This document shows positions 1 through 64,000 of a DNA stretch of 64,000 nucleotides, piece after piece. Each line of letters opens with the position of its first letter. The first letter of the stretch is position 1. The stretch spans positions 3,467,001 to 3,531,000 of the forward strand of contig NZ_CP155567.1 in NCBI RefSeq assembly GCF_039696035.1, in the 5' to 3' direction. Source of the DNA: Microbulbifer sp. SAOS-129_SWC. Lineage in GTDB: Bacteria > Pseudomonadota > Gammaproteobacteria > Pseudomonadales > Cellvibrionaceae. The translations under genes and the position numbers were made by a program. The notes under the pieces are model-generated. The model saw only the letters and a list, made by a program, of their open reading frames with translations, made no database searches and was not told the origin of the DNA.

Positions 1-3000
1 GGTCAGATCATCCAGTACCTGCAGGTTGTAGGCATTGGCGCTGCCGGTATTCTTTGCCGCAACGGTGACCGTGAGAATATCGTCGGCATCGCTGTCGGAA
101 ACGGCGAACGACTTGCTCAGCTGGATATCCGGTTCGCGTACGGTGACCTGGTGCGATTCGAACGGCACCACCACGGTGGTGCCGCTTTCGTTGACATAGT
201 GCACCTCGGCCGTCGTACTGCTGCCACCATTGATCAGGACATCACTGTCGTTGGTGCTCGCGCTATTTTCGATACGGGCGATAAACTCCACCGGGAATTC
301 GAACAGGCTGCCGGACACGGTGGTGAGTTCCTGATTGCCGAAGTCCCACTCGATATAGTCCCGGGTGCCATTATTGCCGCATGTCGGTGTAAAACTGCCA
401 CCGGGACTGAAGCCGGCTGCATTGAAAGGCGCCGCATCCAGGTTGATGGTCTGCCCCTCGACACACTGCATCCCCACCGGCAACTCATCGCGGATCACGA
501 AGTCGCGCAGCTGCGCCGCGGGAATCTGTGCCGTCAGCCGGTAGCGCAGTTCCTCACCAATCACCGCTTCATCACTAGCGGTGCCTGTCGGGGTGCCATT
601 GGACAGCGCGATCACTTTTTTCGGCTCGGCCTGCACCGAAATAATCTGCATCTGCGCTTCGGCTTCGGCGGATTGATAGTGGCGCGCGCGCCCCTTGGGG
701 TAGTTCGGTGTGCAGCTTGGCTCGTCAGTGTCGGCCGTGCCGCAGCCAATACCGTCGTCGTCGGTATCGCTGTCGATTTGTGGCGCCTGCTGGTTACCGT
801 AGTCGCCCAGCAAACTGTCGTAACGGGCATAGAACCTGTTGGTAAAAGTCTGCAGTGGCGCCACCGATTGCTCGGGCTTGACGCGGTAGTAGAGCGTGAC
901 AGATTTACCCGGATCGATGCGTTGCAGCGCAGTGGAATGCGCATAGGAAAATGTAATCACGGCCGGCGTACCACCGTCGGCACAATCGGTGGCGAGGTTG
1001 TAATCGTTGCTGCCGGCAGTGGTGCCGACCAGGCCCTCGTCACCCACGCCGGTATCGACGCCGGTGTCACCATCGTTGTCCAGGCCGTCGCTATCCAGCG
1101 GCTGCACACACATCTGGCCGGAGGAATCCAGGGTGTCGGTGACCACCACATCATAGGCCGGCGCCCGCGCGACGCCGCCATCGGTAGCGCGGTTGGTCAG
1201 TGTCAGCTGGAAGATATAGTTCTGGTCGCGGTGCCCCTCGTCGGTGAAATCGACGAATTTGCTACAGCCGGTGCCGGTGCCGTAGAGCGCCTCGTTACAG
1301 ACCTTCTTATCGACCTCGATCTGCGGCTCGGTAACGTTCATGTCCACGCGCCAGTCGGATTCCGGTGGATAGCCGGGAATATTCTGCGTTTCGTCGACGT
1401 CAATCGTTTCCGTATCGAATACCGCGGTGAAATGGCCGCGGCCGTAGTCGGTACTCACATTCGCATGCTGGTTAGGGTCTGCCACGGTATCGACCGGGCC
1501 GTTGAGCAGGCGCGTGGTCATATCCGCATGGAACCAGTGATCTTTCTCGGTAATTTCGCTGCCGCCACCGGTTGCGGCAAAAAACCAGCTCAGGTCCGCT
1601 TCACTGAAATCTGCGCTCAGACCGGATTCCGTGATGGAGCCGTCGATGTTGTGCGCCGGCGAAGACGTCAGGTAATTGTGCGCGATATAGCTCTGGCCAT
1701 CGGGCAGGTCGTCGGCGATGGTGACATCCCTGACCGCAATCAGGTTGTACCCCGGGGTCTTGAAGCCGAACCAGCCGCCCGCATGGATATCGAAGGTGCA
1801 GTCTTCGCCGATCTCGATATTGTTCTCCGGACCGGGCCGGTTACCGGCGACATATTCGGCGCAACTGTTTGCCACCGGCTCCTTCAACAGGTTGAAGCCC
1901 ATCACCCGCGCGCGCGTGGCGTCGAGGCTGTAGTTGTCCGCCTGCTGTTTGTCGGGCCGGCTATCGGTGAGGCTGGCCGGATCGGGAAATACCAGCGGCT
2001 CGCGATCACTGGTGGCCAGGGTGATTTCGCCGATGACATCGGCGCGGAATGTCAGGTCGTCGTCGGCAGCCGTTGCATTTTTCTCCACCTGGAAGGTGAT
2101 GTATTCGCGTCCCCCGGCGGCAATGGCACCGAGCTGGTCGCGACTACAACGATAGACCGTGGCAGTGTCAGGAATATAACTGGGCTGCTCCCACACCGGC
2201 CGCTCCAGTTCCGGACTGTGCGCCACCTCGGTGCAGCTGATGGGATTCTGGTAGGGGTTGTTGTCCGGGTCGGACGGGTTGTATTCCCCCAGTACCGTCA
2301 TTTCCTCGCCGAAGGTGACATAGATATAGTAATCATCCGCAGCGTGGCCGCCGTTGTTGTCGATCTGCACCGTCAGCGGCGAATCGCCGCTATCGCGGAC
2401 GATATACAGCGGGTGGGTCATGGACACATCCAGATCTTCCGGGCGCGGCGTGAAGGACCAGTCGTTATTCTTGCTGTGACTGTCGCCGCCATCGCTCGCG
2501 CAGAAATCCTGCCAGTCGATCTGCACGTTATTCTGCAGCGCAGAAAATGCGGCCGGGTCCGGGTCGGCACTGCCCTCCATGTCCAGGTCGGTCTGCTGGT
2601 CGTAATGTGTCAGGCCCGGCTCCACCAGCACGATGCGGAAGGTCAGGCTGACCTGCTCGCCCTGCCGCAGCAGGTCCATCTGGTCCGGATCATTGTTGGC
2701 GCGATCGCCGCTACTGGTAAGAAAAAATACCGGCTGCTGCAGATCCGGGTTCGGCGACCCGGGGTTGGCCGAGTCCTCGAGATAGGACTGGTCCCCCGCG
2801 GTGGGGATTACCCGGTTTTCCCAGTCGAAGGTGGACACCCGCCCGTCGTAATTCCCGTAGGTGTAACTGCGGTTCATCTGCGGCTCGTAGTTGGGGTCCA
2901 ACAGATAACCGGCGGGCAGGCTGTCGGTCAGGCGCACGCCCTTGATGGTGCCCTGACTGTTGTTGGTCACGGTAATCGTCACCAGGCCGCGGGTACCTAC

Positions 3001-4188
3001 GGTGTTGCCGCCATCGATACCGTTAAAGGTCACATTGTAATTGACCCCGCCATTGTTACCGCCGCTGTCCTGGGAGTGCACGCTGACCGCGGCGGAAGCG
3101 TCCGCCGGAGAGGACTGCACCGGATTGTCGCCACCCGCGTGGGTGATACCACCGGTGCCACCCACAGCGGGACAGCCCCACTGCAGGTCGTGGAAGGTAT
3201 TGGTCTGTAAATTGTCGCAGGCGTTGTGCAGCTGCCCGGCAAAGTAGAGATTTAAATCGCCACCGGCGGCCACGTTCAGGCTGAAACCCAGGTCACTGGC
3301 ATCGAGGCCGGCAAGGTTGTTGTTGTAGCCACTGACATCGGTACAGGAACCGAAACTGGCTGAAGCACCATTGGCCACCGCGGCGGCGTCAGACTCGGAG
3401 GAGCAGATGGCGTCTATGTCCATGGCACCTGAAGTCATATCATCGGTAATGACCACATCCTGTAGCGGTGCGCTGCCGCCGTTGTGTAACGCCACCCGCC
3501 AGATGATGCCATCACCCTGGTGGCCGTATATCTGTGCGGCATAGGTGCCCGCCCCCATACCCGCATCCACATTGCGCCCGCCCTTGGTAAAACTGGGGCG
3601 CGGCTCGACGATGGGCAGGGTGTGATTGTTCTGCGTATCGCAGTAGTTGTTATTGTCGCGATCGTAAACATATTCCGCGCGGGCGTGCAGGTTGCGCGGA
3701 TTCATATCCACCAGCTGCTCTTCGGTATTGGGCTCGTGCTGCAACTGGAAGCGGATGCGCACATAGTCGTTGCGGCCGAGCGTCAAACCGCTCAGGTTCC
3801 ACTGCAACAGGGTACTGCCAGAAGGGTCGCCAATGGCGGTGTAGCCGCCGCCGTTGATACTGATTTCGGAAGAACCGGTCTCGTATCCCAGCACACCGGC
3901 CAGGTCACCGAGGTCTTCGGTCACCAGGATTTGGCTGACCGACCTTGTGCCAAACCCCCAGCTCGCATCATTGCTAAGCTCGATTTCCACCTGTCCATGC
4001 TCACACAGCTCGCAGTAACTGTTCTGGCTGTAGCCGTCGATATGACTGACGGATACAGGCCCGCTGGAATTAGGGCAGGATAGGGCTGCCTGTGCCTGGT
4101 TGACCGGCAGCAACAAACCACCGCACACGAGAACAAAGCCGACAAGCGCATTCGCCAAAAAATTTCGCCCAATTACATCCACTGTCAT
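1..4188 (-). CDS. Giant secreted DUF11-type repeat surface protein (3' part cut by window edge)
   Basis: The frame stays open on the minus strand from an ATG at 4188 to the window edge, about 1396 codons, so the C-terminus is missing. The N-terminus has a hydrophobic stretch ending near an AQA site, read as a signal peptide. The mature part repeats beta-rich modules such as VVITDDM, LTDSLPAGYLL, VTDTLDSSG and FVIRDELPVGM, typical of DUF11/isopeptide D2-like surface proteins, together with Asp-rich stretches (DSDGLDNDGDTG, DSDTDDDG) that look like calcium-binding type-3 repeats. Many Cys residues are present. Family and export are supported; the function (adhesin, surface fibre or matrix protein) is not known. 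It is transcribed in the same direction as the motor cluster upstream but separated by 455 bp, so it may be a client of that machine or independent. Confidence 0.75.
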   Translation of the reverse strand, partial: MTVDVIGRNFLANALVGFVLVCGGLLLPVNQAQAALSCPNSSGPVSVSHIDGYSQNSYCELCEHGQVEIELSNDASWGFGTRSVSQILVTEDLGDLAGVLGYETGSSEISINGGGYTAIGDPSGSTLLQWNLSGLTLGRNDYVRIRFQLQHEPNTEEQLVDMNPRNLHARAEYVYDRDNNNYCDTQNNHTLPIVEPRPSFTKGGRNVDAGMGAGTYAAQIYGHQGDGIIWRVALHNGGSAPLQDVVITDDMTSGAMDIDAICSSESDAAAVANGASASFGSCTDVSGYNNNLAGLDASDLGFSLNVAAGGDLNLYFAGQLHNACDNLQTNTFHDLQWGCPAVGGTGGITHAGGDNPVQSSPADASAAVSVHSQDSGGNNGGVNYNVTFNGIDGGNTVGTRGLVTITVTNNSQGTIKGVRLTDSLPAGYLLDPNYEPQMNRSYTYGNYDGRVSTFDWENRVIPTAGDQSYLEDSANPGSPNPDLQQPVFFLTSSGDRANNDPDQMDLLRQGEQVSLTFRIVLVEPGLTHYDQQTDLDMEGSADPDPAAFSALQNNVQIDWQDFCASDGGDSHSKNNDWSFTPRPEDLDVSMTHPLYIVRDSGDSPLTVQIDNNGGHAADDYYIYVTFGEEMTVLGEYNPSDPDNNPYQNPISCTEVAHSPELERPVWEQPSYIPDTATVYRCSRDQLGAIAAGGREYITFQVEKNATAADDDLTFRADVIGEITLATSDREPLVFPDPASLTDSRPDKQQADNYSLDATRARVMGFNLLKEPVANSCAEYVAGNRPGPENNIEIGEDCTFDIHAGGWFGFKTPGYNLIAVRDVTIADDLPDGQSYIAHNYLTSSPAHNIDGSITESGLSADFSEADLSWFFAATGGGSEITEKDHWFHADMTTRLLNGPVDTVADPNQHANVSTDYGRGHFTAVFDTETIDVDETQNIPGYPPESDWRVDMNVTEPQIEVDKKVCNEALYGTGTGCSKFVDFTDEGHRDQNYIFQLTLTNRATDGGVARAPAYDVVVTDTLDSSGQMCVQPLDSDGLDNDGDTGVDTGVGDEGLVGTTAGSNDYNLATDCADGGTPAVITFSYAHSTALQRIDPGKSVTLYYRVKPEQSVAPLQTFTNRFYARYDSLLGDYGNQQAPQIDSDTDDDGIGCGTADTDEPSCTPNYPKGRARHYQSAEAEAQMQIISVQAEPKKVIALSNGTPTGTASDEAVIGEELRYRLTAQIPAAQLRDFVIRDELPVGMQCVEGQTINLDAAPFNAAGFSPGGSFTPTCGNNGTRDYIEWDFGNQELTTVSGSLFEFPVEFIARIENSASTNDSDVLINGGSSTTAEVHYVNESGTTVVVPFESHQVTVREPDIQLSKSFAVSDSDADDILTVTVAAKNTGSANAYNLQVLDDLT

Positions 4189-4643
4189 TACCACTTATCA
4201 GCCATTGTGTTCGATGGAGATCAGCGCCAGCTATCCGGCTGGCAGGAGTCACCGGGTGAGGTATCGCCCGGACGGCGGACTCTAGCGGGAGCGAATGGAA
4301 GCGGCAGTGAATCAGGTCAAAAATACCGCATTGACTGCAAACAATTGTTCAGTTTGCCAAGTGGTTCTCAGGGAAACCTGCAGAGGAATCTTCTGCACCG
4401 GGCGGCACAGTTCAAGAATGGGTTACAGCCTGCCGAGGCAACGCGAATATTGCCACTCAATGGCAGTGCAGCAATTACCCTTCATCGCAGACCGTAACCG
4501 CCTTCCTATAATTTTGCCTACGTGCGCGGCTGTTACGGCGGGTCGCTTGATCGCCACATCCCTGTGGCTAATCCCGACAAGACTTCACGCGAGCAATTCC
4601 TTACCCCAAGGCAAGGAATTGCTCCTCGCCCGGGCCCGCCATA
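4189..4643. other. Intergenic region upstream of the giant surface gene
   Basis: This gap of about 455 bp separates the AgmX-like gene from the surface-protein gene. It holds a strong hairpin at its right end and presumably the promoter of the surface gene. Short reading frames here overlap each other and have no recognisable product. I see no RNA gene. Confidence 0.5.
4591..4624 (-). terminator. Hairpin downstream of the AgmX-like gene
   Basis: GAGCAATTCCTT at 4591-4602 and AAGGAATTGCTC at 4613-4624 form a perfect 12-bp stem with a 10-nt loop, 20 bases past the stop of the AgmX-like gene. There is no T-tract, so it may stabilise the mRNA end or act as a factor-assisted terminator. Confidence 0.5.
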
Positions 4644-6023
4644 TCAACCGGCGGGGAGGAAGTCGATCGGGTAAAGGATGGTGATGGTGGGTACACCAGC
4701 CTTGGGACCGAAGTTGAAGCGCTTCACCCGCGCGACAATTTTGGCGTTTAGCGCCGGCGAATCCATATCGCTCGACTGTACCTTGGCCATGGACACCGAA
4801 CCGTCTGGTTCGATGGTGATCTTCAGCACCATCTTGCCCTGCAACGCCGGGTTGTTGCGCAGCTCGCGATTGTAGATGCGATACAGCGAAGACTTGTAGC
4901 GGTCGAAGACAATCTGGATCTCTTCGTCGGTACGGGACGGCCCCGCGCCATCGCTGAGCGGCCGGTCCTCGCCGGCGAAATCCCCCTCGGTACCGATCGA
5001 GCTCTCCACCCGTGTAAAGGCCACACCTTCCAGCGACGACCCCGCACCGCCAACATTGCGACTGAGACTGGCGGTGTTGATGCCGCCACTGCCGGCCTTG
5101 GCCGCTGCCGTAATCAACGAACGCTGACTGCGGTTTTCCTTCTTGCCGGCCGTGCTTAGCTGGGTGCGTTTGCCGAGACGGTCATCCAGGTCGTCCTCGA
5201 TAAGATCCTGGAAGTTGTCCTTGAATGCCAGCACACCAGAATGCTCGGCCTTCTTGCGAGCCTTCTTCTTCTCGGCCTTGGAGGGCTTGGGCTCCTCTTT
5301 CGCCACCTGCTGTTTGGGCTCGGGTTTTTTCTCCTTTTCTTTTTCTTTCTGCGGCTGCACCTGCTCCGGCGGCGGCTTGGGCTTGCTCTTCTTCTCGATT
5401 ACCAGCTTGGCCAGGCGCTCGGGAATTTCCACCGCCTTGTTTTTGTCCGGCTTGGGAATGGTCCACAGGGGCACCAGATAGCCGAGTAACAGGGCAACCA
5501 ACAGGGAAGCCAATACACAGCGGCGGAAGCGCCGCTCGTCTTCACCGTTGGTGTGCCAGGGCATCAGCGCCGGGCGTATTTTCGGTGCTTCCAGTTCACG
5601 GGTTATCTCGAACTCGAACTTGGATTCTTCCTCTTCGGTACGAATCCGCTCGGCACGCTCATCCAGATCAACGATGTCGTCTTCACAATCCGCTATCTTG
5701 GCCTGCACACGGCGGTGGCGCTCCTGCAGCAGGTCGATATTGGCATTGTAGATACTGACGGTATGCTGGATGCGCCGAATGATCGTCCGGGATGCATCCT
5801 CTCGGTAGTCATCCGCCCAGAACAGCTCGCCGGCACCGACCTCTTCCAGCTTGTCCAGGCGTTCGGATATCTCATCCAGCAGCTGGTGCTTGGCGCCATC
5901 CTTACGCAGCTGATCCAGCTTGCTGTCTATCTGCTGCCGCTCGCCTTCAAGCACCTGCAAGCGGCGGCGGACCGCTTCCAGTTCGCCGCTCACCGCCTGT
6001 TTTTGTTGAAGAAAATTACTCAC
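4644..6023 (-). CDS. AgmX/PglI C-terminal (TonB-like) domain protein
   Basis: A 459-residue protein. Residues 1-135 are a charged coiled coil, presumably cytoplasmic. One membrane segment lies near residues 170-190 (VLASLLVALLLGYLVPLW). A Lys/Pro/Glu-rich linker follows (KPKPPPEQVQPQKEKEKEKK), suited to spanning the periplasm. The C-terminus, about residues 365-459, contains ALQGKMVLKITIEPDGSV and matches the AgmX/PglI or TonB C-terminal fold. It begins 9 bp after the second exbD-like gene and ends the run. Known relatives, such as GltG/GltJ of Myxococcus or TonB, couple an inner-membrane proton motor to periplasmic or outer-membrane parts. That role is inferred here from architecture and context. 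Confidence 0.8.
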   Translation of the reverse strand: MSNFLQQKQAVSGELEAVRRRLQVLEGERQQIDSKLDQLRKDGAKHQLLDEISERLDKLEEVGAGELFWADDYREDASRTIIRRIQHTVSIYNANIDLLQERHRRVQAKIADCEDDIVDLDERAERIRTEEEESKFEFEITRELEAPKIRPALMPWHTNGEDERRFRRCVLASLLVALLLGYLVPLWTIPKPDKNKAVEIPERLAKLVIEKKSKPKPPPEQVQPQKEKEKEKKPEPKQQVAKEEPKPSKAEKKKARKKAEHSGVLAFKDNFQDLIEDDLDDRLGKRTQLSTAGKKENRSQRSLITAAAKAGSGGINTASLSRNVGGAGSSLEGVAFTRVESSIGTEGDFAGEDRPLSDGAGPSRTDEEIQIVFDRYKSSLYRIYNRELRNNPALQGKMVLKITIEPDGSVSMAKVQSSDMDSPALNAKIVARVKRFNFGPKAGVPTITILYPIDFLPAG

Positions 6024-6032
6024 AAACTTCCA

Positions 6033-6590
6033 CTAACCTTGAGCTGCTTTCTGAATGACCGCGAGAGAGACTCGTGTATAACCGGCATCGGTACAACTGG
6101 ACATCACCTTCTTGAGCAGACTGAACGGAACGGTTCTGTCGGCAAGAATATTGACTTCCGGTGGCTCCGGCTGGTTCGCGTCGTCTTCCCCTTCGGCCCC
6201 ATCGGCCCCTTCCGCCTGTTTTGCCTGTTCCGCCTTGGCGACGGTGATGGCTTTGTCCATCTGCGCAACCATCGCGTCCTTGATCGCCTGGATAACCGTG
6301 CCTTTACTGTCGATCACTTCGCTGGTGGCCACCACCGGCCGGGACTCCACCAGGATTTCCTTGTCGGTCACCATCAGCGTCACCGTCTCACGCGGCTTGG
6401 TTTCCACCACCGAGTCCGGCAGGGTAATCACTTTGGGCGGCTCCAGCGCTTCGTTGCTGGAGGTGTTGGTCAGCAGGAAGAACACCAGGATTGTGAAAAC
6501 GTCCATCAGGGAGGTCAGGTTCATGCCCTGTGTTTTCTTGCGCTTATGGCTTCGCGCCATGCGCTTCATGCGTCGACTTTCTCTCCTCAC
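6033..6590 (-). CDS. ExbD/TolR-family proton-channel subunit (second copy, Asp retained)
   Basis: A 185-residue ExbD/TolR-type protein with a basic cytoplasmic N-terminus, one membrane helix (LTSLMDVFTILVFFLL) and a periplasmic domain. The Asp in SLMDVF occupies the position of the protonatable residue of ExbD/TolR. The start overlaps the stop of the preceding exbD-like gene by 4 bp (ATGA), indicating translational coupling. An acidic Glu/Ala-rich insert (EGADGAEGEDD) interrupts the periplasmic domain. With the ExbB-like protein it should form a proton-motive-force-driven motor; this is inferred from the family. Confidence 0.85.
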   Translation of the reverse strand: MRRESRRMKRMARSHKRKKTQGMNLTSLMDVFTILVFFLLTNTSSNEALEPPKVITLPDSVVETKPRETVTLMVTDKEILVESRPVVATSEVIDSKGTVIQAIKDAMVAQMDKAITVAKAEQAKQAEGADGAEGEDDANQPEPPEVNILADRTVPFSLLKKVMSSCTDAGYTRVSLAVIQKAAQG

Positions 6591-7195
6591 GGCGCATCTC
6601 CTATGGATATATCCGGGAACAGGACCACGTGCTCTACAGCGTCAGGATCTTCCGGGTCACTGCCTTCCTGCCGGACCTCGGCAGCCCGCACCCTATCCAT
6701 GACGCCCACCAGGTACTCGTAGGCAATATTGGGTTCCATCAACAAAGTGGCGTCGGTCTTGTCCGGGTAACTGCCCTTGATCTTGAGCAGGAAACGGCTC
6801 AGCTTTTCCAGATCGTAGACGTCGCCGGTCGGCAGTACGGCGTTGGCATCAGCCGCCTGCTCACCCTCGGCATCTGCGGCCGGTTCAGCTGTCGCCGCAT
6901 CAGACTCAGCCTGCGCGGCGTCATCACGCTTGTTCAGGTTCGGAAAGCGCGCGATAACCTTTTCACCGTCGCTGACTTCCAGGGCATCCTTGCGTACGAC
7001 CACTTCCACGGTAATGGCCTTTTCATCGGGCGCGCCGCCGCCGGCGCCGCTGGGCATATTTAGCTCCAGGATGGTAACCCGGGAAAACACGGCCGAAACC
7101 AGCAGGAAAGGCACCAACACCACCATCAGATTGAGGAAGGCAGTGATATCCAGCTCCGGAGCTTCTTTGCTTTTCGCGTGGCGCCGGCTTCTCAT
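6587..7195 (-). CDS. ExbD/TolR-family subunit with Asn at the usual Asp position
   Basis: A 202-residue ExbD/TolR-family protein. Its single membrane helix reads LDITAFLNLMVVLVPFLL. By alignment with the canonical VTPFIDVMLVLL, the protonatable Asp is replaced by Asn in FLNL. A long Ala/Glu/Asp-rich insert sits in the periplasmic part (about residues 92-115). The start shares one base with the stop of the exbB-like gene (TAATG). Two non-identical ExbD-like genes beside one ExbB-like gene recall AglQ/AglS with AglR in Myxococcus. The Asn suggests an asymmetric heteromer in which only the partner carries the proton path, which is inference. Confidence 0.85.
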   Translation of the reverse strand: MRSRRHAKSKEAPELDITAFLNLMVVLVPFLLVSAVFSRVTILELNMPSGAGGGAPDEKAITVEVVVRKDALEVSDGEKVIARFPNLNKRDDAAQAESDAATAEPAADAEGEQAADANAVLPTGDVYDLEKLSRFLLKIKGSYPDKTDATLLMEPNIAYEYLVGVMDRVRAAEVRQEGSDPEDPDAVEHVVLFPDISIGDAP

Positions 7196-8007
7196 TACAC
7201 TTTTTCCACTTGCTGGTCGGCGTCGGCCTCAGCAACGGCGGCTTCCGCCGCTGGCGAACCCGCGTCTTCAGCTACAGTGTCCTCTGTCGACTGCGCGGCG
7301 GAGTTCAATTCTGCAGTCACATCAGCACTCTCGGTAACGACAGCCTCTTTGCCGGCTTCATTGTCGCGACGGCGACGACTGGACATGGAAATGAGGTTCA
7401 GCGCCTTGACGGATACCATTTCCAGGCTGTCGACAATCTCGCCGGTCAGCGAGTTCAGCCAGGCGTGGGCCAGCAGCAGCGGAATACCGGTCATCAGACC
7501 AAAGGCCGTGGTGTTCATCGCTACGGAGATACTGGCGGACAGCAGATCGGCCTTTTCCGCCGGGTTGGCGTTGGCCACCGCTGTAAATGCCTCGATCAGG
7601 CCCATAATCGTACCCAGCAGACCGAGCAGCGTGGCAATATTGGAAAAGAGCGCGATATAGGGTGTACGCTTCTCCAGCTGTGGAATGATCTCCATCATTG
7701 CCTCTTCCATCGCGATCTCGATATCTTCACGACGGCGCACAGCCCCCTGGCGCTCCAGTCCCATTGCCAGCACCTTGCTGACCCCGGAATCGTCCTGCTT
7801 GACCAGATTGCGGGCGCGATCGAAATCACCGGAATTCAGCACCGGCTGCAGTTTGTCCCACATACCGCGGTTGGTATGGCGCTCATACACCAGACGGATA
7901 TAGCGCTCTATCGTCACCGCCAAACCCAGCGCGGCTACCGCCAGGATGGGGTACATAAAGGTACCCCCCGTTTGGAAGAACGCGATTACGCTGTTGAAAA
8001 AGTCCAT
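7195..8007 (-). CDS. MotA/TolQ/ExbB-family proton channel
   Basis: About 270 residues. The first membrane helix (FMYPILAVAALGLAVTIERYI) is followed by a cytoplasmic domain and two further helices, including the family motif around LFSNIATLLGLLGTIMGLIEAF and a helix with SVAMNTTAFGLMTGIPLLL. The C-terminal 60 residues are an unusual Ala/Glu-rich acidic tail. I chose the ATG at 8007 because GAGGG sits 6 nt upstream; a GTG directly before it (8010) is the alternative. It heads the exbB-exbD-exbD-agmX subset and is separated from the TPR genes upstream by about 140 bp. Confidence 0.88.
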   Translation of the reverse strand: MDFFNSVIAFFQTGGTFMYPILAVAALGLAVTIERYIRLVYERHTNRGMWDKLQPVLNSGDFDRARNLVKQDDSGVSKVLAMGLERQGAVRRREDIEIAMEEAMMEIIPQLEKRTPYIALFSNIATLLGLLGTIMGLIEAFTAVANANPAEKADLLSASISVAMNTTAFGLMTGIPLLLAHAWLNSLTGEIVDSLEMVSVKALNLISMSSRRRRDNEAGKEAVVTESADVTAELNSAAQSTEDTVAEDAGSPAAEAAVAEADADQQVEKV

Positions 8008-8148
8008 CACAAGCCCTCTTAAAACGAGATCATTTTTTGATTGGTTACCGGGCGCCAGGCCCTGTGTCTATCGGCCCGATATTCCGGGCGAATTCGTTGC
8101 TAACTTACGCGCGCTTCTGCGATCTATGCGGTGGTGTTGCCGCAGTCA

Positions 8149-8523
8149 TTAGTCGTCAGACTGGCTCAGGCGGTAGAAATCCAGCTCACGCATGAATACT
8201 TCCTTGTCCAGCGGCTGCAGTTTGTCATCCATCAGACTGGACACCAGATCGCTCTCGACACCCACTTCGGAACTCTTCCAGGGCACGATATACAGTGACT
8301 TGGGCGCTTCCTTGTTGCCGATAATGGAGATACCGGAAAGCTCCTTGACCTCGTTATCCACCTTCTTGGCCGCGGTATTTTTCGCCGCGCCTTGCGCTTT
8401 TTTCGCCGATGCTTCCTCTGCAGCTGCCGGCACAGTCACCGCCAGCATCGAGGACAACAACAGAGCCAAAAGCGGGTATTGATGCTGCACTTTCATTTTC
8501 CGGGCCTTTCTTTGGTTATCCAT
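8149..8523 (-). CDS. Small exported protein of unknown function
   Basis: A 124-residue product, or 115 if translation starts at the second Met (8496), which gives a cleaner signal peptide (MKVQHQYPLLALLLSSMLAV, cleavage near AAA-EE). The mature part has a Lys/Ala-rich linker and a short C-terminal segment (LSGISIIGNKEAPKSLYIVPWK) that I do not recognise as a named domain. The longer start overlaps the preceding TPR lipoprotein gene by 8 bp, so the two are likely co-translated. Position between TPR lipoproteins and the motor genes suggests a periplasmic component of the same machine. Confidence 0.7.
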   Translation of the reverse strand: MDNQRKARKMKVQHQYPLLALLLSSMLAVTVPAAAEEASAKKAQGAAKNTAAKKVDNEVKELSGISIIGNKEAPKSLYIVPWKSSEVGVESDLVSSLMDDKLQPLDKEVFMRELDFYRLSQSDD

Positions 8524-9127
8524 GCCTTCTTTTCAGGTCCGCGACCCAGATGGTCACGTCCTTGTCGTCCGGCTCCAACTCGAGGTAGTGCTGGAATTGT
8601 GCCAGAGCGCACGGGACATCTTGCAGATAGAGATCACATAAAATTCCCAGATTCTTTACCAGCGGCAGATAATCCGGGTTCTCCGCCAGGGCGCCGGTAT
8701 AGAGTTTCCGCGCCTCGGCAAAGCGGCCCTGCTCCCGGTACAGCACGGCCAGTTCATTGGCCGCCACTGCATGGTTGGGGGCAACTTCCAGTGCGTGCAG
8801 AAAAGCCTCTTCCGCATTTTTTTCATTGCCAGATTTCTTGTACGCGATGCCCAGGTTGACGTAGGGCGCGGGCAGGCGCTTCTCCCGCTTGATGACTTCC
8901 TGCAGCAGCTCAATGGCTTCCGGGTATTGCTCGCCCTTCAGGAATTCGAGTGAACGCTCGAAATCCCGGTTCACGCTGCCGGAAACATGTATCGATGACA
9001 GGTCACCGGTCCCTTTTTCACGCGTCGGGGTCGAGGCGCAAGATGCCAATAGCGCCAGCGTTGACAGTAGGGCGAGCGCGGCGGCCGCCCGCGGCAGCCG
9101 TCGAATATTGGCCAATACACTAAACAT
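8516..9127 (-). CDS. TPR-repeat lipoprotein
   Basis: A 203-residue protein with a lipoprotein signal peptide ending in LLASC (Cys30). TPR-like units follow, for example YPEAIELLQEVIKREKRLPAPYVNLGIAYKKSG, then AEEAFLHALEVAPNHAVAANELAVLYREQG and ARKLYTGALAENPDYLPLVKNLG (here described by their key residues). It probably sits in the outer membrane facing the periplasm and acts as a protein-protein scaffold. It lies 6 bp downstream of the large TPR lipoprotein gene. Small TPR proteins are also part of Glt/Nfs-type complexes; assignment to a particular Glt protein would need profile searches. Confidence 0.8.
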   Translation of the reverse strand: MFSVLANIRRLPRAAAALALLSTLALLASCASTPTREKGTGDLSSIHVSGSVNRDFERSLEFLKGEQYPEAIELLQEVIKREKRLPAPYVNLGIAYKKSGNEKNAEEAFLHALEVAPNHAVAANELAVLYREQGRFAEARKLYTGALAENPDYLPLVKNLGILCDLYLQDVPCALAQFQHYLELEPDDKDVTIWVADLKRRHG

Positions 9128-9133
9128 CAGTCA

Positions 9134-12100
9134 TCAACTCCCGGTCGGGGCAGCGGAATCGGACCCGGCATCAGCCACATCCGGTTTCACCGGCACAATG
9201 GTTTCCATGTAGTTGTCGGCATCCTCTTTGCGGGCAAAGCGGGCCGGCACCAGACCGGCCAGCTTGTCGATACTCTTGGCGATCCACTGGTTGTAGATGC
9301 CCATGCCGAGCAACTCGATATTTTTCTTGTGCACCGAAATGGCCTTGTCCTCGAACGGGTAAATCTGGTCTTCCAATGCCAGTTCGTACTCCTCGAGTTC
9401 CAGCGGAGTCAGGTTGGTGGGCCGCTCGGAGTTTTTCAGCGCGCGACTGAAATGCAGATAGATCTCCGCCAGATAGTAGGTAGCGGCGGCGGTGACGTCC
9501 GCGACCTGGTAGTCGATCAGCTCCGAGTAGGCGCTGATGGCTGCCTTCATGCGCACACGCTTGGCATTCAGGTTTTGCTTGATCGGCGCCACCAGCTTCA
9601 CCTGCGTGAATGCCTCGAACTTGGGCTCCGCCAGCGCCAGCGCCGCGTTACCGGCGAGATAGCGGGTGCGGTCGTTGCGCGCCTCTCCACCCCGGGCCTC
9701 GGTACGCACCATCTGCCGCAATTCTTCCATGTACTGCTTGTGCTGTCCGGCGGCTTTGCACAGATCGGCAATCTTTTGCCGAGTTTCCAGCGCCGGCTCC
9801 ATCGGGCTCGGGAACAGCTTCACGTAACGGCGCAGCACCCGCAGGGCTTTGTCGCTGGACTTGGCCGCGATATACAGATCCGCGGCCTGGGTCAGCGCCT
9901 CGCGGCGCACCGCGTCGTCTTCAGATTCCCGCTCGATGCGCTCGAATTCGGCGGCCGCCAGCAGCAATTCGCCGCTCTCCTGATAGACCACCGCCAGCTT
10001 CTTGGTGACATCCTTGATCAGCTTGTGATTGGGGAAATGCTGGCGGAACGCCTTGAGTACGTCGGCAGCACGACTCCAGTCTTTCAATACGATCAACGAG
10101 GCCGCGGCATCGTACTCGGCCGTGGGTAGAATAGAGGCACCCGGCGCTACTTTGCGAATGCGCAGGAAGTGCTCGGCAGCGCTGGCATAGTCTTCCTGCT
10201 TGCGCGCCAGATCGCCCTGCTGGTAGATCGAGGCGGCCAGGTTGTCCACCAGGCCGGCGCGGTCTTTGGCATCCGGCGCGGTCAGCGCCAGCGCCTGCCC
10301 GTATCCTTTTTCAGCATCGGCAAACGCCTTGGTGTCGAAGGAGGCGTGGGCCACCAGCAGCCAGGCGGAGCGACGGATTTTGCGGTCGGCAGTGGGGAAT
10401 TTCTCCAGCAGCAGGTGGCCATTGCTGATGGTCTGCGGATAGTCTTTGAGTTTGTACAGGTCGTCTACCGCGCCCACCATGACCTTGGCGGCCTTCGCAT
10501 GTTTGGGGAAGGTATCGGCGAACTGCAGCGACGAGCGAATGACATCCCGGGTGGCCGGATCACGCTGATCGGCGGGCGCTCCCTTGAGCACCGTATCGAG
10601 ATTCTGGCGATAGGCGTAGACCGCCGCGTAACCGGCCTCACTGGAATGCTTGTGCTTCGGGTATGCGTAGGCGGTGCGCTCGTATTCCACTGCGGCGCCG
10701 TGGAAATCGCGGTTTTCCAGCATCAGCTCGGCGAGCTGGAAATTGATTTCTGGTGCACGCGGCTTGTCGCTGAAGGATTTCAGGTATTTGCGGTACCAGT
10801 GGATGGCTTCCGCATAGTTCTCGGCCTTGTGATCCTTGAGCTTCTTGTTCTGGTAGGCGGCGTGGTAGTGACTGGCCAGGTCGATCAGGTTGGTCTGCAG
10901 GAAGTCAACCACATCGCCGTATTCGTTGATATCAAACACGCTCCAGTAGCGGGCGTCGAGCGCATAGGTGGTGGCGAAGTCCTTCTTGGCATCCAGCACC
11001 AGCTTGGGGAAACCACCCTTCTGGTAGATATCGATGACGCGCATGGAGAAGTTGGCCGAGACCTTGTGCAACGGATTGCGCTCGACAAAGGTGGTATAAG
11101 CCTTGGCGGCGTCCTGATAACGGCGCTTGTCCAGGTAGTACTCACCCAGGTGGCTGTATACCAGCGACTCGTAATTCCGCGCGCCCTTGCGCGAGAAGTA
11201 GTCGACAATCATGTCGGCGCCGCCGAGATAGGAGAAGCTCAGGCTGACAACCCGAAAGGCATCCTCGACATTCTTGCGCTCGACCTTGTTATCCTGCTGC
11301 TCGAAGTCGTAGCCTTTCGACACCTTGTAGTCGAGCATGGCCATGAAATCATCGAGCGCCATCTCGTACATTTCCTGCTTGAACAGGGACCAGCCGCGCT
11401 TGTACAGCGCCAGTTCGTAAAAACTCGACGTGACGCCGAGGTCGATGACCTTGCCGTAGGCCTCTTCGGCATCCAGGTATTTTTTACGGGTAAAGTAATA
11501 TTCACCCAGGCGGAAATAGGATTCGTCGAGATGGCGCGAGTTCGGGTACTTCGCTACCAACTGGCGCAGCACCTCTACCGCCTGGTCGATAGCTCCGGTT
11601 TCCTCATAGGCGCGGGAGAGCTGATACATGACCTGGTCGTTACGGTCGTAGAGCGGGTATTTGACCAGCAACTTGCGGTAGAGCTCGATCGCCTCACTGG
11701 CATTGGCAGCCAGCATGGCATCCGGATTGTCACCGGGAGCCGCCGGCGGCGCGTCGCTGGTGGGAATATCGACCCCGGCAGTAGCGCGGGCTTCGAAATC
11801 GACGTCCGACTCCGCCGGGCCCGCGGCAGTGGGTGCCGAAGCGGCCGTGGCGGCTGCCGCGAGCGGCACACCAACGTGGCTGGGCGCGTCGAGCTTTTGG
11901 CCCGAGCCCTGATCCCGATCGGCATCGATTGAAACCACGGCACCACTGCCGGTAGCAGCGGCCGCGGCGCCATCGACGGCACGATCCTCGGCGCGGTGCG
12001 CCTGCTTGATTTTGAGGTCGGCGATACGCCGAATCGCCTCCGGCGTCAGCGCGGTTTCCGGCGTTTCCTGCAGGTATTTCTGGTAGCCGGCCAGCGCCTT

Positions 12101-12280
12101 TTCCAGGCTGCCATCGATATGCTCTTCCTTGACCTCGATATCGACGCGCTGCAGGCTACCGATGCGGCCGCGGTCACTGGTCGCCGCGCAACCGTGCAGA
12201 AGTACCGCGACCGACGCCACGGTGGCACAGCGGCGCAGCGATATCGCACTGGCAAGAGCGGATTTCGTCAGGGGCTTCAC
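9134..12280 (-). CDS. Large TPR-repeat lipoprotein of the trans-envelope cluster
   Basis: A 1048-residue protein with a lipobox LLHGC (Cys31), so it should be a lipoprotein. After an Ala-rich low-complexity stretch (about residues 95-180) the rest is alpha-solenoid with many TPR-like units, such as AIELYRKLLVKYPL, AVEVLRQLVAKYPNS, YLDAEEAYGKVIDLG and AAKAYTTFVERNPLHK. Its size and periplasmic location recall large TPR proteins of the Glt/Nfs complexes and other outer-membrane assembly scaffolds. The start overlaps the stop of the 695-residue gene by 4 bp, supporting one transcript. The binding partner is unknown. Confidence 0.82.
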   Translation of the reverse strand: MKPLTKSALASAISLRRCATVASVAVLLHGCAATSDRGRIGSLQRVDIEVKEEHIDGSLEKALAGYQKYLQETPETALTPEAIRRIADLKIKQAHRAEDRAVDGAAAAATGSGAVVSIDADRDQGSGQKLDAPSHVGVPLAAAATAASAPTAAGPAESDVDFEARATAGVDIPTSDAPPAAPGDNPDAMLAANASEAIELYRKLLVKYPLYDRNDQVMYQLSRAYEETGAIDQAVEVLRQLVAKYPNSRHLDESYFRLGEYYFTRKKYLDAEEAYGKVIDLGVTSSFYELALYKRGWSLFKQEMYEMALDDFMAMLDYKVSKGYDFEQQDNKVERKNVEDAFRVVSLSFSYLGGADMIVDYFSRKGARNYESLVYSHLGEYYLDKRRYQDAAKAYTTFVERNPLHKVSANFSMRVIDIYQKGGFPKLVLDAKKDFATTYALDARYWSVFDINEYGDVVDFLQTNLIDLASHYHAAYQNKKLKDHKAENYAEAIHWYRKYLKSFSDKPRAPEINFQLAELMLENRDFHGAAVEYERTAYAYPKHKHSSEAGYAAVYAYRQNLDTVLKGAPADQRDPATRDVIRSSLQFADTFPKHAKAAKVMVGAVDDLYKLKDYPQTISNGHLLLEKFPTADRKIRRSAWLLVAHASFDTKAFADAEKGYGQALALTAPDAKDRAGLVDNLAASIYQQGDLARKQEDYASAAEHFLRIRKVAPGASILPTAEYDAAASLIVLKDWSRAADVLKAFRQHFPNHKLIKDVTKKLAVVYQESGELLLAAAEFERIERESEDDAVRREALTQAADLYIAAKSSDKALRVLRRYVKLFPSPMEPALETRQKIADLCKAAGQHKQYMEELRQMVRTEARGGEARNDRTRYLAGNAALALAEPKFEAFTQVKLVAPIKQNLNAKRVRMKAAISAYSELIDYQVADVTAAATYYLAEIYLHFSRALKNSERPTNLTPLELEEYELALEDQIYPFEDKAISVHKKNIELLGMGIYNQWIAKSIDKLAGLVPARFARKEDADNYMETIVPVKPDVADAGSDSAAPTGS

Positions 12281-14364
12281 TGCTCGCCCTCCTTCTCAAC
12301 CGATTGGCTGGACGGCTTTTTCCCTTCCCCGGTCGGCGTCTGATCCGAGTCGCCCGACGGGGCTTCCAGCTCTGGTGGGTTGTCCTGTGGTAGGGACTCG
12401 CCCCCGGCGGCTTTGTGCATCTCGATCTTGCGCTGGTCGCTGCGCTGCTCCTGCAGCTCGTTCGCGCGGTCGTAGCTGTCCGCCAGGGCGAAACGCGCTT
12501 TGATCTGGTAGCTTTCCAGTTGTGCGCGACGATGGTCGAGCTCGTTGATGGCCAGCGTTTCCAGCATATTGCCCTGGCGCGCCATCAGTGTCTCCAGACG
12601 CCCCTGTGTATGCTCGATCTGCGCCCGCAGACGGTCAATAGTATCGTTGTAACCGATATAGCTCTGGGTCGCCGCCTGGCGGCCGCGCACGTAGGATCGG
12701 TAGACGGTCTGCAGGGAATCAATCTCGGTATTGAGTTGCTGCAGATGTTTGTAGGCTTTCGTCAGGCGGTCGTCATACTGTGTCGCCAGGCGCCAGTCGA
12801 GAATGCCCTTGAGCCGCGCGATACGCGCGCGCGCTTGCGCATTGCCCTTGGTCGGCAATTGATTGTGCAGCTGTTTCAGCTGCAACAGTGATTCCTGCTC
12901 ATCGGCAGTGGCCAGATATTCAGGGCGTCGCGTTACCAGCATCTGCTCGATGCGCGCGGCAAACTTATCCCGCTGCTCGATACGCAACTTGATACGGGCA
13001 TCCAACCGGCGAAATTTGCGATCCAGGTCCGGCAGCAGCGGCTCATAGTAATTGCGTCGCCGCTGGATCAGGTCTTCGTAAGCGCTGAGATTTTTGAGCC
13101 AGGTTTTGTTGCGCTCGTGCAGGTCGTTCAAGTCGCGGTAGTTGTGCAAAAACTCCTGGTAGTCGTTGGAAGCCATCAGGTCCAGCAAGTAATGGGTCTC
13201 AGGGGCACCGGGAATTTTGCGCAGGGCCACCACCCAGTTCTGCACCTGGTCTGCCTCCTTGCGTCGCAGCGCTTCGAGAAACTTGCCTTTACGAATGCTA
13301 TTGATCGAGGCGTTCAGGGTATCGATTTCACGACCGAAAGCGTCCAGAGCACGGCCATAGTTGATCGCCGCGGTACTGTAGACATCGAGCTGGCCGTAGG
13401 CATAAGGAACCGCGAGCATCGCCTCCTGCACGGCCTTGTCAGTGCCCTGGCGTTTCTGCAGCATTTTCCAGGGTACCAACGCGCGATCGAATCGACCCGC
13501 ACGCGCTTCCACCCAGCCGGCGCCAAGCAGGGCACGGTTGGAGAAGGGGCCTTCCAGATGTACGCGATCGAAATACGGGCGCGCCAGATCCAGCTTGCCG
13601 GCATCCATAAGACGGCTGCCCAGCAGCATGTTGGTTTTGTCGTATAGCGCCTGCCGGGCCGGATCGGAGCTACTGCGCTTGCCCAGCGCGGTCAGTTCCT
13701 GCAGACCCTGCTCCTCGTGGCCCGATTTGAGCAGGGCAATGCCAAGGTTGTACTCGACGAAGCCATCCAGACTGCTCTCGCCCTCGAGATCCTTCAACAG
13801 CGCCACCGCCTCATCGAGACGGCCCAGCTCCATGTACACCCGTGCGCGCAGGAACTGCTCCTCCGGGCGTACGCGCTCCGGCACTTTGCCGTGAATCAGT
13901 TCCAGCGCGTGCAGTGCATTGCGCGGCTGTTGCTTGTGATACTGGATTTTGGCCAGGCGGTAGGCGGCTTCATTGCGCACCGGCTGTGGCACATCGCCGT
14001 TGAGCACAGCTTCAATAGCGCGGCCGGCGGCACGGTGCATCCGATAGGAGAGCTCCAGGTCACCGACGGAGAACTGCGCCTGCCCGAGATGCGCAGTAAA
14101 CGGATCCAGCTCCGGCTCATCCAGGTGGCTGTACTGGTCCAGCTCATCATCGAGTTCGACGATGGCATCGAAATAGTTGTGCTGGTAGGCCTGGAACATG
14201 GCCTCACCAAAGAAGAGATCCTTCAAATTGTGCTCGGCCGGCAGGCTGTGCTCCGCGGAGGGAGCGGCCAGCAGCAGGGCAGGTAAAAATCCCAGCGTCG
14301 CCGCCAGTACCCGCAGCGAAGTCTGTACAGCGCCGGGCAGAGTATGAACCGCTCTGGTACGCAT
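12277..14364 (-). CDS. Exported TPR/coiled-coil scaffold protein
   Basis: A 695-residue protein with an N-terminal signal peptide (hydrophobic about residues 16-34, ending LLLAAPSA). Residues 45-330 hold TPR-like helices (AAYRLAKIQYHKQQPRNALHAL, ARVYMELGRLDEAVALLKDLEG and similar). The second half, about residues 400-640, is strongly charged and predicted coiled coil (YYEPLLPDLDRKFRRLDARIK and following). The C-terminus is disordered, rich in Glu, Pro and Ser. It lies 2 bp after the small upstream gene and overlaps the following lipoprotein gene by 4 bp. No enzymatic motif is visible; a periplasmic structural role in the same complex is inferred. Confidence 0.8.
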   Translation of the reverse strand: MRTRAVHTLPGAVQTSLRVLAATLGFLPALLLAAPSAEHSLPAEHNLKDLFFGEAMFQAYQHNYFDAIVELDDELDQYSHLDEPELDPFTAHLGQAQFSVGDLELSYRMHRAAGRAIEAVLNGDVPQPVRNEAAYRLAKIQYHKQQPRNALHALELIHGKVPERVRPEEQFLRARVYMELGRLDEAVALLKDLEGESSLDGFVEYNLGIALLKSGHEEQGLQELTALGKRSSSDPARQALYDKTNMLLGSRLMDAGKLDLARPYFDRVHLEGPFSNRALLGAGWVEARAGRFDRALVPWKMLQKRQGTDKAVQEAMLAVPYAYGQLDVYSTAAINYGRALDAFGREIDTLNASINSIRKGKFLEALRRKEADQVQNWVVALRKIPGAPETHYLLDLMASNDYQEFLHNYRDLNDLHERNKTWLKNLSAYEDLIQRRRNYYEPLLPDLDRKFRRLDARIKLRIEQRDKFAARIEQMLVTRRPEYLATADEQESLLQLKQLHNQLPTKGNAQARARIARLKGILDWRLATQYDDRLTKAYKHLQQLNTEIDSLQTVYRSYVRGRQAATQSYIGYNDTIDRLRAQIEHTQGRLETLMARQGNMLETLAINELDHRRAQLESYQIKARFALADSYDRANELQEQRSDQRKIEMHKAAGGESLPQDNPPELEAPSGDSDQTPTGEGKKPSSQSVEKEGEQ

Positions 14365-14366
14365 GA

Positions 14367-14885
14367 TTACCAGTCCTTGAAATTAATCGCAGACTCGGTA
14401 CCGGCTATTTTTATCTCGACAAACTTCGGTCCCACGGCCTTGTCCACCTTGTAGCTGGCAGTGGCCTGCCGGTCCTTGCCGGACTCGGACTTACCGATAA
14501 AGTGCACCTGCAGTGGGTGGCTTCCCGTCTGCAGATTGCCGGTGTAGATCTTTTGCACACCGCCTTTGTGCAGCGCCTCAATCTCCCTGTAGGTGTACAG
14601 GTGATGGGCAACGACTTCGTTGTCGAGGGTAATCTCCACCGACTCCAGATTGAACGCACTGGCGCCTTGCAGGGATACAAAAAATGAAACCTGGGTATTG
14701 GACGGGTAGAGTAATTTTTCCTCAAGCTGCGCCAGCTGTGAGGTCAAGCCAATCACGTCTTTCTTGACGCCCTGGATCTGTTCGTCCAGCCCGCGAATTT
14801 CATCACGACTGACTTCTTGCGCTGCCTGCGCAAAAGCGACCGACGACAGCAACATGAGTATTGTTAACTGTAGAATTCTGAACAT
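14367..14885 (-). CDS. Small periplasmic protein with coiled coil and beta domain, first gene of the cluster
   Basis: A 172-residue product from the ATG at 14885, chosen because AGAGG lies 9 nt upstream; a TTG 30 bp further upstream is less likely. It has a signal peptide (MFRILQLTILMLLSSVAFAQ), a short coiled coil (EIRGLDEQIQGVKKDVIGL) and a beta-rich domain of about 110 residues (LESVEITLDNEVVAHHLY, YTGNLQTGSHPLQVHFIG). The beta part resembles small carbohydrate-binding or immunoglobulin-like modules, but I cannot name it. As first gene of a tightly packed run it is probably a component of the envelope complex; proteins of this outline occur beside Agl/Glt-type genes. Confidence 0.72.
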   Translation of the reverse strand: MFRILQLTILMLLSSVAFAQAAQEVSRDEIRGLDEQIQGVKKDVIGLTSQLAQLEEKLLYPSNTQVSFFVSLQGASAFNLESVEITLDNEVVAHHLYTYREIEALHKGGVQKIYTGNLQTGSHPLQVHFIGKSESGKDRQATASYKVDKAVGPKFVEIKIAGTESAINFKDW

Positions 14886-15459
14886 GTTCACTACCTCTGA
14901 CCCTACCTCTAACAATGAGCGCCGTGGACGCCGCGACCGTTGGTCAGCCGCTGGGAAATTCTCTGTAAACAGGGGCTTTTAGCCTGCGGGATTGTATTGC
15001 AATCCGGGTACAGCCATATGTGAGACAGGTCAAATATCGAGCATCCGAGCCAGATCAATTTATCGCGCTGCGGTGACATAGTTTTTCCACCGGCTGGATT
15101 TTTTTCTACGCAACGGCCCAGGCATGGCATGCCCGACTACGTTAAAGAGTGATCACGTACGCAATTTTCCGGATCGCCACCGCAAAACTGTGCGCGCTGC
15201 ACGGTGACCCTGCAGCACAATATCGGCACGCACGCACAGATACGGCTCAGCGGAATTTTTGCCGGTGCGGGCATCAAGTCGCTAAAAGCGAAAGAACAAG
15301 AGTATGGAGAATATCCGGCGGGCTACAGAACGGCACCCCTGACACGACCACCGGATGCGCGGCCATTTTTCGCCTTCTGCCCGCAATGGGATCCGCGCAC
15401 CTTACCGGTGCGCGGTTCGGCACCCGCTGTGCACCGATCCAATAGCAAAATCCGCAGGT
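14886..15459. other. Intergenic region between the envelope cluster and tRNA-Leu
   Basis: About 570 bp without a convincing gene. It should contain the promoter of the minus-strand envelope cluster close to 14900-15050. A plus-strand frame at 15149-15445 has no homology-like pattern and no good ribosome site. Its right end carries the terminator of the tRNA-Leu transcript. Confidence 0.5.
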
Positions 15460-15492
15460 AAAAAAAAAAGCATCCGCACTGCGGATGCTTTT
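15460..15492 (-). terminator. Intrinsic terminator after tRNA-Leu
   Basis: AAGCATCCGC and GCGGATGCTT form a 10-bp stem around a 3-nt loop. On the minus strand the stem is followed by a run of ten T (15460-15469), which makes a strong terminator for the secG-tRNA-Leu transcript. Confidence 0.9.
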
Positions 15493-15497
15493 CTATG

Positions 15498-15583
15498 TGG
15501 TGCCCAGGGCGGGACTTGAACCCGCACGAGCATAGCTCACTACCCCCTCAAGATAGCGTGTCTACCAATTCCACCACCTGGGC
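15498..15583 (-). tRNA. tRNA-Leu (anticodon GAG)
   Basis: The minus strand folds as a class II tRNA of 86 nt including an encoded CCA. The acceptor stem GCCCAGG pairs with CCTGGGC. The D-loop contains GGTAGACACGC, the anticodon loop TCTTGAGGG carries GAG, a long variable arm is present, and the T-loop is GTTCAAGTC. It closely resembles the known E. coli tRNA-Leu(GAG) and sits beside secG as in many gammaproteobacteria. Confidence 0.95.
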
Positions 15584-15592
15584 TAAAAACGT

Positions 15593-16057
15593 TTACTGTT
15601 GCGGTTCCTCTTGCTGACCACCCTGCTTGGAAGCCTCACCGGCTTCGGACTTGGGCGCATCGGCGGCCGGAATGTCGTCCGCACTGGGGACGTCCGCTGC
15701 CGGCTTGGATTCTTCCATCTGCGGCACGTCGCTCTCGGGCTTCGGTGCAGCTGCAGGTGCAGGTGCAGCCTTCTGCTCGACTGCCGCGGGCGCTTGCGGC
15801 AGATCCGCATCGACATTGGTATCGGAGCTGCGCTTTGCCAGCAGTGCCAGGCCGATACTGGTCACGAAAAATACAGTGGCCATGATAGCGGTCAGGCGGG
15901 AAAAGAAGTTACCGCTGCCCTGGCTGCCGAAGACTGTCTGTGAAGCACCGGAACCGAAAGAGGCACCCGCTTCAGCACCCTTACCCTGCTGCAGCAGAAT
16001 CAGGCCGATAATGCTCAGCGCGGTCAGGACGTGTATGACTAAAACCAATTTTTCCAT
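15593..16057 (-). CDS. secG: Preprotein translocase subunit SecG
   Basis: A 154-residue protein. The first about 80 residues match SecG: two membrane helices (VLVIHVLTALSIIGLILLQQG and LTAIMATVFFVTSIGLAL) flanking the conserved KGAEAGASFGSGASQTVFGSQGSGNF region. SecG is the accessory subunit of the SecYEG channel that stimulates SecA-driven export. The C-terminal half is an Ala/Pro/Glu-rich tail longer than in E. coli SecG (110 residues), low complexity and probably disordered. It lies between tpiA and tRNA-Leu, the usual gammaproteobacterial order. Confidence 0.95.
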   Translation of the reverse strand: MEKLVLVIHVLTALSIIGLILLQQGKGAEAGASFGSGASQTVFGSQGSGNFFSRLTAIMATVFFVTSIGLALLAKRSSDTNVDADLPQAPAAVEQKAAPAPAAAPKPESDVPQMEESKPAADVPSADDIPAADAPKSEAGEASKQGGQQEEPQQ

Positions 16058-16135
16058 TTTCAGGAAGCCTGCTATTGAGGTTTTCGCAACCTGCGTTCCG
16101 GGCCACCGGTAGGGTGCGCCCGCATTTTACATTCT

Positions 16136-16870
16136 TTACTGTGCGGCGGCGCGGCAGATTTTACCGAATTCTTCCGCATCCAGCGAGGCACCACCTACCA
16201 GCGCCCCGTCGATATCCGCCTGTGAAAACAGTGCCGTGGCATTGCCGCTCTTGACGCTGCCTCCGTAGAGGATTCTGACCGCGTCGCCGGCACTGCCGAG
16301 GCGTTCGCGGATAAAGCCGTGCACTTCCTGCGCCTGTTCCGGTGTGGCGGTCCTGCCTGTACCGATCGCCCAGACCGGCTCGTAGGCGACAACCGCACGC
16401 TTCAGGTCGTCGGCGACCACCCTGTCGAGCACCGCCTGCAGCTGCGCGGCGATAGCATCCAGCGCCCAGCCCTCTTCGCGCTCCTGCAGGGTTTCCCCCA
16501 CACACAGAATCGGCACCAGGCCGCTTTCCTGCGCGGCGACGAACTTGCTCGCCACCAGCTCGCTGCTTTCGCCGTAGAGGCTGCGGCGCTCCGAGTGGCC
16601 CACAATCACATAGCGCGTTTCCACATCCCGCAGCATGGCGGCGGAAACTTCACCGGTGTAAGCACCGGCGGCCTCGTGACTGAGGTTTTGCGCCCCCAGG
16701 GCGATGGCTCTGTTCGCCACCCGATCTGCCACCAGGGACAGGTAGGGAAAGGGCGGGCAGATAACCACTTCGGCCCCCGAGTCCTCGAGGTCCAGCGCCG
16801 TGAAAAACCCTTCGGCAAACTCGCGGCTGCCGTTCATTTTCCAGTTAGCTGCTACCAGCGGTGTGCGCAT
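16136..16870 (-). CDS. tpiA: Triosephosphate isomerase
   Basis: 244 residues from the ATG at 16870, selected because AAGGAG lies 7 nt upstream; an upstream in-frame start would add 22 residues unlike the family. Visible motifs are NWKMNG (substrate Lys), the catalytic His in VGHSERR and the catalytic Glu in AYEPVWAIGTG, followed by the phosphate-binding YGGSVK. The enzyme interconverts dihydroxyacetone phosphate and glyceraldehyde 3-phosphate in glycolysis and gluconeogenesis. It lies between glmM and secG and is probably co-transcribed with them. Confidence 0.97.
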   Translation of the reverse strand: MRTPLVAANWKMNGSREFAEGFFTALDLEDSGAEVVICPPFPYLSLVADRVANRAIALGAQNLSHEAAGAYTGEVSAAMLRDVETRYVIVGHSERRSLYGESSELVASKFVAAQESGLVPILCVGETLQEREEGWALDAIAAQLQAVLDRVVADDLKRAVVAYEPVWAIGTGRTATPEQAQEVHGFIRERLGSAGDAVRILYGGSVKSGNATALFSQADIDGALVGGASLDAEEFGKICRAAAQ

Positions 16871-16963
16871 GTGTGCTCCTTCAAGGGGCGCAAATCTTAG
16901 CGATATTGCCGCCAACATACAACCTGAAATCTGCAATCCGTGCGGGGCGCATTTGCCACCCGC

Positions 16964-18307
16964 TCAGCTGTTGCCGATTCGTTCCACGACCGCGGCAATC
17001 TCCGCGGCCAGCTCTTCCACCTGCGGCTGGTTTTCCCCCTCGACCATGACCCGGATCAGGGGTTCGGTACCGGAGGGGCGCAGCAATACGCGACCGCGCC
17101 CGGCCAGGGCACGCTCGGCATCGGCAACGGCGGCGGCGACGTCGGTGTGATCCAGCACGCCGTCGCGATGGGCGAGGTGCACATTGATCATATGCTGGGG
17201 CAGCATCTTCATGCGCCCCTTCAGCTGGTGCAGCGGCTCGCCAAAATCAGTCAGCGAGCGCAGTACCTGCAGCGCCGCGATAATGCCATCACCCGTGGTG
17301 GTGGCATCGGCACAGATCAGGTGACCGGAAGACTCGCCGCCCAGCGTCCAGCCGTTGGCCTGCATCATTTCCAGCACGTAGCGGTCGCCTACTTTGGCCC
17401 GCAGGAACGGGATCTTGCGCTCCTGCATCGCCAGCTCAAAACCGTAGTTGCTCATCTGCGTGCCTACCACGCCGTTACAACCACCGAGGAATTGCTGGCG
17501 GTGCAAGGCAATCAGGAACAGCAGCTGGTCGCCGTCCACCAGTTCGCCATTGTGGTCGACAAACAGTACCCGGTCACCGTCGCCATCGAAGGCGATGCCC
17601 AGGTCGGCTTCACGCTCCAGCACCGCCTGCTGCAGCCGCTGGGGCTTGGTGGATCCGCACTCGAGGTTGATATTGAGGCCATCCGGGCTAACACCAATAG
17701 CCGTCACCTCGGCGCCCAGCTCGCGGAACACCTTTGGCGCAATGTGATAGGTGGCGCCATTGGCGCAGTCGAGGACGATATTCATCCCGTCCAGGGAGAA
17801 GCCCCAGGGGGTCGAGGCCTTGCAGAATTCGATATAACGCGACGCGGCATCGTCGCTGCGCCAGGCCTTACCCAGGTTGGCGGCAGTGGTCATCGGCAGT
17901 TCCAGCGCGGCCTCGATATCGTGCTCCACCTGATCCGGCAGCTTGCTGCCGCTGGCGCTGAAGAACTTGATGCCGTTGTCCTGATAGGGGTTGTGGGACG
18001 CGCTGATCACGATCCCCGCCTGGGCGTGGAAAGTGCGGGTCAAGTAGGCGATGGCCGGCGTCGGCATCGGCCCCAGCAGGCCCACGTCCACGCCGGCGTT
18101 GATCAGCCCCGCCTCCAGCGCAGCCTCGAACATATAGCCGGACACTCGCGTGTCCTTGCCAATCAGAATGCTCGGGCGCTTGCCGCTGGCCATCTGTCCG
18201 AACACCTTGCCGGCGGCATAACCGAGGCGCAGCATGAAGTCAGGAGTGATCGCCCCCTCACCCACGCGGCCGCGGATTCCATCGGTACCGAAATATTGTC
18301 TCGCCAT
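16964..18307 (-). CDS. glmM: Phosphoglucosamine mutase
   Basis: About 447 residues from the ATG at 18307 (a GTG at 18316 would add three). It starts [17 protein letters not shown] as in GlmM. The phosphoserine loop is [19 protein letters not shown], the metal loop [11 protein letters not shown], the sugar-binding region GGESSGHLI and the C-terminal phosphate loop [15 protein letters not shown]. It converts glucosamine 6-phosphate to glucosamine 1-phosphate for UDP-GlcNAc, hence peptidoglycan and LPS. It lies downstream of folP, as in E. coli, with a 72-bp gap. Confidence 0.97.
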
Positions 18308-18379
18308 CCTTACCACTCTATGTCGACATCTTTGTGTCTATCTTGTTCGGCGTCACGCCGCCATGCCCAACCGCAGTAA

Positions 18380-19225
18380 TCAGTCGGGGTTATCCACCAG
18401 CTGCTGCATCCTGAGCACGTCTACCGTGGCGGCAACATCGTGCACGCGCACAATTCTCGCGCCGCGCTGGGCGGCCAGCATGGCCAGGGCCAGGCTGCCC
18501 GGCAGGCGTTCGTCCACGTTGCGCTCCAGCAGCCGACCCACCATCGATTTACGCGACATCCCCACCAGCAGCGGGATATCCGCCGGCGCCAACTGGGGCA
18601 GGTGGCGCAACAGCGCCAGGTTGTGTTGATCGGTCTTGCCAAACCCGAAGCCCGGATCAAACAGCAGCCGCTGCCGCGGTATACCGACGGCCACACAGGC
18701 CTCGGCCCGCGCCAGCAGGTAAGCACCCACTTCGGCCACCACATCGTCGTACTCAGGCTCCCGCTGCATATTGCCGGGCTGCCCCCGCATATGCATCAGG
18801 CACACCGGCAAACCGCTGGCGGCAGCGGCCTCCAGCGCACCCGGACGCTCGAGCGCGCGCACGTCGTTGACCAGGCCGGCACCGGCAGCCGCGCTGGCTT
18901 CGATTACCGCCGGCGTACTGGTATCCACTGAAATCACCACATCCAGCTCGGCGGCAATGGCCTCGACCACCGGCACCACGCGCGCCAGCTCTTCGTCGGG
19001 GGAAACCGCCGCTGCGCCCGGGCGGGTGGATTCACCGCCCACATCGATGATCGACGCACCCTCGCGCACCATCTGCCGCGCACGCTCCAGCGCCAGCTGC
19101 GTATCCAGAGTGCCGCTGGCGTAGTAACTGCCACCGTCGGAAAAGGAATCCGGGGTGGCGTTGAGGATGCCCATCACAACCGGGCGGGTCAGATCCAGTG
19201 TGCGCTTGCCGCAGAGTAATTTCAT
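18380..19225 (-). CDS. folP: Dihydropteroate synthase
   Basis: 281 residues. The family signatures are MGILNATPDSFSDGG near residue 18, IDVGGESTRPGA, and downstream VSVDTSTP, LVNDVRAL and the DPGFGFGKT loop, which together bind pterin and p-aminobenzoate. It catalyses the sulfonamide-sensitive step of folate synthesis. The start agrees with other FolP proteins, but no clear ribosome site precedes it and the ftsH terminator ends only about 9 bp upstream. Translation may therefore depend on read-through from ftsH or on a very short leader. Confidence 0.96.
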   Translation of the reverse strand: MKLLCGKRTLDLTRPVVMGILNATPDSFSDGGSYYASGTLDTQLALERARQMVREGASIIDVGGESTRPGAAAVSPDEELARVVPVVEAIAAELDVVISVDTSTPAVIEASAAAGAGLVNDVRALERPGALEAAAASGLPVCLMHMRGQPGNMQREPEYDDVVAEVGAYLLARAEACVAVGIPRQRLLFDPGFGFGKTDQHNLALLRHLPQLAPADIPLLVGMSRKSMVGRLLERNVDERLPGSLALAMLAAQRGARIVRVHDVAATVDVLRMQQLVDNPD

Positions 19226-19233
19226 AAGCCAAT

Positions 19234-19290
19234 AAAAAAACGGAACGCTGACTGCGGAAGGAATGAATTCATTCCGCAGTCAGCGTTCCG
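19234..19290 (-). terminator. Intrinsic terminator between ftsH and folP
   Basis: CGGAACGCTGACTGCGGAA at 19241-19259 and its perfect reverse complement at 19272-19290 form a 19-bp stem. On the minus strand it is followed by seven T (19234-19240). It lies 15 bp after the ftsH stop, so ftsH is expected to be transcribed largely apart from folP-glmM. Confidence 0.85.
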
Positions 19291-19304
19291 CATTCATTCT
19301 TCTG

Positions 19305-21224
19305 TTACTGATGTCCGTTGAGCGGGCCGCCTACCGGGTTGCCCTTGTCCGCTTCGTCGCCCGAGCCGGCTTCACCGACAGAGCCGCTGCCGCCGTCGAA
19401 ATCACTGTTGTGCCAGTCTCGCGGCGGACGCACCTTGCGCCGCGCCATCAGGTCGTCCACCTGCTCCGCGTCAAGGGTTTCGTATTCCATCAGCGCATCT
19501 TTCATCGCCTCGAGAATATCGCGGTTGTCTTCCAACAGCTTGTGCGCGCGGGTGTAACAGTCGTCGATAATGCGGCGCACCTCGGTGTCGATGTCGTTGG
19601 AGGTGTTGCCGGACACCGAGCTGCCCTGGCCGGGCTGACCGTGCTCGTCTTCGCCGTAGTGCAACGGCCCGAGCTTCTCCGACAGGCCCCATTTGGTGAC
19701 CATGTTGCGCGCCAGCTGGGTGGCCCGCTCGATATCGTTGGAGGCGCCGGTAGTCACGCCCTCCAGGCCGAGGGTCATTTCCTCGGCGATACGGCCGCCG
19801 AACAGGGAACACAGCTGCGACTCGATCGCGCGTTTGGACAGGCTGTACTTGTCCTCTTCCGGCAGGAACTGGGTCACCCCCAGGGCGCGGCCGCGCGGGA
19901 TAATGGTGACCTTGTGCACCGGATCGTGTTCCGGCACCAGGCGGCCGATAATCGCGTGGCCGGCCTCGTGGTAGGCGGTATTGATCTTCTCTTTCTCGTT
20001 CATGACCATCGATTTGCGCTCGGCGCCCATCATGATCTTGTCGCGGGCGCGCTCGAACTCTTCCATGGTCACCACGCGGCGATTGGCGCGCGCGGCGAAC
20101 AGCGCCGCCTCATTGACCAGGTTGGCCAGGTCGGCACCGGAGAAGCCAGGTGTACCGCGGGCGATGGTCTGCGCATCCACCTGCTCGCCGACCGGCACCT
20201 TGCGCATATGCACCTTGAGAATCTGTTCGCGACCGCGGATATCCGGCAGGCCGACGAAGACCTGGCGGTCGAAGCGCCCCGGACGCAGCAGCGCGTGGTC
20301 GAGCACGTCGGGCCGGTTGGTGGCGGCGATGACGATCACCCCCTCACTGCCCTCGAAACCGTCCATTTCCACCAGCAGCTGGTTCAGCGTCTGTTCGCGC
20401 TCGTCGTGACCGCCGCCAACACCGGCACCCCGGTGGCGACCGACGGCGTCGATCTCATCGATAAAGATGATGCACGGGGCCTGCTTCTTGGCCTGTTCGA
20501 ACATGTCGCGCACGCGCGATGCACCCACGCCGACGAACATCTCGACGAAGTCGGAACCGGAAATGGAGAAAAACGGCACCTTGGCCTCGCCGGCGATGGC
20601 CTTGGCCAGCAGTGTCTTACCGGTACCGGGCGGCCCGCACATCAATACGCCGCGGGGGATATTGCCGCCCAGGCGCTGGAATTTGGTCGGATCGCGCAGG
20701 AACTCCACCAGTTCCTGCACCTCTTCCTTGGCTTCGTCCACACCCGCCACGTCGGCAAAGGTGGTCTTGATCTGGTCTTCGCCCAACAGGCGCGCCTTGC
20801 TCTTGCCAAAAGCCATGGGGCCGGAGCGACCGCCGGCACCGCCCTGCATCTGGCGCATGAAGAACATGAACACCGCAATGATGATCAGGATCGGGAAACT
20901 GGCCACCAGCAGCTGCTGCCAGATGCTCGGGGACTCGGGTTCACGGCCGACGAACTTGACGTTGTTGCGCACCAGCTCGTTGGTCAGCTCGTCGTCGATA
21001 ATCTGTGGCTGGATGGTCTTGAAGTGAGTGCCATCGGATTTCTCGCCGGTAATCACCAGGCCGTTGACCACGACACTGTTTACCTCACCGGACTGTACAT
21101 CCTGCACAAATTCGGAGTAGCTGAGGGACTCATCCCGGGACTGCGGCTTGAAATTCTGGAACACCATCAGCAGTACCGCCGCGATGATCAACCACAGTAC
21201 AAGGTTTTTCGCCATATCGTTCAA
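19305..21224 (-). CDS. ftsH: ATP-dependent zinc metalloprotease FtsH
   Basis: 639 residues. Two membrane helices (about residues 6-22 and 100-120) flank a periplasmic domain. The AAA domain has Walker A GPPGTGKT near residue 194, Walker B IIFIDEID and the second-region motif [18 protein letters not shown]. The zinc protease site is HEAGH near residue 416. FtsH degrades misassembled membrane proteins and soluble regulators such as LpxC and sigma32. The listed start is TTG (MNDMAKN); the ATG three codons later is also possible. It follows rlmE as in E. coli, but with about 150 bp between them. Confidence 0.97.
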
Positions 21225-21374
21225 AGGGGTCGCCCTCTTGCGTTAAGCACTCAAATCCATTCCCACCAGTATAGGCCCGCCGTTGCGCGGCCCGGCGCCG
21301 GGGCGCCGAATACGCTTATACCACATCCGCGGTACCGGTCAGAAATGGACAGCTATCAATTTCGTTCGGTGGGG

Positions 21375-21995
21375 TCAGCCCTTAAAGCCCCGCGCCACCA
21401 CATAGACCTCCCGCGAGCGCGGTCTGGATGCACCCGGCTTGCGGGTCACCACACTGCTGTAGCTGCCGCGCAGCTCGCGGATCAGCTCGTCGAAGCCCTC
21501 GCCCTGGAAGACCTTGGCGACGAAAGCCCCGCCCGGTTTCAGCACCTGGCGCGCCATATCCACGGCCAGTTCCACCAGGTACATGGAGGCCGGCTGGTCC
21601 ACAGCCCGCACACCACTCATATTGGGGGCCATATCGGAAATCACAAGGTCGGCGCGCTCTTCACCCAGCCGCTCCAGCAACTGGTTCAGCACCGCCTCCT
21701 CGGTGAAATCCCCCTGCACGAAGTCGACCCCGGCCAGGGGATCCATCGGCAGGATGTCGGAGGCCAGCACGCGACCCTTGTGACCCACCAGTTCCATCGC
21801 CACCTGGGACCAGCCGCCGGGTGCCGCCCCCAGGTCCACAACGGTCATGCCGGGCTTGATCAGCCGGTCCTTGTCCTGCAGTTCCTGCAGCTTGTAGCTG
21901 GCACGAGAGCGATAGCCCTCTTTCTGTGACTGTTTGACATAGTGGTCATTGAAATGTTCGCGCAGCCAGCGGTGACTGCTCTTTGATCGGCCCAT
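21375..21995 (-). CDS. rlmE: 23S rRNA 2'-O-methyltransferase RlmE (FtsJ/RrmJ)
   Basis: 206 residues starting [17 protein letters not shown] at the ATG at 21995. The RASYKLQE segment carries the catalytic Lys, [14 protein letters not shown] is the S-adenosylmethionine site, and [12 protein letters not shown], with [12 protein letters not shown] further on, supplies the remaining Asp and Lys of the K-D-K-E tetrad. RlmE methylates the ribose of U2552 in the A-loop of 23S rRNA late in 50S assembly. It is divergent from yhbY with a palindromic repeat between them, matching the conserved E. coli arrangement. Confidence 0.96.
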
Positions 21996-22029
21996 CGGGT
22001 ACAATACCTGGAGTTACATCAGCTTTCAC

Positions 22030-22097
22030 AGGAGCGGCCCATGGCTGCGATCGGCGGGCACCGGGCCCGAAATCGATCGCGGCCATGGGCCGCTCCT
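22030..22097. repeat. REP-like palindrome between rlmE and yhbY
   Basis: A 24-nt arm beginning AGGAGCGGCCCATGG at 22030-22053 pairs with 22074-22097 with one mismatch around a 20-nt centre. The AGGAGCGG...CCGCTCCT ends resemble the REP elements scattered in many gammaproteobacterial intergenic regions. Shorter relatives lie near 45991 and 60125. Confidence 0.8.
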
Positions 22098-22134
22098 ACA
22101 ATCAATTATCCATCAAGTGGTAACGGAGTATTGT

Positions 22135-22437
22135 ATGCCTTTAACGGCCGACCGTAAAAAAGCCCTGCGCACATTGGGCCACAACCTCAAGCCGGTGGTG
22201 ACTGTCGCCGGCAAGGGCCTGACTGAAGGTGTGCTGGAGGAGCTGAACCGGGCGCTGGAAGATCACGAACTGATCAAGGTCAAGCTGGTGGTAGCCGACC
22301 GCGAGCTGCGCCACCAGGTCATCGGCGAGTTGTGCGACAAGAGCGGCGCCGAGCTGGTGCAGGAAATCGGCAAGATCGCGCTGATCTACCGCGCCGCGGA
22401 AAAGCCCAACGCCCGCCTCTCCAACCTGCTGCGCTGA
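22135..22437 (+). CDS. yhbY: Ribosome-associated RNA-binding protein YhbY (CRM domain)
   Basis: 100 residues from the ATG at 22135, with ACGGAG upstream; a GTG at 22117 is the alternative. The whole protein is a CRM domain, starting LTADRKKALRTLGHNLKPVV and containing the GKGLTEGVLEEL motif and the later HELIKVKLVV strand. YhbY binds pre-50S particles and acts in ribosome assembly. It is divergently oriented to rlmE, another 50S maturation gene, as in E. coli. Confidence 0.95.
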   Translation: MPLTADRKKALRTLGHNLKPVVTVAGKGLTEGVLEELNRALEDHELIKVKLVVADRELRHQVIGELCDKSGAELVQEIGKIALIYRAAEKPNARLSNLLR

Positions 22438-22451
22438 ACCCGGCGCCCCAC

Positions 22452-22477
22452 TGCGCCCCGGCCGAGAGCGGGGCGCA
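22452..22477 (+). terminator. GC-rich hairpin after yhbY
   Basis: TGCGCCCC at 22452-22459 pairs with GGGGCGCA at 22470-22477, 15 bp past the yhbY stop. No T-tract follows, so termination here is only a possibility. Confidence 0.4.
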
Positions 22478-22662
22478 AGACCGGCCCTGCCCCGGCTTCC
22501 CCCCTGCTGATGCCTTCACTCCCCCCCCCTGTTGACGCAATAGTCATCAACCGAAGTGGCAATTCGCGCCACCTGCCTTACCAGCGCCAGGGGCGTTGTT
22601 TATAGTCGGGATTCATCCTCTCAGCCCGCACGATCAGCGGAGATGCCGCCGGGAAAAAGCCC

Positions 22663-23259
22663 ATGCGAACAGCCATTTTTCTGTCACTCTCCACACTGCT
22701 GGCGGCTGCGCCGCTGGCCGCCGACCTGCCCAAACAGGCGAAAGTCTGCGCCGGCTGCCACGGCGAGCAGGGCCAGGGGATGAAAAATCTCGGTCCGCGC
22801 CTGGCCGGGCTGCCGGCGCGATACCTGCAGCGCCAGGTCAAGCTGTTCCGGGACGGCAGCCGCCAGAACGTCACCATGCACGCCATGGCCATGACCATCA
22901 GCGGAGAGCCTCTGCAGCAGGTCGCCAGCTACTTCGCCGCACAACCGGTGGCGCCGGTCACCCCGGTGCGGCGCGGCGAGCAGGTGGTCTTTACAGACCC
23001 GTCAGCGAAGCTTGTCTATCAGGGCGACTGGTCGCGTACCCTGCCCGCCTGCGCCACCTGCCACGGCCCTGCCACACTCGGCGCCGGCCAGATACCACGA
23101 CTCGCCGGCCAACAGGCGGATTACCTGAAGACCCAGCTGCTCGCCTGGCAGCAGGGCAAGCGCAAGGGCGATCCCGACAACATCATGGGCAACATCGCCA
23201 ACAAGCTCTCGGGCGCCGAGATCGACGCCCTTTCCACCTACCTCGCCAACCTGAAGTGA
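22663..23259 (+). CDS. tsdB: Diheme cytochrome c4-type protein, probable thiosulfate dehydrogenase partner TsdB
   Basis: 198 residues with a signal peptide (cleavage near LAA-DLPK). Two haem-binding motifs, CAGCH near residue 25 and CATCH near residue 128, each lie in a cytochrome c4-like half with repeated PRLAGLPARYLQRQV and PRLAGQQADYLKTQL segments. It precedes the TsdA-like gene by 10 bp. In known tsdBA operons the diheme TsdB accepts electrons from TsdA and passes them towards the respiratory chain. The family is firm; the TsdB role depends on the neighbour. Confidence 0.82.
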   Translation: MRTAIFLSLSTLLAAAPLAADLPKQAKVCAGCHGEQGQGMKNLGPRLAGLPARYLQRQVKLFRDGSRQNVTMHAMAMTISGEPLQQVASYFAAQPVAPVTPVRRGEQVVFTDPSAKLVYQGDWSRTLPACATCHGPATLGAGQIPRLAGQQADYLKTQLLAWQQGKRKGDPDNIMGNIANKLSGAEIDALSTYLANLK

Positions 23260-23269
23260 GGAGACGGCC

Positions 23270-24334
23270 GTGAAACATTCTCTACCAATGCTTGTTGGCA
23301 CCGCTCTGTGCAGCGGCATCCTCTGCGCGCAGGAGCTCCCCGACCGCCAACCGCAACTGCCGGCAGAACCCAAGGCGCACGCGCAGGCGTACCTGGCGCC
23401 CCGTGCGCTGGGCAAGATCCCCGCCGGCTCCTTTGGCGACAAGGTCCGCTACGGCTACCAGCTGTTCGTCAACACCCAGCAGCTGCGCGGCAAAAGCGTG
23501 GGCAACGCGCTCAACTGCAGTAACTGCCATATGGACGCCGGCCGCCGCGCCAATGCGGCGCCCATGTGGGCCGCCTACTTCGCCTACCCCGCCTACCGCA
23601 AAAAAAATGACAAGGTGAACAGCTACCAGGAGCGCCTGCAGGGCTGTATGACCTATTCGATGAATGGCAAGCCGCCACCGCTGGGCAGCCCCGAACTGGT
23701 GGCCCTGTCCGCCTACTCCTACTGGCTGGCGATGGGTGCGCTGATGGACAAATACGGCGTGCCCGGCCCGGTGCCGAAGCTGAGCGACGAAGAACTGTTA
23801 AAGGGGGGAAAACGGGATGACTTCCCGCTACCGGAGCAGATCGCTAAAGTGCTACCGGTAGACCAGCGCGCCAAACTGCCCGGGCGCGGCTACCCACTGG
23901 TGAAAAAGCCCGCCGACGGCTATTCCCCCCGGCGCGGCGCCACCGTCTACCGCCAGCACTGCCAGCTGTGCCACGGCGCCGACGGCCAGGGCTACGCCAG
24001 TGCCGGCGTCCCGGCGCTGCCACCGCTATGGGGGCCCGACAGTTTCAACTGGGGCGCGGGCATGCACCGGGTCAACACCGCGGCCTACTTCATTCACGAG
24101 AATATGCCGCTGGGCAAAAGCATCCAGCTGACCCCGCAGCAGGCCTGGGACGTGGCCGCCTACATCAACGCACAGGAACGGCCACAGGATCCGCGCTATC
24201 AGGGCGATGTGGAAAAATTGCGCCAGCGCTACCACCAGCACGCGGGTTATTACGGCCAGCGCGTCGACGGCAAGCCGGTCCTGGGCAGCGATGCCTACCC
24301 CAACTTCCCGCAGCCGCAGAAGGGTGGTAACTGA
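23270..24334 (+). CDS. tsdA: Thiosulfate dehydrogenase TsdA-like diheme cytochrome c
   Basis: 354 residues with an N-terminal signal peptide. The haem motifs are CSNCH (in NALNCSNCHMDAGRR) and CQLCH (in YRQHCQLCHGADGQG). The segment QERLQGCMTYSMNGKPPP matches the TsdA region that supplies the unusual axial Cys ligand of the catalytic haem; the Cys is present. HENMPLGKS may supply the Met ligand of the second haem. TsdA oxidises thiosulfate to tetrathionate (or the reverse) in the periplasm. Coupling with the upstream c4-type gene supports the assignment; the direction in vivo cannot be read from sequence. Confidence 0.85.
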   Translation: MKHSLPMLVGTALCSGILCAQELPDRQPQLPAEPKAHAQAYLAPRALGKIPAGSFGDKVRYGYQLFVNTQQLRGKSVGNALNCSNCHMDAGRRANAAPMWAAYFAYPAYRKKNDKVNSYQERLQGCMTYSMNGKPPPLGSPELVALSAYSYWLAMGALMDKYGVPGPVPKLSDEELLKGGKRDDFPLPEQIAKVLPVDQRAKLPGRGYPLVKKPADGYSPRRGATVYRQHCQLCHGADGQGYASAGVPALPPLWGPDSFNWGAGMHRVNTAAYFIHENMPLGKSIQLTPQQAWDVAAYINAQERPQDPRYQGDVEKLRQRYHQHAGYYGQRVDGKPVLGSDAYPNFPQPQKGGN

Positions 24335-24410
24335 AGCGCGGAAGAAGCATCCCGGAAAACCGGGCTTTGGAGCAGCAGCGACAGGCGGCGACCCGGTGTC
24401 CTTCTGCCGC

Positions 24411-24797
24411 CTACTGTTCCGCGGCGCACTCGGCGCCCTCGAGCACCCAGCGCTGGCCGCTGGGCAGCTGCTGCAGGTAGCAGTTTCCGCCGCCGAGAAA
24501 CAGCCGGAACTGCGCCGGTGCGCCCGGATCGCGCCCCTGGATCAGGCGCCCGCCGGCATCCCGCGGCTGTGCGCGTTCGATCAGCAGCAGGCTCTCGCGG
24601 GTCAGCGCGTCGTCTGCCAGGGTCACCGGCACGCCGTGCAGGGCTTCGGACACCACCTGCTGCAACTGCGCACGCACGGCCGTTGTCGGCGCCACCAGCA
24701 GCGCCGGCACCGGCGCACCGGCCGCGGGTTGCGAACCACAGGCGGCCAGCAGCAGTGGCGCCAGCAAGTAGAGTGTACGTTTCAACGACATATTCAC
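24411..24797 (-). CDS. Small lipoprotein of unknown function
   Basis: 128 residues with a lipobox LLAAC (Cys20). The mature part is short and lacks repeats or catalytic motifs I recognise; a segment (LTRESLLLIERAQPRDAGGRL) and a C-terminal pair of Cys residues are the only visible landmarks. The start overlaps the stop of the S41 peptidase gene by 4 bp, so the two are translationally coupled and the lipoprotein may assist or be handled with the protease. Confidence 0.75.
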   Translation of the reverse strand: MNMSLKRTLYLLAPLLLAACGSQPAAGAPVPALLVAPTTAVRAQLQQVVSEALHGVPVTLADDALTRESLLLIERAQPRDAGGRLIQGRDPGAPAQFRLFLGGGNCYLQQLPSGQRWVLEGAECAAEQ

Positions 24798-26416
24798 CTC
24801 ACCATGATCCGGTTACTGCGCCACAGAGGTTTGCTCACCCGCGCGCCGCCAGCGGACAGCGACGAACCCACGGCACCGCTGCTGTAGGCGGAAGCCGACA
24901 GGGTCCCGCAGCTGCCGGTTTCGATATGGTAGATCGCGGTAGCCAGGCGTCCCTCACTCTCGTCCCCGAGCAGGTGATCGAAGTCGTCGCCCACCTTGCA
25001 GCCATGCACATCGGCGTCGGTGCCGGTGGTACCCGCCGGCACAAAGCCATCGGTGTAGTCACCGAAGCCGCTGGCATTCACCCCCTTGAATTGAATGGTG
25101 AAATACATGGTGCCGCAATTGTCGAGGCCATAGAAACCGTAGGGCTTGCCGCAAGTGGTGGCGCCGATCAGCACCACATCCACCCCCACACCGCGCAGGC
25201 TGTTGATGATTGATTCGCTGGCAGAGCAGGTGCTGCTGCCGGACAGCACGTACACGCGCGGCAGGTTCAGGGACGGCAGCGGCAGGTCTGCCTGGGTACC
25301 GACGTTGCCGGAGGTCACCGTGTAGAACGGCATCGGCTGCAGAGGCTGGTCGGTGACCGGGTCCGTGGTCGGGTGCTGGTCATTCCAGACAACCTGCTCG
25401 AACGGCTGACCGGCGGTGGGCATATCGCCGGCGATCATATAGGCGAGCTGACTGGCGATATACAGGTAACCACCGCTGTTGTAGCGCAGATCCAGCACCA
25501 GCTCGTCCACGCCCCAGTCACCCAGCTGATTGACCGCATCGATCAGTGCCGGCTCGGCGGTGGCGATGTGGTCGTTGAACAACAGGTAGCCAATGCGCTT
25601 GCCGGTAGTGGCGTTGTCAAAATACTCCACATGTTGCACCGGTTTGGACGCGTTGGCGGCGGCGGTCAGGGTTACGGTAACCGAGTCGGTGGCGCCCAGC
25701 GGCCGTATTTCGAAACTGTGCTGCTCGTCCGCCTGCGCGGGCCACATACCCGCATTGAGCGTATCCACATCGTTGCTGTAGGCCAGGTCGACGCCATCCA
25801 CTGTCAACACCTCCGCGCCGCGGGTGATGTTCACCGGCTGGCCGTTGCTGTCGACCACCTCCAGCGGCGCGCCGGAGTCGGTATAGGCCACCACCGCGCG
25901 CCGCGGTGGCTCCAGGCTGACCAGCGCCCACTGCAGGCCGTAACCGACAAATACCCCGGACTGCGTCTGCGCGTTCCACTGCTCGGTGGGCACCGTGTAG
26001 TGAAAGCGGTCCTTTTGGTTGCCGCTCGGGGTCAGGGCGAAGGTTTTCAGCTGTGCGAAATAATCGAGGGAATCGTCGAAGTCGGCGGGATCGATATCCT
26101 CGATCTCGTCGTACCACAGGTACAGTTCGTGACTCATGGAGCGCAGCCAGTTGTTCTCATCCAGCCGCGTTCCCTTGACGTCTCCATAGGGGTCGCCGTT
26201 CGCGTCGGTGCCGCTGCGCGGTGACACACAGCGGTTGGCAAAGGTCGAGGCGGGCAGGAAATTACCAGGCTGCCAGTTGGTGTCAGTGCCACTGTCCGTA
26301 GCAGTGGTCGGGTTATTGCCGCCTCCGCCACCACCGCCTCCACCACAGGCGGCAAGCGCGATGACGGAACAGCAGATCAGGGCGGCCAGCAGCGGGCGGC
26401 GCGGGAAAACCTCCAT
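24794..26416 (-). CDS. S41-family (C-terminal processing type) peptidase lipoprotein
   Basis: 540 residues. The lipobox LAAC (Cys24) is followed by a run of Gly, an apparent flexible tether. A PDZ-like part (about residues 165-260, with LTVDGVDL) precedes the S41 catalytic domain: LVLDLRYNSGGYL, then VLSGSSTCSASESI with the probable catalytic Ser, and TTCGKPYG with the candidate Lys. Such proteases cleave C-termini of envelope proteins. Several Cys in the catalytic domain suggest disulfides and hence a periplasmic location. The substrate is unknown. Confidence 0.85.
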   Translation of the reverse strand: MEVFPRRPLLAALICCSVIALAACGGGGGGGGGNNPTTATDSGTDTNWQPGNFLPASTFANRCVSPRSGTDANGDPYGDVKGTRLDENNWLRSMSHELYLWYDEIEDIDPADFDDSLDYFAQLKTFALTPSGNQKDRFHYTVPTEQWNAQTQSGVFVGYGLQWALVSLEPPRRAVVAYTDSGAPLEVVDSNGQPVNITRGAEVLTVDGVDLAYSNDVDTLNAGMWPAQADEQHSFEIRPLGATDSVTVTLTAAANASKPVQHVEYFDNATTGKRIGYLLFNDHIATAEPALIDAVNQLGDWGVDELVLDLRYNSGGYLYIASQLAYMIAGDMPTAGQPFEQVVWNDQHPTTDPVTDQPLQPMPFYTVTSGNVGTQADLPLPSLNLPRVYVLSGSSTCSASESIINSLRGVGVDVVLIGATTCGKPYGFYGLDNCGTMYFTIQFKGVNASGFGDYTDGFVPAGTTGTDADVHGCKVGDDFDHLLGDESEGRLATAIYHIETGSCGTLSASAYSSGAVGSSLSAGGARVSKPLWRSNRIMVR

Positions 26417-26484
26417 GTGAACAGACTCCAGTTTTTTATTATTGGAATCCGCGAGGTTACCACATCGCCGCCCAGCGGCGACGC

Positions 26485-27876
26485 TCAGCCGTTCAGCTTG
26501 CCGATCACCGCCTGCAGGCTGTCCTTGGCATCACCGAACAGCATGCGCGCGTTGTCCTTGTAGAACAGCGGGTTGGCAACGCCGGCGTAGCCGGAGGCCA
26601 TGGAGCGCTTCAGCACCACGACTTTACCGGCCTTCCAGCATTCCAGCACTGGCATACCGGCAATGGGCGAGCCGGGCTTCTCCACCGCGTCCGGGTTGAC
26701 CGTGTCGTTGGCACCGATCACCAGTACTAGGTCGGTATCGGGGAAATCGTCGTTGATCTCCTCCATCTCCAGCACGATGTCGTAGGGCACGTTGGCCTCG
26801 GCCAGCAGCACGTTCATATGTCCGGGCAGGCGACCGGCCACCGGGTGAATGCCGAAGCGTACCGTTTTGCCCTGCTTGCGCAGCTTGTCAGTCAGGTCGC
26901 TCACCGCCTGCTGGGCGTGAGCGACAGCCATGCCGAAGCCGGGCACGATGATGATACTATCGGCAGCATCCAGATCCGCAGCGACTTCATCGACGCTGGT
27001 CTCCACCACTTCGCCTTCGATCTCACCCTCGGCCACTTCGCCGCCGCCGGAACCGAAGCCGCCCAGAATCACGCTGACAAACGAGCGGTTCATACCCGCA
27101 CACATGATGTAACTGAGGATGGCACCGGAGGAACCGACCAAGGCGCCGACCACAATCAGCAGGTCGTTGCTGAGCATAAAACCGGTCGCCGCCGCGGCCC
27201 AGCCCGAGTAGCTGTTCAGCATCGAGATGACCACCGGCATATCGGCACCGCCGATCGCCGCGATCAGGTGAATACCCAGCAGCAGCGCAATCGATGTCAT
27301 CACCAGCAGCTCGATCGTGCTGGCCGCGCCGCGCTCTGCCGGGATAAACAGCACCCCCAGCACCACGCAGCCGAGCAGGGCCGCCAGGTTGAGCCAGTGG
27401 CGCGCGGGCAGCATCAGCGGTTTACCGGAAATCAGCCCCTGCAGCTTGCCGAAGGCGACCACGGAACCGGTCAGGGTGATGGCGCCGATAAAAATACCCA
27501 CATAGATCTCGGTGTGGTGCACCAGTTGCTCGGCGCCGTGCAGGGACATCCGCGGATCGAGGAAACCGCCCCAGCCGATCAGCACCGCCGCCAGGCCGAC
27601 AAAGGTGTGCAGCAGCGCCACCATTTGCGGCATCTGCGTCATCGCTACGCGCCGGGCCAACAGCACGCCGATCACTGCGCCCACCGCCATGGCGATGGCC
27701 ACCATCCAATAAGCACCGCTGGCGATACCGGCGATGGTGGCGACAATGGCCACCGCCATGCCCACCATGCCGTAAATGTTGCCACGCCGCGCCGTCTCGT
27801 GACTGGAAAGCCCGCCGAGACTGAGGATAAACATCATCGCGGAGAAGAGATAAGCCATGGAAATCATACCGTTCAT
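26485..27876 (-). CDS. pntB: NAD(P) transhydrogenase subunit beta
   Basis: 463 residues. Eight or nine membrane helices fill the first about 260 residues. The C-terminal NADP(H)-binding domain III contains [35 protein letters not shown] and [12 protein letters not shown], all characteristic. With PntA it couples hydride transfer between NADH and NADP+ to inward proton flow, supplying NADPH. It starts 15 bp after pntA. Confidence 0.97.
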
Positions 27877-27891
27877 TATTCTCTCTCCCCC

Positions 27892-29439
27892 TTAGCGCCG
27901 AAACATTTTCAGCATGCGGTAGGTGACCAAAAAGCCACCAAAAATATTAATACTCGCCACCAGCACAGCGACAAATGCCAGCAGGGTCACCAGACCGGAG
28001 TCGGTCGCGCCGACCTGTAATAGCGCCCCGACAATAACGATGCCGGAAATCGCGTTGGTGACACTCATCAATGGCGTGTGCAGCGCGTGGGTCACATTCC
28101 AGATCACTTGCCAGCCGACAAAGATTGCCAGTACAAACACGGTGAAATGGGAAACGAAATCCGGCGGTGCCACACGGCCGAGCCACAGCAGCAAGCCGCC
28201 GGCCACGAGCCAGAACAACAGGAACGACAGCGGCGAAGTTTTCTTCTCGACTTTCTCCTGCGCCGCCCGGGGTGCCGCAGCCTTCTGCGGTGCCGGCTTG
28301 GGCTGCGCGCTCACCTTGGGCGCGGGCGGCGGCCAGGTGATTTCCCCGGCCCTGACCACAGTGGCACCGCGAATCACCTCATCGTCGAAATCGAGAGCAA
28401 TCTCGCCATTCTTCTCCGGGGTCAGCTCGCTGAGCAGATGCACCAGGTTGGTGGCGTAGAGGCGCGAGGACTGGGTCGCGGCGCGGCTCGGCAGGTTGGT
28501 GTAGCCGATAATGGTGACACCGCTCTTGACCACCTTCTCACCGGGCTCGGTGTAATCGCAGTTGCCGCCGTTCTCCGCCGCCAGGTCGACGACCACCGAG
28601 CCGTCGGCCATCGAGTCGACCATATCCGCCAGCCACAGCTTCGGCGCCGGCTTGCCGGGAATCAGCGCGGTGGTGATGACGATATCCACCTCTTGGGCCT
28701 GCTCGCGGAACAGCGCCATCTCCGCATCGATAAACTCTTTGGACATTACCTTGGCGTAGCCGCCACCACCGGAGCCCTCTTCCTCGATGTCCACGGTGAG
28801 GAATTCTGCCCCCATGGATTCCACCTGTTCGCGCACCTCGGCGCGGGTGTCGAAGGCGCGCACAATCGCGCCCATGCTTTTCGAGGTACCGATCGCCGAC
28901 AGCCCGGCCACACCAGCGCCGATCACCAGCACCTTGGCCGGCGGAATCTTGCCGGCGGCGGTAATCTGCCCGGTAAAGAAGCGACCGAAATTGTGCGCCG
29001 CCTCGATCACCGCGCGATAGCCGGCGATATTCGCCATGGAGCTGAGCGCATCCATTTTCTGCGCGCGGGAAATACGCGGGACGGACTCCACCGCCAGGGC
29101 GTTGATATTTTTTTCCGCGAGTTGCTGCAGCAGCGCATAGTTCTGCGCCGGCTTCAGGAAGGCCACCAGAGTTGCGCCCTCGGGGATCAGTTCGAGCTCG
29201 GCCTCATTCGGCGCCTGCACCTTGAGTACCAGGCCGGCCCCCTGTAGGCAGGCTTGAATATTTTCACGGATTTCAGCACCGGCCTCAGCGTAGGCATCGT
29301 CGGCAAAGCTGGCCGCCGCCCCCGCTCCGCTTTCCACCACGACGGAAAAACCCAGGTCGCGCAACCGCCGCACGCTGTCTGGAGTGGCCGCTACCCGCGC
29401 CTCCCCGGCCGCGCTCTCTTTTGGAATGGCTATGATCAC
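27892..29439 (-). CDS. pntA: NAD(P) transhydrogenase subunit alpha
   Basis: 515 residues in the fused form (as in E. coli, about 510). The NAD(H)-binding domain I begins [22 protein letters not shown] and contains the Rossmann motif [23 protein letters not shown] Pro/Ala-rich linker near residues 375-400 leads to four membrane helices. The start is GTG with GAGGGAG 9 nt upstream. The operon is pntAB, transcribed away from the AT-richer gap to its right. Confidence 0.97.
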
Positions 29440-30203
29440 CGCTTTGCTCCCTCAGTAAGATGGCTCTGTTGTATTTATATACCGCCGACTCGCTACGCTT
29501 CCCGTTGTTCGAATCGCCGTTTGCGCAATACCGCGAGAGTTTCTCCCTGCGGGTTCACAGCGCTTCATGCCGGCATAGCGCCAGCCGCTGCACTTCCTGT
29601 GCAGCTGTGTGCCCAACGGTTTTCCGCTGGAAAAATCATTGCGAATGTAACGATTAATCTGACACCCCGATCAAACCCACTATCTATCCGCCACTTCCAT
29701 TGGGGCGATTTTTTTTGGCCGGTTTTCAAAAGGGGCTGAAAATTCTATACATAGCTTAACGGCAATAAAAGAATATTAAACCGCACTTCATATAAGATTT
29801 ATCAATAATGGAATTAGCGCCAGCCTATAGTGACCGCACCGCGGGGCCTGCCAATACTTTCACATGAAACAGCTGCGATTTGTGATCATTTTTAGCAGAT
29901 AAATCAACGCCCACGCACAGTTACCATTGTGACTGTGCAGATATGCACAAATAAATAATGGGAAGTGGCGCGATAACTAACCGAACTGTAATTGAATTAC
30001 CGTCAAAACGCGCTGCCAGCTTTGTTGCAAGCGAATATTCGGCAACAAAAACACGGATATTGACGATAGATTCAGGAATATTGATAAACACTATCGCGGT
30101 TATGGAGCCCGGCTACATAATAAGCCGCCGCGTAATAGCGCTCTTCCCGGCGCAATAAGACCGTCATCGCGGAGATCACTGGTTCACTGATCGTGACACC
30201 CGG
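29440..30203. other. AT-richer intergenic region between pntA and moaE
   Basis: About 760 bp, clearly richer in A and T than its surroundings from about 29640 to 30120. It should contain the pntA promoter. A 66-codon plus-strand frame (29958-30158) has no recognisable ribosome site or family. I see no tRNA, palindrome or insertion-sequence end. It may be the remnant of an older insertion. Confidence 0.45.
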
Positions 30204-30662
30204 CTACCACTTCTCCAGCGCGTCATGATCGCTCTGGCGCGCCTCGACCCAGCGCTCGCCGTCGGGTCCGCTTTCCTTTTTCCAGAAAGGCGCTTCGGTC
30301 TTGAGCCAGTCGATCATAAATCCGCAGGCATCCAGGGCCGCCTGGCGATGCGGTGCGCTGGCGCCGACAAAGACGATATCCTCACCCGGCTCCAGCACAC
30401 CGACACGGTGCACGATGCGCGCGCGGCCGAGATCCCAGCGCGCGCTGGCGCGCTCGGCAACCTCGTGCAAGACCTTTTCGGTCATGCCCGGATAGTGCTC
30501 CAGCTCCAGGCGCTGCACAGACTGGCTGAGGTTCAGGTCCCGCACCGAACCGACGAACATGGCGGCAGCGCCGTCGGCACGATTGTCCGCGCGCAACTGC
30601 GCATACTCCGCGCCCACATCGAAGGGCGCGCGCTGCACCGCGATACTGATCGCCACGCTCAA
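30204..30662 (-). CDS. moaE: Molybdopterin synthase catalytic subunit
   Basis: 152 residues. Family landmarks are AAAMFVGSVRDLN near residue 35, LELEHYPGMTEK, RVGVLEPGEDIVFVGASAPHR and the active-site WKKE in FWKKESGPDGERWVEA, with the catalytic Lys pair. With MoaD it inserts the dithiolene sulfurs into cyclic pyranopterin monophosphate. Its start overlaps the moaD stop by 4 bp (ATGA), and it is the last gene of the moa run. Confidence 0.96.
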   Translation of the reverse strand: MSVAISIAVQRAPFDVGAEYAQLRADNRADGAAAMFVGSVRDLNLSQSVQRLELEHYPGMTEKVLHEVAERASARWDLGRARIVHRVGVLEPGEDIVFVGASAPHRQAALDACGFMIDWLKTEAPFWKKESGPDGERWVEARQSDHDALEKW

Positions 30663-30907
30663 CCCCCGGTGACCGGCGGGAAGAAGGCCACCTCGTCACC
30701 GGCGGCAACGACGCTGTCGGGCCGCGCCATTTCGCGGTTGCGCGCCATCTGCAGGCGCTCGTCGGCCAATGCCTTGCGCCAGGCATCACCGCGCTCGCTC
30801 AGCTGCCGGCGCAGCTCCGCCAGGCTGTCGCAGGCGTCGGCGGGCACGTTGATCTCGCTGCAGCCGAGCTGCTCGCGCAGGCCGGCAAAAAACAGAACCC
30901 GTATCAC
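30659..30907 (-). CDS. moaD: Molybdopterin synthase sulfur-carrier subunit
   Basis: 82 residues, from a GTG at 30907 whose bases overlap the moaC stop (GTGA) and which has AGAGGAGG about 9 nt upstream inside the moaC end. The ubiquitin-like fold starts [15 protein letters not shown] and ends [12 protein letters not shown]; the terminal Gly-Gly is the thiocarboxylated tail. A longer frame through this gene up to 31303 merely reads out of phase through moaC and is not the gene. Confidence 0.94.
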
Positions 30908-31428
30908 CAGTCGCCCTCCTCTTGATTCGGCGCCTGATTCCCCGCCGCCACTTCCGCTTCGCTGCGCCGCCACAGGCCGCGCTTGCCGCCGAGCTTTTCC
31001 GCCAGGCGCGTGTGCAAGATTTCCATCGCGGGATCCATCGCCTTGCACATATCGTAAATGGTCAGTGCCGCCACCGACGCCGCCGTCAGCGCCTCCATCT
31101 CGACCCCGGTGCGCCCGGCCAGCTTGCACAAGCTGGTGACCCGCACTCCGCAGCGCTCGCGGTCCAGCTCGAAGTCCACCTGCACCTTGGTCAACGCCAG
31201 CGGATGGCACAGCGGGATCAGCTCGGCGGTTTTCTTGGCCGCCTGGATACCGGCAATGCGCGCCGTGGCCAGCACATCGCCCTTCTTGTTCTGGCCCTCG
31301 CACAACTGCACGAAAGCCTCGGTGCTCATACAGATCAGGGATTCGGCGCGGGCGCTGCGCTCGGTGACGGCCTTGTCGGTGACATCCACCATGCTCGCTT
31401 CACCGCGACGGTTCAGATGGGTCAGCAT
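30904..31428 (-). CDS. moaC: Cyclic pyranopterin monophosphate synthase
   Basis: 174 residues. Characteristic segments are [45 protein letters not shown] with the active-site region, and [23 protein letters not shown]. MoaC converts the MoaA product to cPMP. It follows moaB by 2 bp and overlaps moaD by 4 bp. The C-terminus ([11 protein letters not shown]) is slightly longer than in E. coli. Confidence 0.97.
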
Positions 31429-31430
31429 GC

Positions 31431-31973
31431 TCAGCTCCGGCCATTGGGCGCCAGCAGGTGCGCGACAAAGTTACAGGGTTTAAAGCTGGCATCCAGCTGC
31501 TCGCCGAGGATCTTGTCCCAGGCGGTGCGACAGGCGCCGGTGGAACCCGGCATACAACAGATCAGCGTGTTGTTGGCGAGGCCCGCCAGGGCGCGGGACT
31601 GGATCGTGGAGGAACCAATCTCGTCAAAGGACACGGCGCGGAACAGCTCGCCGAAGCCCTCCACCTGCTTGTCGAACAGCGGCGCCAGCGCCTCCGGGGT
31701 GGAGTCGCGGCCGCTGAAGCCGGTGCCGCCGGTGGTCAGTACCACCTGGATGGCGGGGTCGGCGATCCACCGGGAGACCTGCGCGCGCAGCTGGTAGATA
31801 TCATCCGGGGCGATCTGCTTGTCCGCCAGCGTGTGCCCGGCGCGCTGCAGCACCTCGGCCAGGTACTGGCCGGAGGTGTCATTGGCCTCGGTGCGGGTAT
31901 CGGAAACGGTCAGCACGGCAATATTCAGCGCCGCACTGCCCGCGTTGATTTCACTGTGTGTCGACATACTCAC
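31431..31973 (-). CDS. moaB: Molybdenum cofactor biosynthesis protein B
   Basis: 180 residues of the MoaB/Mog fold: [19 protein letters not shown] at the N-terminus, [19 protein letters not shown] as the substrate loop, and [22 protein letters not shown]. It adenylylates molybdopterin, or resembles the enzyme that does (Mog). No separate mog gene is seen in the window, so MoaB may serve this step. It lies 67 bp downstream of mobA in the same direction. Confidence 0.94.
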
Positions 31974-32040
31974 TCACTGTCTGGTTAGCTTTGATTTGCA
32001 AAAACGTTGTTGTTTAAAAATTGGGGGTTCTTAAATCCGG

Positions 32041-32664
32041 TTATTCAACTGCCTGTGGCCCCGATAGAGCATCCAGCCGCGCGTTCACCCGCGCAAATTC
32101 CTCCGGCCGGTTGACGTTGCAGTGCCAGTCTCCCGCCGGCACTGGCAGCTGTTCGCCGCCGAGTGCTGCCAACAGCGCACCGAGCGACGCATCCCCACCT
32201 CCATCCCCTGCGGCGATCCTGCGCAGGTAAGAGCGGCCATCGTCGTCGAGGCGCAGCCACAGTGGTAGCCGGTAGCGGCCAAAACACGCGGCCGACGCAC
32301 CGGCCCGCGCCGCACGGCACAGCGTCAGTAGCTGTGTGCGCTGTAGCAGCGGCATATCCACCGGCACGGCCAGCAGGCCGTCGCAGGAAACCTGCGCCTC
32401 GCGCAGGCTTTCACTCACCGCCCAGAGACCACTTAGCGGGCCGCGCGCGGGGCCGCGATCGGCGATACCTCCGGGGCGCGCCCCGCTGACGCGCGGACTC
32501 AACCACTCGATTCCCTCCACAGTCGGCAGTGACTGCAGCAGGTTGATGGCCCGCGACAGCAGCGTCTCGCCGCCGGGCAACTGCAGCGCGGCCTTGTCGC
32601 GACCCATGCGCCGGGACTGGCCGCCGGCCAGGACCAGCGGGCAGATGCGCAAGCGCTCAGCCAC
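32041..32664 (-). CDS. mobA: Molybdenum cofactor guanylyltransferase
   Basis: 207 residues. The nucleotide-binding loop LAGGQSRRMGRDKA is at residues 13-26 and VPVDMPLLQ is a second typical segment. MobA attaches GMP to Moco, giving the bis-MGD cofactor needed by the assimilatory nitrate reductase encoded 11 kb away. The start overlaps the end of moaA by 8 bp. Confidence 0.94.
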   Translation of the reverse strand: MAERLRICPLVLAGGQSRRMGRDKAALQLPGGETLLSRAINLLQSLPTVEGIEWLSPRVSGARPGGIADRGPARGPLSGLWAVSESLREAQVSCDGLLAVPVDMPLLQRTQLLTLCRAARAGASAACFGRYRLPLWLRLDDDGRSYLRRIAAGDGGGDASLGALLAALGGEQLPVPAGDWHCNVNRPEEFARVNARLDALSGPQAVE

Positions 32665-33640
32665 CGAGCATCGCCAGGTTGCGCGTGGCCCCGACCTGCT
32701 GCGCCTGCAGCTGGTGGCTGGCGGCCTTGCCGCCGATCAGTGCGCGCACGCGGCGGGCGAGCGCATCGCTGTCACCAGTGCGAATAACGTCGTAGAGATC
32801 CAGCCCCTGTTCCGCGAACAGGCACAGGTGTAGGCGTCCCTGCGCGGACACGCGCAGGCGGTTGCAGCTGTCGCAGAAATCTTCGCTGTAGGGGGTAATC
32901 AGGCCGATGCGGCCGCGGTAATCCGGGTGGCGATATTCACGCGCCGGGCCCGCGTCCGCGGCCCGCGGCAGCAGCTGCCAGCCCTCGCGCAGCAGCCGCT
33001 GTTCGATGGTGGTGCCGCGCAGGTGGTTGCTGGCAAAGTAGTCACGATTGTCGCCGGTGCGCATCAACTCGATAAAGCGCAGCGTTACCGGCGTGTCCTC
33101 GAGCCAGTGCAGGAATTCCCCCAGGCGGCGCTCGGCGCCGTCGGCGAGCAGCACGGCGTTGACCTTGACCTCGACACCGAGCGCACGCGCACGCTCGATG
33201 CCATCGAGCACGCGCGGCAGGCAGTCGTGGCCGGTGAACTCGGCAAACTCGTGCCGGTCGAGGCTGTCGATACTGATATTCAGCTGGTCGAGGCCGGCCG
33301 CGCGCCAGTCGTCGATGACCCGCGGCAGCTTGTAGCCGTTGCTGGTCACCGCCACCCGGCGGATACCCGGCGTGGCCTTGCCGGCGGCGATAATCTCGGC
33401 AAGATCGGCGCGCAGCGATGGCTCACCACCGGTCAGGCGCAGTTTCTGCGTCCCCAGGCTGGCAAATGCGCGCACCACCGTGGCCGCCTCGGCCGCGGTG
33501 AGATGGGGGGCTTCGTCCGTGGGCCGATAACCATCCGGCAGGCAGTAGCTGCAGCGGAAGTTACAGACATCGGTGACGGACAGGCGCAGGTAGTAGAACC
33601 TGCGCCCGAGGTTGTCTGTGAGCATCAAACGCCTTTCCAA
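32657..33640 (-). CDS. moaA: GTP 3',8-cyclase
   Basis: 327 residues. The radical-SAM cluster motif CNFRCSYC lies near residue 26 and the second [4Fe-4S] site CDSCNRLRVSAQGRLHLC near residue 261. LRLTGGEPSLRADL matches the SAM-binding GGE region. The conserved C-terminal Gly-Gly is present (LAMLGG). MoaA begins Moco synthesis from GTP. It is the first gene of the minus-strand run moaA-mobA-moaB-moaC-moaD-moaE, whose promoter must lie in 33641-33900. Confidence 0.96.
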   Translation of the reverse strand: MERRLMLTDNLGRRFYYLRLSVTDVCNFRCSYCLPDGYRPTDEAPHLTAAEAATVVRAFASLGTQKLRLTGGEPSLRADLAEIIAAGKATPGIRRVAVTSNGYKLPRVIDDWRAAGLDQLNISIDSLDRHEFAEFTGHDCLPRVLDGIERARALGVEVKVNAVLLADGAERRLGEFLHWLEDTPVTLRFIELMRTGDNRDYFASNHLRGTTIEQRLLREGWQLLPRAADAGPAREYRHPDYRGRIGLITPYSEDFCDSCNRLRVSAQGRLHLCLFAEQGLDLYDVIRTGDSDALARRVRALIGGKAASHQLQAQQVGATRNLAMLGG

Positions 33641-34110
33641 GTCAGCGAGCGGTCAGTGCGACGGCTCTCGGGAGGCCGGAAGATTTCTCCGCCGACCCTG
33701 GTGACCGCGATCAGCGATCACGGCCCGCGGCGCCTATTCCCTCTGCGAAACAACGGGAACTTAGCACCGGGGGCTCGGTGTTTGTGAATTTACGGATTAA
33801 CGGGATTCGCCGATCGAGTCTCTCCTGTCGTCTTTTTTCACCTGGGCTTGGGCCTGAGCCTGTGTTTGCCCACATCCAGTGTGCATTATGAAACATTCCC
33901 GGTCACGCCTTTCAGCGTGTCTTTCCACTTCACATCATTCAGGCAAGGTCTATGCCACGGCGCTGAGCCGGCGGTTGCGCTTACGCAACGCGTCCCGGTG
34001 CACCAAAATCAGGCCGCGTGACGGTGCGCCCGCACCAGCTTAGTGCGAACTGACAAGCCAGGGCAACCAGTCCCCCCATCCACAGCGGCGAAATCTCGCG
34101 GATTGGCGCT

Positions 34111-34126
34111 TGGCACAACTTTTGAT
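34111..34126 (+). promoter_or_regulatory. Sigma54-like promoter upstream of nasT
   Basis: TGGCAC at 34111-34116 and TTGAT at 34122-34126 give GG-N10-GA spacing, one base from the sigma54 consensus GG-N10-GC. The same variant spacing recurs before the nitrate transporter gene and nirB. Confidence 0.6.
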
Positions 34127-34147
34127 TGTTTTTTACCAATGGCAATG

Positions 34148-34186
34148 AGGCCCGACAACCCGCACGCGGGTCGCCGGGCCTTTTTT
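34148..34186 (+). terminator. Intrinsic terminator in the nasT leader
   Basis: AGGCCCG at 34148-34154 pairs with CGGGCCT at 34175-34181, enclosing an inner hairpin ACCCG-cacg-CGGGT, and is followed by six T (34181-34186). It lies between the sigma54-like site and nasT, so it may be an attenuator rather than the end of a transcript. Confidence 0.75.
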
Positions 34187-34298
34187 GTCTGCGCAACGCG
34201 CAACCGAAGACGAGAACAACCCGCCGGCACAGCGCCGCCCGGAAACGGCGCGGCACAGAATCAAAAAAAGGGCCGGCCTCCAGGTGAATTTCGAACCG

Positions 34299-34883
34299 AT
34301 GAGCAAACCACTGGGCATTATGCTGGTCGACGATCAGCCCGAGCGCGCTGACATGGTCAGCCGGCAGCTGCAGGCGGCCGGCTACCAGTTGCTGGTGCAG
34401 CTGCACAGCGCCGCCGGCCTGCTGCAGCAGGTGGATATCCACCGCCCGGATATCGTGCTGATCGATATCGAGTCCCCGGACCGGGATATCCTCGAGAGCC
34501 TGACCGTGATCAACCGCCAGAACCCCACACCGGTGGCCATTTTTTCCGCGCGCGGCGACTCCGAATTTATCGCCCGCGCCGTGGATGCCGGTGTCAGCGC
34601 CTATATGGCCGAGGGCATGAGCGCCGATCGGGTAGCCCCGGCGATCGAGATCGCCATGGCGCAGTTCCGCAATTACCAGCAACTGCGCAAGTCCCTCGAG
34701 CGCACCCAGCAGCAGCTGCACGAACGCAAGACCGTCGAGCGCGCCAAGGGGTTGCTGATGGCAAAAAACAACCTGGACGAAGACGCCGCCCACCGCACCC
34801 TGCGCAACCTGGCCATGAACAGCAACGCCACCATGCTCGCGGTGGCCGAGCAGGTCATCCAATTCCTACAGAAGAAGTCGTAA
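34299..34883 (+). CDS. nasT: ANTAR-domain antiterminator NasT
   Basis: 194 residues from the ATG at 34299, preceded by AGGTGA. The N-terminal response-regulator-like domain begins LGIMLVDDQPERADMV; the C-terminal ANTAR domain starts near KTVERAKGLLMAKNNLDEDAAH and should bind RNA. NasT relatives in Azotobacter and Paracoccus release terminators in nitrate-assimilation leaders and are held inactive by NasS without nitrate. It lies 4 bp upstream of nasS. Gene order nasT-nasS is the reverse of the nasS-nasT order known from Azotobacter. Confidence 0.92.
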   Translation: MSKPLGIMLVDDQPERADMVSRQLQAAGYQLLVQLHSAAGLLQQVDIHRPDIVLIDIESPDRDILESLTVINRQNPTPVAIFSARGDSEFIARAVDAGVSAYMAEGMSADRVAPAIEIAMAQFRNYQQLRKSLERTQQQLHERKTVERAKGLLMAKNNLDEDAAHRTLRNLAMNSNATMLAVAEQVIQFLQKKS

Positions 34884-34887
34884 CGCC

Positions 34888-35949
34888 ATGCCAGTCACGT
34901 CACTGACCCCGGAAAAGCGCCACCTGAAATTGCTGTACCTGCGTCTGACCGATAGTGCCCCGCTGATCGTCGCGCGGGAAATGGGTTTCTTTGCCGATTT
35001 CGGCCTGGATGTGGCGCTGCAGCGGGAAACCTCCTGGGCCACGCTGCGCGACAAACTGATTGGCGGCGCCGCCGACGCCGCGGCCATGCTCGCGCCGATG
35101 CCGCTGACGCTGGCGCAGGCCCTGCCCCACTGCGAGGAAACCCTGCTCACCGGCCTGATCCTGAGCTGTAACGGCAACGCCATCACCCTGTCGCGCTCCC
35201 TGTGCCGGGATCTCGACCTGGAGCCGGACACCGGCGCCGATACCGGCGCGGCGCTGGCCGAGTTCCTGCGCCAGCGCGCCTCCGACGCGACACCGCTGAA
35301 GCTCGCCACCGTTTATCCCTTCTCCAGCCATACACTGCAACTGCGCTACTGGCTGCGCGGCGCCGGCATCGACCCCGACCGCGACCTGCAGATCCTGGTG
35401 CTGCCGCCGGAGCAGATGGTGGCGCGTCTCGAACGCGGCGACATCGACGGCTACTGCGTGGGCGAGCCCTGGAACACCATCGCCGCCCAGCGTGGCCTGG
35501 GCACGGTGGTGGCCGCCTGCAACGCGCTGCTGCCGGCCATGCCGGAAAAGGTACTGGCGGTGACCGGCTCCTGGCACGAGGCCAATCCGCGCACCCACCT
35601 GGCCCTGCGCGCCGCGCTGCTGAAAGCCTGCAGCTGGCTCGCCGACCGCGCCCAGCGCCGCGACGCGGCTGCGGTTCTGGCGCGACCGGAATATCTGGAC
35701 CTGGACAGTACCAGCCTGGAACCCTCGCTGTGCGATCAACTTTACCGCCGCGGCGACCGCGAACCGCTGGCCAACCCCGGCTGGCACCTGTTCGCCCACA
35801 GCGACAACGACTGCGGCCGCCCCAGCGAAGACAAGGCGCGCCAGCTGCTCGATCTGTGCGCGTGCTTCTCGCCGATCAGCGACGGCGCCGAAACGGCGTT
35901 CCGCGAGGAACTCTACCGGCAGACGGTTGAATTCCTGCAACGCCACTGA
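34888..35949 (+). CDS. nasS: Nitrate/nitrite sensor protein NasS (NrtA/CmpA-like)
   Basis: 353 residues of the CmpA/NrtA periplasmic-binding fold but with no signal peptide, so cytoplasmic. The opening LKLLYLRLTDSAPLIVAREMGFFADFGL and the later YCVGEPWN segment are typical. NasS binds nitrate or nitrite and controls NasT by sequestering it. The lack of a signal peptide and immediate linkage to nasT distinguish it from an ABC-transporter binding protein. No ABC transporter for nitrate is encoded nearby. Confidence 0.9.
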   Translation: MPVTSLTPEKRHLKLLYLRLTDSAPLIVAREMGFFADFGLDVALQRETSWATLRDKLIGGAADAAAMLAPMPLTLAQALPHCEETLLTGLILSCNGNAITLSRSLCRDLDLEPDTGADTGAALAEFLRQRASDATPLKLATVYPFSSHTLQLRYWLRGAGIDPDRDLQILVLPPEQMVARLERGDIDGYCVGEPWNTIAAQRGLGTVVAACNALLPAMPEKVLAVTGSWHEANPRTHLALRAALLKACSWLADRAQRRDAAAVLARPEYLDLDSTSLEPSLCDQLYRRGDREPLANPGWHLFAHSDNDCGRPSEDKARQLLDLCACFSPISDGAETAFREELYRQTVEFLQRH

Positions 35950-35955
35950 CATCAG

Positions 35956-35972
35956 TGGCACACAACTTGAAT
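35956..35972 (+). promoter_or_regulatory. Sigma54-like promoter upstream of the nitrate transporter gene
   Basis: TGGCAC at 35956-35961 followed by ACAAC and TTGAAT (35967-35972) gives GG-N10-GA spacing. The sequence nearly repeats the site before nirB, which supports shared nitrogen control. Confidence 0.65.
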
Positions 35973-36049
35973 GCAGCATTACTACGGAATGCAACAACAC
36001 TAGTGACTGAATAGCGGCCGGGACCTTCCGCCGGCCAAAAACGAAGATC

Positions 36050-36100
36050 GGACAACGAAGTCCACCGGATGCAGCGCAAGCTGCCCCGTGGGCTTTTTTT
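36050..36100 (+). promoter_or_regulatory. Candidate NasT-responsive leader: hexaloop hairpin plus terminator
   Basis: GGAC-aacgaa-GTCC at 36050-36063 is a hairpin with a six-base loop having A at position 1 and G at position 4, the pattern known for ANTAR targets. A stem GCCC-CGT-GGGC with seven T (36083-36100) follows. An upstream GGCCGG/CCGGCC hairpin (36016-36036) could be the first hairpin of the motif, although its loop is nine bases. The transporter gene starts at 36170. Confidence 0.6.
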
Positions 36101-36169
36101 CTGCCCGCGGAAAATTCGAGCTGCGGCCTTTTACTGCTGCAGCACGGCAACGATAAAGAGGATACGCGC

Positions 36170-37636
36170 ATGTCCAGCGAAACCCTGAATCTGTTTTCCT
36201 TCCGCGGGAAAACCCGAATCCTGCACCTGACCTGGGTGGCCTTTTTCATCACCTTCTTTGCCTGGTTCAACCACGCGCCGCTGTTGATGGCCATCGCCGA
36301 CAGCCTGTCGCTGGCGCCGGAACAGGTGAAGACGCTGCTGATCCTGAACGTGGCGCTGACCATTCCGGCGCGCATCGTCATCGGTATGCTTACCGACAGG
36401 TACGGCCCGCGCCTGACCTTCTCCCTGCTACTGGCAGTCGGCAGCCTGCCCTGCTTCCTGTTCGCGCTGGCAGACAACTTCGTGCAGGCCGCCATCGGCC
36501 GCTTCCTGCTCGGCTTTATCGGCGCCGGCTTCGTGGTCGGTATCCGCATGGTGTCCGAATGGTTCCCGGCGCGGCAGCTGGGCACCGCGGAGGGCATCTA
36601 CGGTGGCTGGGGCAATTTCGGCTCCGCCGCCGCGGCAATTACCCTGCCCACGGTGGCGCTGATCTTCGGCGGGCAGGACGGCTGGCGCTATGCCGTCGCT
36701 CTTACCGGTATCATCGCCCTGACCTATAGCGTGATCTACTACCACACCGTCACCGACACCCCCAAAGGCGCCACCTATTTCAAACCCAAGCGTATCGGCG
36801 GCATGGAAGTGACCAGCAAAGGCGACTTTATCCTGCTGCTGGTGATGAAACTGCCGATGTACGCGGCGCTGGCACTACTGACCTGGAAACTGTCTCCCGC
36901 CGGGGTATCGGTGCTGCCCGGCACTGCGGCGGTTGCCATCTACTGTGCGCTGGTGCTGCTGTATGCGCTGGATGCGCGCAAGTGCTTGCAGATCAACCGC
37001 GAGGTACTGGAGAAACCGCCGGCGCCGATCCACCGCTACAAATTCAAGCAGGTGGCGATTCTGAACCTGCTCTATTTCGCCACTTTCGGCTCCGAACTGG
37101 CGGTGGTCTCCATGCTACCGCTGTTTTTTTCCGAAACTTTTTCCCTGGACCCGGTCAAGGCCGGCTTGCTCGGCTCCGCCTATGCGTTTATGAACCTGGT
37201 ATCGCGGCCATTGGGCGGCCTGTTCAGCGACAAATTCGGCCGCCGCGCCACGCTGCAGATACTGGTACTGGGCCTGGCGCTGGGCTACCTGGGCATGAGC
37301 CAGATTGCCTCCAGCTGGCCGCTATACCTGGCCGTGGCCGCGGCGATGCTGTGCTCTTTCTTCGTGCAGGCCGGTGAGGGCGCGGTATTCGCGGTGGTAC
37401 CGCTGATCAAGCGCCGCCTGACCGGCCAGATCGCCGGCATGACCGGCGCCTACGGCAATGTCGGTGCGGTGTTCTACCTGACGGTGTTGAGCCTCGCTTC
37501 ATACCAGACCTTCTTCCTGGTCATTGCCGCCACTGCGCTGGTCGGCTTTGCCGCGCTGCTGTTGATGGAGGAACCGGAAGGGCAGATGGCCGAAGTGTTG
37601 CCCGACGGCAGTGTGTCGCTGATCGATGTCGCTTGA
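36170..37636 (+). CDS. NarK/NasA-type MFS nitrate transporter
   Basis: 488 residues with about twelve membrane helices. Two nitrate-signature motifs are visible: [16 protein letters not shown] near residue 145 and [15 protein letters not shown] near residue 425. The cytoplasmic MFS loop [10 protein letters not shown] and the repeated [12 protein letters not shown] are present. It takes up nitrate for assimilation, and nitrite export is also possible in this family. It follows a 220-bp leader with a sigma54-like site and a putative antitermination structure, and overlaps the kinase gene by 11 bp, so they are co-transcribed. Confidence 0.92.
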
Positions 37637-39344
37637 GTTGTCGGCACGCCCGGCGCACACGCAAGAGGCACTGCAATTTTGCAGCGCCTCGGCGGCCGGC
37701 CGCCGCGCGCGCAACGACGACGCCTGCGCGGTGCGCCTGCCCGGCGGCGACGAACTGAAATACCGCGGCGCACTGGCAGTGGTCGCCGATGGGGTCAGCG
37801 CGGCCAGCGCCGGCGGTGACGCCGCGCGCGCGGCGGTGAGCGGCTTTGTCGCCGACTACTACAGCACGCCGCACACCTGGAGTGTCAAACAGGCCGCCGC
37901 GCGGGTGCTGCAGTCGCTGAATGGCTGGCTGTTCCGCCAGGGCGGCGGCGCCAGCGCAGTGCGCCAGGGCTGGCTCACCACATTCTCCGCCGCCATTTTC
38001 AAGGGCGCCAATGCGCACCTGATCCATATCGGCGATTCGCGCATTTACCGCCTGCGCGGCGAGTCACTGGAGTGCCTGACCCGCGATCACTGCACCGCCC
38101 TCGGCGGCGGCCGCACTTTTCTCAGCCGCGCCCTGGGCATGGATGCCCATGTGGAACTGGATTACCGCCGCGAGCCACTGCAGCCCGGCGATATCTATCT
38201 GCTCACCAGCGATGGCGTGCACGACCATTTGTCGCCCGACACAATTAAACGCCTGCTGCGCAGCGGCGCCGCCGCGGACCTGATTGAGGCGGCGCGCAGC
38301 GCCGGTTCCGACGACAACCTCAGCGCTTCAATCTGCCGCGTCAATCGCGTGACCGAGCCGGATGGCGATGACCTGCTGCACTCCAGCGGCACCCTGCCGT
38401 TCCCGCCGGACCTGCGCCCGGGCAACCGCCTGGATCATTTCCTGATCCTGCAGGAGCTGCATGCCAGCAGCCGCAGCCACCTGTATCTGGCGCGCGATGC
38501 GGAAAGCGGCGAACTGCGCGCACTCAAGACACCGTCGATCAATTTCGCCGATGACCCGGCCTATATTGAGAACTTCCTCGCCGAGGAGTGGACCGGCCGC
38601 CGCGTCGACCATCCCGGTATCGTGCGTGTCTTCCCGCCCACGGGCGAACGCCGCTTTCTCTACCACGTGATGGAAGTTGTCGATGGCCAGAACCTCCGCC
38701 AATGGCAGCAGCTGCACCCGCAACCGGCGGTGGAGCAGGTACGCGATATGATCGGGCAACTGGTCAGCGCGCTGCGCCGCCTGCAGCGCCTGGAAATCGT
38801 GCACGGCGACCTGAAGCCGGAAAACATCATGGTGACCGCCGATGGCCGCCTGAAACTGATCGACCTGGGCGGCGCCAACGCCGCGGGCCTGAGCGAGCAC
38901 CTGCGCCACCGCGGTGCGGAGACACCGGGCAGCAAGAACTACGCCGCCCCGGAATACTTTTTCGGCGACCCGGCCAATCACCGCTCGGATCTGTTCTCCC
39001 TCGGCGTGATTGCCTACGAACTGCTGACCGGCCACTACCCCTACCGCGAGCGCGCCGGCTTCCAGCACTACCAGCTGAAGAGCTATGCCGGCCTGCGCTA
39101 CATCTCCGCGCGTAAACACCGCGAGGACCTGCCGGAATGGATCGACGGCGCCCTACGCAAAGCCTGCAACGCCGACCCGCGCCATCGTTACGCGGCGCTG
39201 TCGGAATTCGTACACGACCTGCACACTCCCAACCCAGACTTCATCCGCCGCGAGCACCAGCCGCTGATGGAGCGCAATCCGCTGTTGTTCTGGCAGCTGG
39301 TGGCATTACTGCTGTTGCTGTCGCATCTGTTGTATTTTCTGTGA
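37626..39344 (+). CDS. Bifunctional PP2C phosphatase / Ser-Thr protein kinase fusion
   Basis: 572 residues. Residues 1-240 form a PP2C phosphatase ([45 protein letters not shown]). Residues about 265-535 form a protein kinase: LRALKTPS with the ATP Lys, [10 protein letters not shown] as catalytic loop (HGD in place of HRD) and IDLGGA in place of DFG. One membrane helix ends the chain ([20 protein letters not shown]). The same fusion lies between the nitrate transporter and nirB in Pseudomonas aeruginosa (PA1782). A role in adjusting transport or assimilation is plausible but unproven. Confidence 0.88.
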
Positions 39345-39453
39345 ATGAAACAGCGAGATACCTGCTACCTCCAGGGGCTGTGTGTGGGCGAACCTTGTGT
39401 TCGCCCTGGTTGTTTCTGTGCGCTGTAGGTAATTCAGTGGCGGCACTGCTACC

Positions 39454-39540
39454 GATACCTGTTTGCCAGACACGCGGTAAATACGTCCCTGTACGCTCTA
39501 ATCGGCATCCATGCCTCATAAGGTCTGGCAAACAGGTATC
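39454..39540 (+). repeat. Long palindrome PE1 with conserved core
   Basis: GATACCTGTTTGCCAGAC at 39454-39471 is a perfect 18-nt inverted match to 39523-39540. The core, on the minus strand, reads through GGCATGGATGCC and GAGCGTACAGGGACGTATTT to CGTGTC, nearly identical to the core of the element at 42669 although the arms differ. Confidence 0.85.
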
Positions 39541-39628
39541 AGTACCAGCGCCTTCGCATAATGTTTACCGCACTTAGAGGGCTTGGCTGCTCCAGTCCTT
39601 CTTACGAAGGAACGTACTGCAAACCGAA

Positions 39629-39787
39629 GGCAAAGTGCCGGGCGTACCATTTCGAAACCGTCGGCGACAGGGCCGAAGGCGCCGTGAATGCGTGGAGCGG
39701 CCGGATCGTCGCCGCCGGAGCGTACAGGGATGTATTTAAGGGGGGGCGCCTAGCCCGATTTCGAAATGGTACACCCTGTACTTTGCC
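39629..39787 (+). repeat. Long palindrome PE2 (159 bp)
   Basis: The outer arms of 29 nt, with GTACCATTTCGAAA and TTTCGAAATGGTAC, pair with three mismatches. The centre includes AGCGTACAGGGATGTATTTA, the motif shared by the family. A near-identical inverted copy lies at 49012-49169. Confidence 0.85.
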
Positions 39788-39925
39788 GCCACTGAGGCAG
39801 ACCAGAGAACCTCCGCACAGAACACAGGCACCAGTCGGGTGCAAACAATGTCAGCTCGCACTATTTTGTGGCAACTACTGTGCACCATCAGCCAGCAAAC
39901 CCACAGAATTCAAGACTTTATCGAT

Positions 39926-39942
39926 TGGCACATAACTTGAAT
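39926..39942 (+). promoter_or_regulatory. Sigma54-like promoter upstream of nirB
   Basis: TGGCAC at 39926-39931 followed by ATAAC and TTGAAT gives GG-N10-GA. The 17-base site differs from that before the transporter gene at one position. It lies about 145 bp before the nirB start. Confidence 0.65.
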
Positions 39943-39984
39943 AACAATTAGCACCAACACAATTTATCCCCCTAACGAGGCAAC

Positions 39985-40018
39985 GGCGCCTGGACTCTTC
40001 GGCAGAAGAGGAGGCGCC
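39985..40018 (+). promoter_or_regulatory. Leader hairpin upstream of nirB
   Basis: GGCGCCT at 39985-39991 pairs with AGGCGCC at 40012-40018, and inside CTCTT and AAGAG enclose the six-base loop CGGCAG. There is no T-tract. The loop lacks the A1/G4 pattern of ANTAR targets, so its function is open. Confidence 0.5.
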
Positions 40019-40085
40019 CATGCTGATCCGCCACCGCCCTTCCCTTCCTGCCGAATCATTCAGACAAGACACGGCAGGAACTCAC

Positions 40086-42635
40086 ATGGTTGAACCCCAG
40101 GTTAAGCAAAAACTGATCGTTATCGGCAACGGCATGGTGGGCCACCACTTTCTCGAGCAGCTGGCCTCCCGGCCGGAAAAAGCACTGTTCGAAGTCACCG
40201 TTTTCTGTGCCGAACCCCGTCCTGCCTACGACCGCGTACACCTGTCCGAGTACTTTGCCGGACGCAGTGCCGACGACCTGGCCCTGGGTAAAATCGAACA
40301 GTACCGCGACTGGGGTTTCGAGCTGCTGTTGAACGCCAGTGCGATTTCCATCGACCGGGAAAACAAAACCGTCACCGCCGCGTCCGGTATCGAAAAGAGC
40401 TACGACAAGCTGATTCTCGCCACCGGCTCCTACCCGTTCGTACCGCCGATCCCCGGCCACGAGCACGAAAAATGTTTCGTCTATCGCACACTGGAAGATC
40501 TCGATGCAATCCGCGCGGCCGCCGCTGACGGCGGTACCGGGGTCGTGATTGGCGGTGGGCTGTTAGGGCTGGAAGCGGCCAACGCACTGAAAGAGCTGGG
40601 GCTGGAAGCCCACGTGGTGGAATTCGCTCCGGGGCTGATGGGCGTGCAGCTGGACGAAGGCGGCTCCGGGCTGCTGAAAAACAAAATCGAGGATCTGGGT
40701 GTGACGGTGCACACCAGCACCGCCACCGAGCTGATCGAGGAGGTCGACGGCCGTCTGAGGATGCGCTTTCAAGGGGAGAGTAAAGGCGAGCGCGAACTCT
40801 TCACCGACCTGATCGTCTTCTCCGCCGGTATCCGCCCCGAGGACAAACTGGCCAAATCCGCTGGCCTGCAACTGGGCGAACGCGGCGGAATCGTGATCGA
40901 CGAATCCTGCCGCACGTCCGACGACAATATTTTCGCCATCGGCGAATGTGCCCTGTACAACAATTTTATCTACGGCCTGGTGGCTCCCGGTTACACCATG
41001 GCACGCAGTACCGTCGCCCTGCTGTGCGGCGAGCAAGCCAGTTTTACCGGCGCCGATATGAGCACCAAACTGAAACTGCTCGGTGTGGAGGTGGGCTCCA
41101 TTGGCGATGCCCATGGTCGCAGTGAGGGCGCCGCAGCAATTACCTTCGTGGACGAACAGACCGGCATCTACAAGCGCATGATCACCGATGCCGACGGCAA
41201 GAAACTGCTCGGCGCGGTGCTGGTGGGCGACACCGGGGATTACGACCAGCTGTTGCAGTACCACCTCAACGCCATCGAACTGCCGGAACACCCGGAACAG
41301 CTGATCCTGCCCGCCGCCGACGGCGCCGCGCCGACACTCGGCGCCAGCGCCCTGCCGGATACCGCCACCATCTGCTCCTGCCACAACGTCAGCAAGGGCG
41401 ATATCGTGCAGTCGGTAGCCGGCGGCTGCTGTTCCCTCGGTGAGGTGAAAGATGCCACCAAGGCGTCCACTGGTTGCGGCGGCTGTTCTGCACTGCTGAA
41501 GAATGTGGTCGACGAAGAACTCGCCGCGCTGGGTATGGAAGTGAACAACGATCTGTGTCCGCACTTTCCCTACACCCGCCAGGAAATTTTCCACATGGTA
41601 CAGGTGGAGGAAATCCAGACATTTGAGGAACTGCTGGAAAAACACGGCCACGGCAACGGCTGCGAAATTTGCAAGCCGACCGCCGCCTCGATCCTCGCCT
41701 CCCTGTGGAACGATCATATCCACAAGAAGCCCCATGTCGGCCTGCAGGATACCAACGATACCTTTATGGCCAACATGCAGAAGAACGGCAGCTATTCAGT
41801 GGTACCGCGCGTGCCCGGCGGCGAGATTACCCCGGACAAGCTGATCGTGCTCGGCCAGGTGGCGAAGAAATACAACCTCTACACCAAGATCACCGGCGGC
41901 CAGCGCGTCGACCTGTTCGGGGCACGGCTGGAGGAACTGCCGGAAATCTGGCGTGAACTGATCGATGCCGGCTTCGAAACCGGCCACGCCTACGGCAAGT
42001 CCCTGCGCACAGTGAAGTCCTGTGTCGGCAGTACCTGGTGCCGCTTCGGCGTACAGAACAGTGTCAAGATGGCGCTGGATATCGAGAACCGCTACAAGGG
42101 CCTGCGCTCGCCGCACAAGATCAAGATGGCGGTATCCGGCTGCACGCGCGAGTGCGCCGAGGCGCAGAGCAAGGACGTGGGCGTGATCGCCACCGAGAAC
42201 GGCTGGAACCTGTTTGTGTGCGGCAATGGCGGCATGCGCCCGCGCCACGCGGATCTGTTCGCTACCGACCTGGACGACGAGACGCTGGTCAAATACATCG
42301 ACCGCCTGTTGATGTTCTACGTGCGCACCGCCGACAAGCTGCAGCGCACCTCGGTGTGGCTGGAAAACCTCGACGGCGGTCTCGACTACCTGCGCGAAGT
42401 CATCATCGACGACAAACTCGGCATCTGTAATGAGCTGGAAGCACAGATGAACAACGTGGTGGGCACCTACCAGTGCGAGTGGAAGACCGCGATCAATGAT
42501 CCGGAGATGCTCAAGCGCTTCCGCCAGTTCGTCAACAGCGACGAACCAGACGAGAAAATCGTGTTTGTCGAGGAGCGCCAGCAACCGCGCCCGGCACGGG
42601 AAGAGGAAATTGTACGCATCGCCGAGCCGGCGTGA
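40086..42635 (+). CDS. nirB: Assimilatory nitrite reductase large subunit
   Basis: 849 residues from the ATG at 40086, with AGGA upstream; the longer frame from 40020 runs through the leader hairpin. Residues 10-320 form the FAD/NAD(P)H domain (VIGNGMVG and GVVIGGGLLGLEAANAL). A BFD-like [2Fe-2S] site is near residues 428-466 (CSC and CGGC). The sirohaem/[4Fe-4S] ligands are CVGSTWC near residue 645 and CTREC near 685. NirB with NirD reduces nitrite to ammonium. No sirohaem synthase gene is seen nearby. Confidence 0.96.
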   Translation: MVEPQVKQKLIVIGNGMVGHHFLEQLASRPEKALFEVTVFCAEPRPAYDRVHLSEYFAGRSADDLALGKIEQYRDWGFELLLNASAISIDRENKTVTAASGIEKSYDKLILATGSYPFVPPIPGHEHEKCFVYRTLEDLDAIRAAAADGGTGVVIGGGLLGLEAANALKELGLEAHVVEFAPGLMGVQLDEGGSGLLKNKIEDLGVTVHTSTATELIEEVDGRLRMRFQGESKGERELFTDLIVFSAGIRPEDKLAKSAGLQLGERGGIVIDESCRTSDDNIFAIGECALYNNFIYGLVAPGYTMARSTVALLCGEQASFTGADMSTKLKLLGVEVGSIGDAHGRSEGAAAITFVDEQTGIYKRMITDADGKKLLGAVLVGDTGDYDQLLQYHLNAIELPEHPEQLILPAADGAAPTLGASALPDTATICSCHNVSKGDIVQSVAGGCCSLGEVKDATKASTGCGGCSALLKNVVDEELAALGMEVNNDLCPHFPYTRQEIFHMVQVEEIQTFEELLEKHGHGNGCEICKPTAASILASLWNDHIHKKPHVGLQDTNDTFMANMQKNGSYSVVPRVPGGEITPDKLIVLGQVAKKYNLYTKITGGQRVDLFGARLEELPEIWRELIDAGFETGHAYGKSLRTVKSCVGSTWCRFGVQNSVKMALDIENRYKGLRSPHKIKMAVSGCTRECAEAQSKDVGVIATENGWNLFVCGNGGMRPRHADLFATDLDDETLVKYIDRLLMFYVRTADKLQRTSVWLENLDGGLDYLREVIIDDKLGICNELEAQMNNVVGTYQCEWKTAINDPEMLKRFRQFVNSDEPDEKIVFVEERQQPRPAREEEIVRIAEPA

Positions 42636-42668
42636 TATCCGCCTCGAATCACGCACTGAGCTTACCAG

Positions 42669-42774
42669 GCCGGTGTGGGAGCCTCTTTCCGGGACCGTAT
42701 GAGGCATGGATGCCGATTACGAGCGTACAGGGAAGTATGTACAGCGTGTCCCGGAAAGAGGCTCCCACGCCGGC
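42669..42774 (+). repeat. Long palindrome PE3 between nirB and nirD
   Basis: A 27-nt arm starting GCCGGTGTGGGAGCC at 42669-42695 pairs with 42748-42774 with one mismatch. The ~52-nt core matches that of PE1 in reverse orientation with only a few differences, while the arms are unrelated. It lies between two co-directional genes, so it would be transcribed and could fold in the mRNA. Confidence 0.85.
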
Positions 42775-42885
42775 CCCGCGCAAAACATAGAACAACGATC
42801 ATTAACCAAGGTGGACCCACGGGCCGCAGCGGTGCTGGGGCGGATCTCCCCGAACACCACGCTCCCGGGATAGGAGAAGAACATC

Positions 42886-43302
42886 ATGAATCAAGTTGCC
42901 ATAACCCGCGCTCAGTGGCAGCCAGTCTGCAAGCGATCAGATCTGGTTGCCCATTCCGGAGTGTGTGCCCTTGTGGGCGAGAATTCTGCTGGCCCGCGTA
43001 TTGCGGGGCAGACCAGCCCGCAAGATGCGGGACAGCAGAGTATCGCCCTCTTTTTTATTCCCGGCGCCGAGCCGCAGCTCTACGCCATCGACAACTGGGA
43101 TCCGCTCGCCGCCGCCGGCGTCATCTCCCGCGGCATCATTGCCGAAATCGACGGTGAGCTGACGGTCGCCTCACCACTGTACAAGCACCACTTCCGCTTG
43201 CGCGATGGTATCTGCCTCGAGGACGACAGTGTGCAGCTCGGCAGTTACCGCGTCGCCTTCGACGGCGACACCGTACTGGTTGCCGGCGCAGAAAAGTTCT
43301 GA
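42886..43302 (+). CDS. nirD: Nitrite reductase small subunit
   Basis: 138 residues, longer than the usual about 108. Family landmarks are WQPVCKRSDLVAHSGVCALVG, YAIDNWDPLAAAGVISRGI and SPLYKHHFRLRDGICLEDDS. The Rieske-like fold lacks cluster ligands, as expected for NirD. The extra residues (about NSAGPRIAGQTSPQDAGQQ) fall between two core strands and are encoded by a compact palindromic DNA element at 42985-43039. The frame is kept, so the protein may still work. It lies 2 bp before the nitrate reductase gene. Confidence 0.92.
   Translation: MNQVAITRAQWQPVCKRSDLVAHSGVCALVGENSAGPRIAGQTSPQDAGQQSIALFFIPGAEPQLYAIDNWDPLAAAGVISRGIIAEIDGELTVASPLYKHHFRLRDGICLEDDSVQLGSYRVAFDGDTVLVAGAEKF
42985..43039 (+). 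repeat. Palindromic element embedded in nirD
   Basis: TCTGCTG at 42985-42991 pairs with CAGCAGA at 43033-43039. Between them are two hairpins of the same form, CCCGC-gtatt-GCGGG and CCCGC-aagat-GCGGG. It coincides with the segment absent from typical NirD proteins. Confidence 0.7.
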
Positions 43303-43304
43303 CC

Positions 43305-45974
43305 ATGGGGCCAAGCGAGCGGTTTCACGCGCACAAAACCTGCACCACCTGTCCCTACTGCGGCGTCGGCTGCGGCGTGGCCGCCACCCGCGAGCTGCGC
43401 GGCACTACCGAGACCATCAGCGTCAGCGGCGACGCGCAGCATCCGGCCAATGCCGGCCGCCTGTGCGTCAAGGGCGCCGCGCTGGCCGATACTCTCGGCG
43501 AGCGTGGGCGGCTGCTGCGCCCGCGCCTGCACGGCGAGGAGTGCGACTGGGACACGGCGATGGACTATATGGCCGCGCAGTTCACCCGCACCATCGCCGA
43601 GCACGGCCCGGACTCGGTGGCCTTTTACCTGTCCGGCCAGTTGCTGACCGAAGACTACTATGTGGCCAACAAACTGATGAAGGGCTTTATCGGCAGTGGC
43701 AATGTAGATACCAACTCGCGCCTGTGCATGTCGTCGGCAGTAGCCGCGTACAAACGCGCGCTGGGTGCCGATGCCGTGCCCTGCTGTTACGAGGATCTGG
43801 AGCAAGCAGAACTGGTGGTGCTGGTGGGCTCCAACGCCGCCTGGACCCATCCGATCCTGTTCCAGCGCATGCAGTCAGCGGATACCAAACTGGTGGTCAT
43901 CGATCCGCGCACCAGCGCCACCGCAGAAATGGCCGATCTACATCTGGCGATCACACCGGGCAGCGACGCCGCGCTGTGGAACGGGTTGCTGAATTACCTG
44001 CACAGCCACGGCCACCTGGACCATCCGTTTATCGAGCAGCATACGGAAAACTTCGTCGACACGATCGCCGCGGCCGCGGGCTGGTCGCTGGCGGAAACCG
44101 CACAGGCCTGCGGTGTAGAGCGGCAACAGCTGCGGGATTTTTTCCGGCTGTTCGCACGCAGCGACAAGACCGTGAGTTTCTATTCCCAGGGCATCAACCA
44201 GTCCAGCAGCGGCACTGACAAGAACAATGCCGTCATCAATTGCCACCTGGCCACCGGCCGTATCGGCAAGCCCGGTTGCGGTCCCTTCTCGATCACCGGC
44301 CAGCCCAACGCCATGGGCGGGCGCGAAGTCGGCGGGCTGGCCAATATGCTTGCCGCACATATGGATTTTACCCCGCAGGATATCGACCGCGTGGGGCGCT
44401 TCTGGCAGACCGACAGGGTTGCGCGGAAGCCCGGCCTCAAGGCCGTTGATTTATTTCAGGCGGTGGAACGCGGCGAGATCAAGGCGCTGTGGATCATGGC
44501 CACCAATCCGGCGGTGAGTATGCCGGACGCCGCGCGCGTGGCCGAAGCACTGCGCAACTGCCCACTGGTGGTGGTGTCCGACTGCGTCGCCGACACCGAT
44601 ACCGCGCGCTGCGCCGACCTGCTACTGCCGGCCACCACCTGGGCGGAAAAAAACGGCACCGTCACCAATTCCGAGCGGCGCATCTCGCGACAGCGCAGCT
44701 TCCTGCCGCCGCCTGGCGAAGCGCGCCACGACTGGCAGATCGTCTGCGACCTGGCCGCGCGCCTCGGCCACCGGAAAGCGTTCGATTACCGTCACCCGGC
44801 GGAAATTTTCCGCGAACACGCGGCCCTGTCCGGGTTTGAAAACGGCGGCCGCCGCGCCTTCGATATTTCCGCGCTGGCCGGCCTCAGCCGGCGCCAGTAC
44901 GACCAGCTGCAACCAGTGCAATGGCCGGCCAACGCGATCAACCCCAACGGCAGCCAACGACTGTTTGGCGACGGCCGTTTCTTCACAGACTCCGGTCGCG
45001 CGCGCTTTATCGCCGTGGCACCGCGCGCACCGCAACAGCAACGCAGCAATGACTTCCCGCTGTGGCTGAACAGCGGTCGCATGCGCGACCAGTGGCACAC
45101 CATGACCCGCACCGGCCGCGCGCGCCAGCTGCTCGATCACAGCGAACTGCCCGAGCTGCAGATCCACCCCGCCGACGCCGCGCGCTGGCAGGTACGCGAC
45201 GGCCAGCTGGTGCAATTGCGCAGCGCGCGCGGACGAATGCGCGGGCGTGCCGCAGTCACCGCCACACAGAAAGCCGGCGAAGTGTTCGCACCGATTCACT
45301 GGAGCGAGAGCCTCGCCGGCGACAGCCGCGTCAGCGCGCTGGCGGAGCCGGTCATCGATCCGCACTCGGGCCAGCCGGAGTTCAAACAGATCGCCGTCGC
45401 GTTGCAGCCACTGGCCGCACACAGTTATCTGCGCCTGGTGTGTAGCGCCGCCGTGACCGAGCGTCTGCAAACCCGGTTGGCGGATATCGACGCGCTGGTG
45501 CACTGGTACCGCGTGCCCTGTGCGGGCGGCTACCGCTACGAGCTGGCACTGGGACAAACGCCGGACTGCCGCATGCTGGCGCAACAACTACTGGCCGAGG
45601 TCGCGGAACCGCTGCACTGGCAGCAACTGCACCTGCCCGCCGGTGAACGCTGGCTAGTGCACACGGACGCTCTGCAGCTGCTGTTGTTCAGTGCCACAGA
45701 CTGGCAGCAACTACCGGATCGCCGCGCGCTGGAGCAGTGGCTGCAACAGCCACTGCCACAGCAGCCGGCACAACTGCTGCAGAAAGTCGCCCCGGCGCCA
45801 CAGATCATCTGCAGCTGTATGCAGGTCTCGCGCGAGCAGATCGAGTGCGCCATCGACGCCGGCGCCGACTCGGTAGAGCAGCTTGGCGCCGAACTCGGCT
45901 GCGGCACCAACTGCGGCTCCTGTAAAGCGGAAATCGCCGCGCTGCTGCGCACGCAAACTCAACACGTCGCCTGA
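43305..45974 (+). CDS. nasC: Assimilatory nitrate reductase catalytic subunit
   Basis: 889 residues of the molybdopterin oxidoreductase family. The N-terminal [4Fe-4S] motif is CTTCPYCGVGC (residues 13-23). GGLANMLAAHMDF and the bis-MGD-binding segments follow. A BFD-like [2Fe-2S] domain closes the chain (ICSCMQVSREQIECAI and CGTNCGSC, near residues 834-877), as in Klebsiella NasA. It reduces nitrate to nitrite in the cytoplasm. In Pseudomonas the equivalent gene is called nasC (PA1779), so I use that name. Confidence 0.93.
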   Translation: MGPSERFHAHKTCTTCPYCGVGCGVAATRELRGTTETISVSGDAQHPANAGRLCVKGAALADTLGERGRLLRPRLHGEECDWDTAMDYMAAQFTRTIAEHGPDSVAFYLSGQLLTEDYYVANKLMKGFIGSGNVDTNSRLCMSSAVAAYKRALGADAVPCCYEDLEQAELVVLVGSNAAWTHPILFQRMQSADTKLVVIDPRTSATAEMADLHLAITPGSDAALWNGLLNYLHSHGHLDHPFIEQHTENFVDTIAAAAGWSLAETAQACGVERQQLRDFFRLFARSDKTVSFYSQGINQSSSGTDKNNAVINCHLATGRIGKPGCGPFSITGQPNAMGGREVGGLANMLAAHMDFTPQDIDRVGRFWQTDRVARKPGLKAVDLFQAVERGEIKALWIMATNPAVSMPDAARVAEALRNCPLVVVSDCVADTDTARCADLLLPATTWAEKNGTVTNSERRISRQRSFLPPPGEARHDWQIVCDLAARLGHRKAFDYRHPAEIFREHAALSGFENGGRRAFDISALAGLSRRQYDQLQPVQWPANAINPNGSQRLFGDGRFFTDSGRARFIAVAPRAPQQQRSNDFPLWLNSGRMRDQWHTMTRTGRARQLLDHSELPELQIHPADAARWQVRDGQLVQLRSARGRMRGRAAVTATQKAGEVFAPIHWSESLAGDSRVSALAEPVIDPHSGQPEFKQIAVALQPLAAHSYLRLVCSAAVTERLQTRLADIDALVHWYRVPCAGGYRYELALGQTPDCRMLAQQLLAEVAEPLHWQQLHLPAGERWLVHTDALQLLLFSATDWQQLPDRRALEQWLQQPLPQQPAQLLQKVAPAPQIICSCMQVSREQIECAIDAGADSVEQLGAELGCGTNCGSCKAEIAALLRTQTQHVA

Positions 45975-45990
45975 TGCCTTCTCCCGCTGC

Positions 45991-46012
45991 AGGAGCGGTC
46001 CTCAACCGCTTC
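45991..46012. repeat. REP-like hairpin between nasC and moeA
   Basis: AGGAGCGGT and ACCGCTTCT form an imperfect stem with a short loop, similar in ends to the palindrome at 22030. It may shield the 3' end of the nir-nas message. Confidence 0.45.
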
Positions 46013-46099
46013 TACAGCGAGGAATCCCGCCCTCCAGCTTTGCATTTGCGCCGCCGCGCGTTAATGTCGACCTATCACCGACAAGAAAGATAAGCCGCC

Positions 46100-47374
46100 A
46101 TGACCGCCGACCGCTGCCTTCAACCCGGCCTGATCCCCGTCGAGCACGCACGCCAGCAGTTGCTGGATGCCGTCGCCCCGCTGCGGGATACCGAAACCCT
46201 GCCATTGGAACAGGCCTGCGGCCGCGTGCTGGCGCAAGACGCCGGGGCGCAACTCGACCTGCCGCCCTGTGACAACTCCGCGATGGACGGCTACGCCCTG
46301 GCCGGCGACGGCGATACCTTTACCCTGACCGGCAAGAGCCTCGCCGGCCATCCGTTCGACGGAACACTCAAAGCCGGCGAATGCGCACGCATTACCACCG
46401 GCGCACCGCTGCCAGCTGGTGCCGACCGCGTAGTGATGCAGGAGCAGGCAGAGCTTGCCGGCGAGGTGTTGCACCTGCATACAAGCGCCGCTGTCGGCGA
46501 ACACATCCGCCGCCGCGGCGAGGATGTGTGCGTGGGCCAGTGTCTGCTGCGCGCCGGTCACCCCATCCGCGTGGCGGATATCGCATTGCTCGCCGCAGCC
46601 GGGATCAGCCACGTAACAGCAATACGCCGGCTGCGCGCCGCGGTACTATCGGTGGGCGACGAGCTGCGCCCGCTCGAAACCCCGGCGGCCGAACTCGGCC
46701 GCGGCGATATCTACGACAGTAATCGCATCGCATTGAAGGCGGCGCTGGCGCAAATGAATATCGAGGTGATCGATCTCGGCTGCCAACCTGATGATCCCGG
46801 CACCATTCGCGATGCGTTTATGCGTGCGCGCGATAGCGCCGATATCGTGATCACCAGCGGCGGCGTGTCGGTGGGTGACGCGGATTACACCCGCCGCGTA
46901 CTCGAGGAACTCGGTCAACTGGAAATGTGGCGCCTGGCGATCAAGCCCGGCAAGCCGTTCGCCTTTGGCCGCCTGCCGCGCGAACCGGCCGATGGCGGCA
47001 ACGCCGGCGCGGCGTTGTTCTTCGGCCTGCCCGGCAATCCGGTTTCCGCGCTGGTCACCCTTTACCAGCTGGTGCTGCCGGCACTGGAAAAGGTCCGCGG
47101 CGTCGCAGAAAGCGCGCGTCACCCGCGCCTGCAGAGCCGCGCGCGGCTGATCAACCCGATCCGCAAGGCACCGGGGCGCACCGACTACCAGCGCGGCTTT
47201 ACCTATCGTGACGGTGACGGCCTGCAGGTGGTGGAGAGCGCCGGTATCCAGGGTAGCCATATTCTCTCTGGCTTCGCCCGCGCCAACTGTTTTATCGTGT
47301 TGTCACAGGACAGCGGTGATTGCGCCACCGGTGACTGGGTTACGATCGAGCCTTTCCTGGGACCATTGGTGTAA
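46100..47374 (+). CDS. moeA: Molybdopterin molybdenumtransferase
   Basis: 424 residues. Motifs include DNSAMDGYALAG near residue 57, ITTGAPLPAGADRVVMQE, ITSGGVSVGDADYT and FFGLPGNPVSALVTLYQL. MoeA inserts molybdate into adenylylated molybdopterin. It is about 125 bp downstream of the nitrate reductase gene in the same direction, placing a Moco enzyme next to the Moco-dependent reductase while the other moa genes are divergent at 30-33.6 kb. Confidence 0.95.
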   Translation: MTADRCLQPGLIPVEHARQQLLDAVAPLRDTETLPLEQACGRVLAQDAGAQLDLPPCDNSAMDGYALAGDGDTFTLTGKSLAGHPFDGTLKAGECARITTGAPLPAGADRVVMQEQAELAGEVLHLHTSAAVGEHIRRRGEDVCVGQCLLRAGHPIRVADIALLAAAGISHVTAIRRLRAAVLSVGDELRPLETPAAELGRGDIYDSNRIALKAALAQMNIEVIDLGCQPDDPGTIRDAFMRARDSADIVITSGGVSVGDADYTRRVLEELGQLEMWRLAIKPGKPFAFGRLPREPADGGNAGAALFFGLPGNPVSALVTLYQLVLPALEKVRGVAESARHPRLQSRARLINPIRKAPGRTDYQRGFTYRDGDGLQVVESAGIQGSHILSGFARANCFIVLSQDSGDCATGDWVTIEPFLGPLV

Positions 47375-47392
47375 CGGATTTTCGGGTAAACA

Positions 47393-47812
47393 ATGACAAC
47401 ACCATTTCAGATCCGCCAGATTGACCATATCGTCTTGCGCGTCAGCGACCTGCAGGCAATGCTCGATTTCTATTGCGGCCTGCTCGGCTGCACCGTCGAG
47501 CGGGAGCAGCGCGATATCGGCCTGTACCAGCTGCGCGCCGGCAGCAGCCTGATTGACCTGGTGCCGGTCAACCAGAAGCTCGGCCGTGCCGGCGGCGCCG
47601 CGCCGGGGCGCGAAGGGCGCAACCTGGATCACCTGTGCCTGCGCGTCGAGCCCTTCAATGCCGAGACCATCATCCAGTATCTGCGCAATCGCGGTGTGGA
47701 TCCGGGCCAGGTGGAGTCCCGCTACGGCGCCGAGGGCGAGGGTCCGTCCCTGTACATCACCGATCCGGAATCCAATGTGGTGGAACTGAAAGGTCCGCCG
47801 TGGGATCAATAA
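47393..47812 (+). CDS. VOC/glyoxalase-superfamily protein
   Basis: 139 residues forming one VOC module: IDHIVLRVSDLQAMLDFYCGLLG and, after the linker, LDHLCLRVEPFNAETI, ending PSLYITDPESNVVELKG. The two His and the Glu of VVEL are the usual metal ligands. The substrate is unknown; members include lactoylglutathione lyases, dioxygenases and resistance proteins. It starts 18 bp after moeA. Confidence 0.85.
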   Translation: MTTPFQIRQIDHIVLRVSDLQAMLDFYCGLLGCTVEREQRDIGLYQLRAGSSLIDLVPVNQKLGRAGGAAPGREGRNLDHLCLRVEPFNAETIIQYLRNRGVDPGQVESRYGAEGEGPSLYITDPESNVVELKGPPWDQ

Positions 47813-47849
47813 ATCCACGGCTATTCAATTTTTGTCAGAGGAGATCAAC

Positions 47850-48575
47850 GTGCACAGTGAATCTGTCGACTACACCGTAAACGGTGAAGCCTTTACCGGT
47901 TATATCGCCTACGATGACAGCAGCAGCGAAAAACGCCCCGGGGTTCTGTTGATTCACGAGTGGTGGGGCCACAGTGATTTCGTGCGTGAACAGGCCGACA
48001 TGCTGGCCGCAGAGGGTTACACCGCCTTCGCGCTGGACCTGTTCGGCAGCGGCAAGAGTGCCAACAATCCCACCGATGCCACCGAACTGATGAATAATGC
48101 CCTGAACACCCCCGGTGCCATCGAAGCGCGCTTCCGCGCGGCGCTGGAGCTGCTGCAGCAGCACGAAACCGTCGACTCACAAAAAATCGCCGCGCAGGGC
48201 TATTGCTTCGGCGGCGCCGTGGCGCTGAATATGGCGCGGCTCGGCATCGACCTGAAGGGCGCCATCAGCTATCACGGCACCCTGCAAAGCGATATCCAGG
48301 TGAAGCCCGGCAGCATCAAGGCGGAACTGCAGGTCTACACCGGCGGTGCCGACGATATGGTACCCACCGAGCAGGTCACCGGCTTTGTCGGGGAAATGCA
48401 GAAAGCCGGGGTGAAATTCGAGCTAACCAGTTATCCCGGCGTCAAACACGGCTTTACCAACCCCGCCGCCACCGGCAAAGGGGAAAAATTCGGCATCCCC
48501 CTCGCCTACAACGCAGACACCGCGGCCGATGCCTGGAAGGGCACCGTCGCCTTCTACCGCCGTATTTTCGCTTAA
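47850..48575 (+). CDS. Dienelactone hydrolase family protein
   Basis: 241 residues from a GTG at 47850, 6 nt after GAGGAG; a TTG 18 bp upstream would add six residues. The alpha/beta hydrolase fold has the nucleophile Cys in GYCFGGAVALN (DLH-type Cys rather than Ser), an Asp in GGADDMVP and a His in GVKHGFTNP. Such enzymes hydrolyse dienelactones or other esters. It lies 37 bp after the VOC gene and 6 bp before the ABM gene, suggesting one transcript. Confidence 0.9.
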   Translation: MHSESVDYTVNGEAFTGYIAYDDSSSEKRPGVLLIHEWWGHSDFVREQADMLAAEGYTAFALDLFGSGKSANNPTDATELMNNALNTPGAIEARFRAALELLQQHETVDSQKIAAQGYCFGGAVALNMARLGIDLKGAISYHGTLQSDIQVKPGSIKAELQVYTGGADDMVPTEQVTGFVGEMQKAGVKFELTSYPGVKHGFTNPAATGKGEKFGIPLAYNADTAADAWKGTVAFYRRIFA

Positions 48576-48581
48576 TATAAT

Positions 48582-48902
48582 ATGCAGCCAACGGCGGTGA
48601 TACTGGAAGTCGCGCAGCTCGATATCAAAGCCGGCCAGTGTGCCGACTTTGAACGGGCCTTTACCGAAGCCCAGTCCATCATCGCCGCCATGCCCGGCTA
48701 CCTCAGCCACCAGTTGCAAAAATGTGTGGAAAAGGAAAACCGCTGCCTGCTGCTGGTGCGCTGGCAGACGCTCGAGGATCACACAGAGGGTTTCCGCGGC
48801 TCGGCGAAATACCAGCGCTGGAAAGCGTTACTGCATCACTTCTATGATCCGTTTCCCGAGGTGGAGCACTACAGACTTTTATCCGGTAGCGACGATTTGT
48901 AG
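48582..48902 (+). CDS. Antibiotic biosynthesis monooxygenase (ABM) family protein
   Basis: 106 residues with the ABM pattern: an N-terminal strand VAQLDIKAGQCADFERAFTEA, the PGYLSHQLQKCVEKENRCLLLVRWQTLEDH centre (key residues only) and a C-terminal helix with the HHFYDPFPEVEHY end. The family includes haem-degrading and quinol monooxygenases; the substrate is unclear. It is the last gene before the right inverted repeat. Confidence 0.85.
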   Translation: MQPTAVILEVAQLDIKAGQCADFERAFTEAQSIIAAMPGYLSHQLQKCVEKENRCLLLVRWQTLEDHTEGFRGSAKYQRWKALLHHFYDPFPEVEHYRLLSGSDDL

Positions 48903-49011
48903 AAGCGACGGTACCGAGAGTATTTGGCGCGGTTGGGCGCCCCCTGTGTTCACCCTTTTTGATTTCACATAGTCCACTTGGTTCAGCGGTGCTCCGAACT
49001 AACTTCGCGGC

Positions 49012-49169
49012 GGCAAAGCCCTGGGTGTACCATTTCGAAATCGGGCTGGGCGCCCCCCTTAAATACATCCCTGTACGCTCCGGCGGCGACGGTCCGGCCG
49101 TTCCAGGCATTCACGGCGCCTTCGGCCCTGTCGCCGACGGTTTCAAAATGGTACACCCAGCACTTTGCC
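49012..49169 (-). repeat. Long palindrome PE4, inverted copy of PE2
   Basis: Arms starting GGCAAAGCCCTGGGTGTACC and ending GGTACACCCAGCACTTTGCC. The centre contains the reverse complement of AGCGTACAGGGATGTATTTA, identical in this motif to PE2. Confidence 0.85.
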
Positions 49170-49254
49170 TTAAATTTGTAGTAGCTAACTTCGTAAGAGT
49201 GTGTCGAGCAGTAAAGGCTATCTAGACACAATGAACGTTATGCAAAGGCCCTGA

Positions 49255-49349
49255 TACCGGTGGCCTTTGCGGGACTGTCGGCCGGAGGGATCCGGCCGCC
49301 AAGCCCCCAGGGATGGGTTCACGGCGTGTCCCGCATAAGGCCACCGGTA
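49255..49349 (+). repeat. Long palindrome PE5
   Basis: TACCGGTGGCCTTTGCGGGAC at the left pairs with 49328-49349 apart from one unpaired base. The core has the same layout as PE1 and PE3 with different bases: a small hairpin CCGGA-ggga-TCCGG in place of GGCA/TGCC, then CCCAGGGATGGG and CGGCGTGTC. Confidence 0.8.
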
Positions 49350-49387
49350 GCAGGGCCGCCACCGAGTAATCTACAGCGCACCGCGCC

Positions 49388-49412
49388 GAACAGAACAGAA
49401 CAGAACAGAACA
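49388..49412. repeat. Short tandem repeat (GAACA)5
   Basis: Five exact copies of GAACA lie between the right inverted repeat and soxR. The copy number is likely to vary between strains. Confidence 0.85.
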
Positions 49413-49461
49413 GGGTCATGCAGTCTAATCACCGGCGGTGTCATATGTGGCAACTGGCAAC

Positions 49462-49920
49462 TCAGGGATCACCCTCCAGGTACTGCGCACCACTACCCCG
49501 CTCCGCGGCGCTATCACCGGGGTTGTACAGCGGGCAACTGCCCATCGATAGACAACCGCAACCAATACAGCCATCGAGGCGCTTGCGCATTCGGGTCAGC
49601 TGTTCGATGCGGCTGTTCAGGTCCTCGCGCCAGCGCGCCGACAACCGGCTCCAGTCTTTCTTGTTCGGCGTGCGCCCGTCCGGCAGGGTATCCAGCGCCG
49701 TCTTGATCTCCGCCAGTGGAATCCCCACCCGCTGCGCCACCTTGATGATCCCCAGGCGCCGCAGCACATCGCGCCCGTAGCGACGCTGGTTGCCGGCAGT
49801 GCGCCAGCTGCTGATCAGCCCCTTGCTCTCATAGAAGTGCAGTGCCGACACCGGCACACCGCTGCGCTCAGATACCGCCCCCACACTCAGTTCACGGCTC
49901 AGGCCGCCGCCTTTTGTCAT
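49462..49920 (-). CDS. soxR: Redox-sensitive MerR-family activator SoxR
   Basis: 152 residues. The N-terminal MerR helix-turn-helix reads LSVGAVSERSGVPVSALHFYESKGLI and NQRRYGRDVLRRL; a dimerisation helix follows. The C-terminal [2Fe-2S] motif CIGCGCLSMGSC (C-x2-C-x-C-x5-C) is intact, so it should sense redox-cycling compounds. It is divergent from a flavin reductase-MFS pair whose promoter carries a SoxR box. No soxS is present, as usual outside enterics. Confidence 0.95.
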   Translation of the reverse strand: MTKGGGLSRELSVGAVSERSGVPVSALHFYESKGLISSWRTAGNQRRYGRDVLRRLGIIKVAQRVGIPLAEIKTALDTLPDGRTPNKKDWSRLSARWREDLNSRIEQLTRMRKRLDGCIGCGCLSMGSCPLYNPGDSAAERGSGAQYLEGDP

Positions 49921-49968
49921 AGCCCGGACCTCGATTACCCGATAGCAATTTTCAATCGGCCGCAGCCG

Positions 49969-49999
49969 TTGACCTCAACTTTAGTTGAGGTTTTACACT
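49969..49999 (+). promoter_or_regulatory. SoxR-type promoter with 19-bp spacer and SoxR box
   Basis: TTGACC (49969-49974) and TACACT (49994-49999) are separated by exactly 19 bp, the long spacing used by MerR-family activators. The spacer carries most of the perfect palindrome CCTCAACT-TT-AGTTGAGG at 49973-49990, close to the known SoxR box. It faces the flavin reductase gene. Confidence 0.88.
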
Positions 50000-50046
50000 G
50001 CTCCGCATTCGCTGACAAGCCCCACCTTCCCCCCGAGGAGAAACTG

Positions 50047-50592
50047 ATGGACAACCGCATGGAAATCGCACTGATCTACGGCAGCGACCGCGAAGGCCGC
50101 CTGTGCGACAGCATCGCCAACTGGACCGCCGCACAACTGGAAAAACACACTGACTACAAACTGCAGCGCATCGACCCCGCCGACCTGCCGCAGCCGCGCG
50201 AGCTGCGCGCGCAGCTCGCGCGCGCGGAGGGTTTTGTCGTGGTCACACCGGAATACAACCACGGCTACCCCGCGCCGCTGAAAGCCCTGATCGATTCCGC
50301 CAAGGCCGAATGGCAGGCCAAGCCGGTGGCGTTTGTCGGCTACGGCGGCCTGTCGGGCGGCATCCGCGCCCTGGAGCAGCTCCGCCTGGTATTCGCCGAA
50401 CTGCATGCGGTGACGCTGCGCGACAGCGTGACGTTTATCAATGCCTGGGAGCAATTCGACAGCGACGGCCAACTGCAATCACCGGAGCGCGCCGAACGAT
50501 CCATGAAACGTATGCTCGCGTACCTGCACTGGTGGCTCGGCGCCCTGCGCGATGCACGCCGCGCACAGGCCTACGGGGAGATTGCACAATGA
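50047..50592 (+). CDS. NADPH-dependent FMN reductase family protein
   Basis: 181 residues from the ATG at 50047, 6 nt after GAGGAG; a longer frame starting at 49837 would begin inside soxR. The flavodoxin-like fold shows IALIYGSDREGRLCDSIANW and the flavin loop VVVTPEYNHGYPAPLKALID, then GYGGLSGGIRALEQL. These enzymes reduce flavins or quinones with NAD(P)H. SoxR control suggests a role in detoxifying redox-active compounds. It overlaps the MFS gene by 4 bp. Confidence 0.9.
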   Translation: MDNRMEIALIYGSDREGRLCDSIANWTAAQLEKHTDYKLQRIDPADLPQPRELRAQLARAEGFVVVTPEYNHGYPAPLKALIDSAKAEWQAKPVAFVGYGGLSGGIRALEQLRLVFAELHAVTLRDSVTFINAWEQFDSDGQLQSPERAERSMKRMLAYLHWWLGALRDARRAQAYGEIAQ

Positions 50593-51827
50593 CCACACCG
50601 CTAACGACTTCGATCCCGGCACCGGCAAGCCCGCTTCCGGTCCGCGACAGCCTGCCGCAACGCATAACCCTGCTGTGCCTGGCGGCGCTGACGGTTATGG
50701 CCGGCGCCACCGTCGTGCCCTCGCTGCCGGCGCTGCAGGACCACTTTGCCGACAGCAACCACAGCGAACTGCTGAGTAAAATGGTGTTGACCCTGCCAGC
50801 ACTCTCCATCGCCCTGGGGGCACCACTGGCGGGCGTCGCTGCCGACCGCTGGGGGCGACTGCCACTGTTACTCGGCGCGCTGCTGTTATACGCGCTGGCG
50901 GGAACTTCCGGACTGATTGCCGACAGCCTGCCGGCACTGCTGGCGGGACGCGCACTGCTCGGCCTGGCTGCCGCGGGTACCATGACCGCAGTCACGGCAC
51001 TGGCCGGGGATTATTACCGCGGCACCCAGCGGAAAAATTTCATGGGCAGCAAGGCCGCGTTTGTCAGCTTCGGCGGTGTGGTGTTCCTGCTCATCGGCGG
51101 CCTGCTGGCGGACTGGCACTGGCGCGCGCCCTTTGCCGTCTATGCCCTGGCGCTGCTGCTGTTGCCGGCGGTGCTGCGCAACCTGCGCGAACTGCCACGC
51201 TTCACGGACACCGCCGCGGCCACTGCCGAACAGGCCCCGGCGCACAACCGCCCGCTGCTCGCCGCGGTACTGGGCGCGGCACTGTTGGCCAGCCTGGCAT
51301 TTTTCCTGATTCCCACGCAGATGCCGTTCCTGTTGCGCGAGTTGGGTATCACCCAGCCGAGCCGCGCGGGGCTCGCCATCGGCTGTGGCAACCTGGCCGC
51401 AGCTGTCAGTGCGCTGCTGCTATACCGCCGCCTGCGCTTGCGCAACAGCGGCCTGGTCGCCGCCAGTTTCGCGGTGATGGGCACGGGCCTGCTGCTGGTG
51501 ACCAGCGCAGAGGGCTACGGCGTCCTGATACTGGCACTGGTGCTGTTCGGTCTCGGCAAGGGCGTGCTGATGCCACACCTGGCCGCGCGCGCGCTGGAAC
51601 TGGCTCCGGCAGCACTGCGCGGGCGCGTCGCCGGCGCCCTGACCGCGAGCCTGTTCCTCGGCCAGTTCCTGTCGCCACTGGCAAGCCAGCCGCTGGTCGC
51701 ACATTTCGGTCTGACCGCAGGCTTCGCTGTGATGGGCACAGTGCTGTTACTGGTGGCGGCGGCTACCGCGGCCGCGATCTGCTGGCCCGACTACAAAATG
51801 AATGCGTATTCGGTAATGATGAAATAG
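50589..51827 (+). CDS. MFS drug-efflux transporter in the SoxR-controlled operon
   Basis: 412 residues from the ATG at 50589, overlapping the flavin reductase stop (ATGA). About twelve membrane helices are visible, with the loop GVAADRWGRLPLL between helices 2 and 3 and a segment GRALLGLAAAGTMTAVTAL typical of drug-proton antiporters. SoxR-controlled exporters often remove redox-cycling antibiotics or phenazine-type compounds. The substrate here is unknown. Confidence 0.87.
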   Translation: MTTPLTTSIPAPASPLPVRDSLPQRITLLCLAALTVMAGATVVPSLPALQDHFADSNHSELLSKMVLTLPALSIALGAPLAGVAADRWGRLPLLLGALLLYALAGTSGLIADSLPALLAGRALLGLAAAGTMTAVTALAGDYYRGTQRKNFMGSKAAFVSFGGVVFLLIGGLLADWHWRAPFAVYALALLLLPAVLRNLRELPRFTDTAAATAEQAPAHNRPLLAAVLGAALLASLAFFLIPTQMPFLLRELGITQPSRAGLAIGCGNLAAAVSALLLYRRLRLRNSGLVAASFAVMGTGLLLVTSAEGYGVLILALVLFGLGKGVLMPHLAARALELAPAALRGRVAGALTASLFLGQFLSPLASQPLVAHFGLTAGFAVMGTVLLLVAAATAAAICWPDYKMNAYSVMMK

Positions 51828-52027
51828 CTCTACACCAGCCCGAAGCTCTGCCGCGTCTCAACGTTCAGGCAGAATTAGGCAACTACAATAGCGCTCAAAC
51901 CTGACAAACTAGCCCCCCGGGGAAGCCCTCTCCGCACACTGAATTGCCGCCGGCAAAGGGAATGTCGAATGTGACGCTTGCCGAACGACAACTGGACAGG
52001 GCCAGTATCATTAGAGGAAGGAAAGAA

Positions 52028-52993
52028 GTGGAACCGATTATTTCCGTCAACGGGCTCAGTAAAACCTACGCCGGAGGTTTTACTGCGCTGAAAAACGTCG
52101 ACCTGCAAATCCGGCGCGGGGAGATCTTCGCGCTGTTGGGGCCAAACGGCGCCGGCAAGACCACCCTGATCAGTATTGTCTGCGGTATCGTCAATCCGAG
52201 CGGCGGCACTGTCACTGCGGCGGGCCACGATATCGTGCGCGATTACCGCGCCGCGCGCCGCGCCATCGGCCTGGTGCCCCAGGAACTGGCCACGGATTCG
52301 TTCGAGAGTGTGTGGACCACGGTCAATTTCAGCCGCGGCCTGTTCGGCAAGGCACCGAACCCGGCTTATATCGAGAAGCTGCTGCGCCAGCTGTCGCTGT
52401 GGGAAAAGAAGGACAGCAAGATCATGGCGCTGTCCGGCGGGATGAAACGCCGGGTGATGATCGCCAAGGCGCTGTCCCACGAACCGGATATCCTGTTTCT
52501 GGACGAGCCGACCGCGGGCGTAGACGTGGAGCTGCGCAAGGATATGTGGGACATGGTGCGCGAACTGCGCGAATCCGGGGTCACCGTGATCCTGACCACC
52601 CACTATATCGAAGAAGCCGAGGAGATGGCCGACCGGGTGGGAGTCATCAACCGCGGCGAAGTCGTGCTGGTAGAGGAGAAAGATACCCTGATGCAGAAAA
52701 TGGGTGAGAAAGAACTCAGCCTGCAGCTCCTGGAGCCACTGCAGCAGGTACCCGAAGTACTGTCGGACCTGCCATTGACGCTGAGCGAAGACGGCAACCA
52801 GCTGGTCTACCGTTTCGATATCAAGAGCAGCGATACCGGTATTGCCGAGCTGCTGCGCCGGCTCAACACCGCCGAAATCGAATTCCGCGACCTGCACACG
52901 CGCGAAAGCTCACTGGAGGAGATCTTTGTCGGCCTGGTGCGCGGCGCACGTGAAGAGAAAATAGTGCAGCTGAGCGGGGAGGTGCAGGAATGA
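52028..52993 (+). CDS. ABC-2 type exporter ATP-binding protein
   Basis: 321 residues from a GTG at 52028, preceded by GGAAGG; upstream starts at 51944 (TTG) and 51962 (ATG) lack good ribosome sites. Walker A is [11 protein letters not shown], the signature LSGGMKRR and Walker [12 protein letters not shown], with the switch His in [14 protein letters not shown]. It resembles YadG-type ATPases of E. coli. The permease gene overlaps by 4 bp. Substrate unknown. Confidence 0.92.
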
Positions 52994-53751
52994 ACTGGTA
53001 CGGAATTCGCGCCATCTACAAGTTCGAAATGGCCCGCACCTGGCGTACGCTGATGCAGAGTATCGCCTCGCCGGTGCTGTCCACATCGCTGTACTTTATT
53101 GTCTTCGGCGCCGCCATCGGCTCGCGTATGGGCAATATCGACGGCGTCAGTTACGGGGCCTTCATCATCCCCGGGCTGATCATGCTGTCCCTGCTGTCCG
53201 AAAGCATCTCCAATGCATCCTTCGGAATTTTCTTCCCGCAGTTCTCCGGCACCATCTACGAGGTGCTGTCAGCGCCGGTATCGGCGTTCGAGATCGTGGC
53301 CGGCTACGTGGGCGCCGCGGCCACCAAGTCGATTGTGCTCGGCCTGCTGATCCTGGCCACCGCGCGCTGCTTTGTCGACTACGAAATCCTGCACCCCTTC
53401 TGGATGCTCGGTTTCCTGGTACTGACCGCACTGACGTTCAGCATGTTCGGCTTCATCATCGGTGTCTGGGCCGACGACTTCCAGAAACTGCAGGTGATTC
53501 CGCTGATGGTGATCACGCCGTTGACTTTCCTCGGTGGCGCCTTCTATTCCATCAATATGCTGCCGGAACTGTGGCAGAAAATTACCCTGTTCAATCCGGT
53601 GGTCTATCTGATCAGCGGCTTCCGCTGGGCCTTTTACGGCAATGCGGATGTGAGCGTGGGCCTGAGCCTGGGGATGACACTGCTGTTCCTGCTGCTGTGC
53701 ATGACCGCAGTGTGGTGGATTTTCCGCACCGGCTACCGGATCAAGAGCTGA
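52990..53751 (+). CDS. ABC-2 type exporter permease
   Basis: 253 residues with about six membrane helices and the ABC-2 signature region ([24 protein letters not shown] and [15 protein letters not shown]). The length matches YadH-type permeases (256). Its ATG overlaps the ATPase stop. The pair forms a complete exporter; no third gene is required by the family. Confidence 0.92.
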
Positions 53752-53771
53752 TCGTTTACCCGCTGCGGCCT

Positions 53772-53792
53772 GGGCGAACGCAGGGTTCGCCC
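53772..53792 (+). terminator. Hairpin after the ABC permease gene
   Basis: GGGCGAAC-gcagg-GTTCGCCC forms an 8-bp stem 20 bp past the stop. The same arms occur near 39387 and 59181, so it belongs to a small repeat family placed at gene ends. No T-tract follows. Confidence 0.5.
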
Positions 53793-53905
53793 TTGGTCGC
53801 TCCGTGCGTCACTGGGAATTCGGTGGCAACAGCGCCTGTGGCCCTAGGAAAAATCCAGACCGCCAGCGCTGGTGCACCACCTTCAGAATTCTATCTCCGT
53901 CGCCA

Positions 53906-54538
53906 TCAGACCGCATAAGCCCGCACAAAACGCCGCACCACCTCGCTCACCAGCGGGCGGTTATCCGCGGGCGGCTCACTGCAACCGGTCAGGATCAGGG
54001 TGTGGCGGCATCCGCCCTGCAACATACCGAAGAAAAACTCTGCCGCTCCGATGGGATCGGCCACATCCAGCAGTTCCAGCTCTGTTGCCCGCCGCAGGAA
54101 ACGCTCCATGCCGCTCATGGTGCGTTTCGGGCCCGCCTCGTAAAACAGCCGCGCCATCTCCGCATCCTGGCCGGCCATGGCACACAGCAAGCGCATCAGG
54201 TGCAGCGATTCCTCGCTGTCGATCATTTCCAGAAAGGCCACGCCGATGCGGTTCAGCATTTCCTCCACCGAGTCGCCCTGCTCCAGGGTAAACATCGGCA
54301 GCGGCATCTGGTCCTCGCACTTCGATTCCACCGCGGTGAAGAACAGCGTCTCCTTGTCGGAAAAGTGGTTGTAGACGGTGAGCTTGGACACACCGGCGGC
54401 GGCCGCCACGGCATCCATGCTGGTGCCGGCGAAGCCGTGGGTCAGGAACAACACCTTGGCCGCATCGAGAATCGCCCGGCGCTTGACCGGATCCTTGGGA
54501 CGGCCGCGCGCGGCGGCTATCGGTGACTGTTCAGACAT
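53906..54538 (-). CDS. TetR/AcrR-family repressor
   Basis: 210 residues. The N-terminal HTH is ILDAAKVLFLTHGFAGTSMD, then VAAAAGVSKLTVYNHFSDKETLF. The C-terminal ligand domain is of the AcrR type and has no sequence motif that identifies its ligand. It is divergent from the RND pump genes, and a palindromic site lies in the shared 132-bp gap, so it probably represses the pump and itself. Confidence 0.92.
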   Translation of the reverse strand: MSEQSPIAAARGRPKDPVKRRAILDAAKVLFLTHGFAGTSMDAVAAAAGVSKLTVYNHFSDKETLFFTAVESKCEDQMPLPMFTLEQGDSVEEMLNRIGVAFLEMIDSEESLHLMRLLCAMAGQDAEMARLFYEAGPKRTMSGMERFLRRATELELLDVADPIGAAEFFFGMLQGGCRHTLILTGCSEPPADNRPLVSEVVRRFVRAYAV

Positions 54539-54555
54539 AACGCTCCAAATACTGG

Positions 54556-54594
54556 ACTGGCGAGTTTAATAAAATTACTATACTCGCCAGTATA
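54556..54594. promoter_or_regulatory. Candidate TetR operator and RND promoter region
   Basis: ACTGGCGAGT at 54556-54565 is an inverted match of ACTCGCCAGT at 54582-54591, and the second copy is itself inside the perfect palindrome TATACT-CGCC-AGTATA (54579-54594), overlapping a possible -10. This suits a TetR-family dimer site. Confidence 0.6.
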
Positions 54595-54670
54595 ACATTA
54601 CCGGCCAACCGCGGCGCGCATTCACGCCCCGTTGCCACGGCCGCCAACACCACAGGGAAGAGGTCCTTCC

Positions 54671-55807
54671 ATGAACCGACCGCTCGTTACCGCCGCTCTG
54701 GCAGCCGTGCCGCTGTGCCTGATCCTCGCCGCCTGCGGGCCGGCGGAGCCCGGCAAAAGCGTCAAGCCGCGCCCGGCCATCATGGTCCAGCCGCAGTCTG
54801 CCGATGCGCTGCGACAAGTCTACCCGGGCGAAGTGCGCGCCCGCTTCGAGCCCGACCTGGCGTTTCGTATCGGCGGCAAGATCAGCCGCCGCCTGGTCAA
54901 TGTGGGCGATCGCGTTACCGCCGGTCAGGCGCTGGCGAAACTCAACGCCGACGACCTGCAACTGCAACTCGACAGTGCCAAAGCGGCCTTCCGTTCGGCC
55001 GCGGCGGAGCAGCAGCTCGCCGCCAGCCAGCTGGAGCGCTACCGCAAACTGCTGGCGCGACAGCTGGTCAGCCAGTCGCAGTTCGATTCGGTGCAGACCC
55101 GCTTCGACGCCGGCTCCGCACAGCTCGAGCAGGCCCGCGCGCAGCTGGAAGTAGCGCGCAACCGCGCCGGCTACGCCATCCTGAAAGCCCCCCGCGCCGG
55201 AGTGATCGCCCGCCGCTTTGCCGAGGCCGGGCAGGTCGTGGCCGCCGGCCAGGCGGTTTTCCGGCTGGCGGCAGACGGCGAGCGCGAAGTGCGTATCGAC
55301 CTGCCCGAGCAGGGTATCGGCCGCTTCAAGGTGGGCCAGCAACTGGCGGTGGAACTCTGGTCGCGTCCGGGCCAGCCTTTCCCCGGCCGACTCCGCGAAC
55401 TGGCGCCGGCGGCGGACCCGACCTCGCGCACTTTCGAGGCGCGGGTCGCTTTCGATAACGCGCACGTGGGCGCGGAGCTGGGCCAGAGTGCGCGCGTGTA
55501 CCAGGATTCCGCCGCGCAACCGCAGGTGCTGTCGCTGCCGCTGTCCGCGGTAACCGCCGATAGCGGCAAACCCTATGTGTGGGTGCTGGAGCCCGGGCAG
55601 TTCACCCTGCACAAGACGCCGATCACCGTCGGCCCCTACGGCGCCGAGCGGGTGCCGGTACTGTCCGGCCTGAGCACCAACGACTGGGTTGTGGCCGCCG
55701 GTACCCAGCTGGTACATGAGGGCCAGCGGGTGCGACCGGTCGACCGCGCCAACCGCCCCATCGAGGTCGACGGCGTCTACGCCCGGGAAGAGACACAACA
55801 GCCATAA
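54671..55807 (+). CDS. RND efflux periplasmic adaptor (membrane fusion) lipoprotein
   Basis: 378 residues from the ATG at 54671; the longer frame begins in non-coding sequence. The lipobox is LAAC (Cys22). Barrel-sandwich parts flank an alpha-helical hairpin (LDSAKAAFRSAAAEQQLAASQLER), and APRAGVIARRFAEAGQVV is the lipoyl half-motif. It links the inner-membrane RND pump with an outer-membrane channel; no TolC-type gene is in this operon, so a channel encoded elsewhere must serve. Confidence 0.92.
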   Translation: MNRPLVTAALAAVPLCLILAACGPAEPGKSVKPRPAIMVQPQSADALRQVYPGEVRARFEPDLAFRIGGKISRRLVNVGDRVTAGQALAKLNADDLQLQLDSAKAAFRSAAAEQQLAASQLERYRKLLARQLVSQSQFDSVQTRFDAGSAQLEQARAQLEVARNRAGYAILKAPRAGVIARRFAEAGQVVAAGQAVFRLAADGEREVRIDLPEQGIGRFKVGQQLAVELWSRPGQPFPGRLRELAPAADPTSRTFEARVAFDNAHVGAELGQSARVYQDSAAQPQVLSLPLSAVTADSGKPYVWVLEPGQFTLHKTPITVGPYGAERVPVLSGLSTNDWVVAAGTQLVHEGQRVRPVDRANRPIEVDGVYAREETQQP

Positions 55808-55909
55808 AAACCGGCTTTTGCGCGCGCGGCCACCGGCCACCGCCGCAAAGCCAGTGCAAAATCGGTGTAACGCCCGCCGGATGCGGGCGCGACTAACGGA
55901 AGCTTTACC

Positions 55910-58900
55910 ATGCGTTTTAACCTGTCCGAGTGGGCCCTGAAAAATCGCCCGCTGGTGCTCTACGCGATGATCGTACTGGGGGTACTGGGTGCGGTCTCTT
56001 ACACCCAGCTGGGCCAGAGCGAAGACCCGCCGTTTACTTTCAAGGTGATGGTGATCAACACCCTGTGGCCCGGCGCCAGCGCCAAGGAAGTTTCCCGGCA
56101 GGTTACCGAACGTATCGAAAAGAAGCTGATGGAAACCGGCGACTACGACCGCATCACCTCCTTTTCCCGCCCGGGCCAGTCCCAGGTGATGTTCGTCGCC
56201 CGCGACGATATGCGCTCGAGCAAAATCCCCGATCTCTGGTACCAGGTGCGCAAGAAGGTCAACGACATCCGCCACACGCTGCCACCGGATGTGCAGGGAC
56301 CGTTTTTCAACGATGAATTCGGCACGACTTTCGGCAACATCTACGCGCTGACGGGCAAGGGCTTTGACTACGCGCTGAAAAAAGATTACGCCGAGCGTCT
56401 GCGGCTGGCGCTGCAACGGGTGCCGGACGTGGGCAAGGTGGAGCTGATCGGCCTGCAGGACGAGAAGATCTGGGTCGATATCTCCAATACCAAGCTGGCC
56501 TCACTCGGTATTCCGCTGTCGGCGGTTCTCGGCGCACTGCAGGCCCAGAACAGCGTTGCCGATGCCGGCTTCGTCGACACCCCCAGCGACCGGGTGCGTA
56601 TCCGCGTCAGTGGTCGCTTCCAGTCGGTAGATGAAATCCGCCGCTTCCCGATCAGTGTCGACGGCCGCACCCAGGCGCTCGGCGATATCGCCGACGTGCA
56701 CCGCGGCTTCAGCGATCCGCCGCAGCCACGCATGCGCTTTATGGGCCATGACGCCATCGGTATTGCCGTGTCGATGAAAAAGGGCGGCGACATTCTCGCA
56801 CTGGGTAAGCACCTGGATGCCGAGTTTGCCAAACTGCAGCAGGACCTGCCACTGGGGCTGGAGTTGAACAAGGTGTCCGACCAGCCGGCAGCGGTGGAGC
56901 GCGGGGTGGGCGAATTCCTGCGCGTTCTGGCCGAGGCGCTGACGATCGTGCTGCTGGTGAGTTTTTTCTCTCTGGGCGCGCGCACCGGCCTGGTGGTGGC
57001 GTTGTCGATTCCACTGGTGCTGGCGATGACCTTTGCGCTGATGCACTACTTCGATATCGGCCTGCACAAGATTTCCCTCGGCGCACTGGTACTGGCGCTG
57101 GGGCTGATGGTCGACGATGCCATCATCGCCGTGGAGATGATGGCGATCAAAATGGAACAGGGACTCAGCCGGCTCAAGGCGGCCGGCTTTGCCTGGACCA
57201 GCACCGCCTTCCCGATGCTGACCGGTACCCTGATCACCGCCGCCGGCTTCCTGCCGATTGCCACCGCGCAATCCGGCACCGGCGAGTACACCCGCTCCAT
57301 TTTCCAGGTGGTGACCCTGTCGCTGCTGGCCTCGTGGATTGCCGCGGTGGTATTCGTACCCTACCTGGGCGACCGGCTGTTGCCCAACCTGGCCCGCCGC
57401 GACGCCAGTGGCGCGGTACACGATCCCTACCACAAGCCGTTTTACCGGCGGTTCCGCCGCCTGGTGACCTGGTGCCTGCGCCATCGCAAAACGGTGATCG
57501 CACTGACGCTGCTGGTTTTTGTCGGCGCCATTGCACTGTTCCGCCTTGTACCGCAGCAGTTTTTCCCGTCGTCAGCACGACTGGAACTGATGGTGGACCT
57601 GAAACTGAACGAAGGTGCCTCGCTGGACGCTACCGAGTACCAGGCCAAACGCCTGGAGAAGCTGCTGGCCGGCAACAAGCAGGTGGAGAATTACGTCGCC
57701 TATGCGGGCACCGGCTCGCCGCGCTTCTACCTGCCGCTGGATCAGCAGCTGCCCGCCGCGAGTTTCGCCCAGTTCGTGCTGATGACCCGCAGCGTCGAGG
57801 AGCGCGAACAGGTGCGCGACTGGCTTATCGATACACTGCATGAACAATTCCCGAGTGCGCGCACACGGGTTTCGCGGCTGGAAAACGGGCCGCCGGTGGG
57901 CTATCCGGTGCAGTTCCGCGTATCCGGCGAAGATATTCCCGAGGTGCGCAAACTCGCCCGTGAAGTCGCGGACAAGGTGCGCGAAAACCCGGCAGTGACC
58001 AATGTACACCTGGACTGGGAAGAACCGAGTAAATCGGTACAGCTGCACGTAGACCAGGCTCGCGCCCGCGCCCTCGGGGTCAACTCCGCGGATCTGTCGC
58101 GGGCACTCCACAGCACCCTGTCGGGCATTCCGGTGAGCCAGTACCGCGAGGACAACGAGCTGATCGACGTGGAGGTGCGCGGCGATCACCATGAACGCAA
58201 GGCGCTGGGCCAGCTCGGCGACCTGACAGTACAGACCGACAGCGGCCGCAGCGTGCCGCTGAACCAGATTGCCAAACTGGATTACGGCTTTGAGGAAGGG
58301 GTTATCTGGCACCGCAACCGCCTGCCCACCGTCACCGTACGCGCGGATATCTATGGCAAGCAGCAGCCCGCTACCGTGGTCAACCAGATCTGGCCGCAGC
58401 TGCAGCAGATTCGTGCGCAGCTGCCGCCCGGTTACCTGCTGCAGATCGGCGGCAGCGTGGAAGAGTCTGCCCGCGGCCAGGCATCGGTCAACGCCGGTAT
58501 GCCGCTGTTCCTCTTGGTGGTGATGACACTGCTGATGTTACAGCTGCGCAGCTTCTCGCTGTCGGCGATGGTGTTTTTGACCGCGCCGCTGGGCATTATC
58601 GGCGTGACCGTATTCCTGCTGGTATTCCACCAGCCCTTCGGCTTTGTGGCCATGCTCGGCACCATCGCGCTGGCGGGCATGATCATGCGCAACTCGGTGA
58701 TCCTGGTCGACCAGATCCAGCAGGACATAGCCCAGGGCCTGAGCCGCTGGGAGGCGATCGTCGAATCCACCGTACGCCGCTTCCGCCCCATCGTGCTGAC
58801 CGCACTGACCGCGGTACTGGCGATGATTCCGCTATCGCGCAGTGACTTCTTCGGCCCCATGGCGGTGGCCATTATGGGCGGGCTGATCGTGGCCACGGCA

Positions 58901-59056
58901 CTGACACTGCTGTTCCTGCCGGCGCTGTACGCGGCTTTCTTCAGGGTTCGAGAAGGAGAAGGTGCAGGGGAAACGCAAAGCGATGACAGCCCTCGCGCGC
59001 GTTTGTCCTGGCAGTCGCTGAGTCGCCGGCTGTCGCGCAGCAAGGATCCGGCCTAG
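55910..59056 (+). CDS. RND-family (HAE1-type) efflux transporter
   Basis: 1048 residues, the normal size. Membrane helix 1 is followed by the porter and docking domains, and helix 4 carries the proton-relay Asp pair in LGLMVDDAIIAVEMM near residue 405. The second half repeats this pattern (GTIALAGMIMRNSVILVDQI). It exports drugs or other amphiphiles. It follows the adaptor gene by 102 bp and is presumably under the divergent TetR-type regulator. Confidence 0.94.
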   Translation: MRFNLSEWALKNRPLVLYAMIVLGVLGAVSYTQLGQSEDPPFTFKVMVINTLWPGASAKEVSRQVTERIEKKLMETGDYDRITSFSRPGQSQVMFVARDDMRSSKIPDLWYQVRKKVNDIRHTLPPDVQGPFFNDEFGTTFGNIYALTGKGFDYALKKDYAERLRLALQRVPDVGKVELIGLQDEKIWVDISNTKLASLGIPLSAVLGALQAQNSVADAGFVDTPSDRVRIRVSGRFQSVDEIRRFPISVDGRTQALGDIADVHRGFSDPPQPRMRFMGHDAIGIAVSMKKGGDILALGKHLDAEFAKLQQDLPLGLELNKVSDQPAAVERGVGEFLRVLAEALTIVLLVSFFSLGARTGLVVALSIPLVLAMTFALMHYFDIGLHKISLGALVLALGLMVDDAIIAVEMMAIKMEQGLSRLKAAGFAWTSTAFPMLTGTLITAAGFLPIATAQSGTGEYTRSIFQVVTLSLLASWIAAVVFVPYLGDRLLPNLARRDASGAVHDPYHKPFYRRFRRLVTWCLRHRKTVIALTLLVFVGAIALFRLVPQQFFPSSARLELMVDLKLNEGASLDATEYQAKRLEKLLAGNKQVENYVAYAGTGSPRFYLPLDQQLPAASFAQFVLMTRSVEEREQVRDWLIDTLHEQFPSARTRVSRLENGPPVGYPVQFRVSGEDIPEVRKLAREVADKVRENPAVTNVHLDWEEPSKSVQLHVDQARARALGVNSADLSRALHSTLSGIPVSQYREDNELIDVEVRGDHHERKALGQLGDLTVQTDSGRSVPLNQIAKLDYGFEEGVIWHRNRLPTVTVRADIYGKQQPATVVNQIWPQLQQIRAQLPPGYLLQIGGSVEESARGQASVNAGMPLFLLVVMTLLMLQLRSFSLSAMVFLTAPLGIIGVTVFLLVFHQPFGFVAMLGTIALAGMIMRNSVILVDQIQQDIAQGLSRWEAIVESTVRRFRPIVLTALTAVLAMIPLSRSDFFGPMAVAIMGGLIVATALTLLFLPALYAAFFRVREGEGAGETQSDDSPRARLSWQSLSRRLSRSKDPA

Positions 59057-59073
59057 CGGGCTGCCGGCGAGAC

Positions 59074-59213
59074 GGGCGGACACAAGGTCCGCCCCTACGG
59101 AACAGGCCACCAAGTTCTAAAGGCGTTCAATGCCGCTGGTGGCCTGTCGCAAATCAGTGCAAAAGAAATCGCATGTCGATCTGCACGGGCGAACCTTGTG
59201 TTCGCCCGTGCAG
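59074..59213. terminator. Two hairpins between converging RND and GDPD genes
   Basis: GGGCGGAC-acaag-GTCCGCCC (59074-59094) and CTGCACGGGCGAAC-cttgt-GTTCGCCCGTGCAG (59181-59213, 14-bp perfect stem) lie between two convergent genes. Their loops are ACAAG and the complementary CTTGT. They probably mark transcript ends on both strands. Confidence 0.6.
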
Positions 59214-59218
59214 CTGCC

Positions 59219-60112
59219 CTACCCCCGCAACGACAGCAGAGTATCGGGCCGATTGGTGACGATGCCGTCCAGCCCCAGCGCGATGAACGCGCGCATCTCT
59301 TCCGGTTTATCCACAGTCCACACCGACAAATGCAGCCCGCAGCGGTGCGCCGCGCGCACAAAACGCCGGGTGAAGACACGGATGCCGTGAAATTCCGGCG
59401 GCAGCTGCATGGTCTGGTATGCGGGGCGCAGCAGCTTTTCCGCGCCGAGCAGCTGGGCGGCGAAGAACAGCAGCCCTTCCGGCAGCGTCGCGCCGGTGGC
59501 CGCCTGTGGACAAAGCTGGCGGAATTGGGCGATGACCCGGTAGTGGAAGGACGACACCACCACCCGCGTTTCCGCCCCCGCCGCGCGCACACTGTGCGCC
59601 AGTGCCGCCGCCGCACGCAGGTCGTTGTTCTTGAGCTCGATAATCATCGGCGTATTCGGCAGCGCGGCGAAGACTTCATCGACCGTACTGATGGGCAGCG
59701 GCCGCGCGCGGTAGGGGAAGGTCTCGCCGTCGCGCGTCCATCGGTGCGCGGCGTTCAGGCGGCGCAATTCCTCCAGGGTCATGTCCTGTACGGCGCCACG
59801 GCCATCGCTGGTGCGCTCGAGGTTGCCATCGTGGATCAGGACCAGCGCACCATCGGCGGTGAGATTGAGGTCGAACTCCAGCGCGTCGACGCCCAGCTCG
59901 ACCATTTGCTGCAGGTAATGCAGCGTATTGCCGGGATAGAGACCGCTATTGGCCTCGTCGCCGTGGGAGATCACCAGCGTCTGGCCATTGCCGGCGCGGT
60001 GCAGCGGCGACGACGCCACCGGGCGGGCGCGGGCGTAGAGCCATAGCCCCACAAGCAGGAGACAGAAGAGGAAGAAACTGAACATCGGTGGCCGCAGTGG
60101 TGAGATTGACAA
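59219..60112 (-). CDS. Glycerophosphodiester phosphodiesterase family protein
   Basis: 297 residues with an N-terminal membrane helix (about 10-26). GDPD landmarks are present: VDALEFDLNLTADG (metal Glu and Asp), LVLIHDGNLERTSDG and the closing WTVDKPEEMRAFIALGLDGIVTNRPD. The N-terminal HR motif is replaced by ISHGDE and PENT by PGNT, so the Arg and one Glu of classical GDPDs are missing, as in a divergent subfamily. It may hydrolyse another phosphodiester in the membrane or periplasm. Confidence 0.88.
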   Translation of the reverse strand: MSISPLRPPMFSFFLFCLLLVGLWLYARARPVASSPLHRAGNGQTLVISHGDEANSGLYPGNTLHYLQQMVELGVDALEFDLNLTADGALVLIHDGNLERTSDGRGAVQDMTLEELRRLNAAHRWTRDGETFPYRARPLPISTVDEVFAALPNTPMIIELKNNDLRAAAALAHSVRAAGAETRVVVSSFHYRVIAQFRQLCPQAATGATLPEGLLFFAAQLLGAEKLLRPAYQTMQLPPEFHGIRVFTRRFVRAAHRCGLHLSVWTVDKPEEMRAFIALGLDGIVTNRPDTLLSLRG

Positions 60113-60124
60113 GGCTTATTGTAG

Positions 60125-60143
60125 AAGCGGCCGTTGGCCGCTT
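60125..60143. repeat. Short REP-like hairpin
   Basis: AAGCGGCC-gtt-GGCCGCTT lies between the VWA and GDPD genes. The arms resemble the REP-like palindrome at 22030. Confidence 0.5.
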
Positions 60144-60165
60144 GTGCATGAATCGGCGGGCAAAC

Positions 60166-60816
60166 TCAGGGCAGGATCTTTTCCAGCCGCTCGAGGTCGT
60201 TGACGACCCGCCAGCTGCCGCCATTGTCCTCGACTTTCTGCTGCCACTGGTGCAGACGCCCGAGGTACTCGTTGGGGTCGACATTGTCGCTGCGCAGCTT
60301 GGTCACGTTCAGCGCCACCAGATTGAAGCCGTCCAGGTGCAGCGGCACGTCGCGGTTGTAGCCCTTCTTGATCTCTTCCTTGAGGTCGGAAAAAATCAGG
60401 ATGGTCTTGCGCCCCGGGTGCTTTTCGTTGAGAAACTCCACCGCCTGCAGCAGGCCGCCGGTGATATCGGTGTAGGCTGCCGGCCGGGCATCGTCGACGA
60501 ATTTCTGGATCGACTGCTGGAAGGCGCGCTTCTGTTGATTGGTGACACTGGGGCGGTCGTCGAAGGTCACCTTGGCCTTGATATTCTTCTCGCTGAAGCT
60601 GCCACTGTTGATACTGGCCACCGCGAAGGTATCACCGGGATTCATCTTCGCCAGCGTGTAGTTGATCACCTGCTGTGCCTTGTCCAGCTCTTTTGTATAG
60701 GTGCCGGAGGTGTCGATCAGCATGTAAACGCCCTGGCTGTGGATAACCGGTTTTCCACAGGCGACCAGCAACAGGCCGCACAGGGCGGCCACCATTAGAC
60801 TGTACAGTTTTTTCAT
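60166..60816 (-). CDS. VWA-domain lipoprotein
   Basis: 216 residues with lipobox LLVAC (Cys20) followed by one von Willebrand A domain. The MIDAS motif is LIDTSGTY (DxSxT), with later AYTDITGG and LIFSDLKEE supplying the Thr and Asp ligands. It should bind a divalent metal and a protein partner. Its start overlaps the membrane-protein gene by 4 bp, which strongly suggests a two-protein complex. Confidence 0.85.
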   Translation of the reverse strand: MKKLYSLMVAALCGLLLVACGKPVIHSQGVYMLIDTSGTYTKELDKAQQVINYTLAKMNPGDTFAVASINSGSFSEKNIKAKVTFDDRPSVTNQQKRAFQQSIQKFVDDARPAAYTDITGGLLQAVEFLNEKHPGRKTILIFSDLKEEIKKGYNRDVPLHLDGFNLVALNVTKLRSDNVDPNEYLGRLHQWQQKVEDNGGSWRVVNDLERLEKILP

Positions 60817-62222
60817 TGGGCCTTCTCCGCGCTGCCGGCGACGGCGGAGCTGTTACGCCAGTCGAGGAATTTGCTCTCCAGCCACAGGGGGAAGAAGATG
60901 GCGATATCGTACAGCCGCACCAGCATGGCGCCGAGGCGCAGGGATGCGGTGCCGGTAAGGCGCAGCAGTACCGACAGCGCCCGCAGTACAAACGCCGACA
61001 GCACACCGATGACGGTGCGCGCCGAGGCGATAAAGTTCTCCAGGGGTATGGCGACAAACGTCAGCGCAAATGGCAGAACGAAGCCCATGCCCATCTGCGC
61101 GGCCGTGGTGATCCAGTAGAGTCCGCCGGCACCGGCGGTAATCTGCTCGCCGCGCAACTGCGCACTCACCGCCAGGTCTTCCTGCATCAGGATCTCGCGC
61201 ATAAAGGCCAGCCCGGCCTCGACGCTGGCGAGGAAGAACAGCAGAATAAACGCCGCCCACATCATGCGCCGGCGCAGCTTGTCGCTGAGCGCCCCGATCA
61301 CCGGAAACAGCCGCGTGATACGCAGGCACTCCATCAGAAACAGGCCCATGGAGACCTCGACCAGGATAATCACCAGCGCCGAGATATCCGCCACTTTGAA
61401 ATTGCCGATATAGCTGGTACCACCCACCATTTCACTCATCGGCCGCGCAATCAGGTGGAAGTTGATCAGCGCCCCGCCGACGGCGACCGCGAGCACAAAC
61501 GCGGAGATAAAGAACTGGCTCAGGGACGACGACGACAACATACGCTGGGCGCGGTCGCTGTCCTGCTGGATTTCCTCGTAGCGCTCCATATGCCCGTCCA
61601 GCACCTTGGCGCGGTGCTGTACCGATTCCACGCTTTTGTTGACCCGCCCGAGGGTGGTCAGCATCGAGCGCCAGTGCGGCATCATGCGTTTCAGCAGCTG
61701 GTGACGCTCGCGCGCCGACTCGCGATAGGCTTCCAGTGCCTTGGATTCCGCCTTGCGCATGGACGAGTGGATGATCTCCAGCACATCGCCCACCACCGGA
61801 TCCTGCTTGGCGGGAATTTCCGCCACTGCCTGGATCGCCTTGGCCCAGTTGGTGGGCTCCGGCGGCACTTCGGCGCTGCGCACATAATCTTCGTCGATCG
61901 CGGTAAGCTGCTCACACAGGCGCCGGTGCAGTGTCGGATACTGCGCCAACTCCTTTTTCATCGTGGTCTCGATGCGGTCGAATTCCCGCTCCACATGGCG
62001 CTCGGCCGCCTCGCGTCCGGCTGCCATCAGCACCTCGCGGTTGCGCTGCTGCAGGCGCATTTCGGCACTGGCCACCGCATTGGCGCCCAGGCGTAGCGAG
62101 TGATGAAAGAAACGCGCCAGGGACAGGATGCCCTGGTGAACCGGCCTACGCGCGACAAACAACGCCACCAGCCCCAACGCAAACCACAGCCAGAGCGGCA
62201 GGCTATTGAAGAGTTCGGTCAC
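60813..62222 (-). CDS. Membrane protein with coiled-coil domain, partner of VWA lipoprotein
   Basis: 469 residues. One helix at the N-terminus (residues 9-24) is followed by about 200 residues of charged, helical, largely coiled-coil sequence (cytoplasmic or periplasmic, orientation uncertain). The C-terminal half has five or six hydrophobic segments, for example FFISAFVLAVAVGGALI, ALVIILVEVSMGLFLM, MMWAAFILLFFLASVEAGLAF and IGVLSAFVLRALSVLL. I cannot assign it to a named family. Coupled translation with the VWA gene is the main clue to function. Confidence 0.75.
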   Translation of the reverse strand: MTELFNSLPLWLWFALGLVALFVARRPVHQGILSLARFFHHSLRLGANAVASAEMRLQQRNREVLMAAGREAAERHVEREFDRIETTMKKELAQYPTLHRRLCEQLTAIDEDYVRSAEVPPEPTNWAKAIQAVAEIPAKQDPVVGDVLEIIHSSMRKAESKALEAYRESARERHQLLKRMMPHWRSMLTTLGRVNKSVESVQHRAKVLDGHMERYEEIQQDSDRAQRMLSSSSLSQFFISAFVLAVAVGGALINFHLIARPMSEMVGGTSYIGNFKVADISALVIILVEVSMGLFLMECLRITRLFPVIGALSDKLRRRMMWAAFILLFFLASVEAGLAFMREILMQEDLAVSAQLRGEQITAGAGGLYWITTAAQMGMGFVLPFALTFVAIPLENFIASARTVIGVLSAFVLRALSVLLRLTGTASLRLGAMLVRLYDIAIFFPLWLESKFLDWRNSSAVAGSAEKAQ

Positions 62223-62428
62223 GGTGTTGCCTCCTCGGTTATTGTGATGTTGGATTCATCCTAACAGCACAAGGCAACACAATCGCCCATAAGTTCACAG
62301 TTTACGGGGCAAGTGGACTTGCCACGCAGGCCAGGAAGTACAAAATTCAACCAACTCGCGTAGAAAGTGAGCCGCAGCGGGAAACCCGATCAATCGGCCA
62401 GTAACCGGGCCGCGAGCGATACGCCCGG

Positions 62429-63256
62429 TCAGCGGCGCGCCGGTTCCGCTGCCAGCAGCCGATTGACCTCCGCCAGCTTTTTCAGCGCGTGGGGATAGGG
62501 ATTGATTGCCACCGCCTTCTCCCAATACGTCCGGGCTTCCGCATAGCGCTTGTGTGCCATCAGAAACTGGGCATAGTTGCCATAGTAAATGGCTGTACCG
62601 GGATTCTTGTCGATATTTTCGCGCAGCAGCCTCTCCTGCCCGGAAAAGTCTCTGGTCAGTCTCGCCACTTTCTGCCGGTGGATATTCAGCAGATTCCGCT
62701 GGTGCGCGAGTACGACCCGCTGCCCGGCCTCGTCAAAATACGCGGATGCCCTTTGTGCATCGCGCATTTTTTCCGCGACGATACCCCTGAAATACCAGGG
62801 ATAAAAACTCTTTGCATCCAGGTCGTGCGCTTTGTTCAGGACTTCCCAGGCCAACTTGTATTTGCCCTCAACAATCAACACCCTGGCGTAATGCGCCTGG
62901 GCCTGGCTCAAACCGGGCGCGAGGGATCTCGCCCGCCCGGCGAGCTGCAGGGCCCGCTCCACAGTGCCCGGAACAAATGAGCCGGCGGAATACCAATCAC
63001 CGATATCGTAGCCGGCAACCAGTGTGGCCAGAGACGCGCACAGGTATACCCAGGGATCATCGCGGCGCTGTGCCAGTGGCGCTTTGAGTTCCGTGGCAAC
63101 CTCGCGCAGCAGTTGGTGATCGAATACATTCGCCTCAAGGCGATAATAGGTTTTTTCGAAATCGGAGGACGCATGGCTTTGCGGCGAAGACAGAGTCATC
63201 AGCGTGAACGACAGCAGTGTGATTACGCTACGGAATGACAGCGAACGGAATCCCAT
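62429..63256 (-). CDS. Exported TPR-repeat protein
   Basis: 275 residues with a signal peptide (cleavage near SHA-SSDF). TPR-like units include AQAHYARVLIVEGKYKLAWEVLNKAHDL, PWYFRGIVAEKMRDAQRASAYFDEA and YGNYAQFLMAHKRYAEARTYWEKAVAINP (described by their key positions, about residues 110-260). It is separated from the VWA/membrane pair by about 200 bp. A periplasmic scaffold is likely; its partner is unknown. Confidence 0.78.
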   Translation of the reverse strand: MGFRSLSFRSVITLLSFTLMTLSSPQSHASSDFEKTYYRLEANVFDHQLLREVATELKAPLAQRRDDPWVYLCASLATLVAGYDIGDWYSAGSFVPGTVERALQLAGRARSLAPGLSQAQAHYARVLIVEGKYKLAWEVLNKAHDLDAKSFYPWYFRGIVAEKMRDAQRASAYFDEAGQRVVLAHQRNLLNIHRQKVARLTRDFSGQERLLRENIDKNPGTAIYYGNYAQFLMAHKRYAEARTYWEKAVAINPYPHALKKLAEVNRLLAAEPARR

Positions 63257-63319
63257 TTCAACTCTCCCTGTTGTCAGATTTTTCTATTTATTAGACCAGG
63301 CCGCGCGCAACGACGCTCG

Positions 63320-64000
63320 TCAATCGAGACGCTTGTTAAAGCGCAGTATTGCCAGCGTCATCATCACCGCAATAAACACCAGCAGTGCCAGCCAATCGGG
63401 CCACAGCTCGGTGACGCTGGCGCCGCGCAGCATGATACCGCGGATCAGGCGCAGGAAATGGGTCAGCGGCAGCACTTCGGCAATCCACTGTGCCACCTTG
63501 GGCATGCCATCGAACGGAAACATAAAGCCGGATAGCAGTATCGATGGCAGGAATACAAAAAATGTCATCTGCATGGCCTGGAACTGCGATTGGGCGCGCG
63601 TGGAAATCAGCAGCCCCATGCTGAGGTTGGCGAGAATCAGCAGTATTGCCGCCCAGTAAACATCGATCAGGCTGCCGCGAATCGGCACGCTGAACAGCAG
63701 CGTTCCCAGCAGCAGGATCAGGCTGGTCTGCACCAGGCCGATGACACCGTAGGGCAGCACCTTGCCGACCATCAGCTCGGCCCGGCTGATCGGAGTGGCG
63801 ATCAGTAATTCCATATTGCCACGTTCGCGCTCGCGCACGATCGCCACGGCGGTAAACATCACCATGGTCATGGTGAGAATAATACCGATCAGCCCCGGTA
63901 CGATATTGATCGCGGAAACCCGCTGCGGGTTGTAAAAACTGACGACGCTGATCGGCCGCTTGGGCAGTGGCACGGAGGAATTGCGCGGTTCCGCCGGGTT
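63320..64000 (-). CDS. ABC-2 type permease, C-terminal part (5' end beyond the window)
   Basis: The frame is open from the right edge to 63320, about 226 codons, so the N-terminus is missing. Five membrane helices and the signature AIVRERERGNMELLIATPISRAELMVGKVLPYG are visible (given as key segment ERERGNMELL). It matches the YhhJ/YbhR type of exporter permease. The ATPase gene would be expected further right, outside the window. Confidence 0.88.
   Translation of the reverse strand, partial: NPAEPRNSSVPLPKRPISVVSFYNPQRVSAINIVPGLIGIILTMTMVMFTAVAIVRERERGNMELLIATPISRAELMVGKVLPYGVIGLVQTSLILLLGTLLFSVPIRGSLIDVYWAAILLILANLSMGLLISTRAQSQFQAMQMTFFVFLPSILLSGFMFPFDGMPKVAQWIAEVLPLTHFLRLIRGIMLRGASVTELWPDWLALLVFIAVMMTLAILRFNKRLD

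Follow-up and report, generated by a model that had tools for sequence, protein, structure and literature searches.

A nine-gene Agl-Glt/Nfs-type core in Microbulbifer and its genomic linkage to giant DUF11-repeat proteins and a barrel-like OmpA protein

What does a standalone Agl-Glt-type motor do in a marine bacterium, and on what would it act? The conserved core (gltC, gltD, gltE, gltG, aglR, aglQ, aglS, and one extra gene) has been known since 2011 as a clustered unit of unknown function in Gammaproteobacteria and Geobacter; in the available text of Luciano et al. 2011 (PMC3169522), phylogenetic trees place the core genes of other Gammaproteobacteria in a single clade with those of M. xanthus, and GltG couples with AglR. 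The available portions of Wartel et al. 2013 (PMC3858216) describe the core as a possible basal transport machine and Agl-Nfs as moving or arranging surface polysaccharide on Myxococcus spores. We analyzed a window of 64,000 nucleotides from Microbulbifer sp. SAOS-129_SWC (positions 3467001-3531000 of the 4.63-Mb single-contig genome), with a minus-strand gene run resembling such a core. The closest named relatives of the locus, among the matches listed, are from Microbulbifer.

The ORF check of the window detected all nine ORFs (A-I, Table 1), separated in the order A to I by 2, -4, 6, 19, 138, -1, -4, and 9 bp, confirming the tightly packed minus-strand run that had been predicted from the letters of the sequence. 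The start positions were corrected for A (14885) and E (8496 or 8523). The predicted run held for its nine genes but not for its end at 4644, as same-strand giant genes, overlooked in the original inventory, continue 3' of I after a gap of 449 bp. The scan for promoters and terminators found nothing between I and giant1; upstream of A it found no promoter-like site, and two terminator-like sites at about chance level.

Table 1. Features of the core module and the adjoining giant and barrel genes; window positions unless the chromosome is named
Feature	Coordinates	Strand	Description
A	14367..14885	-	exported protein of 172 aa with a signal peptide, a coiled coil, and a beta-sandwich domain; heads the conserved run
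B	12277..14364	-	695-aa exported TPR/coiled-coil protein; GltC-like by position and architecture; TPR by Pfam
C	9134..12280	-	1048-aa TPR lipoprotein; GltD-like by position and architecture; TPR by Pfam
D	8516..9127	-	203-aa TPR lipoprotein; GltE-like; TPR by Pfam
E	8149..8523	-	small exported protein, 115 or 124 aa depending on the start chosen
F	7195..8010	-	AglR/TolQ/ExbB-type channel subunit; PF01618 (MotA_ExbB) 88.5 bits; alignment
G	6587..7195	-	ExbD/TolR-type subunit, Asn at the usual Asp position; PF02472 (ExbD) 45.4 bits
H	6033..6590	-	ExbD/TolR-type subunit, Asp kept; PF02472 (ExbD) 52.6 bits
I	4644..6023	-	GltG/TonB-like bridging protein; AgmX/PglI C-terminal domain
giant1, full ORF	own chromosome 3458100-3471194 (L140:6101-19195)	-	4,364-aa exported DUF11-repeat protein
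giant1, 5' part in window	1..4194	-	same-strand ORF running off the left edge
giant2	own chromosome 3447398-3457840	- (same strand as core)	3,480 aa; outside the window
giant3	own chromosome 3442176-3447401	- (same strand as core)	1,741-aa OmpA/barrel protein; outside the window

The predicted TolQ/ExbB-type channel and two ExbD/TolR-type subunits were recovered with Pfam models above cut-off in F, G, and H, and the conserved motifs fit an AglR-type channel with two AglQ/AglS-type subunits. The H product has Asp at the Asp30 position in 95/95 aligned rows, and G has Asn at the expected Asp position in 44/47 rows taken as window-type and 35/51 others, a lopsided axle in which H keeps the Asp presumed to carry protons and G has Asn there. 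I is built of a cytoplasmic coiled coil, a single TM helix, a Pro/Lys-rich stretch (by eye), and the AgmX/PglI C-terminal domain, the last at 67.2 bits by NCBIfam (NF033768, cut-off 40), in agreement with the AgmX/TonB-like bridging protein originally proposed; it passes the TonB C-terminal model TIGR01352 (28.9 bits, cut-off 27.1), and scores below cut-off with the full GltG equivalog model NF033760 (57.9 bits, cut-off 650) and the TolA model (28.4 bits, cut-off 59.45). At the equivalog level, all TolQ/TolR and ExbB/ExbD models are far below their curated cut-offs: TolQ, the best NCBIfam model for F, gave 51.5 bits (cut-off 221), ExbB 32.1 bits for F (cut-off 206.2), and TolR 22.2 bits for H (cut-off 127.3), and neither TolB nor Pal was found among the nine genes. 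The locus is not a standard Ton or Tol system, as had been predicted.

B, C, and D fit GltC, GltD, and GltE by TPR architecture and gene order, in a comparison made without M. xanthus sequences. D scored 47.6 bits with the GltE model NF033758, below its cut-off of 225 and alike with several other TPR models, and C passed the Tol-Pal YbgF model (92.5 bits, cut-off 90.1). The predicted lipoboxes are borne out in the window, where C and D have lipobox-like N-termini, and an alignment of 20 rows shows no variation at the lipobox Cys of C; a plain pattern search, run with author-chosen starts, detected a lipobox in only part of the rows (18/27 for C, 21/26 for D). E carries a conserved motif, G..E.P....PW, and the Pfam search assigned it to no known family. 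A had no Pfam or NCBIfam match at E<=0.01, and its model (pLDDT 80.7) had no Foldseek match at E<=0.001. Public databases label many A relatives 'AraC family transcriptional regulator'; we rejected an AraC-type regulator for A, as the model gives a signal peptide, a coiled coil, and a beta-sandwich, and the naming looks like a spreading misannotation of what is modelled as an exported beta-sandwich protein.

The complete nine-gene set is colinear and on the same strand in 66/80 related loci, and 12 others are cut by a contig end, leaving two true exceptions, L097, which has only A, B, C, and E, and L126, which lacks A and has B at no better than E 7e-4; the 80 loci are the best 80 of at least 542 relatives, and the sample leans towards the window type. 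The arrangement is therefore not due to chance, and the genes are clustered in a single region outside Myxococcales. The original prediction depended on motor and TPR genes being conserved together in relatives, and they are. Family models, gene content and order, and the similar cluster in the published text available (PMC3169522, PMC3858216) bear out the proposed likeness to the Agl-Glt/Nfs core and support, at the level of sequence, the reading of the nine genes as a putative standalone core complex of an already known kind.

The core is followed 3' by giant1, giant2, and giant3 in turn. Giant1 begins with a signal-peptide-like segment and contains DUF11, SdrD_B, and Cna-B-like domains; giant3 overlaps giant2 by 4 bp and carries OmpA domains in three stretches (76.6 bits). 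Giant1 and giant2 match identically over blocks of 374 and 113 residues close to their C-termini, which suggests recent copying between them, and the last 160 residues of the giants from 13 other loci are 48-64% identical to those in the window. An OmpA-like C-terminus of the giants, a by-eye impression, is not claimed (Pfam in 0/14 members; hhalign against the giant3 OmpA domain, with shallow alignments, gave a probability of 0.1%). The C-terminal half of the giant3 homologue from Geomonas was modelled with about 30 long strands, suggesting a barrel-like fold at low overall confidence (mean pLDDT 54.2; from residue 310 onward most blocks lie at 58-87, except for a poor segment at 551-620). 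By their titles, the 50 listed Foldseek hits for this model are outer-membrane barrels, and the 50 listed VIA-align hits are membrane barrels from bacteria or mitochondria; SprA (6h3j) was at Foldseek rank 50 (TM 0.22) and absent among the 50 VIA-align rows listed. The search for a GltA/B-like barrel in this genome (G000) gave 27.6 bits at best for TIGR04565 (cut-off 60), which we take to be the family containing GltA/GltB.

Genome-wide, 34 DUF11 matches fall in three ORFs, two of which are giant1 and giant2. The third, of about 3,700 aa, lies at about 4.000-4.008 Mb of the own chromosome (L151), unlinked to the module, and its several equal-scoring DUF11 matches suggest near-identical repeats. 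Some giant3 relatives (among P0124-P0243) are named 'flagellar motor protein MotB' in databases. No flagellin was found in this genome.

The genomic linkage of the core to the giant/barrel pair is strong, and it lends genomic support to the original inference that the machine may move or export surface material. Within the genus, the window-type C gene is present in 36/37 genomes (own included), and all 36 also carry giant3; the only genome without window-type C (G007, 80% complete) also lacks giant3. In 35/36 the giant3 gene is on the contig and strand of C, with the nearest copy 13-29 kb 3' of it, and in the other one it is on a separate contig.

Across lineages, a giant adjoins the core module in 30/80 named loci. 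In the tree of the GltD-like C protein (95 rows, without Myxococcota; L093 and L121 left out for short C; a quick tree with some long branches), the giant-bearing rows are all on one branch with support of 100, comprising 37 rows including the window: 30 with a giant, 6 cut, and 1 with none (L090). Among uncut rows, those with a nearby giant are 30/31 inside this branch as against 0/48 outside it, where 43 of the 48 have 1.0-6.4 kb of 3' flank (37 at least 4 kb) and 5 have none or less than 1 kb; the cut rows outside the branch likewise show no giant (0/10). The branch spans Gammaproteobacteria, Betaproteobacteria, and Geomonas. The giants are 5' of A on the same strand in L082 and L094 and on the opposite strand in L077 and L081, and the L090 genome has a giant/barrel pair about 100 kb from the core. 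One locus, L091, is from a MAG labelled Anaerolineales, with a module grouping with proteobacterial ones, likely by contamination or mislabelling.

The giant3 search of 30 genomes was positive in 18/19 genomes with a window-type core; the miss is G071, the genome of L089, where a giant start adjoins the core. Among the other 11 genomes, picked for another core type, four have strong giant3 matches, and all four carry the window-type module as well, detected in three by C near giant3 and in the fourth by F-I, which lie next to its giants where the contig ends; the remaining 7/11 have neither. Of 274 genomes drawn across the class, 63 carry C at E<=1e-40, and 8 of the 63 are window-type by score and N-terminal coverage; giant3 is present in 8/8. 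Among open-licence papers, by titles and abstract starts, we found none joining the core to DUF11 giants.

Outside the giant branch, the genes preceding the module often encode TlpA-like thioredoxin, ApbE, DUF3570, or OMP_myx_plus proteins, names taken from single representatives and spread by similarity (for instance, OMP_myx_plus TIGR04565 in L119 at 155.1 bits, cut-off 60). A neighbor marker of this kind was detected in 1/30 giant-bearing loci (TlpA in L077), and ApbE and two other genes precede the second Microbulbifer copies of the module in 8/8 loci fetched (L045-L052). Across the loci of other module branches (L099-L139, L038-L052), the adjoining genes are TlpA-like, ApbE, DUF3570, OMP_myx_plus, and SH3-domain genes. 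Judging from these neighborhoods, the core is one putative chassis with alternative outer parts by branch.

The giant/barrel pair is also found by itself. Giants with a related C-terminus followed by a barrel have no core gene in the fetched stretch in L178-L181, L186, and L187, and neither do the more distant single-chain giant-barrel forms (L183-L185). In L165, giant1 and giant3 are in one ORF, the 5' end of which is cut by the contig; in L183 (G208), a giant-like C-terminus and the barrel share an ORF whose length is at least 6,331 aa within the stretch that was fetched and 11,777 aa according to the search tool. The pair is present in the 97% complete genome G162, where no C-like gene was detected at E<=1e-40. 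Giant3 does not serve as an exclusive marker of the window-type core: of the 13 class-draw genomes with giant3 at 45% identity or more, 5 (45-52%) lack window-type C (one of them is 75% complete, and in another giant3 sits on a contig of 3.5 kb), and weaker relatives (28-37%) occur in 10 more class-draw genomes without window-type C. The pair present without the core indicates that it does not always need the motor; given that some genomes fuse giant and barrel and others have them without the core, the motor is probably not the general exporter of the pair, and the core looks like an added energizer of the pair in one lineage.

These observations bear directly on a dedicated export machine, in which the core would power the translocation of the giants through the giant3 barrel and the substrates would share a C-terminal recognition domain. 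The conserved giant C-terminus, the long identical blocks of giant1 and giant2, the barrel-like giant3, and the tight linkage are all consistent with such a machine, but we consider it unlikely, given that the pairs occur without the core and that the single-chain forms (L165, L183-L185) suggest an autotransporter-like, motor-free route.

We hold it somewhat probable instead that the core in the lineage of the window is a proton-driven chassis acting on barrel-anchored giant fibers, which it would pull on, position, or deploy. F with the G/H axle would be the motor, turned or pulled by proton flow, with Asp30 of H as the presumed proton carrier, and I would be a TonB-like transducer, linking the motor with the periplasm in the manner of GltG and AglR. 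B, C, and D would be periplasmic or outer-membrane TPR proteins, with A and E as two small exported partners. The dedicated surface assembly would consist of one or two giant DUF11-repeat fibers (giant1, giant2) with the conserved C-terminal domain, together with giant3, which would be an outer-membrane barrel bearing OmpA domains. I and the TPR proteins may carry force across the periplasm to the barrel/fiber unit, with the TPR lipoproteins reaching the barrel; the core would then be in physical contact with the barrel and the giants exposed at the surface. Force on the fibers could move, tension, retain, or deploy them, with adhesion control or gliding-like surface movement as the putative output.

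This fiber-working chassis best explains the colinear core, its linkage within the genus and across lineages, the giant-barrel fusions, the barrel-like predicted fold, and the DUF11 repeats and signal-peptide-like start of giant1. Against it are the core-less pairs, the distance in L090, the lack of a giant3 match in G071, the gap between I and giant1, and the weak giant3 model.

Two further readings fit the data less well. An Nfs-like polymer transport, in which the core would move or arrange surface polysaccharide and the giants would be structural coat proteins of the same layer, has its precedent in Agl-Nfs on Myxococcus spores (PMC3858216, available portions), but no polysaccharide genes were recognized among the recurrent neighbors (by eye, in part of the flanks), and we consider it very unlikely. 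A Tol-Pal-like tether, in which the giant3 OmpA domains would bind peptidoglycan and the motor would set the tether site for envelope stability and not for surface work, is suggested by those domains, by TolQ as the top, below-cut-off NCBIfam model for F, and by the YbgF match of C, but is highly improbable, leaving giants with open frames of about 1,700-4,800 aa unexplained and fitting poorly with a patchy distribution (window-type C in 8/274 genomes of the class).

The chassis for giant fibers can be compared with several known systems. Tol-Pal and TonB-ExbBD share the motor family with the core, and I and C pass a TonB C-terminal and a YbgF model, respectively; they differ in that the TolQ, ExbB, TolR, and TolA models are below cut-off here and TolB and Pal are absent from the nine genes. 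In Salmonella, according to the available text, the MotAB-like proton channel SiiAB controls the retention of the giant repeat adhesin SiiE (PMC6272769). SiiE exits by an ABC type I system, whereas the giants here have Sec-type signal peptides (by eye), an OmpA/barrel partner, and a TPR-rich core. In the Type IX/gliding machine of Bacteroidota, the GldLM 5:2 motor powers movement of the giant adhesin SprB of about 6,500 aa (PMC13104615, available text). The likeness to that machine is weak, with the PorW/SprE model NF052312 at 47.7 bits in C (cut-off 250), short of a Type IX assignment, and SprA at rank 50 among many barrels for giant3. SiiAB/SiiE and GldLM/SprB are working analogies, not relatives by any test applied here. 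It is quite possible, if somewhat short of probable, that one Agl-Glt core lineage became a proton-driven machine for giant barrel-anchored surface fibers, separate from SprB/T9SS and SiiE/SiiAB and horizontally spread, with sister lineages running a different outer part.

The closest comparison is with the core of Luciano et al. 2011 (PMC3169522, available text), which likewise clusters one channel with two subunits of the ExbD type, a GltG-like transducer, and three proteins of TPR type. It includes one extra gene, whereas here both A and E, the two small exported genes, are almost always present, and the words 'DUF11', 'giant', and 'Microbulbifer' are absent from its main text. By themselves, the nine genes add a member to a known kind of core; the difference, and the new part, is that one core lineage goes with giants and a barrel. 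A partner set tracking one core branch through distant bacteria names a concrete substrate that is testable in a marine genus, and a core acting as a chassis with alternative outer parts would bear on the origin of gliding machines.
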